A stretch of DNA of 38,076 nt from Treponema sp. (GTDB lineage Bacteria; Spirochaetota; Spirochaetia; Treponematales; Breznakiellaceae), in the NCBI GenBank assembly GCA_031266075.1, contig JAISBS010000017.1, forward strand, positions 1-38,076, given 5' to 3'. The notes below the pieces were generated by a model. That model was not told the origin of the DNA and ran no database searches. It saw only the letters and a list, made by a program, of their open reading frames with translations. Position 1 is the stretch's first letter; the number at the start of each line of letters is the position of its first letter. The position numbers were made by a program, and so were the translations under genes. Below, one piece after another: positions 1 through 38,076 of the stretch.

Positions 1-191
1 CGGTTCGGGTCTGCCGATGGCGGAATGTTACTGTTTGATGAGTTTTTCACCAGCCGTGTTTCGGCAAGGAGCAGACAGAGGTTGATGAGCAGGTCAAAAG
101 TGGTTTTCAAGGCCGGTGAGAGGTTCGGCTCGTTTCCAATTTGTTTCCGGGCCTTTTCTATGGTTTCCTGTATGTTTATACTGTTTCCCAT
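1..191 (-). CDS. IS66-type transposase, N-terminal part (cut by window edge)
   Basis: The minus-strand frame starts at ATG 191 and runs off the window at base 1. The visible 63 residues end with the stretch NSSNSNIPPSADP, which matches the NSSNSSKPPSSD signature near the N terminus of IS66-family transposases, following a helical segment as usual for that family. No tnpB-like gene lies just upstream; the neighbour there is an AT-rich hypothetical gene, so this may be a lone-transposase IS66 relative or a fragment. Whether it is intact cannot be judged from this window. Confidence 0.7.
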   Translation of the reverse strand, partial: MGNSINIQETIEKARKQIGNEPNLSPALKTTFDLLINLCLLLAETRLVKNSSNSNIPPSADPN

Positions 192-207
192 CCCGTGTTT
201 TATTATA

Positions 208-489
208 TCACATAAAAATAACACTTGCTATAGAAAAAACGCCTGAATAGTTACATGTTTTTTTCAATTCCATATTTCCACTTGGTCTTGAAATCGCTAA
301 ATGAGAAATTTCTTTTTCATAAATTTTAAAATAAATATAAACAATTTCACCCGATAGTCTTATATCAATACAATTAAAATCATAATTTATTTCAAATGTA
401 TATTCAGAAAATATGTTCATTATATTTTCTATAGGTATATTTTGTTCTTCTTTAATTTCAAATGAACCAATGAACCATTCTATACTCAT
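208..489 (-). CDS. AT-rich hypothetical protein, about 93 residues
   Basis: I do not recognise the family. The reading frame also offers an ATG at 498, but AAGG (499-502) abuts that codon, whereas it sits 9 bases ahead of ATG 489 (MSIEWFIGSF), so 489 is the better start. The protein is acidic and rich in Ile, Tyr and Phe, which suggests a small soluble beta-rich fold. Composition is far more AT-rich than the rest of the window, indicating recent transfer. A near-consensus promoter lies at 528-556. Its size and place in a mobile element would fit an immunity or antitoxin-like cargo gene, but nothing in the sequence proves this. Confidence 0.6.
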   Translation of the reverse strand: MSIEWFIGSFEIKEEQNIPIENIMNIFSEYTFEINYDFNCIDIRLSGEIVYIYFKIYEKEISHLAISRPSGNMELKKTCNYSGVFSIASVIFM

Positions 490-527
490 AAAATCCATCC
501 TTGATATTTTTCAATTTTTTCTATACT

Positions 528-556
528 TTTATAATATATTATTTAAATTTTGTCAA
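528..556 (-). promoter_or_regulatory. Near-consensus sigma-70 promoter for the AT-rich gene
   Basis: On the minus strand TTGACA (556-551) is followed after exactly 17 bases by TATAAA (533-528). The start codon at 489 lies about 30 bases beyond the expected transcription start. Confidence 0.7.
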
Positions 557-563
557 CAAATTT

Positions 564-1532
564 TTATTTAAAAAAAATTTTACGCGGCATTTCGTATAAC
601 CCGATTTTTGCGAGCATGCAGGAGAACTCCCGCCCAATTTGGCGGTTATCATAAGGTTTTTCGGGGTTTGTTCCGGGAAAGAGAAAGCTGTCCAGACGGA
701 AGCGGCCTTCCAAACCTTTTATATAAGACGGTAATTCTTCGTATAAATCCGGCAAAACCGGGATTTCCCTTTTTCCCCGGTTTTTGGTTGATTTTAGCCC
801 CTCTTTCCGGCTCCATCCGTGTTCCACGCATATTCTGTCCTCCCGTATATCGCGGGTACGGAGCGCCCGGATTTCCCCCAGACGCATACCGGTCTGGGAT
901 GCGATAAGGTTTATAAGCCGTGCCCGCAGATCGCGCCATTCCTGGGCAAAAAGGTTTTCCGCTTCCTCCCGTTCCAGAATACCCCGTTCTTCCTCGCCGC
1001 CTCCCGCCCGGATGACCGCCTCAAAATCAAACCGGCTGATGATTTTTTTCTGTTTGGCGTAGCGAAGAGCCACAAAGTCCACATTCCGGGCGGAGTTGAC
1101 CGTTGAGGCGGCAAGTTTCTTTTCCAACTTGAGGTACACGACAAACTTTTGGAGTGATTCTTCGGTAACCCGGCATAACAGGGTCTCTCCGAAAAAGCCA
1201 AGATAATACCGGTCAACCTGTTTGTGCATTTCATCGGCATGTTCCCGGTGGGGTTCATTGCCCATTGTCCGGAGTTCCTCGAAATATTCGGAAGTGTCAA
1301 AATCCCAGAACTGTTTGAGGTACTCGCAGAAGGTAATACCTTTGGCGATCTTTACCGACGTAGGCTCATCAGGCAGGCCGTTAACCAGCCATTCCTGAGC
1401 CAGGGCGTTTGCCCTGTTCCGGTCTGATGTACCGGTAGTCCGGCTTTTGATAATTTTTTGGGTAACGGTGTCCATAAAAAGGACTGTCCAATTACCATCC
1501 GACTTGCGCTACCGTAAATAAAAATGGCGCAT
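564..1532 (-). pseudogene. Tyrosine recombinase (phage-type integrase), degenerate
   Basis: A well-placed GGAGG (1542-1538) precedes ATG 1532, but codon 8 (1511-1509) is TAG. After it the frame continues without a break, and ATG 1475 could start a 303-residue product. The protein shows a SAM-like N-terminal core-binding domain and the beginning of the catalytic domain with the first catalytic Arg in TGMRLGEI. It then ends at 564 in AT-rich DNA, before the HxxR and Tyr boxes that complete the active site. Two independent lesions, an early nonsense codon and loss of the catalytic C terminus, make this a dead integrase. The junction with AT-rich DNA near 575-585 looks like a recombination breakpoint. 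Confidence 0.8.
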
Positions 1533-1660
1533 CGCAACCTCCGGTTTTATCACGAATTTTGTCAAATCCGTGTTTTAGAGAGGTTTGACGCGCCTTTTTG
1601 TGGTGGTAGCGTCACCCTGGTTTTTCATAATTCCTTACAGGATAAGAAATTAGCTCATTT

Positions 1661-1742
1661 TGGGGAGTGGAGGATTCGAACCTTCGAAGGCTGAGCCAAC
1701 AGATTTACAGTCTGCCCCATTTGACCACTCTGGAAACTCCCC
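1661..1742 (-). tRNA. tRNA-Tyr (anticodon GTA)
   Basis: The acceptor stem GGGGAGT (1742-1736) pairs with ACTCCCC (1668-1662), with discriminator A at 1661. The anticodon GTA lies at 1708-1706. A long variable arm makes it a class II tRNA, as expected for bacterial tRNA-Tyr. The terminal CCA is not encoded. It lies downstream of tRNA-Thr in the same transcript, and its 3' end borders the integrase remnant. Confidence 0.95.
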
Positions 1743-1768
1743 GGAATTCAACGCCGCGCGCCGGCCCC

Positions 1769-1841
1769 AGCCGCCTCCCGGAATCGAACCGGAGACCTCA
1801 TGATTACAAGTCAAGTGCTCTACCAGCTGAGCTAAGGCGGC
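1769..1841 (-). tRNA. tRNA-Thr (anticodon TGT)
   Basis: The acceptor stem GCCGCCT (1841-1835) pairs with AGGCGGC (1776-1770), discriminator T at 1769. The anticodon TGT is at 1808-1806 within the loop CTTGTAA. The anticodon stem CTTGA/TCATG contains one T-T mismatch at its second pair. CCA is not encoded. Confidence 0.95.
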
Positions 1842-1878
1842 AGTTGAATCGGCCATTCCGAAAATGCCCGTGTCCTGA

Positions 1879-1908
1879 ACTATACCGAATGATGGGGAAG
1901 GGCGTCAA
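1879..1908 (-). promoter_or_regulatory. Promoter of the tRNA-Thr/tRNA-Tyr transcript
   Basis: TTGACG (1908-1903) and TATAGT (1884-1879) are separated by 18 bases on the minus strand, about 40 bases upstream of tRNA-Thr. Confidence 0.65.
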
Positions 1909-1924
1909 GCGGCGGCCCCGGCTT

Positions 1925-2296
1925 TTACCGCCGCGAACGGTCCGGGCGCAGGACTTCGGCGCCGTTCCGGTAAACGTGCCGGGGAAGGGCGTCCCTGTCC
2001 AGGTAGCAGTGGATTAACACCCGGACGGTCCGTTCCAGGCCCCCCGGAACGGCGGCTTCCTGGAGCGCCAGAAGGGCCAGATCCCCTCCCCTGCCGGACT
2101 GACGCAGGGCGGCGGCGGGGTTTTGGGCGTCCAGATCCGGGGTAACGGAAAAAATCAGGGAGACAATATCGGCTTCGAAAAGCCCGTTGGCCGCCAAAAG
2201 CTCGTCATACAGGGCGGCGATCTGCCCGGCTATGTCCGCCCCGTTGTTGCGGCACTGGCAGGCGCCCCGGAGGGCGAACAATTTTTTCCCCGTCAT
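1925..2296 (-). CDS. aroH: Chorismate mutase, AroH type
   Basis: The 123-residue protein matches the small trimeric AroH chorismate mutases, which convert chorismate to prephenate for Phe/Tyr synthesis in the cytoplasm. Family landmarks are visible: LRGACQC near the N terminus (active-site Arg), SVTPDLDAQNPA in the middle, RVLIH (second Arg), RHVY with the active-site Tyr, and LRPD at the C terminus. ATG 2296 has GGGAGGAA just upstream. The frame extends further upstream, but that part overlaps the preceding membrane gene and lacks resemblance. Start and stop of the two genes overlap by four bases (ATGA), so they are translationally coupled. Confidence 0.9.
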   Translation of the reverse strand: MTGKKLFALRGACQCRNNGADIAGQIAALYDELLAANGLFEADIVSLIFSVTPDLDAQNPAAALRQSGRGGDLALLALQEAAVPGGLERTVRVLIHCYLDRDALPRHVYRNGAEVLRPDRSRR

Positions 2297-2637
2297 GCGG
2301 TTCCTCCCGCGGCGGCGATGATAAAGGCGGCCAGGAATTCTACGGCAAGGCCGAAAAGACAGAGCAGCAGATAGGCCGCCGCCCGCACAACCAGGCGGAA
2401 ACGGGAGTCGCGGACAATATGCCAAACGCAGTAGCCAATGCCGCAGACCGAACTGATGCTGAGCGCCAGGCCCAGATTCCGGGACAGGGCCAGCAGGAGG
2501 AGCTGAGTTTCGTCGGTAAAATTCTGCCGGGTACCGGCGGCGTACAAAAAGAGCGAAAAAAGGCAGAGCCCAAAGAAAAAGAGAATCGCCGCCCGGAGCA
2601 GGATAAAAAAAATCCGCCGTTTCGCCGGTTTGTTCAT
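2293..2637 (-). CDS. Small integral membrane protein of unknown function
   Basis: A 114-residue protein with a basic N terminus and three or four hydrophobic helices (about residues 9-33, 45-68 and 82-110). I do not recognise the family. It is the first gene of a two-gene unit with aroH, the stop overlapping the aroH start. It diverges from the SPFH-like gene on the other side. Nothing visible ties it to chorismate metabolism apart from position. Confidence 0.7.
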   Translation of the reverse strand: MNKPAKRRIFFILLRAAILFFFGLCLFSLFLYAAGTRQNFTDETQLLLLALSRNLGLALSISSVCGIGYCVWHIVRDSRFRLVVRAAAYLLLCLFGLAVEFLAAFIIAAAGGTA

Positions 2638-2664
2638 GGGTGGTCTGCCTCCCTTTCAGCTTGG

Positions 2665-2693
2665 TTGTTAAAATCCGCCCGGTAGAGTATCAT
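2665..2693 (+). promoter_or_regulatory. Possible sigma-70 promoter of the SPFH-like gene
   Basis: TTGTTA (2665-2670) and TATCAT (2688-2693) are 17 bases apart. The start codon at 2704 is only 10 bases beyond the -10 element, so the mRNA would be nearly leaderless. This makes the call uncertain. Confidence 0.35.
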
Positions 2694-2703
2694 AAAAGGC
2701 GGC

Positions 2704-3534
2704 ATGAAAAAATTTCTGGCGACTCTGATCATCCTTGTCATCCTGGGGGGCCTGGCCTTTTTCTTCGGCTGGGCCCAAATGTCGGTTCCGCCCGGCGCCT
2801 ATGGGGTTTTGCGCTCAAAAACCCACGGCGTCGACCCCCGCCTTGTCCGGGAGGGCGAATTCCGCTGGGTATGGTACAAACTTATCCCCGCCAACGCGGA
2901 GATCCAAATCTACCGGCTGAACCCGGTGGAACACCACTTTACGGTGAAAAACACCCTTCCCTCCGGCGAAACCTACGCCGCCTTTGCGGGGCTCACGGCG
3001 GACTTTTCCTATGATATTTCCGCCGACCTTTCTTTTTCAATACGGCCCGGCTCACTGGTTTCCCTGGCCGCCGATCATAATATCGGCAGTCAGGAGGATT
3101 TGAACAGGCTGGAAAAGAGCCTGGCCGCCGATATTGAAGCCTTTATCCTGCGGAGTCTGGAGCCCGGCGGAGAAAACGCCGGGGATATGGAAGACATACT
3201 CGGCGCCGGCGCGAGCGAAGCTCTGGAAAGCCGCATTGAAGCCCGGTTCCCCGCGGTGGAAAAGGTAAGCTGCCGCGTCAAAACCGCGGTTTTTCCCGAT
3301 TTCGCCCTCTACCGCCAGGCCCGGGAACTTTCCGAGACCTACCTTTCCCGGCAGCGGGAATACCTTGGCGGCGGCCTGAAAGAACAGGCGGAAAACCGGA
3401 TCGAATCCCGCATCCGTTTCGACGAACTGGAACGATACGGCGAACTGCTCGCCAAATACCCCGTTTTGCTGCGATACCTGGCCCTGGAAAAGGGGATTTT
3501 GCTTCCCGGCGATCCCTCCGGGGCCGAAAACTAA
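2704..3534 (+). CDS. Membrane-anchored SPFH/prohibitin-like protein
   Basis: The 276-residue protein has one N-terminal membrane segment (residues 4-23), then VPPGAYGVLRSKTHGV, which resembles the opening beta-strand of SPFH (stomatin/prohibitin/HflK) domains where a membrane helix is followed by a VxPGxxGV pattern. The rest is mixed alpha/beta and ends with a helical segment rich in Glu and Arg (about 185-265), as in SPFH proteins that oligomerise through a helical stalk. AAAGGCGG precedes the ATG. The gene stands alone. The assignment rests on motif resemblance, and the role of spirochetal members is not known to me. Confidence 0.6.
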   Translation: MKKFLATLIILVILGGLAFFFGWAQMSVPPGAYGVLRSKTHGVDPRLVREGEFRWVWYKLIPANAEIQIYRLNPVEHHFTVKNTLPSGETYAAFAGLTADFSYDISADLSFSIRPGSLVSLAADHNIGSQEDLNRLEKSLAADIEAFILRSLEPGGENAGDMEDILGAGASEALESRIEARFPAVEKVSCRVKTAVFPDFALYRQARELSETYLSRQREYLGGGLKEQAENRIESRIRFDELERYGELLAKYPVLLRYLALEKGILLPGDPSGAEN

Positions 3535-3660
3535 AACCGGTTACGGGGGAAAATCCGAAAAAACGCCGCCGCCGTCCACGTAACCCGGAAACGGCCAAGG
3601 TTGTTGTAATGCTACCGGGACGGCAAGCTTGAAACAACAGCGCTCCCCCCGGTATAATGG

Positions 3661-3692
3661 AGTTGTTTAAAAACTTCAGTTTTTGAACAACT
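3661..3692. repeat. Hairpin, 15-bp stem
   Basis: AGTTGTTTAAAAACT (3661-3675) pairs with AGTTTTTGAACAACT (3678-3692) over 15 positions with one G-T pair, loop TC. No T-tract follows in either direction, so it is not a standard terminator. It lies in the 250-base gap between the SPFH-like gene and the outer-membrane protein gene, where I see no further gene. Confidence 0.65.
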
Positions 3693-3740
3693 TCCGCTTA
3701 AAAGCAGCAAAAATGCGGAGCATTTTGCGAGACTTGTGAG

Positions 3741-3757
3741 ATAACCAACCGGGTTAT
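3741..3757. repeat. AACCG-loop hairpin, copy 1
   Basis: ATAACC (3741-3746) and GGTTAT (3752-3757) form a stem around the loop AACCG. The same loop recurs inside hairpins at 18900-18938 and 23506-23522, and a related one occurs at 23201-23227. It lies 34 bases upstream of the barrel protein gene. Confidence 0.55.
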
Positions 3758-3790
3758 TGAACAAGTCCAGTGATGAAACAGGAGTTGCGT

Positions 3791-4423
3791 ATGCAAAAGG
3801 CCGGAGCCTTTTTGTTATTTTTGTGTTTGTTGCTGGCCCAGGGCCCCTTTGGTTTTGCCCAGGAAAAAGAACCCGGCATAGAAGAAGAAGTGCCGGTTGA
3901 ACCGGATTGGGATATGTATATTCCCAGCCTCTATTCCCGGGGAGACAAGACCGTTTCCATATCCCTGGGGCTTATTTTTCCCCTTGCCCTGGTAAACCAG
4001 GGAAAAACCTTGTCCATGCAGATGATCCCGATTGGCGGAACGGGCAATATCATGTTCAACTACTTTCTCGATTCCCGCTTTTTTCTGGGCGGCGAAGCGG
4101 GGCTCATGTTTATTGGCACCCAGCGAAAAAACACCTTCCTGGCATATCCCTTTGGGTTCCGGGGGGGGTATCAGTTTATCCTTGGGCGCTTTGAATTTCC
4201 CCTGGCCCTGAGCATCGGTTTCGCCCCCCAGCACTACCTGGACGAAAAATACTTTGGTATGTATATAAAACCCGCGGTGTCGGCTTTTTTCCGGCTGACT
4301 CCCGACTGGTCCTTCGGCGCCACTACCCAGGGGTGGTGGATTCCCCAATGGCCCAAAGAAAAGGATAAAGCGGTGGACGGTTATTTTATTGACGTTACCC
4401 TTTCCGCCCGATTCCATTTTTAG
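3791..4423 (+). CDS. Predicted outer-membrane beta-barrel protein
   Basis: AGGAG (3780-3784) sits 6 bases before ATG 3791, which makes this start (MQKAGAFLLF) better than the in-frame ATG at 3770. A signal peptide of about 22 residues ends at GFA/QEK. After an acidic linker the mature protein shows alternating hydrophobic and polar strands (TVSISLGLIFPLAL, FFLGGEAGLMF, FPLALSIGFA, DVTLSARFHF) and ends in a terminal Phe, the usual signature of a protein assembled by BamA. Its size of about 190 residues fits an eight-stranded OmpW-like barrel. It is followed after 12 bases by a lipoprotein gene, probably co-transcribed. Its substrate is unknown. Confidence 0.7.
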   Translation: MQKAGAFLLFLCLLLAQGPFGFAQEKEPGIEEEVPVEPDWDMYIPSLYSRGDKTVSISLGLIFPLALVNQGKTLSMQMIPIGGTGNIMFNYFLDSRFFLGGEAGLMFIGTQRKNTFLAYPFGFRGGYQFILGRFEFPLALSIGFAPQHYLDEKYFGMYIKPAVSAFFRLTPDWSFGATTQGWWIPQWPKEKDKAVDGYFIDVTLSARFHF

Positions 4424-4435
4424 GGAAGGTTTGTT

Positions 4436-5632
4436 ATGGATATGAATAAAACACCGGAGCCGGCGCGCCGGCGGCTCCTTTCGGCAGTCCCGGCGGTTCT
4501 GATCGGTTTTCTGGGCCTCTTCGCGTTCAGCGCCTGCGACCAGAGCGCGATTTTTTTTGCCATCTCCCAGGAACCGGCGCTCCGGGAACCGCAGATTGTA
4601 GGATCGCCCACGAATATTGTTACCTGGCACGATGGAACTTCCGACAGCGTTTATGTGGCCAACCGCGCCGCAGTACACAAATACAATGCAGGCGGCTGGG
4701 ACAAGCTGCCCCATCCGGGGGGCGCTATATGGAGCCTGGCCGCCACGAGTACCGGTTTGTATATCCTCACCAGTGGGAACGTGAAAAAATACGATACCGG
4801 AACCAGAACCTGGAAAACCGTTCCAAACAACAGTCCCTATAAAACAACGCACACTATTTACGCCGATTCCGCTTCTTCACGGCTCTTTGCCGGCGCGGGA
4901 GACGGAACCAACACCGCCAGTTCAAAGGATTACGCCATTCTGTACCTGAACAACAGCGGCGAATTAGACCCCCTGGACGCCGGCGGCGACCGCGTCCATA
5001 TTCTGACCGGGGCGGCTCTGGACGGTTCAGGCAATCATTATCTTTCGACCGCCGGCAGCGGTATTTTCCGCATCGCGGAGGCTGATTTGACCTCTTTGCC
5101 GCTGACGCCGGTTACCGACGGAGCCGGTATTTCCTACGGCAACATCAAAGGGATTATTTTCAAGAGCCTCGGCGGCCTTCCGAATGATCTCCTCATCGCC
5201 GTAAAGCGGAGCGGCTCTGTTCTTCTATACAACGGCACGGAATTTGTGGAAAAGTGCAAACTTGACGCGAATAACTATGAATCCACCGGATCCCTGGCCT
5301 TTTGGCTGTCTCCGGGGACAAGCGGCAACCCCACATTGCTGCTGGCGGGAATTCAGGGTTCCAAATCCTCGCTGGATCAAATCAATACCAACGGATACCG
5401 GGAAATCAGATTAGACAACTGGGCAGTCCATGCTCCCGGAAAGGACTCGCCTACCAGCGCGCCAAACGCCGATAAATACAATTCCTCCCTGGGAAAACAT
5501 CCCATCACTCATCTGTTCCAAATTCCCGCTTCCATCGATCCGAAAATGACCGTTTTTGCCTCTACGATAAATCAGGGGCTCTGGTCTTACCGGGATCACG
5601 GCGATGGGGAGCTGATTTGGAATGCCGAATAG
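4436..5632 (+). CDS. Lipoprotein with predicted beta-propeller-like repeats
   Basis: The 398-residue protein has a basic N terminus, a hydrophobic segment and a lipobox-like FAFSAC ending at Cys34, so it is likely lipidated. The mature part consists of repeated strand-rich units (SVYVANRAAVHKY, GLYILTSGNVKKY, HYLSTAGSGIFRI, DLLIAVKRSGSVLLY, NQGLWSYRDH), a pattern typical of beta-propellers of the NHL or two-component-regulator type. I do not recognise a named family. AGGGAAGG lies 7 bases upstream of the ATG. Pairing with the barrel protein gene suggests that both act at the cell envelope. Confidence 0.65.
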   Translation: MDMNKTPEPARRRLLSAVPAVLIGFLGLFAFSACDQSAIFFAISQEPALREPQIVGSPTNIVTWHDGTSDSVYVANRAAVHKYNAGGWDKLPHPGGAIWSLAATSTGLYILTSGNVKKYDTGTRTWKTVPNNSPYKTTHTIYADSASSRLFAGAGDGTNTASSKDYAILYLNNSGELDPLDAGGDRVHILTGAALDGSGNHYLSTAGSGIFRIAEADLTSLPLTPVTDGAGISYGNIKGIIFKSLGGLPNDLLIAVKRSGSVLLYNGTEFVEKCKLDANNYESTGSLAFWLSPGTSGNPTLLLAGIQGSKSSLDQINTNGYREIRLDNWAVHAPGKDSPTSAPNADKYNSSLGKHPITHLFQIPASIDPKMTVFASTINQGLWSYRDHGDGELIWNAE

Positions 5633-5671
5633 GCGGCCCGCCGGCTTTTTCGCCGCCGCCGGCTCCCCCCT

Positions 5672-8041
5672 ATGAGCGATCTGTTTTCATCCCGGAAACC
5701 GGAGGGGCCTTTGGCGGACCGGATGCGCCCCCGGACGCTGGAAGACGTCATCGGCCAGGATCATATCGTCGGGCCGGGGCGGCTCCTGCGGCGGGCGATC
5801 CAGGCCGACCGGCTTTCCTCCATTATTTTTTACGGCCCGCCGGGGACGGGGAAAACCAGCCTGGCCCGGGTTATTGCCAATACCACCCGGGCGGCTTTTG
5901 AAAGCCTGAACGCGGTTCTTTCGGGGATCAAGGATATCCGGGAAGCCATAGACCGGGCCGACGAGCGGCAGCGGCTCTACGGCAAACGGACGATTCTTTT
6001 TGTAGACGAGGTTCACCGCTGGAACAAGGCTCAACAGGACGCCCTCCTCCCCTGGGTGGAGAACGGCACGGTGATCCTTATCGGCGCCACCACAGAAAAC
6101 CCCTTTTTTGAAGTGAACCGGGCGCTGGTCAGCCGGAGCCGGATTTTTCAGCTTAAATCCCTTGGCGCCGCCGATCTTATGGAAACAGCCTGGCGGACCC
6201 TGGCCGACAAAGACCGGGGCTACGGGAAATGGCGGGTTTCTTTTGCGAAAGGGGCCCTGGAACACCTGGTGGAAGTCGCCGGGGGGGACGCCCGGAGCCT
6301 CCTCAACGCCCTGGAGCTGGCGGTGGAAACTTCGGTTTCTAAAGAAGCCCCGGCTTCAGAAAAATCCGGCCCCGCCCAATGGCCGCCAGCGGAAGGGGAA
6401 GAAATCGAGGTTTCTTTTGAGGCCGCCGAGGAAAGCATCCAGCGCCGGGCGGTGCTGTACGACCGGGATGGGGACTACCACTTTGACACGATCAGCGCCT
6501 TTATCAAAAGCATCCGGGGCAGCGATCCCGACGCGGCCCTGTACTGGCTGGCTAAAATGGTCCGGGCCGGGGAAGATCCCAGCTTTATCTTCCGGCGGAT
6601 GATCATTCTGGCCAGCGAGGACGTGGGACTGGCGGATCCCCATGCCCTTTCGGTGGTTATTTCCTGCGCCGAATCCTTTGACCGCATCGGCTTTCCCGAG
6701 GGGAATTTTCCCCTGGCCCACGCCTGCCTCTACCTGGCCACGGCCCCCAAGTCCAATTCCGCCATGGCCTTTTTTGACGCCCTCAAGGAAGTTGACCGGG
6801 AGGACGCGGAGGTTCCCAACCACCTGCGGGATCCCAGCCGGGATGCCGAGGGCTTCGGCCACGGGGAAGGGTATGTGTACCCCCACGCATACCGGGATCA
6901 CTGGGCGGCCCAGCAATACCTGCCCTCCAGTCTCCGGGGCCGGGCATTTTATATCCCCTCCCTTACCGGCTATGAGGGAAAAATCCGGGAGGACGTGCTT
7001 GGGAAACGGGAACTCCAGGCTGCCATTGTTCTGGGAACCGCCGGGGGGCATGAAGCCGCGGAGGGGGAAATCCTCACCTGGTCCGCCGTGTCCGGGGGCC
7101 GGGAAGGCTGGTTCAAACGGCTTGAATCGGGCCGGAGCGCCCTCCTCCTTTCGGATCGGAACCGGATCTTCGAGGCCGCCGCCCCGGCCCGGCATGACCG
7201 GATTCTCATTCCCCAGGCCAACGACGGTCTGCTCCTCTGGGAAGGGCTGCGCCGGACTCCTGAGGGGCTTTGCGCCGCGCTGGTGGACCGCGAGGCGGCG
7301 CGGGAGGCCCTGCTCCGTTACGCCCGGGTTCTGGACGAGGCGGAACTGCCGGAAATCGCCGTCCATGCCGGCGCCGCCCTCCCCTCCCCCGATGAATGCG
7401 GCGCATGGTTTTCCAGCCCCCGGTTCGACCATATCCTCCTGCGGGAACCGTTCAGGCGGGGGCCGGGCAAACCTTCGTCCCGCCGGGAAATCGCCGCCGG
7501 GGATCCGGCCCCGGACGGAACGGCGGGGGTTTTCCGCGCGCTGGCGGAACAGGCGGCAAAACTCCTGGTTCCCGGCGGCGGCGTGGCGATCCTCTGTTCA
7601 CCCCCCGCCTTGGGGGAGCGGATTTCCCGGATTCTCCGGGAAGCCTGCGGCGCGGAGGAGCCGGTATGCGCCCTGCTGGAGGCCGGGGAAGGGGAATTTT
7701 TCTCCGGGAGTTCCGGTAAAAAACCGCCCGGAACCGCTGCTTCCGGGGGCCCGGATTTTTACGCCTGGGACGGCGAAACCCTGGCCGGAGCTTTTCGGGC
7801 TGCGGGCTTTGACGCGGAAGCCGGGACCATTGAGCAGAGTGAAGAACGGCCCCTTACCCGGCAGGATCTGGCGCTCTGGTTTGACCGGGACCATTCCCGC
7901 TGGGGCGCGTTTATCGGCGAAAAACTGGGGGCCGGGAATTTTAACCGGGTCAGGACCCTCCTGGAAAACCGGATTGCCGAGGGTCCCATCCGCTGGAAGT
8001 GGAAAAGTATCATGCTCCGGGCGGTATTGCCGGGGACTTAA
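5672..8041 (+). CDS. rarA: RarA/MgsA AAA+ ATPase with an extra C-terminal methyltransferase-like domain
   Basis: Residues 1-440 are a full RarA (MgsA, Mgs1/WRNIP1 family), an ATPase acting at stalled replication forks. Visible motifs are Walker A GPPGTGKT (55-62), Walker B LFVDEVH (109-115), sensor 1 GATTENP (138-144) and the SRSRIF arginine-finger region. A C-terminal MgsA tetramerisation domain follows, containing [12 protein letters not shown] and PHAYRDHW. Residues from about 445 to 789 are additional and absent from ordinary RarA of roughly 440 residues. They contain [15 protein letters not shown], which resembles the strand-turn after motif I in class I SAM-dependent methyltransferases, but no clear GxGxG SAM loop. 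No frameshift is visible; this is one continuous frame. Confidence 0.85.
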
Positions 8042-8081
8042 GTTTTCCACCGTTTTTTTCGGCGAATTTCCGGTAAACCAG

Positions 8082-8102
8082 GGCGGAAACCGCCGCTTTT
8101 TT
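8082..8102 (+). terminator. Rho-independent terminator after rarA
   Basis: GGCGG (8082-8086) and CCGCC (8090-8094) form a stem with loop AAA, followed by GC and six T (8097-8102). Confidence 0.7.
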
Positions 8103-8106
8103 CGCG

Positions 8107-8160
8107 TTTTTTCACATAAACCTAAAAAAAATTTGCATTTTTCCTGAACCTGTGAAAAAA
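8107..8160. repeat. Inverted repeat upstream of the H1-like gene
   Basis: TTTTTTCACA (8107-8116) and TGTGAAAAAA (8151-8160) are perfect inverted copies 34 bases apart, surrounding an A-rich stretch. It could be a regulator binding region or a structured leader. No clear promoter elements could be assigned here. Confidence 0.45.
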
Positions 8161-8227
8161 TGTTTTTGACCGCCAGAAACGGCTTGAAACGAAACGAATA
8201 TTCTTTCGCACCAAGGAGAATATTGTT

Positions 8228-8626
8228 ATGGAAAAAAGCGCCGGCAAAAAAAAGTCCGCCGCCCCCAAAAGGGCCGCCAGTTCTTCCGGTATTTCCGGTT
8301 CAAAAACACGCGCCGCCAAACCGGCGTCCGCCCCCAAAAAGTCCGCCGCCCCCAGAGCCCCGGCAAAAAAGGCTCCGGCAACGGAAACCGCGAAAAAATC
8401 CGGGGCTTCCAGGAATTCCCCGACAAAACCAAAATCCGCCGGACTGAAAGCCAAGACCCCGGCGAAAAAACCCCGCGCTTCCCCAGCTCCCTTGGGGAAA
8501 GGGGCCGCCCAAAAACCCGCCGCCCCGGCGTCTCTCGCCGTTTCGGGGAGAAAATGCCCCGAAAAGCCGGTGGCTCTTATTTCCCCCGCCGTTCACCGGC
8601 GGCCCCTTATCAATTATTCTAAATAG
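8228..8626 (+). CDS. Histone H1-like Lys/Ala/Pro-rich DNA-binding protein
   Basis: The 132-residue protein is almost wholly Lys, Ala, Pro and Ser with repeated KKSAAP, PAKKAP and TPAKKP units, like the C-terminal tail of eukaryotic H1 and bacterial H1 mimics (Hc1/AlgP type). Such proteins bind DNA through charge and condense it. No folded domain is evident. AAGGAG lies 11 bases before ATG. The gene is alone, with a terminator on either side, just upstream of the first flagellin gene. Low-complexity sequence means family membership cannot be proven from composition. Confidence 0.75.
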   Translation: MEKSAGKKKSAAPKRAASSSGISGSKTRAAKPASAPKKSAAPRAPAKKAPATETAKKSGASRNSPTKPKSAGLKAKTPAKKPRASPAPLGKGAAQKPAAPASLAVSGRKCPEKPVALISPAVHRRPLINYSK

Positions 8627-8657
8627 CCCCCCGGCCCCCGTTCCTCCGGGGGCTTTT
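8625..8657 (+). terminator. Rho-independent terminator after the H1-like gene
   Basis: AGCCCCCCGG (8625-8634) pairs with CCGGGGGCT (8646-8654) with one bulged C, followed by a T run to 8657. Confidence 0.75.
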
Positions 8658-8660
8658 GGA

Positions 8661-8694
8661 ACCCTCTGAAAATTTCAGTTTTCCGAGGGTTTTT
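8661..8694 (+). terminator. Second terminator-like hairpin before the flagellin promoter
   Basis: ACCCTC (8661-8666) pairs with GAGGGT (8685-8690) and is followed by TTTT. It stacks behind the preceding terminator and probably insulates the flagellin promoter from read-through. Confidence 0.55.
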
Positions 8695-8718
8695 CTCTCC
8701 TTATTTTTCAAAAAAAGC

Positions 8719-8746
8719 TCAAGTTTTATCCCCGATCTGCCGAAAA
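8719..8746 (+). promoter_or_regulatory. Sigma-28 (FliA) type promoter of the first flaB
   Basis: TCAAGTTT (8719-8726), a 12-base spacer and GCCGAAAA (8739-8746) resemble the FliA consensus TAAAGTTT-N11-GCCGATAA. It lies downstream of two terminators and about 110 bases upstream of the flaB start, leaving a leader of roughly that length. Confidence 0.7.
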
Positions 8747-8856
8747 GGGAAATGGTTAGGCGTATTCCGGGAAACGGAAATTCCGCGGTTTTCCGTTTTC
8801 GGGTAGGCCTGGCCGCCACAGGGGCACGGATGCTCCTGGACTCTATCATCACGGAG

Positions 8857-8872
8857 GATGATCATGATCATC
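8857..8872 (+). promoter_or_regulatory. Palindrome across the flaB start codon, with possible CsrA site
   Basis: GATGATCATGATCATC (8857-8872) is a perfect 16-base palindrome spanning the flaB start codon at 8864-8866 and overlapping the end of the GGAGG ribosome site (8853-8857). ACGGAGGATG resembles the A(N)GGA core bound by CsrA, and csrA/fliW lie in the same window. Folding would occlude initiation. This is inference from sequence. Confidence 0.45.
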
Positions 8873-9724
8873 AACCACAACCTGAGCGCGATGTTCGCTG
8901 ACAGGTCCCTCAAGGTTACCCAAAATAACCTTACCAAATCCATGGAGAAGCTCTCTTCGGGGCTTCGAATCACCCGTGCGGGAGACGACGCTTCCGGCCT
9001 TGCGGTTTCCGAAAAAATGCGGAGCCAAATCCGGGGCCTGAACCAGGCTTCCACCAACGCAGCCAACGGCATTTCTTTCATCCAGACCAGCGAAGGCTAC
9101 CTCCAGGAAAGCCAGGACATTATCCAGCGCCTTCGGGAACTGGCTGTCCAGGCGTCCAACGGCATCTACTCCGACGAAGACCGGATGCAGATCCAGGTAG
9201 AAGTTTCCCAGCTTGTGGACGAAGTTGACCGGATTGCCAGCCATGCCCAGTTTAACGGCATGAATATGCTGACCGGCCGCTTTGCCCGTCAAACCGGGGA
9301 AAATCTCATTACCGCGTCCATGTGGTTCCATATCGGCGCCAATATGGATCAGCGGGAACAGGTGTTCATCGGCACCATGACCAGCAAGGGACTGGGGATC
9401 CGCAACGTGGGGGACGATACCTTCATCTCCCTGGAGACCCCCGAAGAAGCCAACCGGTCTATCGGCACCCTGGATACGGCCCTGAAAAAGATCAACAAAC
9501 AGCGGGCCGACCTGGGAGCCTACCAGAACCGGCTGGAGCACGCAGTCAACGGCCTTGACGTGGGCGCCGAAAACCTCCAGGCTTCGGAATCCCGGATCCG
9601 GGACACCAATATGGCCAATCAGATGGTGGTCTATACCCGGGATCAGATTCTCGCCCAGTCGGGAACCGCTATGCTGGCCCAGGCAAACCAGCGGACCACT
9701 TCGGTCTTGCAGCTTCTTCAATAG
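8864..9724 (+). CDS. flaB: Periplasmic flagellar filament core protein FlaB (first copy)
   Basis: The 286-residue flagellin has the conserved D0/D1 ends (start [16 protein letters not shown], then [22 protein letters not shown]-terminal [13 protein letters not shown], ending VLQLLQ) and a short central part, as in spirochetal FlaB, which forms the core of the periplasmic flagellum. GGAGG at 8853-8857 with 6-base spacing fixes the start at ATG 8864 rather than the in-frame ATG at 8858. The central [20 protein letters not shown] stretch differs from the second copy and resembles a FlaB subtype with a longer insert. It is preceded by a sigma-28-like promoter and followed by hairpins, so it may be transcribed on its own. 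Confidence 0.95.
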
Positions 9725-9743
9725 TGTAGTATCATAGTATAGA

Positions 9744-9815
9744 GGGGGAGTTTCTTCGGGGACTCTCCCGGCTATACTGGCCGAAAAAAGGCCTGGTCTT
9801 CAGGGATCCCAGGCC
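9744..9815 (+). terminator. Two tandem hairpins after the first flaB
   Basis: The first hairpin (9744-9769) has an 11-pair stem, including G-T pairs, closed by a TTCG tetraloop. The second pairs GGCCTGG (9790-9796) with CCAGGCC (9809-9815). Neither is followed by a strong T run, so they may stabilise the flagellin mRNA 3' end as much as terminate it. Confidence 0.5.
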
Positions 9816-10055
9816 GGTGTTCTTTGACAAAAACCTTCCGTTGATGCGTTCTGGTGAAATACCGGAACGCCCGGTACGGCGGTTCGGAACGTTCATTCAT
9901 ACCGGGGACGGTTTTTCCTCCCCCATGAATGGCCGTTTCGTGCCGTTTTAGCTGTTTCCGGGGGCGGCGGCGCGAAACCGTCCCCGGGGTGGCTATTCGT
10001 CCGGTACGGTCCCGACCAGGGATGGCCGGGGCAAATCGACACATGGAGGGTTATT
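9816..10055 (+). promoter_or_regulatory. Structured leader region of the second flaB
   Basis: The 331 bases between the flaB genes contain no credible gene. Besides the hairpins at 9744-9815, CCGGGGACGGTTT (9902-9914) and AAACCGTCCCCGG (9975-9987) form a perfect 13-bp long-range stem around 60 bases. CCGGTACGG occurs on both sides of it, at 9870-9878 and 10001-10009. ACATGGAGGG just before the start contains a GGA suited to CsrA. I found no convincing sigma-28 or sigma-70 promoter here. Confidence 0.5.
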
Positions 10056-10910
10056 ATGATAATTAATCACAACATGAGCGCGCTCTACGCCAACCGGGAA
10101 CTGGGAGTTACCCAGACCGACGTGGCGAAGAGCATTGAAAAGCTCAGCTCCGGCCTGCGGATCAACCGCGCCGGGGATGATGCTTCCGGGCTGGCGGTCT
10201 CCGAAAAAATGCGGAGCCAGATCCGGGGTCTGAATCAGGCCGAGCGGAACATTCAGAACGGCGTGTCTTTTATCCAGGCCACTGAGGGCTACCTTCAGGA
10301 AACCCAGGATATTCTGCACCGCCTTCGGGAACTCTCGGTTCAGTCCGCCAACGGGATTTATTCCGATGAGGACCGGATGCAGATCCAGGTGGAAGTTTCC
10401 CAGTTAGTTGATGAAGTCAACCGTATTGCGAGCCATGCTCAATTTAACGGGATGAATATGCTGACTGGCGCTTTCGCCCGGGATTCAGTGGTAGGCCGGA
10501 TAATGCAGCTCCAGGTCGGGGCCAACATGGATCAGAACGAACAGATCTTTGTGGGTACCATGACCGCCGCCGCCCTCGGCCTGCAGAACGCTCAAGGCGA
10601 ACTGGGTACTGTTTCCATCGCCACTCCTGAAGAAGCGAACATGAGCATCGGCGCGGTCGATACGGCCTTAAAGGCGGTGTCCAAGCAACGGGCCGACCTG
10701 GGCGCGTATCAGAACCGGTTTGAAATGGCCGCCGAAGGCGTCGCCATTGCCGCCGAGAACCTTCAGGCTGCCGAATCCCGGATTCGGGATGCGGATATGG
10801 CGTCGGAGATGGTAGATTTCACCAAAGACACCATTCTGTCCCAGGCGGGAACCGCCATGCTGGCCCAGGCCAATGTGCGGACCCAATCGGTACTTCAGCT
10901 CCTTGGTTAA
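10056..10910 (+). CDS. flaB: Periplasmic flagellar filament core protein FlaB (second copy)
   Basis: The 284-residue flagellin is a close paralogue of the preceding one, sharing the N-terminal motif [20 protein letters not shown], the segment [20 protein letters not shown] and the C-terminal [16 protein letters not shown]. The middle ([20 protein letters not shown]) lacks the TASMWFHIG insert of the first copy, so the two are distinct core subunits rather than a recent duplication. GGAGGG lies 5 bases before ATG. The leader is long and structured. A strong terminator follows at 10979. Confidence 0.95.
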
Positions 10911-10978
10911 AAAAGACCGGGACAGCCTGTTTTTTCATGTGTTTTAAGAGGCCGCTGGACGTCGTCTTTTGAAACGCA

Positions 10979-11016
10979 GGGATGGGGAAGATCGCGCCCT
11001 TCTCCGTCCCTTTTTT
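10979..11016 (+). terminator. Strong rho-independent terminator after the second flaB
   Basis: GGGATGGGGAA (10979-10989) pairs with TTCTCCGTCCC (11000-11010) over 11 positions with two G-T pairs, followed by six T (11011-11016). Downstream flaG and fliD therefore need read-through or their own promoter. Confidence 0.75.
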
Positions 11017-11059
11017 CGTTATTTCCGGTTCCGGCCATGGATGGGTGGAACCGCCGCGG

Positions 11060-11084
11060 GTCCGGATTTTTCCGGATCCCAGTA
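11060..11084 (+). promoter_or_regulatory. Hairpin just upstream of the flaG ribosome site
   Basis: GGTCCGGA and TCCGGATCC form a stem of about nine pairs around a T loop, ending about 5 bases before the GGGAGG of flaG. It may limit flaG-fliD translation. Confidence 0.35.
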
Positions 11085-11099
11085 CAGGGAGGTACTACC

Positions 11100-11498
11100 A
11101 TGGGTATACCAATCACAGCTATGGGAAACCGGGTCAGTCTGGTTCCCCAGCAGGAATTTCCCCAGGACAGGACTGCCATACGCCTGCAACAGGCCCGGGC
11201 CGCGGAGAACAGAGCCGCCGCCTTTGAAAAATTTGAATCATCCCTGCCGGGAAACCGGGAGGCCGCGGGTAAAAATCCGCAGATCCTCAGAGCCGTTACT
11301 CTGGAACTTGAGCAAATAAGCCTTGCCTTCAACAAACGTCTCAAGTTTGTGGTGGATCACGAGTCCAACGAAGTAACTGTCAAGGTCATTGACAGCGAAA
11401 CCGATAAGGTGATTAAGGTGCTGCCCCCGGAAGAATTGCAGCGCCTGCACAACAAGATCAAAGAAACTATCGGTTTTCTGTTCGATGAGCGTGTTTAG
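11100..11498 (+). CDS. flaG: FlaG family protein
   Basis: The 132-residue protein ends with the FlaG domain: LKFVVDHESNEVTVKVIDSETDKVIKV-type strands followed by LPPEELQRL, matching the family's hydrophobic strand, DxxTxevIRxIPpEE pattern. FlaG proteins modulate filament length and cap behaviour. GGGAGG lies 7 bases before ATG 11100; the frame is open further upstream, but that part crosses a hairpin and lacks resemblance. It is followed after 18 bases by fliD, the usual partner. Confidence 0.85.
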   Translation: MGIPITAMGNRVSLVPQQEFPQDRTAIRLQQARAAENRAAAFEKFESSLPGNREAAGKNPQILRAVTLELEQISLAFNKRLKFVVDHESNEVTVKVIDSETDKVIKVLPPEELQRLHNKIKETIGFLFDERV

Positions 11499-11516
11499 GC
11501 GGGTAAACCAGAAAAA

Positions 11517-13538
11517 ATGTCCGACATTTATGTACCGGGAGTAAAAAGCCGGTTTAATACCGAGAAACTCATTGAAGATCTGATGCAGATCGAACGGATT
11601 CCGAAAGAACGGACCGAAAGAAACATTGAGAATCTGGAAACCGAAAAAGGCTACTGGCAGGAAGTCGGACGCCGGGTTAATTCCCTGCGGGACAGCGCGC
11701 GGCTCCTTTTTTCCTTTCAAAACCCCTTCAACGACCGGATTGCCGCCTCCTCCGATGAATCGGTCATCACCGGTTCCGCCACCCGGGAAGCGGTGGAGCA
11801 GGAATACCGCTTTACGGTAAAGCAGGCGGCCCAGGCGGATCGCTTCCTCTCCCCCCCCCTGAACGATTCGTTTCGGGTAGAGGGCGGAACCTATACCTTT
11901 ACCGTGGGAGAGGACGAAATATCTTTCAATTTCCGGGGGGGAACCCTGCGGGAATTTGTGGAGGCCCTGAACCGCCGGGGCCGGGACAAGATCGCCGCCA
12001 GCCTGATCGCGGTGGAACGGAACGCCAAATCCCTCTTAATCGAATCCAAAGTTACCGGCGCGGAAAACCGCCTGGGCTTTTCCGGGGACGCGGAACAGCT
12101 GGCGATCCGGACGGGTATGGTAGAAAAGGTAAATACTTCCCGCCGGAACCTGAGCCTGGATTCCCAGAGCGTCAGAATCTCGGGCGGGGAAGTCCGGGCG
12201 GTGGATGAGACCCTGCTGGTAAAGGCCGGAGCCTCCGCGTCCATACCCTTCAATCCGCCGGCGGTATACGATCCGGCGCTGGTACTGCGGCTGGAAACCT
12301 CCACCCGCCTGATAAGTGACGAAGACCGGGCCGCGGCAGAGCCGCCGGCGGGGCCTTCGGTTTCTTCCGCCGGATCAATCTCTTTCGGCGGCATTCTGAT
12401 TGAAAATGATCCCTCCCAAACGCCCCTGCCCCAGTGGACGCCCCCGCCGATTCCTCCCCGGCATGACAACCTGGGGGTCCTGTCCCTGACTTTCTCCGAC
12501 GGCACCCGCGTTTTCCTGCCCCCCATAACGGATTCGCCGGATTTTCAGTCCCGGGAGTACCGGCTGGCGGACCTGGCCGAGGGGAAAACCATCGCGGCGG
12601 TCAATCTGGAAAACAACAACACCCACCGGGATGTTTCGCTCCGCAATATTACGCTGCTTGATCCTGACGCCCAGGGGGGCTTTAAACCCGTGAACGCGGT
12701 TTCCACCGCCCAGGACGCTATTATCACCATGGAGGGCATTGAAATCCGGCGTCCGGTAAACAATATTGACGACCTCATCCCCGGCGTTACCCTGACCGTG
12801 AAAGGGGTTTCCGACCGTCCGGTAACGCTGGGGATACAGCCCGACCGGGAAGGGGTCAAGGACGCCATCATATCTCTGGCGGGCAACTACAACCGCCTTA
12901 TGGCGGAGATTAATGTGTTGACCCGGAACGACAGCCGGGTTATCGAAGAACTTACCTATCTTTCCGCCGATGAACGGGAAGAAATGACAAAGCGGCTGGG
13001 GACCTTTTCCGGGGACTCGACCCTTAACCAGTTCAAAAACACCCTCCAGCGGGCGGCCTCCAGCCCCTACCCTACTTCCGCGGAACGGGAACTGGCCCTG
13101 CTGGCCCAGATTGGCGTGGGCACCGATGTCAGGCGATCCGGCGGCGGCACCTACGATCCCTCCCGTCTGCGGGGCTACCTGGAAATTGACGAAAAGGCCC
13201 TGGACGCGGCGCTGGCCGCGAAACTCCCCGCGATACAGCAGCTCTTCGGCTCCGACTCCAACGGAGACCTGATTATTGATTCCGGCATTGCCTATATGGT
13301 GGACAGCCTGTCCCGGCCCTTTGTGGAAAGCGGCGGCTTTATTTCCCTGAAAACCGGAACCATAGATTCCCGGATCAGCCAGGATCAGCGGCGGATCGCT
13401 ACCATGGAACGGCAGCTGGCGGCGAAAGAAGCGGCCCTGAAAATTCAGTACGGCCAGATGGAAGGGGCCTATAACCGGATGGAACAGATGTCCTCCTCCC
13501 TCGATAATTTTGTTCAGCAAAACAACAATAACAGGTGA
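11517..13538 (+). CDS. fliD: Flagellar filament cap protein FliD
   Basis: The 673-residue protein has the FliD N-terminal domain (MSDIYVPGVKSRFNTEKLIEDLM, shown here only as its start at residues 1-20 or so, then ATREAVEQEYRFTVKQ) and C-terminal domain with coiled coil (RISQDQRRIATMERQLAAKE). It ends in a Gln/Asn-rich tail. FliD forms the pentameric cap on which flagellin polymerises. Residues 580-588 read DSNGDLIID, a calcium-loop-like pattern before the conserved DSGIAY. A Pro-rich stretch lies near residues 265-315. The ribosome site before ATG 11517 is weak, suggesting coupling to flaG. Confidence 0.93.
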   Translation: MSDIYVPGVKSRFNTEKLIEDLMQIERIPKERTERNIENLETEKGYWQEVGRRVNSLRDSARLLFSFQNPFNDRIAASSDESVITGSATREAVEQEYRFTVKQAAQADRFLSPPLNDSFRVEGGTYTFTVGEDEISFNFRGGTLREFVEALNRRGRDKIAASLIAVERNAKSLLIESKVTGAENRLGFSGDAEQLAIRTGMVEKVNTSRRNLSLDSQSVRISGGEVRAVDETLLVKAGASASIPFNPPAVYDPALVLRLETSTRLISDEDRAAAEPPAGPSVSSAGSISFGGILIENDPSQTPLPQWTPPPIPPRHDNLGVLSLTFSDGTRVFLPPITDSPDFQSREYRLADLAEGKTIAAVNLENNNTHRDVSLRNITLLDPDAQGGFKPVNAVSTAQDAIITMEGIEIRRPVNNIDDLIPGVTLTVKGVSDRPVTLGIQPDREGVKDAIISLAGNYNRLMAEINVLTRNDSRVIEELTYLSADEREEMTKRLGTFSGDSTLNQFKNTLQRAASSPYPTSAERELALLAQIGVGTDVRRSGGGTYDPSRLRGYLEIDEKALDAALAAKLPAIQQLFGSDSNGDLIIDSGIAYMVDSLSRPFVESGGFISLKTGTIDSRISQDQRRIATMERQLAAKEAALKIQYGQMEGAYNRMEQMSSSLDNFVQQNNNNR

Positions 13539-13541
13539 GAT

Positions 13542-14381
13542 ATGAATATAACCATTAACGGAAATCCGGCGGACATAACCCTTGAATCGGAACAATATGT
13601 GGGCGACGTGCTGGCGGGTCTGGACGGCTGGCTCACCGGCTCCGGGCACCGCCTGAGCGGTCTGGAGATAGACGGCGAAACCGCGGATTCCGGTTCCCTG
13701 GAAACGCTTTTTGACCGGGAGCTTGCCGGTATTCATTGCCTTGACATCAGGACCAGTTCCCTCCTGGAACTGACGGCGGAAGCCCTGATCCATACCCGCG
13801 AAGACAGCAAGGGCTATGAACACGCGGACTTTGAAGAAAAACAGGCCCTCGCCGGCAGGTGGCTGCAGAGCCCCGCGGCCCTTTTTCTGGCGGGCCAAAA
13901 CCCGGATCTTTACCAATGGGCGGAAAAAACTTTTTCCGGCGAAGGAATCAGCGCCGGGGAACTCCGGCTGCTGATTGATGAACGGCTGCGGGAACTGACA
14001 GACCCCCTGGGGGAACTGAACCGGGCGGAACCCCTGATCGACGGCCTGGTCCGCCGGCTTGAAGACCTGCCGCTGGATATTCAAACCGGAAAAGACGGAC
14101 GGGCGGTGGAAACCATCGAGATTTTTTCCGGACTTTCGGGTAAAATTTTCCGGGTCTTTGCCATTCTCAAGGCCGGGGGGCTTGATGCAAGCGCCCTGAA
14201 GGTCGATGATATTTCCATACAGGCGTTTATTGAAGAATTCGACGCGATACTGCGGGAGCTTCTGGCTGCCTATGAAACCAAAGACGCGGTGCTGGTGGGG
14301 GATCTGGCGGAATACGAACTGGCCCCCCGGCTCCGCAAACTCTACGCCGTGATCAAAGGTCCCGCGATTTCGCCGGTCTAG
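13542..14381 (+). CDS. Hypothetical protein between fliD and the PilZ gene
   Basis: The 279-residue protein starts three bases after fliD, with AGGTGAG as ribosome site. It begins with a small beta-rich segment (MNITINGNPADITLESEQYV) and is then mainly acidic helices. There is no signal peptide or membrane segment. I do not recognise a family. Its helical, acidic character and place directly after fliD would fit an export chaperone or filament assembly factor, in the slot fliS occupies in other bacteria, but it does not look like FliS by sequence. Confidence 0.7.
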   Translation: MNITINGNPADITLESEQYVGDVLAGLDGWLTGSGHRLSGLEIDGETADSGSLETLFDRELAGIHCLDIRTSSLLELTAEALIHTREDSKGYEHADFEEKQALAGRWLQSPAALFLAGQNPDLYQWAEKTFSGEGISAGELRLLIDERLRELTDPLGELNRAEPLIDGLVRRLEDLPLDIQTGKDGRAVETIEIFSGLSGKIFRVFAILKAGGLDASALKVDDISIQAFIEEFDAILRELLAAYETKDAVLVGDLAEYELAPRLRKLYAVIKGPAISPV

Positions 14382-14389
14382 GAGGAAAC

Positions 14390-15526
14390 ATGGAGTTCTC
14401 CGGGGGAATGTTGGCGCGCTGGTATCCGCTTCAAGTCGTTTTACAGGACTTTAGCAAACAGACAAATCTCAAAGACGTGCTTGTTTTTATCATCGGCGTG
14501 GGTGTTTTTATCCTGATTCTGGTTGTGGTGAATTTCATCAAAAAACGGTACAACCCCCCGGCCCTGAGCGGGGGCGGCGGGAGCATCGGCGCGTCGGCGG
14601 GCCGGCATTTTTCCACCTTTACCCTGCGCCGGATCGCCAATAACGCCGGGTTAAACCGGGATCAGGCGAAGATGCTTGAGTTTGTCCTGCGGAATGACAG
14701 CGTGATGGATGTGGAGCGGTCGATCAACTCCGCCGCCCTTTTGGACCGGCACTTTAAACGGAGCTACCGGATCATCGAACGGGGCGCCAATACCGAAGAA
14801 GAGGCCCAGGAACGGCTGGCCCTGCTCTTTTCCACCCGGAACCTTCTGGATGCCGCGGCGGGTGGCGGCGGGGGCGTCAGTTCCACCCGGCAGATTCCGG
14901 AAAAATCCGCTGCGGTGCTTACCATCAACCAGGAAAGCTATCCGGTAAAAGTTGTATCCTCAAAGGGCGATCACCTGGTGGTGGAAAACCCGCAAAACGC
15001 CCTGGGAACACCTATCCGGCTTACCCGGGGGGGAAAGGCGGTTATTTCGTTTTTCACCCGGTCCAGCAAGGGTTTTTCTTTTGAGACCCGGGTTCTGGGG
15101 ATCGCCGATTCTCCCGACGGACGGGTTCTCCAGCTTGTTCATTCCAACCAGGTGAAGCGGCTCGCCCAGCGGCGGTTCCGGCGGCGGCAGGTGGTTATCA
15201 GCGCCAGTTATTTCTTTGTCCGCCTGGAGGAAACGGGCCGCCGGAAAGAGAAAAAAATGGTGGTGGACAAGCGCCGCCTGGCGGGAAACATTATGGACAT
15301 ATCCATCGGCGGCTGTTCAATCAAAACAAACGTCAATGTACCTTCGGGAACGAGGTTAAAAATAGAATTTATCAGCACAAACAATGTCAACGTGGCGGTT
15401 CTGGGTCAGGTGCTGCGGACCAACAGATCGGGGGCAAGTACCATCATGCACATCAAATTTCTGAAAGTCCCCCGGAAATCCATGAATGCCATCAATGCGC
15501 TGGTTTTTGAATATGCGGATCAATGA
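14390..15526 (+). CDS. Membrane-anchored PilZ-domain protein (c-di-GMP receptor)
   Basis: The 378-residue protein has one membrane segment (about residues 30-50), a Gly-rich linker, a helical region (75-150), a second Gly-rich linker, a YcgR-N-like beta domain (175-255) and a PilZ domain (258-375). The PilZ signature is intact: RRFRRRQ at 261-267 supplies the RxxxR arginines and DISIGG at 303-308 the DxSxxG. It should bind c-di-GMP at the inner membrane, and its place in the filament cluster suggests control of flagellar motility. AGGAGG lies four bases before ATG. Confidence 0.85.
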   Translation: MEFSGGMLARWYPLQVVLQDFSKQTNLKDVLVFIIGVGVFILILVVVNFIKKRYNPPALSGGGGSIGASAGRHFSTFTLRRIANNAGLNRDQAKMLEFVLRNDSVMDVERSINSAALLDRHFKRSYRIIERGANTEEEAQERLALLFSTRNLLDAAAGGGGGVSSTRQIPEKSAAVLTINQESYPVKVVSSKGDHLVVENPQNALGTPIRLTRGGKAVISFFTRSSKGFSFETRVLGIADSPDGRVLQLVHSNQVKRLAQRRFRRRQVVISASYFFVRLEETGRRKEKKMVVDKRRLAGNIMDISIGGCSIKTNVNVPSGTRLKIEFISTNNVNVAVLGQVLRTNRSGASTIMHIKFLKVPRKSMNAINALVFEYADQ

Positions 15527-15562
15527 ATAGACTGCTATGCTTATCAAGGCGGGTATGTGTCC

Positions 15563-15826
15563 ATGAAGGTACTGGCGATTAACAATATTGTCCGAAAAGA
15601 CGTCCCCATTTATTACCGGCGGCTTTTTACAGGCATCGTGGTTTTGGAGCTGATGAAAGACTCCGTAGAACGGCGGATCGATTTTTCCATTGAAAACAAA
15701 CCCACGGGGGCCAAAGAAATGTCCGTCACCTTTCTGGATACGGTGGATTATCCCCTGATCCCCCTGACCCGGGAAGTAAAAAAATTTATCGATCATCTTG
15801 ATGTCAACGGCGGACTCCCCTCTTGA
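15563..15826 (+). CDS. Small conserved-looking hypothetical protein, 87 residues
   Basis: The protein starts MKVLAINNIVRKDVP and ends in the first part of tsaE, overlapping it by 26 bases. AAGGCGGG ends nine bases before ATG 15563, favouring this over the in-frame GTG at 15557. It is a mixed alpha/beta protein without membrane segments. I do not recognise a family. The overlap shows co-translation with tsaE, and the gene sits between the c-di-GMP receptor and the t6A genes. Confidence 0.7.
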   Translation: MKVLAINNIVRKDVPIYYRRLFTGIVVLELMKDSVERRIDFSIENKPTGAKEMSVTFLDTVDYPLIPLTREVKKFIDHLDVNGGLPS

Positions 15827-16262
15827 ATTTTCTTCCGGTTCCCCGGAAGAAACCATGGCGCTGGGGGAACGGATAGGCCGCTCCCTGCGCCCCGGCGCGG
15901 TGCTTGCCCTGAAGGGCGGGCTGGGGGCGGGAAAAACCTGCCTTGCCAAGGGCATCGCCCGGGGACTGGGGGTGGAAGAAACCGTAACCAGCCCCACCTA
16001 TACGATCATTGCCGAATACCGGGGCCGCGCTCCCCTGTACCATATTGACGCCTACCGCCTTGCGGGGGACAGGGATTTTGAAAGCCTGGGGGGGCCGGAA
16101 CTGCTGGACGGCCAGGGGGTTGCGATCATTGAATGGAGCGAACGGATTCCCCAATCCCTCCCCCCGAAGCATATCGGCATTGAAATTATCATCGGAAACG
16201 ATCAGCGGCGGATGTTTCGGATTTCCGGGCTCCATGGGGCGGAAAGGGCGGATTTAACGTGA
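15801..16262 (+). CDS. tsaE: tRNA t6A biosynthesis ATPase TsaE
   Basis: TsaE is the ATPase that supports the TsaB-TsaD complex in making threonylcarbamoyladenosine at position 37 of ANN-decoding tRNAs. Seen here are the P-loop GGLGAGKT, SPTYTI, YHIDAYRL and the C-terminal EWSER, all family hallmarks, in a protein of 153 residues, the usual size. ATG 15801 lies inside the preceding gene. The stop overlaps the GTG start of tsaB (GTGA), so both are coupled. Confidence 0.93.
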   Translation: MSTADSPLEFSSGSPEETMALGERIGRSLRPGAVLALKGGLGAGKTCLAKGIARGLGVEETVTSPTYTIIAEYRGRAPLYHIDAYRLAGDRDFESLGGPELLDGQGVAIIEWSERIPQSLPPKHIGIEIIIGNDQRRMFRISGLHGAERADLT

Positions 16263-16993
16263 ATATCCTTGCCATTGATACGGCGTCTTCGATTTTGTCC
16301 CTCGCCCTGGGTACGGATACGGGCCGCTGGTATTTTGAAGCCGATGCGGGCCCGGGGCACTCGGAAATCCTTATGGACGGCATTGACCGGCTGATGAACA
16401 CTGCGGGCCTCAGTCCGGAAGGGCTGGACGGGACGGCCTGCCTCAAGGGGCCGGGATCTTTTACCGGCTTACGCATCGGCTTTGCCGCCGCCAAGGGGCT
16501 TGCCCTTTCCCTGGGAATCCCGCTGGCGGCGGTTCCCACACTGGACTGCATGGCCCGGCCCTTTTCCTGCTGGCCCGGCCTGGTTCTGCCCCTGCTGGAC
16601 GCAAAAAAACGCCGCTTCTTTACCGCCCTGTACCGGGGGGGCCGGCGGCTTTCGGACTACCTGGACGCCGGGCCAACGGAGATTATGGCGGCGGCGGCTC
16701 AGGCCCTGGCGGAGGCCCCGGCGGGAGAAGACCTGATCCTCCTTACCGGGCCGGACGCGGACCTGTTCAAACAACGGCTTGACGAAAACCCCGTCCCCGG
16801 CGGCCTGTCCCCGGCCTTTTCCGAAGAAAAAATCCGCCTGAACCCGGAATTCCGCTCCGGATGCGCCGGATCCTTATTGGAGATTGCAAAAACAAGTAAT
16901 ATGTTTGATAATGATACTGTCGGAACTGTTTTTTCCGGCCCCGAATACCTGAGGAAAAGCGATGCGGAGTTGTTGTTTCGTTTCGATCAATAG
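16259..16993 (+). CDS. tsaB: tRNA t6A biosynthesis protein TsaB
   Basis: The 244-residue protein begins with GTG (16259) overlapping the tsaE stop. The ASKHA-fold N terminus (ILAIDTASSILSLALG) and the conserved GPGSFTGLRIGFAAAKGLA region identify TsaB, the non-catalytic partner of TsaD in t6A synthesis. The C-terminal half is variable, as usual. The gene is part of the flagellar/second-messenger run, ten bases before the HD-GYP gene. Confidence 0.93.
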   Translation: MNILAIDTASSILSLALGTDTGRWYFEADAGPGHSEILMDGIDRLMNTAGLSPEGLDGTACLKGPGSFTGLRIGFAAAKGLALSLGIPLAAVPTLDCMARPFSCWPGLVLPLLDAKKRRFFTALYRGGRRLSDYLDAGPTEIMAAAAQALAEAPAGEDLILLTGPDADLFKQRLDENPVPGGLSPAFSEEKIRLNPEFRSGCAGSLLEIAKTSNMFDNDTVGTVFSGPEYLRKSDAELLFRFDQ

Positions 16994-17002
16994 AGTTGGA
17001 GC

Positions 17003-18082
17003 ATGATGGCCGGCACAGACAAGGATATTGATGCATTAGAAGAAATCGAACCTCTGGAAGTCCTTGATCTTGATGAAGACGAGGCCGCCGGGGAAGACGT
17101 GCCGTCAAAATATTTTTCATCCTCCCTCAATCCCTTTTCAAACAGCGTGTTCCCCGTGTTGTTTCTCGACAAAAAATTAAAGATTATTTACGCCAACCCG
17201 GCCTGCGAAAACCTTTTTACCGGATTTTTTAACCTGTCGGGCAACTATTTTATCGATGTCTTTGGCCGGGCCTTCGAGATGGAAGACATCCGCAAAATCC
17301 GGGAAACTATTCTGTCCGGGGAAAGCGGTTACTCCTGGAAGGGAGAGGCCCGGATCAAGAGCCGGGACATGGTAACGGTCCAGACCAGGGTCTACCTGTT
17401 CCCCGCGGAGCTGAACATCAAGGAGCCGAGGGAATTTGTGGTTATGTTTGATGACGTAACCGAGGAAAACAAGCGGCTCCTCAGGACGGTCTTCCTGAGC
17501 TTGCTGGAGGCTTCAAAGCTCAAAGACAACGATACGGGCAAACATATCAGCCGGGTCAATTATTATTCAAAGCGGCTGGCGGAGGAACTGTACCGGGGCA
17601 AAGACGAAAAGTACAAACGGATTGACGCGGACTTTATCGACAATATCGGTTTTCTGGCCTCCATGCACGACGTGGGGAAGATCGGCACCCCTGACGATAT
17701 TTTGAACAAGGAAGGCCCCCTGTCGGATTGGGAATGGACGGTGATGCGGGAGCATACCAAAAACGGCGCCTTCATCCTTTCCACCTACCCCAATCCCATG
17801 GCCAAGGAGATCGCCCTTTCCCACCATGAACGCTGGGACGGCTCCGGCTATCCCTTCCAGCTTGAACAGGAGATGATCCCCCTGGCGGCCCGGATCGTAA
17901 CCATCGCCGACGTATACGATGCCCTGCGGATGGAACGGAGCTACAAGCCCGCCCTGAGCCATGAATTGACGATGGCCAAAATGCTGGAAGGCCGGGCCGT
18001 TCATTTTGACCCCTCCCTCCTGGATGTGTTTATGCGGATTTCCGGGGACTTTGAAGCAATTTACGAAGCAAACAAAGATTAG
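17003..18082 (+). CDS. PAS-HD-GYP protein, probable c-di-GMP phosphodiesterase
   Basis: The 359-residue soluble protein has an acidic N terminus, a PAS-like domain (about residues 45-155) and an HD-GYP domain (160-345). The HD-GYP signature is complete: HD at 222-223 in MHDVGKIGTP, His251, HHERWDGSGYP at 274-284 and IADVYDAL with Asp303. Such proteins hydrolyse c-di-GMP, here under control of a ligand or redox signal in the PAS domain. With the PilZ receptor three genes upstream it completes a local c-di-GMP circuit. GGAG (16998-17001) is very close to ATG 17003, so ATG 17006 is an alternative start. Confidence 0.88.
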   Translation: MMAGTDKDIDALEEIEPLEVLDLDEDEAAGEDVPSKYFSSSLNPFSNSVFPVLFLDKKLKIIYANPACENLFTGFFNLSGNYFIDVFGRAFEMEDIRKIRETILSGESGYSWKGEARIKSRDMVTVQTRVYLFPAELNIKEPREFVVMFDDVTEENKRLLRTVFLSLLEASKLKDNDTGKHISRVNYYSKRLAEELYRGKDEKYKRIDADFIDNIGFLASMHDVGKIGTPDDILNKEGPLSDWEWTVMREHTKNGAFILSTYPNPMAKEIALSHHERWDGSGYPFQLEQEMIPLAARIVTIADVYDALRMERSYKPALSHELTMAKMLEGRAVHFDPSLLDVFMRISGDFEAIYEANKD

Positions 18083-18121
18083 GGAAGCTCCGGAAACCCC
18101 GGTTGGTCTTCAGCGCTTCCC
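18082..18121. terminator. Hairpin between the convergent HD-GYP and csrA genes
   Basis: GGGAAGC (18082-18088) pairs with GCTTCCC (18115-18121). The loop carries GGAAACCCCGGTTGG (18092-18106), the reverse complement of a stretch in the 18900-18938 hairpin. No T run follows, so a bidirectional terminator role is likely but not certain. Confidence 0.5.
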
Positions 18122-18132
18122 ATTCGCGGTTT

Positions 18133-18366
18133 TTACAGCGGTTCCCGCTCGGCGCCAAAATCCATTTCGGGGAATACCGGGGTGGACTCGGCGGCGGCTT
18201 TGTTTTCCGCCATAATGGCGTCAAAAACTTCCTGTCTGAAAACTTTTACGTCCCTGGGGGCGTCCACCCCCAGCCGCACCTGATCCCCCCGGACTTCTAT
18301 GACGGAAACGGAAACATTGTCCCCGATCATGATTTTTTCGTTGACCTTTCGGGATAAAATCAGCAT
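18133..18366 (-). CDS. csrA: Carbon storage regulator / translational repressor CsrA
   Basis: The 77-residue protein begins [18 protein letters not shown] and carries the RNA-contacting residues Leu4 and Arg44 (VFRQEV). CsrA dimers bind GGA motifs in mRNA leaders; in Bacillus and spirochetes flagellin mRNA is the main target, relieved by FliW. The fliW stop and csrA start overlap by one base (TGATG). The tail beyond residue 55 is longer than in minimal CsrA and acidic. Confidence 0.96.
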
Positions 18367-18809
18367 CAGGCGTTCCTTACCGAGGCGAGTTCCGCCATGA
18401 TGTCGTGTTTGGTTTTCCAGCGGGGGTCCACCAGAACCGCCTGTTTGCCCGTCCGGGTGTCCCGGTTGATGATCAGGGGCCCCTGTAAATTGGCGGTCAT
18501 GGGGCCGCCGTCCCCGGGAATGGTAACGATGGAAAAAATCAGGGCCTTTTCCGGGGAATCGACGCCGATGTCCGCCAGATCCTCGTTTTTAATGTCAACC
18601 TCGTAATCGGGCCGGAAGAGAAAAGGGTTTATCAGGATAAAGGCCACGGCCTCTGAGTCCGCGGACTGGAGCCAGTAAAAGGGCTGCCGTTCCGCGTCGA
18701 GAAGTACATAGTCCCTGCACGTTTCAAAGCCAAAGAGCCCCCGGGGAAAGGTAATTTTCTGCCGGGAGTCTACATCAATAAGGCCATAGGCCTTGGTCGC
18801 AACCTTCAC
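18366..18809 (-). CDS. fliW: Flagellar assembly factor FliW (CsrA antagonist)
   Basis: The 147-residue protein shows FliW features: [17 protein letters not shown] near the N terminus, [17 protein letters not shown], and the C-terminal [19 protein letters not shown]. FliW binds flagellin and CsrA alternately, linking flagellin level to its translation. The start is GTG 18809 with AGGA upstream. It is co-transcribed with csrA. An AT-rich inverted repeat and a strong hairpin separate it from flgL. Confidence 0.95.
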
Positions 18810-18841
18810 AATCCGTTCCTGCCTTGCCTGTCGTACTCTAT

Positions 18842-18897
18842 GAAGAAAATTGCATTTGCGTAATTCGTTATATAATAAGAAATTAGCAATTTTCTTC
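18842..18897. repeat. 12-bp inverted repeat upstream of fliW
   Basis: GAAGAAAATTGC (18842-18853) and GCAATTTTCTTC (18886-18897) are perfect inverted copies flanking 32 AT-rich bases that stand out from the GC-rich surroundings. It may house the fliW promoter or bind a regulator. Confidence 0.6.
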
Positions 18898-18899
18898 GA

Positions 18900-18938
18900 G
18901 GAACCTCTGGAAACCCAACCGGGGTTTCCAGAGGTTCC
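18900..18938. repeat. 17-bp perfect hairpin, AACCG-loop family copy 2
   Basis: The arms at 18900-18916 and 18922-18938 are perfectly complementary over 17 bp, with loop AACCG. It lies 17 bases past the flgL stop on the minus strand, between flgL and fliW. No T run follows, so it is better viewed as an mRNA-processing or stability element or a dispersed repeat than a standard terminator. Confidence 0.75.
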
Positions 18939-18955
18939 CTCTATTTATACCAGAG

Positions 18956-20218
18956 TTACCGGAGAAAATCCAGCAGAGTCGGCGGGAGGATCCGGGCCGC
19001 GGTTTGCAGGGATGCCCGGTGGGCAAAATCCATCTGTTTAAGTTCCAGTACCGCGGTGGAAAAATCAAGACCTGATTCCCGGCCAAGGCTTTCGGTTACA
19101 TCGGGAATCTCCTGGTTCAGCCGGGCCCAGGCCATTTCCGCCCGCTCCTGCCGGCTGCCCACTTCCGCAATCCGGGCCTGAATATTGCCCATCGCCAGAT
19201 CCATGCCGCCAATACCTTGGCTTCCCACAAATTCATGATCCCCCCGGTACAGGGCGTCCCGGACGCGGATCACCATGTCAAAGACGGAGCCGCCATAGAC
19301 CCGGGCGGAATTGCTCCAGTTGGGGGCGTTGGTTTCGGCGTTTCCCCGGATGATCCCCAGGTCCTGCAAAACCCGGGAGGGGCCGCCGGGCCCGTCCTGC
19401 CGGTCTTCGGCCCGGATCAGGTGGGCGCTGGTTCCCTCCAGCGCAAGGCCCCGGGTTTCGGGGTCGATATAGGCCTTGACCGGCGCGGGGGATTCGTTGA
19501 TCCGCGCCGTAATGGCGTGGATCGTATCGCCGGGGTTGACGGTTATTTCCACTCCGTCCAGGTAAAAGGAGCCGCCCTGTTCTACCCGGTAATCGCTGGC
19601 GTCCACGGTGGAGAGGATTTGCATTTTCTCCGCCCAGAAAGCTTCGCCGCCGCCGATGTCCAGTTCCGTATAGGTTCCTTCGGAAATTTCCGTTTTCCGG
19701 GAGGCTCCGGCGCCCCGGTATTCCACCCGGACGACCATATTTTCTTCGCCCCCGGCAACCCTTCCCTCCACCAGCCGGAAGGGTTCGGTAAAGGACTTGT
19801 CCCCGGCGAAAATCTGTTTACCGTCCTGTCCGGTGGCGTTGGCCAGGGCCGCCAGTTCCTTGAGCAGTTCATTGACCTCGGCGGCCATATTTTTCATGTC
19901 CTCAGGCCCGTAGACGCCGTTGGCCCCCTGGACGGAAAGTTCCCGGATCCGCTGAAGCGCCGCGTTGACCTCGTTCAGGTAGCTGTAGGTTTCATTAAAA
20001 CGGCCCCGGGCGTAGAGGGTGTTTTTTTCAAACCGTTCAAGCCGGGCCAGGTATGATTCATAACGAACCGCGTGGGAAGCCGCCAGCGGGTCGTCCCGGA
20101 GTTCCCGGATCCGGTTCTGGCTGGAGATTTTCGACTGAATGTTGGACAGCCCTTCTTCCTGCCGTCTGAGGTAATATTGAACATCCATGTTCGGCATATC
20201 GGTTGATACTCGGCGCAT
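18956..20218 (-). CDS. flgL: Flagellar hook-filament junction protein FlgL
   Basis: The 420-residue protein has flagellin-like ends: RRVSTDMPNMDVQYYLRRQE at the start, RIRELSVQGANGVYGPEDM and a C-terminal ELKQMDFAHRASLQTAARI that ends in DFLR. FlgL (HAP3) joins the hook to the filament. Family members are usually about 300-420 residues; this one is at the long end with a strand-rich centre. AGGAGG lies seven bases before ATG 20218. It is third in flgN-flgK-flgL-fliW-csrA. Confidence 0.94.
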   Translation of the reverse strand: MRRVSTDMPNMDVQYYLRRQEEGLSNIQSKISSQNRIRELRDDPLAASHAVRYESYLARLERFEKNTLYARGRFNETYSYLNEVNAALQRIRELSVQGANGVYGPEDMKNMAAEVNELLKELAALANATGQDGKQIFAGDKSFTEPFRLVEGRVAGGEENMVVRVEYRGAGASRKTEISEGTYTELDIGGGEAFWAEKMQILSTVDASDYRVEQGGSFYLDGVEITVNPGDTIHAITARINESPAPVKAYIDPETRGLALEGTSAHLIRAEDRQDGPGGPSRVLQDLGIIRGNAETNAPNWSNSARVYGGSVFDMVIRVRDALYRGDHEFVGSQGIGGMDLAMGNIQARIAEVGSRQERAEMAWARLNQEIPDVTESLGRESGLDFSTAVLELKQMDFAHRASLQTAARILPPTLLDFLR

Positions 20219-20267
20219 ATACGCTCCTCCTTGGTCTTTTCTTTTTAGGCGAAGGGCAACAGGCCCG

Positions 20268-22157
20268 TTACACGCCCATCCGGTTGATCAGGGTGTCCAG
20301 CATGGAATTCACCGTGGTGATAAACCGGGCCGCCGCGGCATAACCGTGCTGGTATTTGATCATGTTGGACAATTCTTCGTCCACATTGACCCCGGAAATC
20401 GATTCCCGCATATCGTAAAGCTGTTTCATCGTGTCGTTTTCCGTCTTTAACTGCCGTTCGCTCTGTTCCCCCAAAAGGCCAATCCGGCCCACGGCATCGG
20501 CGAAGTAGTCGTCAAAGGTTCCGAGCCGGCCCACCATGACGGGGGCGTAGCGGAGCAGGGCAATGGCTGCCGCGGCGTCGCCGTTCCCCGGATTGGCGGC
20601 CCGTCCGTTTTCCCCAAAGCCCGCGGCCACCGCGGAGGGGTCTTTGACCAGCGCGGGGTTCACTTCGATCCAGCCGGAGGGATGGGCAATGGGGGCCAGC
20701 GCGTAATTCAGTGCCCCGCCCCGCAGCCCTTCCACCGCGTCCGCTCCGCCCCAGTCGTAGGCCCCTTCGGGCCCCTGGGCGTTCAGCATCCCCGCATAGC
20801 CCGTAAGGAAATAACCTGAATCTTCCATATGGCGAATCACAAAGTCGGGGTTTACCCGGACGCCGTTGACCGGCGCCGCGGTGGTTCCCTTGAGGGACAA
20901 CATTCCGTCCCGGTTCAGCCGGGCCGTTACTTCCGCGCCGGAATTGTTGATCCGGGTGATTATATCGGTTACGGTGTCGGTGGGATAATAGGGGATGTCA
21001 ATGTTCCCCCCCGAAGCGGAAAGGGTTATAACCCCTTCGATCCCCACCTGTGCCTGGGGCTCCAGCGCATTGACGCCGTTGATCCGGTAGATGTAGCTGG
21101 AATCAAAGGCCCCGTCGCCGTCCCGGTCGTAGTTGCCGTTGACATTGGTAACAAAGGGGTATTCGGAAAAGAAGTTGTTGCCCCGGACGCCGTTGGCGCC
21201 GTAGCCATCCCGGTGAATTTCGTTCACCAAATCGACAAAATTCATGGTCATATTGTCTAGTGTCTGGATTTCATCGACAATGGTTTTATCCCGAATATCC
21301 AAAAGGGCCGCGAGGCTCCCGTCCCGGAACTGTACGTCCTGTCCGGTTTCCTCCCAGGTGATCCGGACATAGCCTTCGGTGTCAATGCCCCGGTCCGTGC
21401 TGAACTGGCGGCCAATGTGCCCCTGCACCAGAATCAGCCCGGCGGTATGAACCATAAATTCGTCCGGATCCCGCTGGTCAACCGTGATGTCGATGATGGA
21501 CGAAAGTTTGTCCACCAGCAGATCCCGGCGATCCATGAGATCGTTGGGGTTGTCGCCCTGGGCTTTGATCTTCTGGATGTCCTGGTTCAATCCCGCAATC
21601 TGGGTGGACAGGTAGTTGACCCGCTGCACCGTCAGTTGAATATCCTCATCGGCCTGAACCTGAAGCCGTTTGAGTTCCTGATAGCGCCCGTGGATGCCGT
21701 CGATCAGGGTTTTGCCCCGTTCCAGTACGGCGGTCCGGGGGGCGGCGTCGGCGGGGTATATCGAAAGTTCCTGCCAGGCGTCCCAGAAGGCGTCCATCTT
21801 GCTCCTGATGGAATTTTGCCCCGGTTCAAGATATATCTGATCCATCCGGCGGAGGTAGGGGTCCCGGGCGGCCCAGTATCCTTCCGAGGAAGCCTGGGCG
21901 ACAATCTGCTTGTCCAGAAGCTGGTCCCGGATCCGCTCGATCCGCTCCACCACCACGCCCTGCCCTATCTGGCCGGGGGTTTCTTCCCGGTTCAGACCCG
22001 GCAGGTAGATGGGCTCGAAGGGCGTAAATTCAACCCGCTGCCGGGAATACCCCGGAGTGGAGGCGTTGGTCAGGTTATGGCCCGTGGTGTTCAGGGCCTG
22101 TTGATGGGCCTGCACCCCCCGTTTTCCGATTTCAATTCCCTGAAAGGTTGAAGTCAT
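20268..22157 (-). CDS. flgK: Flagellar hook-associated protein FlgK
   Basis: The 629-residue protein shows the FlgK start MTSTFQGIEIGKRGVQAHQQ, the NLTNASTPGYSRQRV motif, and the C-terminal SGVNVDEELSNMIKYQHGYA-type helix with FITTVNSMLDTLI. FlgK (HAP1) is the first junction protein on the hook. Residues 344-352 read DRDGDGAFD, a calcium-binding-loop pattern in the variable central domain. AAGGAG lies eight bases before ATG 22157, which is 18 bases after flgN. Confidence 0.96.
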   Translation of the reverse strand: MTSTFQGIEIGKRGVQAHQQALNTTGHNLTNASTPGYSRQRVEFTPFEPIYLPGLNREETPGQIGQGVVVERIERIRDQLLDKQIVAQASSEGYWAARDPYLRRMDQIYLEPGQNSIRSKMDAFWDAWQELSIYPADAAPRTAVLERGKTLIDGIHGRYQELKRLQVQADEDIQLTVQRVNYLSTQIAGLNQDIQKIKAQGDNPNDLMDRRDLLVDKLSSIIDITVDQRDPDEFMVHTAGLILVQGHIGRQFSTDRGIDTEGYVRITWEETGQDVQFRDGSLAALLDIRDKTIVDEIQTLDNMTMNFVDLVNEIHRDGYGANGVRGNNFFSEYPFVTNVNGNYDRDGDGAFDSSYIYRINGVNALEPQAQVGIEGVITLSASGGNIDIPYYPTDTVTDIITRINNSGAEVTARLNRDGMLSLKGTTAAPVNGVRVNPDFVIRHMEDSGYFLTGYAGMLNAQGPEGAYDWGGADAVEGLRGGALNYALAPIAHPSGWIEVNPALVKDPSAVAAGFGENGRAANPGNGDAAAAIALLRYAPVMVGRLGTFDDYFADAVGRIGLLGEQSERQLKTENDTMKQLYDMRESISGVNVDEELSNMIKYQHGYAAAARFITTVNSMLDTLINRMGV

Positions 22158-22175
22158 TTATATTACTCCTTTTTC

Positions 22176-22682
22176 TCAGAAACGGTGGTTCAGCACCACG
22201 CTCCGCATATCCGGGGCCGATTGGGTTCCCTGATGGGTATACAGCCGCCCGGCCCGCTCGGGAAAGGCCGCTTCCAGAAATCCGGCCATCATGTTTTTGG
22301 CGCCGGCGAGGTATGTTACCAGCGCTTCATTGGTCATGCGGATCCGCATGGTTTCAAATTTCAGGGCCCGGTACATTCTGGCCAATTCGTCCCGCAGTTC
22401 CGGGGAAAAACAGGAAACCAGCGCGTAAAAACGCCGTTTTTCATCCCCCTGGCCGCCCGCCGCGCCCATTTCGGCCAGGAGCCCCACCCGTTCGGCTTCC
22501 AGCGCCTCAAATTCAAAGCCCAGCCCGTTGAGGGCCTGATTGTGGGCCTCAAAGTCCGTCCATTCCCGGCCCGAAACGGCCTGCCGGATGATGGTTTGCA
22601 GGGCGCCGATCTTTTTCAGAACCTCTATTTCCCGGCCCAGAATGAGGATGCATTGTTCATAAAACTGTTTTTCGTTTTTCAT
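22176..22682 (-). CDS. flgN: FlgN-like export chaperone
   Basis: The 168-residue, wholly helical protein precedes flgK, the usual place of FlgN, the cytoplasmic chaperone for FlgK and FlgL. The pattern EIEVLKKIGALQTIIRQAV followed by a hydrophobic heptad region fits the FlgN family, whose sequence is weakly conserved, so context carries much of the call. AGAGG lies six bases before ATG 22682. The ending SVVLNHRF is unstructured. Confidence 0.75.
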   Translation of the reverse strand: MKNEKQFYEQCILILGREIEVLKKIGALQTIIRQAVSGREWTDFEAHNQALNGLGFEFEALEAERVGLLAEMGAAGGQGDEKRRFYALVSCFSPELRDELARMYRALKFETMRIRMTNEALVTYLAGAKNMMAGFLEAAFPERAGRLYTHQGTQSAPDMRSVVLNHRF

Positions 22683-22699
22683 ACCATACCTCTTTTCAA

Positions 22700-22728
22700 A
22701 TATCGGAGGTTTTCCCTTGAGGACTTAG
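22700..22728 (-). promoter_or_regulatory. Possible sigma-28-like promoter of flgN-flgK-flgL
   Basis: On the minus strand TCCGATAT (22707-22700) matches six of eight positions of the FliA -10 element GCCGATAA. CTAAGTCC (22728-22721) offers only the AAGT core of the -35, at 13-base spacing. Confidence 0.4.
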
Positions 22729-22823
22729 GTTTTTGAACCAGTTTTCTGGTTTGAGCCGCCGGTTTTCGTACCGGTTTTTCGGCGGGCGACACGGTTTTCG
22801 GCGACAGGTTTTCGGCGGGCGGG

Positions 22824-22852
22824 TTGACAATTTCCCCGTATTTTGCCATAGT
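22824..22852 (+). promoter_or_regulatory. Promoter of the tRNA-His cluster
   Basis: TTGACA (22824-22829), a 17-base spacer and CATAGT (22847-22852) lie 18 bases upstream of tRNA-His. Confidence 0.75.
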
Positions 22853-22870
22853 AAAAAACGTCCGTTTGAT

Positions 22871-22943
22871 GGTGGATGTAGCTCAGTGGTAGAGTCCCAG
22901 ATTGTGGATCTGGTCGTCGCGGGTTCGAGCCCCGTCATCCACC
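22871..22943 (+). tRNA. tRNA-His (anticodon GTG)
   Basis: The acceptor GTGGATG (22872-22878) pairs with CATCCAC (22936-22942). G22871 opposite discriminator C22943 gives the extra G-1:C73 pair specific to tRNA-His. The anticodon GTG is at 22904-22906. CCA is not encoded. Confidence 0.95.
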
Positions 22944-22955
22944 CGGTCTCTGACT

Positions 22956-23029
22956 GCGTTCGTAGCTCACGTGGATAGAGCGACGGACTTCGAATCCGTA
23001 GGTAGCAGGTTCGAGTCCTGCCGGACGCA
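22956..23029 (+). tRNA. tRNA-Arg (anticodon TCG)
   Basis: GCGTTCG (22956-22962) pairs with CGGACGC (23022-23028) with one G-T pair; discriminator A at 23029. The anticodon TCG is at 22990-22992. It lies 12 bases after tRNA-His. Confidence 0.95.
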
Positions 23030-23030
23030 T

Positions 23031-23055
23031 GACAAAAATCCCCGGGATTTTTGTC
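23031..23055. terminator. Perfect 12-bp hairpin between tRNA-Arg and tRNA-Lys
   Basis: GACAAAAATCCC (23031-23042) and GGGATTTTTGTC (23044-23055) are perfectly complementary around a single C. The T run is part of the descending arm. It probably ends or processes the His-Arg transcript. Confidence 0.6.
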
Positions 23056-23065
23056 AATAACACAC

Positions 23066-23138
23066 GGGCCGCTAGCTCAGTTGGTAGAGCAGCAGACTCT
23101 TAATCTGCGGGTCGAAGGTTCGATCCCTTCGCGGCTCA
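23066..23138 (+). tRNA. tRNA-Lys (anticodon CTT)
   Basis: GGGCCGC (23066-23072) pairs with GCGGCTC (23131-23137), discriminator A at 23138. The anticodon CTT is at 23099-23101 inside the loop CTCTTAA. CCA is not encoded. Confidence 0.95.
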
Positions 23139-23164
23139 AATGCACGCATACAACCTCAATCTAC

Positions 23165-23194
23165 TTGACAAAGAACTATCTTGTTTTGTAGACT
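23165..23194 (+). promoter_or_regulatory. Promoter upstream of tRNA-Gly
   Basis: TTGACA (23165-23170), an 18-base spacer and TAGACT (23189-23194). These elements are embedded in an imperfect inverted repeat, CCTCAATCTAC (23154-23164) with GTAGACTGAGG (23188-23198), which may serve as tRNA-Lys terminator. Confidence 0.55.
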
Positions 23195-23200
23195 GAGGCT

Positions 23201-23227
23201 GTTCCGAAACAAACCGGGTTTTGGAAC
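23201..23227. repeat. AACCG-loop hairpin relative, copy 3
   Basis: GTTCCGAAAC (23201-23210) pairs with GTTTTGGAAC (23218-23227) with one G-T pair around AAACCGG. The segment AACCGGGTT and the following AACAAG match the copy at 3741-3765. Confidence 0.5.
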
Positions 23228-23271
23228 AAGCTCCGGTGAGTTGTTGCCGGAATGTGCAAAAACATGGTTTT

Positions 23272-23343
23272 GCGGGAATAGCTCAGTGGTAGAGCGCGAC
23301 CTTGCCAAGGTCGATGTCGCGGGTCCGACTCCCGTTTCCCGCT
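23272..23343 (+). tRNA. tRNA-Gly (anticodon GCC) with altered T-loop
   Basis: GCGGGAA (23272-23278) pairs with TTCCCGC (23336-23342), discriminator T at 23343; the anticodon GCC is in the loop TTGCCAA. The T-loop reads TCCGACT instead of TTCGACT, so the near-universal T (pseudouridine) at position 55 is C. All other arms look normal. Confidence 0.9.
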
Positions 23344-23354
23344 CTTAGTAACAA

Positions 23355-23388
23355 AGAGCCCGGAAGGTAACGCTTCCGGGCTCTTTTT
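23355..23388 (+). terminator. Rho-independent terminator after tRNA-Gly
   Basis: AGAGCCCGGAAG (23355-23366) pairs perfectly with CTTCCGGGCTCT (23373-23384), followed by further T to 23388. Confidence 0.9.
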
Positions 23389-23505
23389 ATGCCTGCGGGC
23401 CGGGGAGGACTTTTGTCGAGTACATCCGCGATTTCCGGACGCCGATAGCCGCTACGCCAAAGAATGTGCCGCCGCCAGAGGGAAACTCCTGTCCAACGGT
23501 TATGG

Positions 23506-23541
23506 AAACCCAACCGGGGTTTTTAGAGGTTCCCTATATCA
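23506..23541 (+). repeat. AACCG-loop hairpin, copy 4 (degenerate)
   Basis: AAACCC (23506-23511), loop AACCG and GGGTTT (23517-23522), continuing into AGAGGTTCCCT as in the 18900-18938 copy, whose left arm is lost here. It lies just upstream of the nucleotidyltransferase gene. The rest of the gap 23389-23564 holds nothing recognisable. Confidence 0.6.
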
Positions 23542-23564
23542 ATACCACTACGATGAGGATATTT

Positions 23565-24350
23565 ATGAACACTTACGAAGTACGCCGATGTGTTTCCGCC
23601 AGGCTCAAAATTATTGAGGAAGAACACCAGGTAAAAATTCTCTATGCGGTAGAATCCGGCTCCAGAGCCTGGGGCTTTGAAAGTCAGGACAGCGATTATG
23701 ATGTCAGGTTTATTTATGTGCATCCCAAAAATTGGTATCTTAATATTCTTCCAAAGCGGGATGTCATTGAGTATCCTATTGTTGACATTTTTGACTATTC
23801 CGGCTGGGATCTCCGGAAGACCATGTTTCTGATGAATAAATCAAATCCTGTACTGTTTGAATGGTTAAAATCACCCATTCTTTATTACCGGAATAATTTT
23901 TTTTGTGAAGTAATGGAAGAACTATCCAAAGAATATTTTTCACCAGTTTCGTCGGTTTATCATTACCTGCACATGGCAAACGGAAATTTCAGGCAGTATC
24001 TTCAGGATGCTAAAGTAAAATCAAAGAAATATTTTTATGTGCTGCGCCCGGTTTTAGCCGCGATGTGGATATTGGACAATAAAGAACCGCCGCCTATGGA
24101 ATTTAATAAACTTCTCATTCAAATTCAGGATAAAAACCTTTTGGTAAAGATAAATGAACTACTTGAACGAAAAAAATCCGGTGTGGAATTGGGTCTTGAA
24201 TCCGGAATAAATGAGTTAAATTTTTTTATCGAAGAAAAGCTAAAATATCTTGAAAAAGCGGTTGTCGATTTTGACCCCAGGAAAAAGCCCGGACCGGAAA
24301 TTCTGGAAGCCGGTTTTTTGAAGATTTTAGAAAGGGACGAGGATTCATAG
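23565..24350 (+). CDS. Nucleotidyltransferase superfamily protein (YcgL/COG3541-like)
   Basis: The 261-residue protein carries GSRAWGF (32-38) and DSDYDVRFIY (42-51), the GS...DxD active-site pattern of the pol-beta nucleotidyltransferase fold in its YcgL-like form. The remainder is helical. The reaction of these proteins is not well established; related ones occur beside RNA-repair or phage-defence genes. TGAGGA with five-base spacing selects ATG 23565 over in-frame upstream codons that cross the repeat. Composition is clearly more AT-rich than its neighbours, and it stands between a tRNA cluster and pcnB, suggesting acquisition by transfer. Confidence 0.8.
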   Translation: MNTYEVRRCVSARLKIIEEEHQVKILYAVESGSRAWGFESQDSDYDVRFIYVHPKNWYLNILPKRDVIEYPIVDIFDYSGWDLRKTMFLMNKSNPVLFEWLKSPILYYRNNFFCEVMEELSKEYFSPVSSVYHYLHMANGNFRQYLQDAKVKSKKYFYVLRPVLAAMWILDNKEPPPMEFNKLLIQIQDKNLLVKINELLERKKSGVELGLESGINELNFFIEEKLKYLEKAVVDFDPRKKPGPEILEAGFLKILERDEDS

Positions 24351-24427
24351 CATGAGAAGCCCGTTATGGCTGGACTTGTTTTTCCTCGCCGGCAATAGTC
24401 TCAGTTACAATTGGGAGGAACAGTGCC

Positions 24428-24520
24428 ATGAAAAACGAGGTATCCTTTCAAGTTTTTCTCCGCCGACTGCTGACAGTGATAGCAGATCAATACCTCATCG
24501 ATTTTTGCCTGACATGGTGA
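24428..24520 (+). CDS. Possible 30-residue small ORF
   Basis: GGGAGGAAC lies nine bases before ATG 24428, and a 30-residue hydrophobic/basic peptide beginning MKNEVSFQVFLRRLLTVI ends at TGA 24518-24520. I do not recognise it. It may be the intact start of a decayed gene, as the gap 24351-24547 holds nothing else apart from a second overlapping short frame. Confidence 0.3.
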   Translation: MKNEVSFQVFLRRLLTVIADQYLIDFCLTW

Positions 24521-24547
24521 ACCGTGATAAAGCATAACAAGGCGTAT

Positions 24548-25777
24548 TCACTCCGGGGCCTGGTGCGACCGCCGGCCCCGGCGCCGGCGGCGGGAATGGG
24601 GCTTCCGGGACTCCCCTTCGCCGTGGGCGGGGCCATGGGGGACGGCATGGGCGGCGCCGGGGATGGGGGCGTCCAGCGCGGCGGACGGTTTTGCGCCCTC
24701 CCTCCCGGAGGACCCCGGTTTGCCCCATTCCAGAAAACGGGACTTCTTGATGGTGATGCCGTGGGCGGCGAGGAAAAGCCGGACCGCGTGATCCAGTTCA
24801 AACCGGGGGGGGTTCATGGGGAGGACAAAGGCCCGGGCTGCGGTAAAGGTATTTTTGTAGGTCTCCGCAATCCCCGCCTCCCAGTCGGTGTTGTCCTCCA
24901 GATAATCCTGAATCAGGGCCCCCATGGCCTCGCCGGGCAGATTTTTAAAGCCCTCCCGGTTGAGGGCGGCCATGCTTTTGAGATACCGGGCCCGGAAGCC
25001 GGCGTTTTCCTTCATCAGCCGGGACGCGCCGGGCTGGAGGTACTCGTAAAGCCCCAGACCCTCCAGGGCCTCCACAATGACCGCCGCAGAAGACGAATGA
25101 ATGATCTTGAAAATCTCCTCCGTCAGCCGGGAGGGGGACACCGCGGCCAACAGGGGGGACTGTTTTTTGATCCGCCACTTGAGCCGCAGGGTCAGGCGGA
25201 AGCCCGTGGCCGCGCCGTACTTTACCGCCCGGATCATCCGCACCGGATCATCTTTAAAAATCGTTGAAAGGGGTATGATGGGCGCTATCCGTTTTTCCCG
25301 GATGTCCTTTATGCCCCCCACATAATCCACCACAATCTGCTGTCCCGGATCATAAAAAAGGGCGTTCAGGGTAAAGTCCCGGCGGAGTACATCTTCCTCG
25401 ATGGTTCCGAAAGTGTTGCTGGTGGGACCGTCCCGAAGGGACCGAAAGGTGGAAACTTCAAAAATTTTGGGGCCGAAGTAGACATGAACCAGCCGGAAGC
25501 GGCGGCCAATGATCCGGGCGTTGCGGAAAATTTTTTTGATCCGCGCGGGACTGGCCTCGCTGACAATGTCAAAATCCTTGGGCCGTTTCCCCAGAATAAG
25601 GTCCCGAACCGCGCCGCCCACAATATAGGTTTCGTAGCCCGCGGCCTTGAGCCGCCCGGTAATATTCACCGCATCGGGATCAACATCGGAAAAATTAATA
25701 CCGTGTTCATCCTGGGTGTAAACGGCGGCTTTTTTAACCAGCTTCCCGTTTTCCGCGGTGGAATATCTGAAACGCAT
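24548..25777 (-). CDS. pcnB: Poly(A) polymerase PcnB / class II tRNA nucleotidyltransferase family
   Basis: The 409-residue protein has the class II head-domain motifs YIVGGAVRDLILGKRPKDFD (about 51-70) with the catalytic DxD, then RRFRLVHVYF, EVSTFR, RRDFTLNALFYD and the neck-domain DPVRMIRAVKYGA. The RPKDFDIVSEASP and IIGRRFRLVHV forms fit PcnB, which adds A tails to RNA for decay, rather than a CCA-adding enzyme, but the two are hard to separate by eye. The C-terminal tail is basic (RKPHSRRRRRGRRS), as in RNA-binding PcnB tails. TTAGGAA just before ATG overlaps the stop of the hydrolase gene, six bases upstream. Confidence 0.85.
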   Translation of the reverse strand: MRFRYSTAENGKLVKKAAVYTQDEHGINFSDVDPDAVNITGRLKAAGYETYIVGGAVRDLILGKRPKDFDIVSEASPARIKKIFRNARIIGRRFRLVHVYFGPKIFEVSTFRSLRDGPTSNTFGTIEEDVLRRDFTLNALFYDPGQQIVVDYVGGIKDIREKRIAPIIPLSTIFKDDPVRMIRAVKYGAATGFRLTLRLKWRIKKQSPLLAAVSPSRLTEEIFKIIHSSSAAVIVEALEGLGLYEYLQPGASRLMKENAGFRARYLKSMAALNREGFKNLPGEAMGALIQDYLEDNTDWEAGIAETYKNTFTAARAFVLPMNPPRFELDHAVRLFLAAHGITIKKSRFLEWGKPGSSGREGAKPSAALDAPIPGAAHAVPHGPAHGEGESRKPHSRRRRRGRRSHQAPE

Positions 25778-25783
25778 AGGTTC

Positions 25784-26761
25784 CTAACAATGCCTTGAAA
25801 TCCAGGAGATGAGGTTTTCCGTTACCTCTTCCCGGTTGGTTTCGTTCAGGGTTTCGTGACGGGCATCGGGGTAAAGGACAAATTCCAGATCCCGGACGCC
25901 CATGGCCCGGTAGACGTTTACCAGCGCTGTGGGGCTGGATCCCATGTCCCCCACCGGATCGGCGCTGCCGCAAAAAATATAAATGGGCAGATCGGCGCGG
26001 ATTTTTTCCATCGCTTCCTTCCGGTGAATGGCAGAAAGGCCCCGGATCATATCCCGGTAAAACCCGGAGGAGCAGAGGTTTCCGCTGTAGGGGTCATTGA
26101 CATAGGCGTCTACTTCTTTTTCGTCCCGGGAAAGCCAGTCAAAGGCGGTACGGTTGGGCCGGAAGGGCTTGTTGGAGGATCCGTCGACTATGGCTCTGGA
26201 CAGGGTGGAACCGTTCCGCTGGCCCCGGAGAAGCGCCAGCAGGGCCACCAACGGGGCTCCCGCCCGGATTTTGAAGCTCCCGGGCCCCCGGGTGCCGGAA
26301 AGAATACAGCCCGCAAGCCCTTCGGTGGAATACTGTTCGATATAGTTCTGGGCCACGAAGGAACCCCAGGAATGGCCTAACAGAAAAAGGGGCGTTTCAG
26401 GAAACTGTGTTTTTATCGCCCTATTGATACAGTCTATGTCCGCCGTAACCCGGGAAAAACCGTCCCCGTCGGCGCAGTGGCCCGCGAGCCCTCCCTTGCC
26501 GGGGCCGTTGACGCTCAAATCGGCGGTTTTGCCGTGGCCCCGCTGATCCGCCGCCCAGACCTCAATGCCCGCCTCCGCCAGCCGCAGGGCCAGCTGCCCG
26601 TACCGGAGGCTGTGTTCCGCCATGCCGTGAACAATATGCAACACCGCCCGGGGGCTGCCGGGGGAATCCTGCCGGGAAACCCGGCGCCGCAAAAAAAGCC
26701 GGGTTCCATCGTCGCTGGTAAACCAGTCCGCGGAATCAACCCGTTTGGAATCCTCATGCAT
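25784..26761 (-). CDS. Alpha/beta hydrolase, monoacylglycerol lipase/lysophospholipase type
   Basis: The 325-residue cytoplasmic protein belongs to the serine aminopeptidase S33/Hydrolase_4 group. The oxyanion region HGMAEHSLRY, ADQRGHGKT, nucleophile elbow GHSWGS with Ser131, Asp268 in GSADPVG and His302 in DARHETLNE form a complete catalytic triad. Related enzymes cleave monoacylglycerols or lysophospholipids. The start at ATG 26761 has GGGGAG 11 bases upstream. It is the first gene of a pair with pcnB and diverges from the RNA methyltransferase. Confidence 0.85.
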   Translation of the reverse strand: MHEDSKRVDSADWFTSDDGTRLFLRRRVSRQDSPGSPRAVLHIVHGMAEHSLRYGQLALRLAEAGIEVWAADQRGHGKTADLSVNGPGKGGLAGHCADGDGFSRVTADIDCINRAIKTQFPETPLFLLGHSWGSFVAQNYIEQYSTEGLAGCILSGTRGPGSFKIRAGAPLVALLALLRGQRNGSTLSRAIVDGSSNKPFRPNRTAFDWLSRDEKEVDAYVNDPYSGNLCSSGFYRDMIRGLSAIHRKEAMEKIRADLPIYIFCGSADPVGDMGSSPTALVNVYRAMGVRDLEFVLYPDARHETLNETNREEVTENLISWISRHC

Positions 26762-26781
26762 ACGGTATTGTACTCCCCATG

Positions 26782-26808
26782 TTGTGATTGTGGCAATGAT
26801 GATATACT
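26782..26808 (+). promoter_or_regulatory. Possible promoter of the RNA methyltransferase gene
   Basis: TATACT (26803-26808) makes a good -10. TTGTGA (26782-26787) is a possible -35, but only 15 bases away. The ATG at 26818 follows so closely that the transcript would be leaderless or nearly so; no ribosome site is visible. Confidence 0.35.
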
Positions 26809-26817
26809 CTGTCTCTT

Positions 26818-28059
26818 ATGGCAAGAGGCGAAATATGGCCCCTTGAGGTTGAGGGGATTGCCGCGGGGGGCGCGGGGCTGGCCCGTCAGGAGGGGCGGGC
26901 GATCTTTGTCGAGGGAACCGCACCGGGCGACCGGATCGCCGCCCGGATCACCGAAGAACACCGGGGCTGGGCCAGGGCGGAGGCGGTGGAAATTCTCGCC
27001 CCCTCCCCTGACCGGATTGAAGCGCCCTGCCCCCTGTACGGAAGCTGCGGCGGCTGCTCCCTCCAACATATCCGCTACGAGGCCCAGGTGGACGCCAAGG
27101 CCGCCATGCTCAAAGAAGCTTTTACCCGGCTGGGGGGCATTGTCCCGCCGGAACTGCGCATATTCCCCTCCGCCCCCTGGGAATACCGGAACCGGATGCA
27201 ATTTCATTGTATTAAGCAGTTTCACGACCGCAAACAGTTCCACAACGGTACGCGGTTTCATCGCGGTCAACAGCCGCGCCGGGCCGCCTCTCCGGGGGAG
27301 GCCGTGGCGGGGCTCAGGGCCCGGAAAAACGCCGGCCTTGTCCCCCTGGACGACTGCCCCGTGGCTGATCCGGGGATTCGGAAGGCACTGAAAGAAAGGG
27401 CCCTTCTCCCGCCGCCCCAAAAAGACCGTTTCACCGTCTATGCCCGGCAGGAACTGTTCCTCAGCGAAGGGGGAACCGCCCGGGGCAAAACGGCCATTTT
27501 GGGGCGGGAACTGGTTCTGGATGCGGGGGTCTTTTTCCAGAGCAACGCCGCCATGCTGGAAATTCTGGCCGAGGATCTCCGGGCCCTGGCCGGGGAAGCG
27601 GAGGCCCGCCCTATGGCGGACCTCTACTGCGGGGTGGGCGTCTTTGCGGCCCTGCTGGGGGATCGCTTTCCCCGGATCGATCTGATGGAGGAAAACAAAA
27701 ACGCCCTGGCCCTGGCCCGGGAAAATGTCCGGGGGGAAGGCCGGGAATTTTTCGCCCTCCGGGACGACGAATGGGTCAGGCTGAAAAACCGGGGCAGGGG
27801 CGGCAAGACGGGCGGCGGCTACGGTTTTATGGTGGCGGACCCGCCCCGGCAGGGACTGTCCCCCGCCCTGGCCCGGTGGATCGCGGCGGAGGGCCCTCCC
27901 CTTTTCGCCTATGTGTCCTGCGATCCCGCCACCCTGGCCAGGGACAGCCGGGAACTGCTGGCCGGGGGCTATGTTCTTTCGGAACTACGGTTCTACGATT
28001 TCTACCCCCAGACCGCCCATATTGAAAGTCTCGCGGTATTCAAGAACAATAGAAAGTGA
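26818..28059 (+). CDS. RNA m5U methyltransferase, TrmA/RlmD (RumA) family
   Basis: The 413-residue protein has an N-terminal TRAM domain (1-60), a 4Fe-4S cluster motif CPLYGSCGGC (Cys71, 77, 80, with Cys180), and the methyltransferase core VFFQSN (238-243), DLYCGVG, ADPPRQG, YVSCDPATLARD with catalytic Cys368, and HIES with general base Glu403. It should methylate C5 of a uridine in 23S rRNA or tRNA; the target cannot be chosen from sequence. Residues 129-150 contain a threefold QFH/QFH/RFH repeat inserted after YRNRMQFH, unusual for the family. The stop overlaps the next start (TGATG). Confidence 0.9.
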   Translation: MARGEIWPLEVEGIAAGGAGLARQEGRAIFVEGTAPGDRIAARITEEHRGWARAEAVEILAPSPDRIEAPCPLYGSCGGCSLQHIRYEAQVDAKAAMLKEAFTRLGGIVPPELRIFPSAPWEYRNRMQFHCIKQFHDRKQFHNGTRFHRGQQPRRAASPGEAVAGLRARKNAGLVPLDDCPVADPGIRKALKERALLPPPQKDRFTVYARQELFLSEGGTARGKTAILGRELVLDAGVFFQSNAAMLEILAEDLRALAGEAEARPMADLYCGVGVFAALLGDRFPRIDLMEENKNALALARENVRGEGREFFALRDDEWVRLKNRGRGGKTGGGYGFMVADPPRQGLSPALARWIAAEGPPLFAYVSCDPATLARDSRELLAGGYVLSELRFYDFYPQTAHIESLAVFKNNRK

Positions 28060-29783
28060 TGCGGTTGAAATTCCCTGCCCTGGCCCTCCTGTTCCTCCCC
28101 GCAGTCCTTTCCGGCCAGAGCCCGGATCAGGGCGGCGGGGACGCCGTGGAGCCGGTCAGGACGGCCCCGGTCTGGCGGCAGGCCCTGGGGGGAGAAGTCC
28201 TGGGCCTTCCCGCGGCGCAGACCCAGTCGGCGGTGGTGGCTCTGGACAGCGGCGCCATCAAAGCCTATTCGACCCAGGGCCGGCCCCTGTGGACCTACCA
28301 CGCCCGCGGGCGGATCAGCCCTTATGTAACCCGTTCCCGGGAGGGAACCTGCTACATCAGCCGGACCAACGGAACCTTTATCGTGGTGAACCGGGCGGGC
28401 CGGGAACTCTGGCGGGCCAACCCTGGCGGGCCGCTTTCGGGGCCCGTGGTTCCCGGCTGGGACGGGCGGGTCTTTGTCCCCACGGAGCGGAAAATCTCCT
28501 GCTATTCCGCCGCAGGCTGCCTCCTCTGGCAAAAAAACCTGGAAAGCCCCGTCAGCCTCCACCCCGTCCTCTGCCCGGATGGGGGCATCCTGCTGGGGCT
28601 GGAAAACGGGGAACTCCTTCACATTGATCCTTTCGGTAAAACGCTTTCCCGGAAACTTTCCATGGCTTTCCGGGCGGTTCTTTCCGTGGGCCCCGCTGGG
28701 GAGCCTGGCAGCCTTATGGTTTTTTATCCCAACGGCACGGTGGAAAGGGTAGATATGGCCAAACCGGAACAGCAGCCCCATACCCTGCCCCGGCTCCCCG
28801 GCCCGCCCCTGACAGCTGTAAGCCGGGAAAATCAGGCGGCGGTAACGCTGGCCAGCGGGGAAGTAGTGCTGGTATCCGGGGAAGACGGCAGACGGCTCTG
28901 GTCCGGGGACAGCCACCTGAAAAACCGCCCGCCCCCCGCCGCGGGGGAAGTTTCCATGATCTTTGACGAGCGGGGGATCTACGTGCTTTCCAAAACCGGG
29001 GCAACGGGCTTTGCCGGGGACGGCAGGCGGCTCTGGTTCATCCATCTGGACGGGGCTGCGGCGGTTCCCGCCTTCGGCGATGACGGGGTGCTGTATTCCG
29101 GCGGGAATGACTGGATCCTCTACGCCTACCGTCTGGAAGACCGGGTTCACCGGCAAAAGCAATCCCTGTACGGCCCCGCTCCCCTGGGCAGCTACGGCAC
29201 GGGAAATCCGCCCCCATCCCCCTGGGCCGACTACTATTTCCGCTTTAACGAGGACGAAATGAGCGCCCAGTTCAGCCGGATCGAGGAAGCTATGGCCGCC
29301 CACCAGATCGGGGAGGATGAACTGGCCTACACCGCCTACCTGATGGAAGTGTCCGGCAGCGGTAGCCGGCGGCCCGGCGCGCCCCAGACGCAGCCCCAGG
29401 CGCCGGTACAGTACCGGATCAGGGCCCTCCGGCTGCTGGCGCTCTTCGGATCCGGGGAAATCATCCCCTTTTTGACAAACCTCTTTAACCGGGATGGCGA
29501 TCCGGTGATCAAGGCGGCGGCGGCGGAAGCTATCGGCAGCATCGGCATTGACCCCGACGGGATCGCCCTGGGGACCTTTACGGCGGCCATCTTCCCCGCC
29601 GGTTCCGTCCGGGACGAACAAGTGCTGACCGCCATTGCCGCCGCCACCGGGGCCCTCTGCCGTTTCTCCGGCCCCCCTTTAAGCGATATGGGGGTCAAAA
29701 TTCTCAGCCTCCTTACGGGGGATACGCAGCCCCGAATCGTCCAGCAGCGAGCCCGGCGGGAACTGGCCACCCTGCGGCCCTGA
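28059..29783 (+). CDS. Secreted PQQ-like beta-propeller protein with C-terminal HEAT repeats
   Basis: The 574-residue protein has a signal peptide (MRLKFPALALLFLPAVLSG, cleavage near SGQS). About 350 residues of PQQ-type propeller blades follow, with recurring A/GxxLW units (GRPLWTY, GRELWRA, GCLLWQK, GRRLWSG, GRRLWFI). The C-terminal third (about 445-574) is helical with HEAT-like repeats (IRALRLLALFGSGEI, VIKAAAAEAIGSIG). It resembles BamB-like and other periplasmic scaffolds. Function is not known. It is translationally coupled to the methyltransferase, though no functional link is evident. Confidence 0.75.
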   Translation: MRLKFPALALLFLPAVLSGQSPDQGGGDAVEPVRTAPVWRQALGGEVLGLPAAQTQSAVVALDSGAIKAYSTQGRPLWTYHARGRISPYVTRSREGTCYISRTNGTFIVVNRAGRELWRANPGGPLSGPVVPGWDGRVFVPTERKISCYSAAGCLLWQKNLESPVSLHPVLCPDGGILLGLENGELLHIDPFGKTLSRKLSMAFRAVLSVGPAGEPGSLMVFYPNGTVERVDMAKPEQQPHTLPRLPGPPLTAVSRENQAAVTLASGEVVLVSGEDGRRLWSGDSHLKNRPPPAAGEVSMIFDERGIYVLSKTGATGFAGDGRRLWFIHLDGAAAVPAFGDDGVLYSGGNDWILYAYRLEDRVHRQKQSLYGPAPLGSYGTGNPPPSPWADYYFRFNEDEMSAQFSRIEEAMAAHQIGEDELAYTAYLMEVSGSGSRRPGAPQTQPQAPVQYRIRALRLLALFGSGEIIPFLTNLFNRDGDPVIKAAAAEAIGSIGIDPDGIALGTFTAAIFPAGSVRDEQVLTAIAAATGALCRFSGPPLSDMGVKILSLLTGDTQPRIVQQRARRELATLRP

Positions 29784-29831
29784 GCGCCGGGTTTTTGGCG
29801 AAAAAAATCTTTCGCCTATACAAAGAACCAC

Positions 29832-29837
29832 TATACT
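29832..29837 (+). promoter_or_regulatory. Candidate -10 element before the duplicated leader
   Basis: TATACT lies 14 bases upstream of the first leader repeat. No good -35 was found at 16-18 bases. Confidence 0.3.
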
Positions 29838-29845
29838 ATGATACA

Positions 29846-29888
29846 ATTGAACGTCAGCGGCGTTACCGCCGCTTTTTATAGGAGTGAT
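29846..29888 (+). repeat. Leader repeat, copy 1 (hairpin plus ribosome site)
   Basis: This 43-base unit contains the hairpin AGCGGC/GCCGCT followed by TTTTTATAGGAGTGAT. It is repeated at 29914-29956 with only two substitutions, which keep the hairpin. Its AGGAG is followed not by a start codon but by a second hairpin, CAGTAATA/TATTACTG (29889-29909). Confidence 0.85.
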
Positions 29889-29913
29889 CAGTAATATTTT
29901 GTATTACTGTCCG

Positions 29914-29956
29914 ATTGAACATCAGCGGCATTACCGCCGCTTTTTATAGGAGTGAT
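29914..29956 (+). repeat. Leader repeat, copy 2, serving the P83/100 gene
   Basis: The second copy, 41 of 43 bases identical to the first, has the terminator-like hairpin with T run and provides the AGGAG (29948-29952) that serves the P83/100 gene. Confidence 0.85.
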
Positions 29957-29957
29957 G

Positions 29958-31535
29958 ATGATGAATATGCCCAAAAGCGGTTTTCAGCTTGCAACCTTCA
30001 TCTTTTTTGCGGGGATTCTGGCCGGAACCCCCGGCCTGCTCCATGCCCAGGTTGACCGGACGGAACTGGAAACAAACCAGGCTCCCATTACCTTTATCAA
30101 CTACGAGGGGCCCCATGCGCGGATAGAAACCCTGAGCCAGATACGGAACATTGGTTTCGGTCCGGGGCTGGCGGTCAAATCCGGCACGGCACGGCCCGGT
30201 TCCCTGAACCGGTATTTTGTCATCCACGTGGTTTCCCCGGCGGAGGGCAACAAGCTTGACGCCGATATTTTCGGCCTGGGGGTCGATTCGGGAGTTGACC
30301 ACATCAGGAATCTCCGGCTCATCGTTCAGGGCTACCTGGAAGGGGCCTACAATTACCGCAGCCAGGACGCGGCACTGCTGGCCGGATATATTACCATCTA
30401 CAACGCGGTGTACCGGGGGGACTGGAATTATTTTTCGGGCCGCTATAAAACCCCGGTGGTGCAGAACCTGAACCGGGACAAAGCCGGAATTTCCATCCGC
30501 TTTGACGAATGGCCCGGCCAGACCCTGATGCTGATCCCCCTGGGGCCCGGCGGGTTGAGTTCCGTAGATACCAGTTCCCTTTCGGACAGCCGGGTGGTGG
30601 ACGAACTGCGAAAAGAGGATGACCGGGGGGTTGACCAGCGCCGGGACATGGTAGACCTCAAGGAGCGGGAAGCGGACGCGGCGGAACAGCAGGCCGCGGT
30701 TCAGCGGGAGGCGATCAGGGAAGAAGAACAGCGGATCGCCCAGGAACGGACGGAAGTGGACCGGGAGCGGGACGCTATTGATCAGGAACGCCAGCAGACC
30801 GCCGAAGACGCCGCCCGGGGAGAAGACACCCGGCAGCGGGAGCAGGAACTGGACCAGCGGGAAGCGGAGGCGGAACAGCGGGCCGAGGACCTGGATCAAC
30901 GGGAAGATGATTTGGCGGCCCGGCGGGAAGAGGCCCGGCAGACCGAAGAATTCGCCGAACAAAAAAATGCCGAAGCCCAGCAGGAGCGGGAATCCATTGC
31001 CAGGGATCAGCAGGAAATTATCGCCCTGGAAGACAGCCAGGTTCAGGCGCCCCGGGGCCTCCTGGGGGCCAGCATCGAAAACCTCGGCACCAGCCTGGGC
31101 AGGCTTCTGCGGCTTAACGCCGCCACCGGCGGGGAACTCCAGCGGTCGCCCCTGAATACGGTGAATGTCCGAACCCTCAGTTTTGTGGGGGGAAAGATTC
31201 TGGCTATTGCCGGGGAAAACCGGGGCAACGGCGCCATCCGGCTCATCGAGATCAACAACGGTACGCTGGAAATGACGAAACAGGGGGATGACGACATTCA
31301 TCCCGGCAGCCTCCTCTGGGTTTCCGGGGCGGATATTTTTGCCATCACCGTCGATTCGGGGGGGAATTTGCGCCTGGCCCGTTTTGACGCCAATTTGGTC
31401 AGGCAGGCCCAGTCGACGATCACCGTTCATCCCAATGCATCGGCAATCTTCCAGGAGAACATGGTTCTTACCCAGCGGGCGGACGGTTCGGCGGCGATCC
31501 TCAACGCCGGGGATCTGTCGGAGGCGGTAAAATAG
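29958..31535 (+). CDS. P83/100-family antigen-like protein with long coiled coil
   Basis: The protein of about 525 residues matches the spirochetal P83/100 family: signal peptide (ending LLHAQ), an N-terminal globular domain (about 30-210, with ITFINYEGPHARIET and GGLSSVDTSSLSD), a long Glu/Gln/Arg coiled coil (about 215-345, many QREQ and DQREAE units), and a C-terminal strand-rich domain. It is an exported, probably periplasmic structural protein of uncertain function. Several ATG codons follow AGGAG; 29958 (five bases) and 29961 (eight) are equally good. The leader is duplicated. A hairpin overlaps its stop codon. Confidence 0.85.
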   Translation: MMNMPKSGFQLATFIFFAGILAGTPGLLHAQVDRTELETNQAPITFINYEGPHARIETLSQIRNIGFGPGLAVKSGTARPGSLNRYFVIHVVSPAEGNKLDADIFGLGVDSGVDHIRNLRLIVQGYLEGAYNYRSQDAALLAGYITIYNAVYRGDWNYFSGRYKTPVVQNLNRDKAGISIRFDEWPGQTLMLIPLGPGGLSSVDTSSLSDSRVVDELRKEDDRGVDQRRDMVDLKEREADAAEQQAAVQREAIREEEQRIAQERTEVDRERDAIDQERQQTAEDAARGEDTRQREQELDQREAEAEQRAEDLDQREDDLAARREEARQTEEFAEQKNAEAQQERESIARDQQEIIALEDSQVQAPRGLLGASIENLGTSLGRLLRLNAATGGELQRSPLNTVNVRTLSFVGGKILAIAGENRGNGAIRLIEINNGTLEMTKQGDDDIHPGSLLWVSGADIFAITVDSGGNLRLARFDANLVRQAQSTITVHPNASAIFQENMVLTQRADGSAAILNAGDLSEAVK

Positions 31536-31555
31536 GCCCGGCCCGGGCCTGTTTT
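31534..31555 (+). terminator. Terminator-like hairpin after the P83/100 gene
   Basis: AGGCCCG (31534-31540) pairs with CGGGCCT (31544-31550), loop GCC, followed by GTTTT. It would separate or attenuate transcription into the four-gene unit downstream. Confidence 0.55.
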
Positions 31556-31580
31556 ACCTGCGGATATGCCGGGTAATACC

Positions 31581-32519
31581 ATGAAACGAATTTGGCTGAT
31601 TTTTTTTACCACCCTGGCCTTTGCTTCCTGCGGCAAAGGGATGAACATGAATTTTCCGGTAGAAACAAAGGTCCCCTCTCCCCTGGAAACGGTGCAGCGG
31701 CTTGCGGCGCTGAACCAGCAGGCGGCGGTTCCTCCCCTGACGGATCTGAGCGGCTACCCGCCTGAAATACGGCGGATCTTGCAGCGGGACAGCATCATCT
31801 TTGGCATGACCGCGGCGGATCAAAAGCCGTTTTTTTACCGGGATGAAGAAACGGGAACCCTGATCGGCCTTGACGTTGAAATTGGCTATGAAATTGCCAA
31901 CCGTCTGGGAGTCCGGGCGGTTTTTAACCGCGACGCGGCGAGTTTTGACGACGTTGTTTTGAACGTGGCAAACAAAAAGGTAGATGTGGCTCTGAGCAAA
32001 CTAAGCCGAACCCTGCGCCGCGGCGAACTGGTGCGTTTTACCCGGCCCTACATCACCTTCCGGCAGGCTCTTCTGATAAACCGGCTGGAACTGGCAAAGG
32101 TCATTCCCGAAGAAAACCTGCCCCTCTACATGAAACAGTTCCGGGGAATCCTGGCCATTATCGACAATTCGTCCTACCTGGGCTATGCGGAAAGCAATTT
32201 TCCCCTGGCCGAAAAAAAAGCCTACAACACCTGGCAGGAATGTATTGACGCCCTTTTCGCGGGCGAAGTGCTTGCCGCGTACCGTGACGAAGGCGAGATT
32301 CTCATCATCACCGAAACCAGAAAGGATTCAGGCATTATGATGAAACCGGTGCTTATCAGCGACAAACAGGACCCCATAGCCATGGCGGTGTCCCATGACG
32401 CGCCCCATTTACAGGAATGGCTCAATACGTTTCTGGAGGATTATATTCTGCAAAATGGCAGCGAACTTACGCCGGCGCGGCTGGTGAAACGGCATTATGC
32501 CCGGAGTGACGAAAAATGA
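31581..32519 (+). CDS. Family-3 solute-binding lipoprotein (amino-acid type)
   Basis: From ATG 31581 the protein has 312 residues, with a lipobox LAFASC giving lipidated Cys17. The SBP_bac_3 fold is visible: IIFGMTAADQKPFFYRDEET, GLDVEIGYEIANRLGV, KVDVALSKLSRTLRRGELVRFTRPY (pieces of the first lobe, including the ligand-contacting Arg region), then a second lobe with YLGYAES and ending in LNTFLEDYI. Such proteins usually bind polar amino acids. An in-frame ATG at 31566 is less likely because the signal sequence starts cleanly at MKRIWLIFF. No ABC permease genes are present; instead the stop overlaps the start of a DAACS-type transporter (ATGA). Confidence 0.85.
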   Translation: MKRIWLIFFTTLAFASCGKGMNMNFPVETKVPSPLETVQRLAALNQQAAVPPLTDLSGYPPEIRRILQRDSIIFGMTAADQKPFFYRDEETGTLIGLDVEIGYEIANRLGVRAVFNRDAASFDDVVLNVANKKVDVALSKLSRTLRRGELVRFTRPYITFRQALLINRLELAKVIPEENLPLYMKQFRGILAIIDNSSYLGYAESNFPLAEKKAYNTWQECIDALFAGEVLAAYRDEGEILIITETRKDSGIMMKPVLISDKQDPIAMAVSHDAPHLQEWLNTFLEDYILQNGSELTPARLVKRHYARSDEK

Positions 32520-34252
32520 CGATCCAAGTATTAAAACACCCGCTGGCAATTTTAATCGCCGTGGCGATAGGCGTTCTTATCGGACTGCTCAACGCCCCCC
32601 TTTCCGCCTTTTTTTCCGTCCGGAGTTTCGCGCAGATCATTTCCGTGCCCGGCCAGGTGTACCTTTTTTATCTGCAAATGACCGTCATCCCCATTATCGT
32701 GAGCGCGATTGCTTCGAGCATCGGCAAGATGATGCGGAACAAAAAGAGCCAGGGACTTATCAAAAAAATTTTTCTGGTCTTTCTGGGCGGCATTGCATTA
32801 ACCGCGCTGGCCGGCATGGTGGTGGGAATACTGGGCCGGCCCGGAGCGGGCCTGGACGAAAACACTCGTTCCCTTTTGACCAGTCTGATTTCTTCCCAGG
32901 CCGGCGAAAAGGGTTCGGAAATCCTTGAGGTCGCGATCTCCGGCGCAGCCGCTGCGGCGCCGGCAATGCAATCCGGGCTCGAAGTTTTTTTGACCAGCCT
33001 GATTCCCTCCAATATTTTTTCCGCCCTCGCGTTTGGCAGCACCATGGCAATCGTGTTTTTTTCCATCGTCTTCGGGATTGCCATAGGCTTTGTCAATGAT
33101 CAATCCGCGGACACGCTGATAAAATTCCTCGGCGCGATTTTTGAAACATTTCAAAAACTGGTCAGCGCGTCGTTGTACCTTTTACCCCTGGGGCTCATCT
33201 GCCTTATGGCCGGACAGATAGCCCAGGTGGGCGTCTTTGTTTTTATGGCCATGTCAAAGTTTATCATCCTGTACTGCGCGGGCACGGCGGTATTGTTCAT
33301 CGTCATAACGCTGGTAATCTGGGTCCGCTCAGGGGCCGCCAACCCTTTCAGGGTGCTTTCGCTGCTGTTTGAGCCGGTTATGCTGGCCTTTGCCACCCGG
33401 AACTCAATGGCTACGCTGCCAAGCGCCATCACCTGCCTTGACGAAAAAATGAATTTCGACAAAACCACGGTGAACCTTACCCTGCCGCTGGGAATGACCC
33501 TGGGGCGTTTTGGCAATGTTTTTTATTTTGCCGTGGCGGCCTTTTTTGCCGTGCAAATTTACGGCATCAATCTGACCGCCGTCCAGTATGGCATGATTTT
33601 TCTCGGCGTCATATTCGCGGGAACCGCTACCGCCGGGGCCTCCGGCATTGTAACCCTCTCGGTCATCAGTATAGTCCTCTCCCCTCTGAATCTCCCCGTG
33701 GAGGCGGTGCTGGTGATCTTTATGGCCATAGACCCTATCATCGATCCCTTTCGCACGTTTTTGCTGGTTTACGGAAACATTGGCGCCACCGCACTGATCG
33801 CGGACAAGCGGAAAGAATACGGCGCCGATGTTCTTTCGGTTATTGTCAGAAAAAACCCCGACCGCGAGCCTTTTCTTTACCATGACGGGACGGGAAACCT
33901 GGCGGGACTTGAAATTGAACTGCTGCGGGAAATAGCCTTTCGTCTGGACAAAAAACTGCTGATTCAGGAGGGGGCGCCCCTGGACGGGGTCAGGACAGAT
34001 ATTATCGGCGGCTGCGTTGTAAAAACAGAAAACTCCCCGCCGGGACTGATCTTTTCGCAGAGTTATGGATCCGTGATGGACCAAAATGTCCAGCTGGACC
34101 TCTGCCTGCTTCTGTCCCCGTTCAGCGTCGATTCGGTAAAGATCAATTCCATCATTAAAAATTTAAAAGACGAAAAATTTCTTGAAAGCAAAAATAAAAG
34201 CGCCGGGAGTCTTTATGGTAAAGAACTTGATTCAAAACATACGAACGATTAG
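32516..34252 (+). CDS. DAACS-type dicarboxylate/amino-acid transporter fused to a partial solute-binding domain
   Basis: Residues 1-430 are a GltP/DctA-like elevator transporter with eight helices and two re-entrant loops: HP1 with ATRNSMATLP (292-302), TM7 LPLGMTLGRFGNVFY (323-337), HP2 with GTATAGASGIV, TM8 with DPIIDPFRTFLLVYGN (406-421). Asp410 and Arg413, equivalent to the substrate-binding pair of the archaeal GltPh, are kept. The NMDGT motif of TM7 is replaced by GRFGN, and TM8 has Leu417 and Asn421 where GltPh has Asn401 and Asp405. Residues about 435-555 (EPFLYHDGTGNLAGLEIELL) resemble one lobe of the neighbouring solute-binding protein. In this fold the C terminus faces the cytoplasm. 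It overlaps both neighbours. Confidence 0.85.
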   Translation: MTIQVLKHPLAILIAVAIGVLIGLLNAPLSAFFSVRSFAQIISVPGQVYLFYLQMTVIPIIVSAIASSIGKMMRNKKSQGLIKKIFLVFLGGIALTALAGMVVGILGRPGAGLDENTRSLLTSLISSQAGEKGSEILEVAISGAAAAAPAMQSGLEVFLTSLIPSNIFSALAFGSTMAIVFFSIVFGIAIGFVNDQSADTLIKFLGAIFETFQKLVSASLYLLPLGLICLMAGQIAQVGVFVFMAMSKFIILYCAGTAVLFIVITLVIWVRSGAANPFRVLSLLFEPVMLAFATRNSMATLPSAITCLDEKMNFDKTTVNLTLPLGMTLGRFGNVFYFAVAAFFAVQIYGINLTAVQYGMIFLGVIFAGTATAGASGIVTLSVISIVLSPLNLPVEAVLVIFMAIDPIIDPFRTFLLVYGNIGATALIADKRKEYGADVLSVIVRKNPDREPFLYHDGTGNLAGLEIELLREIAFRLDKKLLIQEGAPLDGVRTDIIGGCVVKTENSPPGLIFSQSYGSVMDQNVQLDLCLLLSPFSVDSVKINSIIKNLKDEKFLESKNKSAGSLYGKELDSKHTND

Positions 34253-36359
34253 GGTCAAGCACGTCATTGTTTTTATCAACGTTATTTCCCTGGTTGTTTC
34301 CGCCGGCATTATTTTATTTTCCATGTGGATAAGCTCGGCGAAAAACGCCCAGGAATTATCGGAAGCCCTGATCAACGAAATGCAGGGGACCATCAGCAAC
34401 CGGCTGATAAACTATTTTAACCCCATTGCGGAAATGAACAGCAGAACCGCCTATCTAACCAGCACGATTTTTACCAGCCCCTTTGAACGGACAGAGCATG
34501 AGACCGGCCTTTTCTCCTACTATGCGGAGATTCTGCGGACCACCCCGTGGGTAAAGATGGTCTATTACTCGGATACTTACGGCAACCTGATGATGCTCAA
34601 CCGGATGGAAGACGGTTCTTTTTCAAAGCGAAGAGTCCGCAACAACGGGAAAAACATCTTTACCACGTGGGAACACGAAAATGTGGTGTTTTACGGCAAC
34701 TACAGCGATTCCGTTGTGGCCGCCTCGGAAGGATATGATCCCAGAAAACGGGGCTGGTATCAGATTGCCCGGGATCAGCGCAAGCCCTCCTGGTCGCCGG
34801 TCTATATTTTCGCCACCGACCACCTGCCGGGCTTTACCAGCGTCGTCCCCCTGTACGACAACAACGGCATTCTTTCCGGCGTAAGTTCCCTGGATATTAC
34901 GGTGGATGAAATATCCCGCTTCCTGGCGACCATACATCCCACGCCGGGAACAAAGCTCGCCCTTCTTGACAGCGCGCACAACCTGGTGGCGTTTCAGGCG
35001 TCCACGGGTGAAGACCTAAAAAAACTGTTTACCGAAACAATCGATGAAAACGGGGTGAATGTTTACGACATACGGCACCTTGATATGTTTCCCGAAGAGG
35101 ATCTGCGCTCCATACTGCGGGAAACATTAAACCGGGGCGGCGGATCACAGACCGTCAAATACAGCAGAAAATCATACCGCTCTGTCCTTGCCCCGACGAT
35201 CATCGGAAACGGCCTTGAACTTTTAATCGGAATAGTTATCCCCGAAGAAGATATTATCGGAAATGTAAAAAAGAACCTCTTGTATGTTACCCTGTTTTCG
35301 GTGGCGGTTCTGATATTTATCATTATTATCAGCTCCCTGTTTTCCAATTCAATCGCGAAACCGATGCAGCGGCTTTCCGAGGAAATGTCCAAGGTGCGAA
35401 ACTTTCAGCTTGATTCGGACATTGCTATCCAGACAACCCTTCTTGAAGTCGCCGATATGCACAACGCCTTTGAGGGGATGCGTATCGGGTTAAAGAATTT
35501 CAAGCGCTATGTCCCCTCCGATCTGGTGGCCCAGCTGATCAATAAAGACATCGAGGCAAAAATCGGCGGGGAAAAACGCGAGCTTTCCATATTTTTCAGC
35601 GACATCGCCAATTTTACCTCCATCTCCGAAAAAATCAGCCCCGAAGAACTGGTGCAGCAGCTTCGCGTGTATTTTGAAAATGTCTCCAAAACAATTTTGG
35701 ACAACAAGGGAACCATCGACAAATATATCGGCGATTCGGTTATGGCGTTCTGGGGCGCGCCGGTTCAAAACAACAATCACGCGGAAATGGCCTGCAGGAG
35801 CGCCGTCAATATTCAGGCGATCCTCCACACGATTTTCCGTAAATGGGCCAATACCGGCAAAGAGCCGTTTTACACCCGCATCGGGATTCATACGGGGGAA
35901 GTCATTGTCGGAAACATGGGCTACGAAGAACGGCTGAATTATACGGTGCTGGGGGATTCGGTCAATCTTGCAAGCCGCCTGGAAGGGGTCAACAAAGTTT
36001 ACGGCACGAGGATAATTGTCAGCCAGGGCACCTGGGAACAATGCAACAGCCTGTTTGAATTCCGCAGACTGGACAAAATTTCCGTCAAGGGCCGCCATGA
36101 AGGAATCATGATATACGAACTTTACTCGGAAAAAGACGAAATAGAAAAACCCCTGCGAAAGCTCTTTTCCTATTATGAAAAGGGCCTGGATTATTATTTA
36201 GCCCGTAATTTTTCCGAGGCCAAAAAATATTTTAATACGGTCCTCAAATACCGCCAAAACGACGGGCCCAGCAGAATCATGCTGGAACGCTGCCTGCATT
36301 ACCAGGCTTCGCCTCCCCCCGAAAATTGGGACGGCACTTTTGTGTTAAAGGACAAATAG
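34215..36359 (+). CDS. dCache-type membrane adenylate cyclase (class III)
   Basis: The 714-residue protein has TM1 (16-38), a periplasmic double-Cache sensor (40-345), TM2 (355-377), a HAMP-like linker and a class III cyclase domain (450-640), then a TPR-like helical tail (645-695). Catalytic residues are present: metal ligand Asp463 in FFSDIANF, Asp507 in IGDSVMAFWGAP, Lys503 and Thr577 as ATP-selecting pair, and Asn584/Arg588 in DSVNLASRLE. It should make cAMP. The sensor has Y174, R179, W181, Y182 and Y197, matching the amino-acid motif of dCache receptors. GGGAG lies five bases before ATG 34215, inside the preceding gene. Confidence 0.9.
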   Translation: MVKNLIQNIRTIRVKHVIVFINVISLVVSAGIILFSMWISSAKNAQELSEALINEMQGTISNRLINYFNPIAEMNSRTAYLTSTIFTSPFERTEHETGLFSYYAEILRTTPWVKMVYYSDTYGNLMMLNRMEDGSFSKRRVRNNGKNIFTTWEHENVVFYGNYSDSVVAASEGYDPRKRGWYQIARDQRKPSWSPVYIFATDHLPGFTSVVPLYDNNGILSGVSSLDITVDEISRFLATIHPTPGTKLALLDSAHNLVAFQASTGEDLKKLFTETIDENGVNVYDIRHLDMFPEEDLRSILRETLNRGGGSQTVKYSRKSYRSVLAPTIIGNGLELLIGIVIPEEDIIGNVKKNLLYVTLFSVAVLIFIIIISSLFSNSIAKPMQRLSEEMSKVRNFQLDSDIAIQTTLLEVADMHNAFEGMRIGLKNFKRYVPSDLVAQLINKDIEAKIGGEKRELSIFFSDIANFTSISEKISPEELVQQLRVYFENVSKTILDNKGTIDKYIGDSVMAFWGAPVQNNNHAEMACRSAVNIQAILHTIFRKWANTGKEPFYTRIGIHTGEVIVGNMGYEERLNYTVLGDSVNLASRLEGVNKVYGTRIIVSQGTWEQCNSLFEFRRLDKISVKGRHEGIMIYELYSEKDEIEKPLRKLFSYYEKGLDYYLARNFSEAKKYFNTVLKYRQNDGPSRIMLERCLHYQASPPPENWDGTFVLKDK

Positions 36360-36381
36360 GGCCAGGACAAGGAGGTCTGTT

Positions 36382-37152
36382 TTGCTGAAACATAGTCATC
36401 CCCTGATCGGCGTTATCGGCGGCGTGGGGCCCTATGCGGGCCTTGATTTTGTCCGCAATATTTTTAACAACACCCGGGCGCTGAAAGATCAGGAACACCT
36501 CAACACCCTTTTAGTTTCCTGCCCGGCCATTATTCCCGACCGGACAAAATATTTGCTTGATGAAGAACCGGTGAATCCCGCGGACGGCCTGTTTGAATCC
36601 GCCAAAATCCTCTATGCCGCCGGCGCGCGCCATGCGGCAGTTGTCTGCAATACCGCCCACTCGGATCGTATCTTTAAGCCCTTTTGCGGCATGGTTGCCG
36701 ATTCGCTGCCGGGTATGGTTATTATCAATATGCTCAGTTCCTGCGCGGATTTTATCAAGGAAAAACATCCTGAAATCAGGACACTGGGGCTTTTGGCAAC
36801 CAAAGGAACCTATAAAAGCCGGGTTTACAAAGAATATTTTAAAAGCGTCGAAGGCTTCACGCTGCTTGAGCCGGAACTCCCCGGACAGGATCGGATCAGC
36901 GACGCCATTTATTCCCTTGACTATGGCATCAAGGCCCATTCGGATCCGGTGCAGGCAAAGGCCTGCAATATTCTGCTCTACGAGGGCTTCCGCCTGCTTG
37001 ACCGGGGCGCCCAGGGCCTGATCCTCGGCTGTACCGAACTGCCCCTGGCGGTGGACCCCACGGATTTTTCCACCCCGGTCTTTAACCCCGGCCTCCTCGC
37101 CGCCAGGGAACTCATCCGGCTCACGGCCCCCGCCGCGCTGACCGGGGAATGA
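36382..37152 (+). CDS. Aspartate/glutamate racemase family protein
   Basis: The 256-residue protein has the two active-site cysteines of the family, Cys89 in VVCNTAH and Cys217 in LGCTELPL, and the N-terminal IGVIGGVGPYAG loop. These cofactor-free enzymes interconvert L and D forms of aspartate or glutamate; some relatives have other substrates. The start is TTG 36382 with AGGAGG six bases upstream, and it follows the cyclase after 22 bases. A short CCGCT/AGCGG hairpin with a later T run (near 37172-37206) may end the transcript before the convergent ligA. Confidence 0.85.
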   Translation: MLKHSHPLIGVIGGVGPYAGLDFVRNIFNNTRALKDQEHLNTLLVSCPAIIPDRTKYLLDEEPVNPADGLFESAKILYAAGARHAAVVCNTAHSDRIFKPFCGMVADSLPGMVIINMLSSCADFIKEKHPEIRTLGLLATKGTYKSRVYKEYFKSVEGFTLLEPELPGQDRISDAIYSLDYGIKAHSDPVQAKACNILLYEGFRLLDRGAQGLILGCTELPLAVDPTDFSTPVFNPGLLAARELIRLTAPAALTGE

Positions 37153-37227
37153 ACTGCCCGCAATTCCCGCAGAGCCGCTATTAAGGAAGCGGTCCGGACA
37201 GGTTTTTTCAAACTTTTCGGCGGCCCC

Positions 37228-38076
37228 CTAAAACAATTCTCCCTGGGCGGCGTCCGTTTTTTTCTTCCCCGCAGTTTTTCCAGCGGCTCCGTTTTTTTTC
37301 GCCCCTTTGGTTTTGGTCTTGGCCTTGCCGTCTGCGGGCTTTTCAACGCCGCCCATCAAACCCGCCGCTTTGCCGGGATCGGCGAGGATGGAACGGAACG
37401 TTTCCTCATCAATAATGGCAATTCCCAGGTCCCGGGCCTTTTTGTTTTTCCCCGAGCCCGATTCGGGATCGTTGGTTACCAGGAAGGAAAGGTCCTTCAC
37501 CACCGAAGATTTTGCCGAGGCCCCCAGGGCCCTGATTTTTTCTTCCGCTTCGCTCCGCTTCATGGAGGAAAGTTCCCCGGTAAAACAGAAGGAAAGGCCC
37601 CGGAGGGCCAGGGTCTCTTCCGCCGGGGGCGGGGCGATGCTGATAATACCCGCGGCCAGTACCGCGTCCATTTCACCGACGGTTTCGGCCAGGCCCTCCG
37701 CGATGGTCCGGGCGGTGATCTCCCCCAGGCCGTAAACTTCGGCCAGGGCCTCCACCGGCGCGGCCCGGAGTTCTTCCAGGGTGTTGAAGCCCGCGGCGGC
37801 CACTTTTTCCATAATCGTCTCTCCCACCCCTTCAAAATCAAAACCCGCCGCGAAGGCCGCCAGGGAAAGCTGCCGGGGGCTTCTGATATGCCGGATCACC
37901 TTGGCCGCGGAAAGTTCCCCCATCCGCTCATAGTCCGCCAGTTCCGCGGCTTCCAGCGTATACAACTCCGCGATATGGCGGACCCGCTGCTTTTCGAAAA
38001 GCTGGCGGATCAGTTTTTCCCCCAGTTCCCGGATGTCAAGGACGGAAACCCATTTTTCCAGCCGGTGGAGGAGCCG
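37228..38076 (-). CDS. ligA: NAD-dependent DNA ligase LigA, C-terminal part (cut by window edge)
   Basis: The frame is open to the window edge, so the start lies outside. Visible are the helix-hairpin-helix domain (MGELSAAKVIRHI, GVGETIMEKVAAAGFNTLEEL, VYGLGEITARTIAEG) and the BRCT domain (LRGLSFCFTGELSSMKRSEA, SFLVTNDPESGSGKNKKA, IIDEETF). The zinc-finger cysteines would be just beyond the edge. After the BRCT domain a tail of about 40 residues rich in Lys and Ala (KAKTKTKGAKK, KTAGKKKTD) ends in GELF; typical LigA lacks such a tail. It converges with the racemase gene. Confidence 0.92.
   Translation of the reverse strand, partial: RLLHRLEKWVSVLDIRELGEKLIRQLFEKQRVRHIAELYTLEAAELADYERMGELSAAKVIRHIRSPRQLSLAAFAAGFDFEGVGETIMEKVAAAGFNTLEELRAAPVEALAEVYGLGEITARTIAEGLAETVGEMDAVLAAGIISIAPPPAEETLALRGLSFCFTGELSSMKRSEAEEKIRALGASAKSSVVKDLSFLVTNDPESGSGKNKKARDLGIAIIDEETFRSILADPGKAAGLMGGVEKPADGKAKTKTKGAKKNGAAGKTAGKKKTDAAQGELF

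Follow-up and report, generated by a model that had tools for sequence, protein, structure and literature searches.

The window (the whole stretch of DNA analysed, 38,076 nucleotides) is contig C27 of a MAG which is 70% complete and belongs to the order of Treponema; the nearest named relatives of its genome are Treponema/Spirochaetaceae MAGs. A Termite-flg RNA precedes a flagellin gene in the window. The unit under study comprises four genes, and its features are the following:

31528..31556, forward strand: 13-bp terminator-like hairpin which covers the stop codon of P83/100, the gene upstream, at the boundary of the unit
31581..32519, forward strand: gene 1, family-3 solute-binding lipoprotein (SBP), 312 aa, ATG start; Pfam SBP_bac_3, 6e-19
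32516..34252, forward strand: gene 2, whole ORF of the SDF protein, ATG start; Pfam SDF, 5e-70
32516..33808, forward strand: membrane part of gene 2, SDF/DAACS (SLC1-type) fold with the Na+-site residues replaced (Pfam, residue table and tree)
33809..34252, forward strand: C-terminal domain of gene 2, family-3 SBP lobe 1 without lobe 2, predicted to be cytoplasmic
34215..36359, forward strand: gene 3, TM1, dCache_1AA, TM2/HAMP-like region and what we take to be a class IIIb adenylate cyclase, ATG start; Pfam dCache_1, 2e-10
34734..34760, forward strand: dCache amino-acid motif YDPRKRGWY, with the Asp codon at 34893-34895
35577..36104, forward strand: class III nucleotide cyclase catalytic domain (residues and Pfam Guanylate_cyc, 5e-27)
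36382..37152, forward strand: gene 4, Asp/Glu/cysteate racemase-family enzyme, TTG start with AAGGAGG close upstream; Pfam Asp_Glu_race, 2e-23

The first-pass annotation had described these four families as packed in one unit with three tight junctions, and the ORFs, the sequence and Pfam confirm all of this: the SBP and SDF ORFs overlap by 4 bases (ATGA), the SDF and cyclase ORFs overlap by 38 bases, and the cyclase and racemase are separated by a gap of 22 bases. The stop codon of the P83/100 gene is overlapped by a strong hairpin (-18.8 kcal/mol, z -3.2), which fits a unit whose first gene is the SBP. An additional in-frame ATG of the SBP is found at 31566. The scan for sigma-70 promoters upstream of the SBP gave nothing convincing and no clear hairpin of an intrinsic terminator is seen 3' of the racemase; the downstream neighbour, a ligA-like gene (HHH and BRCT domains), lies on the opposite strand.

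Concerning the distribution of the unit, SDF relatives were sought in 197 genomes of the order; 54 loci (four of them distant) came from a scan of named genomes, and gene content was surveyed with HMMs in the window and 50 loci. The related loci come mostly from MAGs; their titles indicate termite guts and rumens, the isolate codes being presumably of termite origin. All four genes are found in 33/41 sufficiently complete Spirochaetota loci, in several gene orders, and the earlier proposal that they are one functional unit thus passed its co-occurrence check across spirochetes. In 18 loci of the HMM survey the order is SBP–SDF=cyclase–racemase, with SDF and cyclase as a single ORF; SBP, SDF, cyclase and racemase follow each other as separate genes in 11 loci (12 with L070, which has a split SBP). 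The order cyclase–SBP–SDF–racemase is seen in two loci, and one (L065) has an SDF protein ending in a cyclase remnant, with an intact cyclase following the racemase. Eight of the 41 loci are incomplete though uncut by contig ends. L066, L067 and L093 contain the SBP and SDF only, L068 and L072 are without the racemase, L058 and L059 have another protein in place of the cyclase, and L096 is a decayed locus.

Among the 197 genomes, close SDF relatives are present in 12 others, together with one decayed copy. Most of their neighbourhoods contain the same four genes, either in the window order or rearranged (the cyclase comes first in G100 and the racemase precedes the cyclase in G192); G123 has only the SBP and SDF, and the contig of G188 ends after the cyclase. 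SBP–SDF–cyclase is also found in G229 and G219, which belong to another family and class; the racemase is seen in G229, and in G219 its position would be past the contig edge. G405, which like these two lies outside the family/class of the window within the phylum, has the order SDF–SBP–[SDF=cyclase]–racemase. Looking at 19 ordinary SDF genes (16 from the same order and three from other phyla), none adjoins this SBP or cyclase, and four have a racemase-family neighbour (L021, L025, L030, L034). No plasmid homologue of the same architecture covers 80% of the query.

A mere neighbourhood of unrelated genes, brought together by chance or selfish transfer, is on these data hardly credible. MAG contigs can be misbinned, and this applies especially to L066 and L067, possible transfers or binning errors, whose SBP–SDF pair lies in MAGs labelled as other phyla; however, the four-gene set persists at ~30-40% protein identity in different families, rearranged or fused, and its SBP and cyclase families are absent beside ordinary SDF genes. 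When the pairwise distances of one protein are compared with those of another, all four correlate with r=0.98-0.99 (28 loci); this is expected from joint inheritance and does not prove contact, since any four genes with a common vertical descent would give the same.

The SBP belongs to the family-3 amino-acid type: it matches PDB profiles of amino-acid SBPs and has both anchors, Arg147 in lobe 1 (codon 32019-32021; 44/44 relatives) and Asp236 in lobe 2 (codon 32286-32288; 43/44). By analogy with HisJ/LAO-type proteins, we take Arg147 to contact the alpha-carboxylate and Asp236 the alpha-amino group. The racemase was compared with the two-Cys type on the basis of two catalytic Cys and of Arg48/Lys164 of the Pyrococcus aspartate racemase, and by these residues is an Asp/Glu racemase-family enzyme of that type: both Cys (codons 36646-36648 and 37030-37032) and the Arg52/Lys182 equivalents are conserved in 36/36 sequences. 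It scores above the cut-off of TIGR00035; concerning a cysteate racemase, CuyB is the best NCBIfam match, yet under its cut-off. The residues of the SBP and racemase together point to an alpha-amino acid with an acidic side chain.

The sensory domain of the cyclase is a dCache_1AA domain with the fold and the full motif Y...R.WY...D (in PctA: Y121, R126, W128, Y129, D173; PMC11237719, PMC10104139). Y, R, W and D are conserved in 43/43 unit cyclases and the second Y in 42/43, and the model of the domain matches PctA, PctB, Mlp24 and other amino-acid chemoreceptor domains; among the other cyclases of the same genome, the motif is found in 0/7 of those examined, as far as the flanks covered reach. 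An amino-acid ligand, as the first-pass annotation had suggested, is supported by the SBP anchors, this motif and the racemase, and its acidic nature is probable, based on the conserved Arg/Lys pair of the racemase and the Asp394/Arg397 retained in the SDF protein. As for the D-isomer which the first-pass annotation considered, related dCache_1AA domains bound no D-amino acids in published tests (PMC11237719). The catalytic domain was judged by the residues of class III cyclases (two metal Asp, the Lys/Thr purine pair and the Asn/Arg transition-state pair): D462, K502, D506, T576, N583 and R587 are invariant in the relatives wherever the sequence is present. These include all the residues for ATP use, in agreement with the predicted cAMP output.

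The membrane protein differs most from its family. SDF residues are given here in GltPh numbering, transferred by motif alignment. The protein belongs to the SDF fold family (PF00375), as is seen from its Pfam match, HP1 and HP2, and D394/R397/T398; these three residues persist in the clade, in which the HP1/HP2 gate regions and TM8 residues are also conserved. The Na+-coupled signature of the family consists of [S/T]92-93, N310, [M/S]311, [D/E]312 and [D/E]405, and the H+-coupled one of a hydrophobic residue at 92, L311 and N405 (PMC12668577). Fifteen ordinary SDF proteins of the same order have T92, S93, N310, D312, N401 and D405 almost invariantly and retain the Na+ set, except for Leu at 311 in two. 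In the clade of the window (52 members) the replacements are T92 to M/C/G/V, S93 to L/I/M, N310 to L/G/A, M311 to R, D312 to F/Y/I and D405 to N (51/51). TM7 of the window protein thus reads G-R-F-G-N (RxGN; Arg331, codon 33506-33508), a clade-specific motif with Arg at 311 in 51/51 and Asn at 314 in 50/51 members. A Na+-coupled DAACS/SDF transporter was rejected because every Na+-coupling residue is replaced, and a H+-coupled one because, with N405 in 51/51 and a mostly non-polar residue at 92, there is yet Arg at 311 in 51/51. A standard DAACS symporter therefore had to be given up, and concentrative import is not supported. Position 311 is the M311 site, which points at the substrate, and we infer that R311 may replace sodium or bind a carboxylate. 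N401, which anchors the alpha-carboxylate in this transporter family, is lost in 49/51 clade members (I/L at this position), which makes substrate binding by the SDF protein itself uncertain.

Gene fusions and a swap of partner, both missed by the first-pass annotation, are the best hints that the SDF protein acts together with a dCache receptor, irrespective of the output. A rumen clade and L061/L064 have SDF and cyclase joined in ORFs of ~1070-1250 aa, some of them truncated at contig ends; in G405 the fusion ORF has 1235 aa. In G405 a standalone SDF protein which retains RxGN coexists with a degenerate SDF fused to the cyclase, in which nearly every family residue is lost. The SDF tree, a quick tree with long branches, places the fusions in at least three places (rumen clade, L061/L064, G405), whether by fusion or by fission. 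Instead of the cyclase, L058 and L059 encode a dCache methyl-accepting chemotaxis protein ahead of the SBP, the ORFs overlapping; no cyclase is found within these units (the contig of L058 is short). Both the fusions and this exchange for a chemoreceptor speak for an SDF protein which is itself a component of the sensor.

These observations also bear on a plain nutrient-uptake operon, in which the SBP and SDF protein would be an ion-uncoupled facilitator or exchanger pulled by the racemase and the dCache cyclase would sense the same amino acid independently, without contact with the carrier. Such an operon would fit the SBP–SDF pairs without a cyclase in L066, L067 and L093, in which the two proteins may serve transport by themselves; the ion-uncoupled glutamate transporter relatives which adjoin amino-acid enzymes (PMC12668577); and the racemase-family genes beside 4/19 ordinary SDF genes. 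Nevertheless we consider it unlikely, since neither the repeated fusions nor the retention of a degenerate SDF in G405 solely as a cyclase fusion partner is easily explained without contact. Somewhat more improbable is an SDF protein without any transport function left, acting purely as a receptor or assembly subunit which the SBP loads and the cyclase reads, with the racemase handling amino acid from other routes. The replaced Na+ residues, incomplete H+ set, lost N401 and invariant Arg at the M311 position would all agree with it, as would the degenerate fused SDF of G405, and yeast Ssy1 is a precedent for an amino-acid receptor evolved from transporters (PMC12958826); on the other hand, the conserved HP1/HP2 and D394/R397/T398 suggest a transport domain which binds substrate and perhaps moves.

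The C-terminal part of the SDF protein is a further peculiarity. In the window protein 147 residues follow TM8; in alignment they correspond to the first half of the SBP encoded alongside. This domain has no Pfam match; it matches the co-encoded SBP in a profile-profile comparison (E 5e-9) and PDB profiles (E 2e-5), and its AlphaFold model (pLDDT 81) has isolated lobe 1 of TmArgBP as best structural matches (E 5e-8). For one of the matched single-lobe TmArgBP constructs the structure contains bound arginine, which shows that a single lobe is able to hold an amino acid. The C-terminus of SDF proteins is cytoplasmic, and no TM segment is found after TM8 of this one; the domain is therefore predicted to be cytoplasmic, as is also required of the C-terminus in the fusion proteins, whose cyclase must be inside. 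A complete periplasmic SBP at this position was rejected. The second binding domain described in the first-pass annotation is thus real and SBP-like, but as lobe 1 only, on the predicted cytoplasmic side, it cannot capture substrate outside. The half-SBP is limited to the termite-type clade and missing from the fused forms; it may stand in for the covalent link and serve for docking or for sensing in the cytoplasm.

Taken together, the analysis favours, with a probability of about 0.58, the reading of the four genes as one transporter-coupled amino-acid sensor similar to DctA/DcuS or the CbrA transceptor, with cAMP output and fed by the SBP. Outside the inner membrane, the SBP lipoprotein would bind an alpha-amino acid (probably one resembling Asp/Glu) and either pass it to the SDF protein or dock onto the latter. 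Through its cytoplasmic C-terminus the SDF protein would contact the dCache cyclase (the two are encoded separately in the window and as a single chain in relatives) and set its responsiveness, as DctA does for DcuS; DctA regulates DcuS by a cytoplasmic C-terminal helix, independently of transport (PMC8307970). The dCache domain would also bind the amino acid directly, and the cyclase would make cAMP. The racemase would interconvert the cytoplasmic amino acid and could hold the imported isomer low, pulling substrate down its gradient. The parts of this scheme which we infer are the physical SDF–cyclase complex in the species of the window, the identity of the ligand, the direction of control and transport. 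Nine cyclase matches in the genome (eight above cut-off) and six cNMP-binding proteins were counted against it. From the earlier pathway of capture, import, racemisation and cAMP signalling, the single unit, the amino-acid ligand and the cAMP output are kept, whereas standard DAACS import and capture by the second binding domain are not. More tentatively, and with a chance below even, the unit may represent a new receptor class, an SBP-gated transceptor: an SLC1/SDF-fold protein which gave up ion-coupled transport, is loaded by an SBP and steers an adenylate cyclase or chemoreceptor in one complex, the racemase closing the loop.

Each part is already known. The first-pass annotation knew of no described system with this composition, and we likewise found in the open-access literature, whose silence is weak evidence, no description of the four-gene combination, an SLC1-fold/cyclase fusion or the RxGN subclade. 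If the proposed reading is true, an SLC1-fold (glutamate-transporter-like) protein would join the short list of transporters serving as sensors, and the unit would be a first SBP-linked SDF system. Its Arg and Asn in place of the NMDGT sodium motif would be a natural experiment on the ion coupling of glutamate transporters, and an amino-acid input to cAMP signalling would be added in gut spirochetes, whose cAMP inputs appear little studied. The natural SDF=cyclase fusions make the signalling contact directly testable.

Among known systems, DctA and DcuS of E. coli (PMC8307970, PMC4280142) likewise combine a DAACS-family membrane protein with a PAS/Cache-type periplasmic sensor; the unit differs in its cAMP (or chemotaxis) output, its SBP and racemase, the gene fusion in its relatives and the loss of ion-coupling residues. 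CbrA, an SLC5-histidine kinase transceptor (PMC7096432, PMC13022988), has a transporter fold and signalling enzyme in one polypeptide, and the Kuenenia Amt-histidine kinase (PMC5764959) is a similar fusion, whereas the unit has an SLC1-type fold, an adenylate cyclase where these have a kinase, dCache as a second periplasmic sensor and an external SBP. As in TRAP and TTT transporters (PMC5812351), an SBP is paired with a secondary-type carrier; here, however, the carrier has the SDF fold, the SBP is of the family-3 amino-acid type, and the unit contains no TRAP/TTT subunits (DctQ/DctM, TctA/TctB), PF00375 being its only membrane subunit. The sensory domain shares the full amino-acid motif and fold with the dCache_1AA receptors PctA/B/C, Mlp24 and Tlp3 (PMC11237719), but its output is a class III adenylate cyclase and its partners are an SBP and an SDF protein. 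Finally, the ion-uncoupled glutamate transporter homologues (PMC12668577) have also lost the ion-coupling signatures and lie adjacent to an amino-acid enzyme, while the SDF protein of the unit is distinguished from that clade by R311, F312, N314 and N405, the loss of N401 and its signalling partners.

Outside the four-gene unit, the following features were identified in the window:
5672-8041, ORF of an MgsA/RarA-like AAA ATPase; its C-terminal extension (~350 residues) has no Pfam match.
9931-10036, Termite-flg RNA, located directly 5' of the flagellin gene (10056-10910).

The composition of the unit varies among the surveyed loci. In G405, a Spirochaetota genome outside the family of the window, two SDF proteins are found (L110:3272-6979 and L110:7795-9135): the standalone one has the R-x-G-N motif, and the other is degenerate and fused to a dCache cyclase. 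At L042:6962-8692 (the same place as L065), the SDF protein ends in a cyclase-tail remnant and an intact cyclase lies downstream; the remnant is a trace of an earlier fusion. A dCache chemoreceptor takes the place of the cyclase and adjoins SBP–SDF–racemase at two loci (L058:1047-3176 and L059:3884-6022). Its dCache motif keeps R, W and D; the second Y is replaced by F, and the first aromatic residue is Y or W. L047 (the same place as L096) carries a decayed copy, with fragments of the SBP, SDF and racemase genes.

Concerning ordinary SDF transporters of the order, a racemase-family gene is found less than 1.5 kb away at L021, L025, L030 and L034; the transporter–racemase pairing is wider than the unit.

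L066 and L067, from MAGs that bear the labels Chitinispirillales and Candidatus Adiutrix, also carry the spirochete-type SBP–SDF pair, which may reflect either lateral transfer or misbinning. In Kosmotogaceae (Thermotogota), an SDF domain without the NMDGT sodium motif shares one ORF (L098:240-2303) with an SBP_bac_3-like domain and a TM segment; this is a second, distant case of SBP–SDF linkage.
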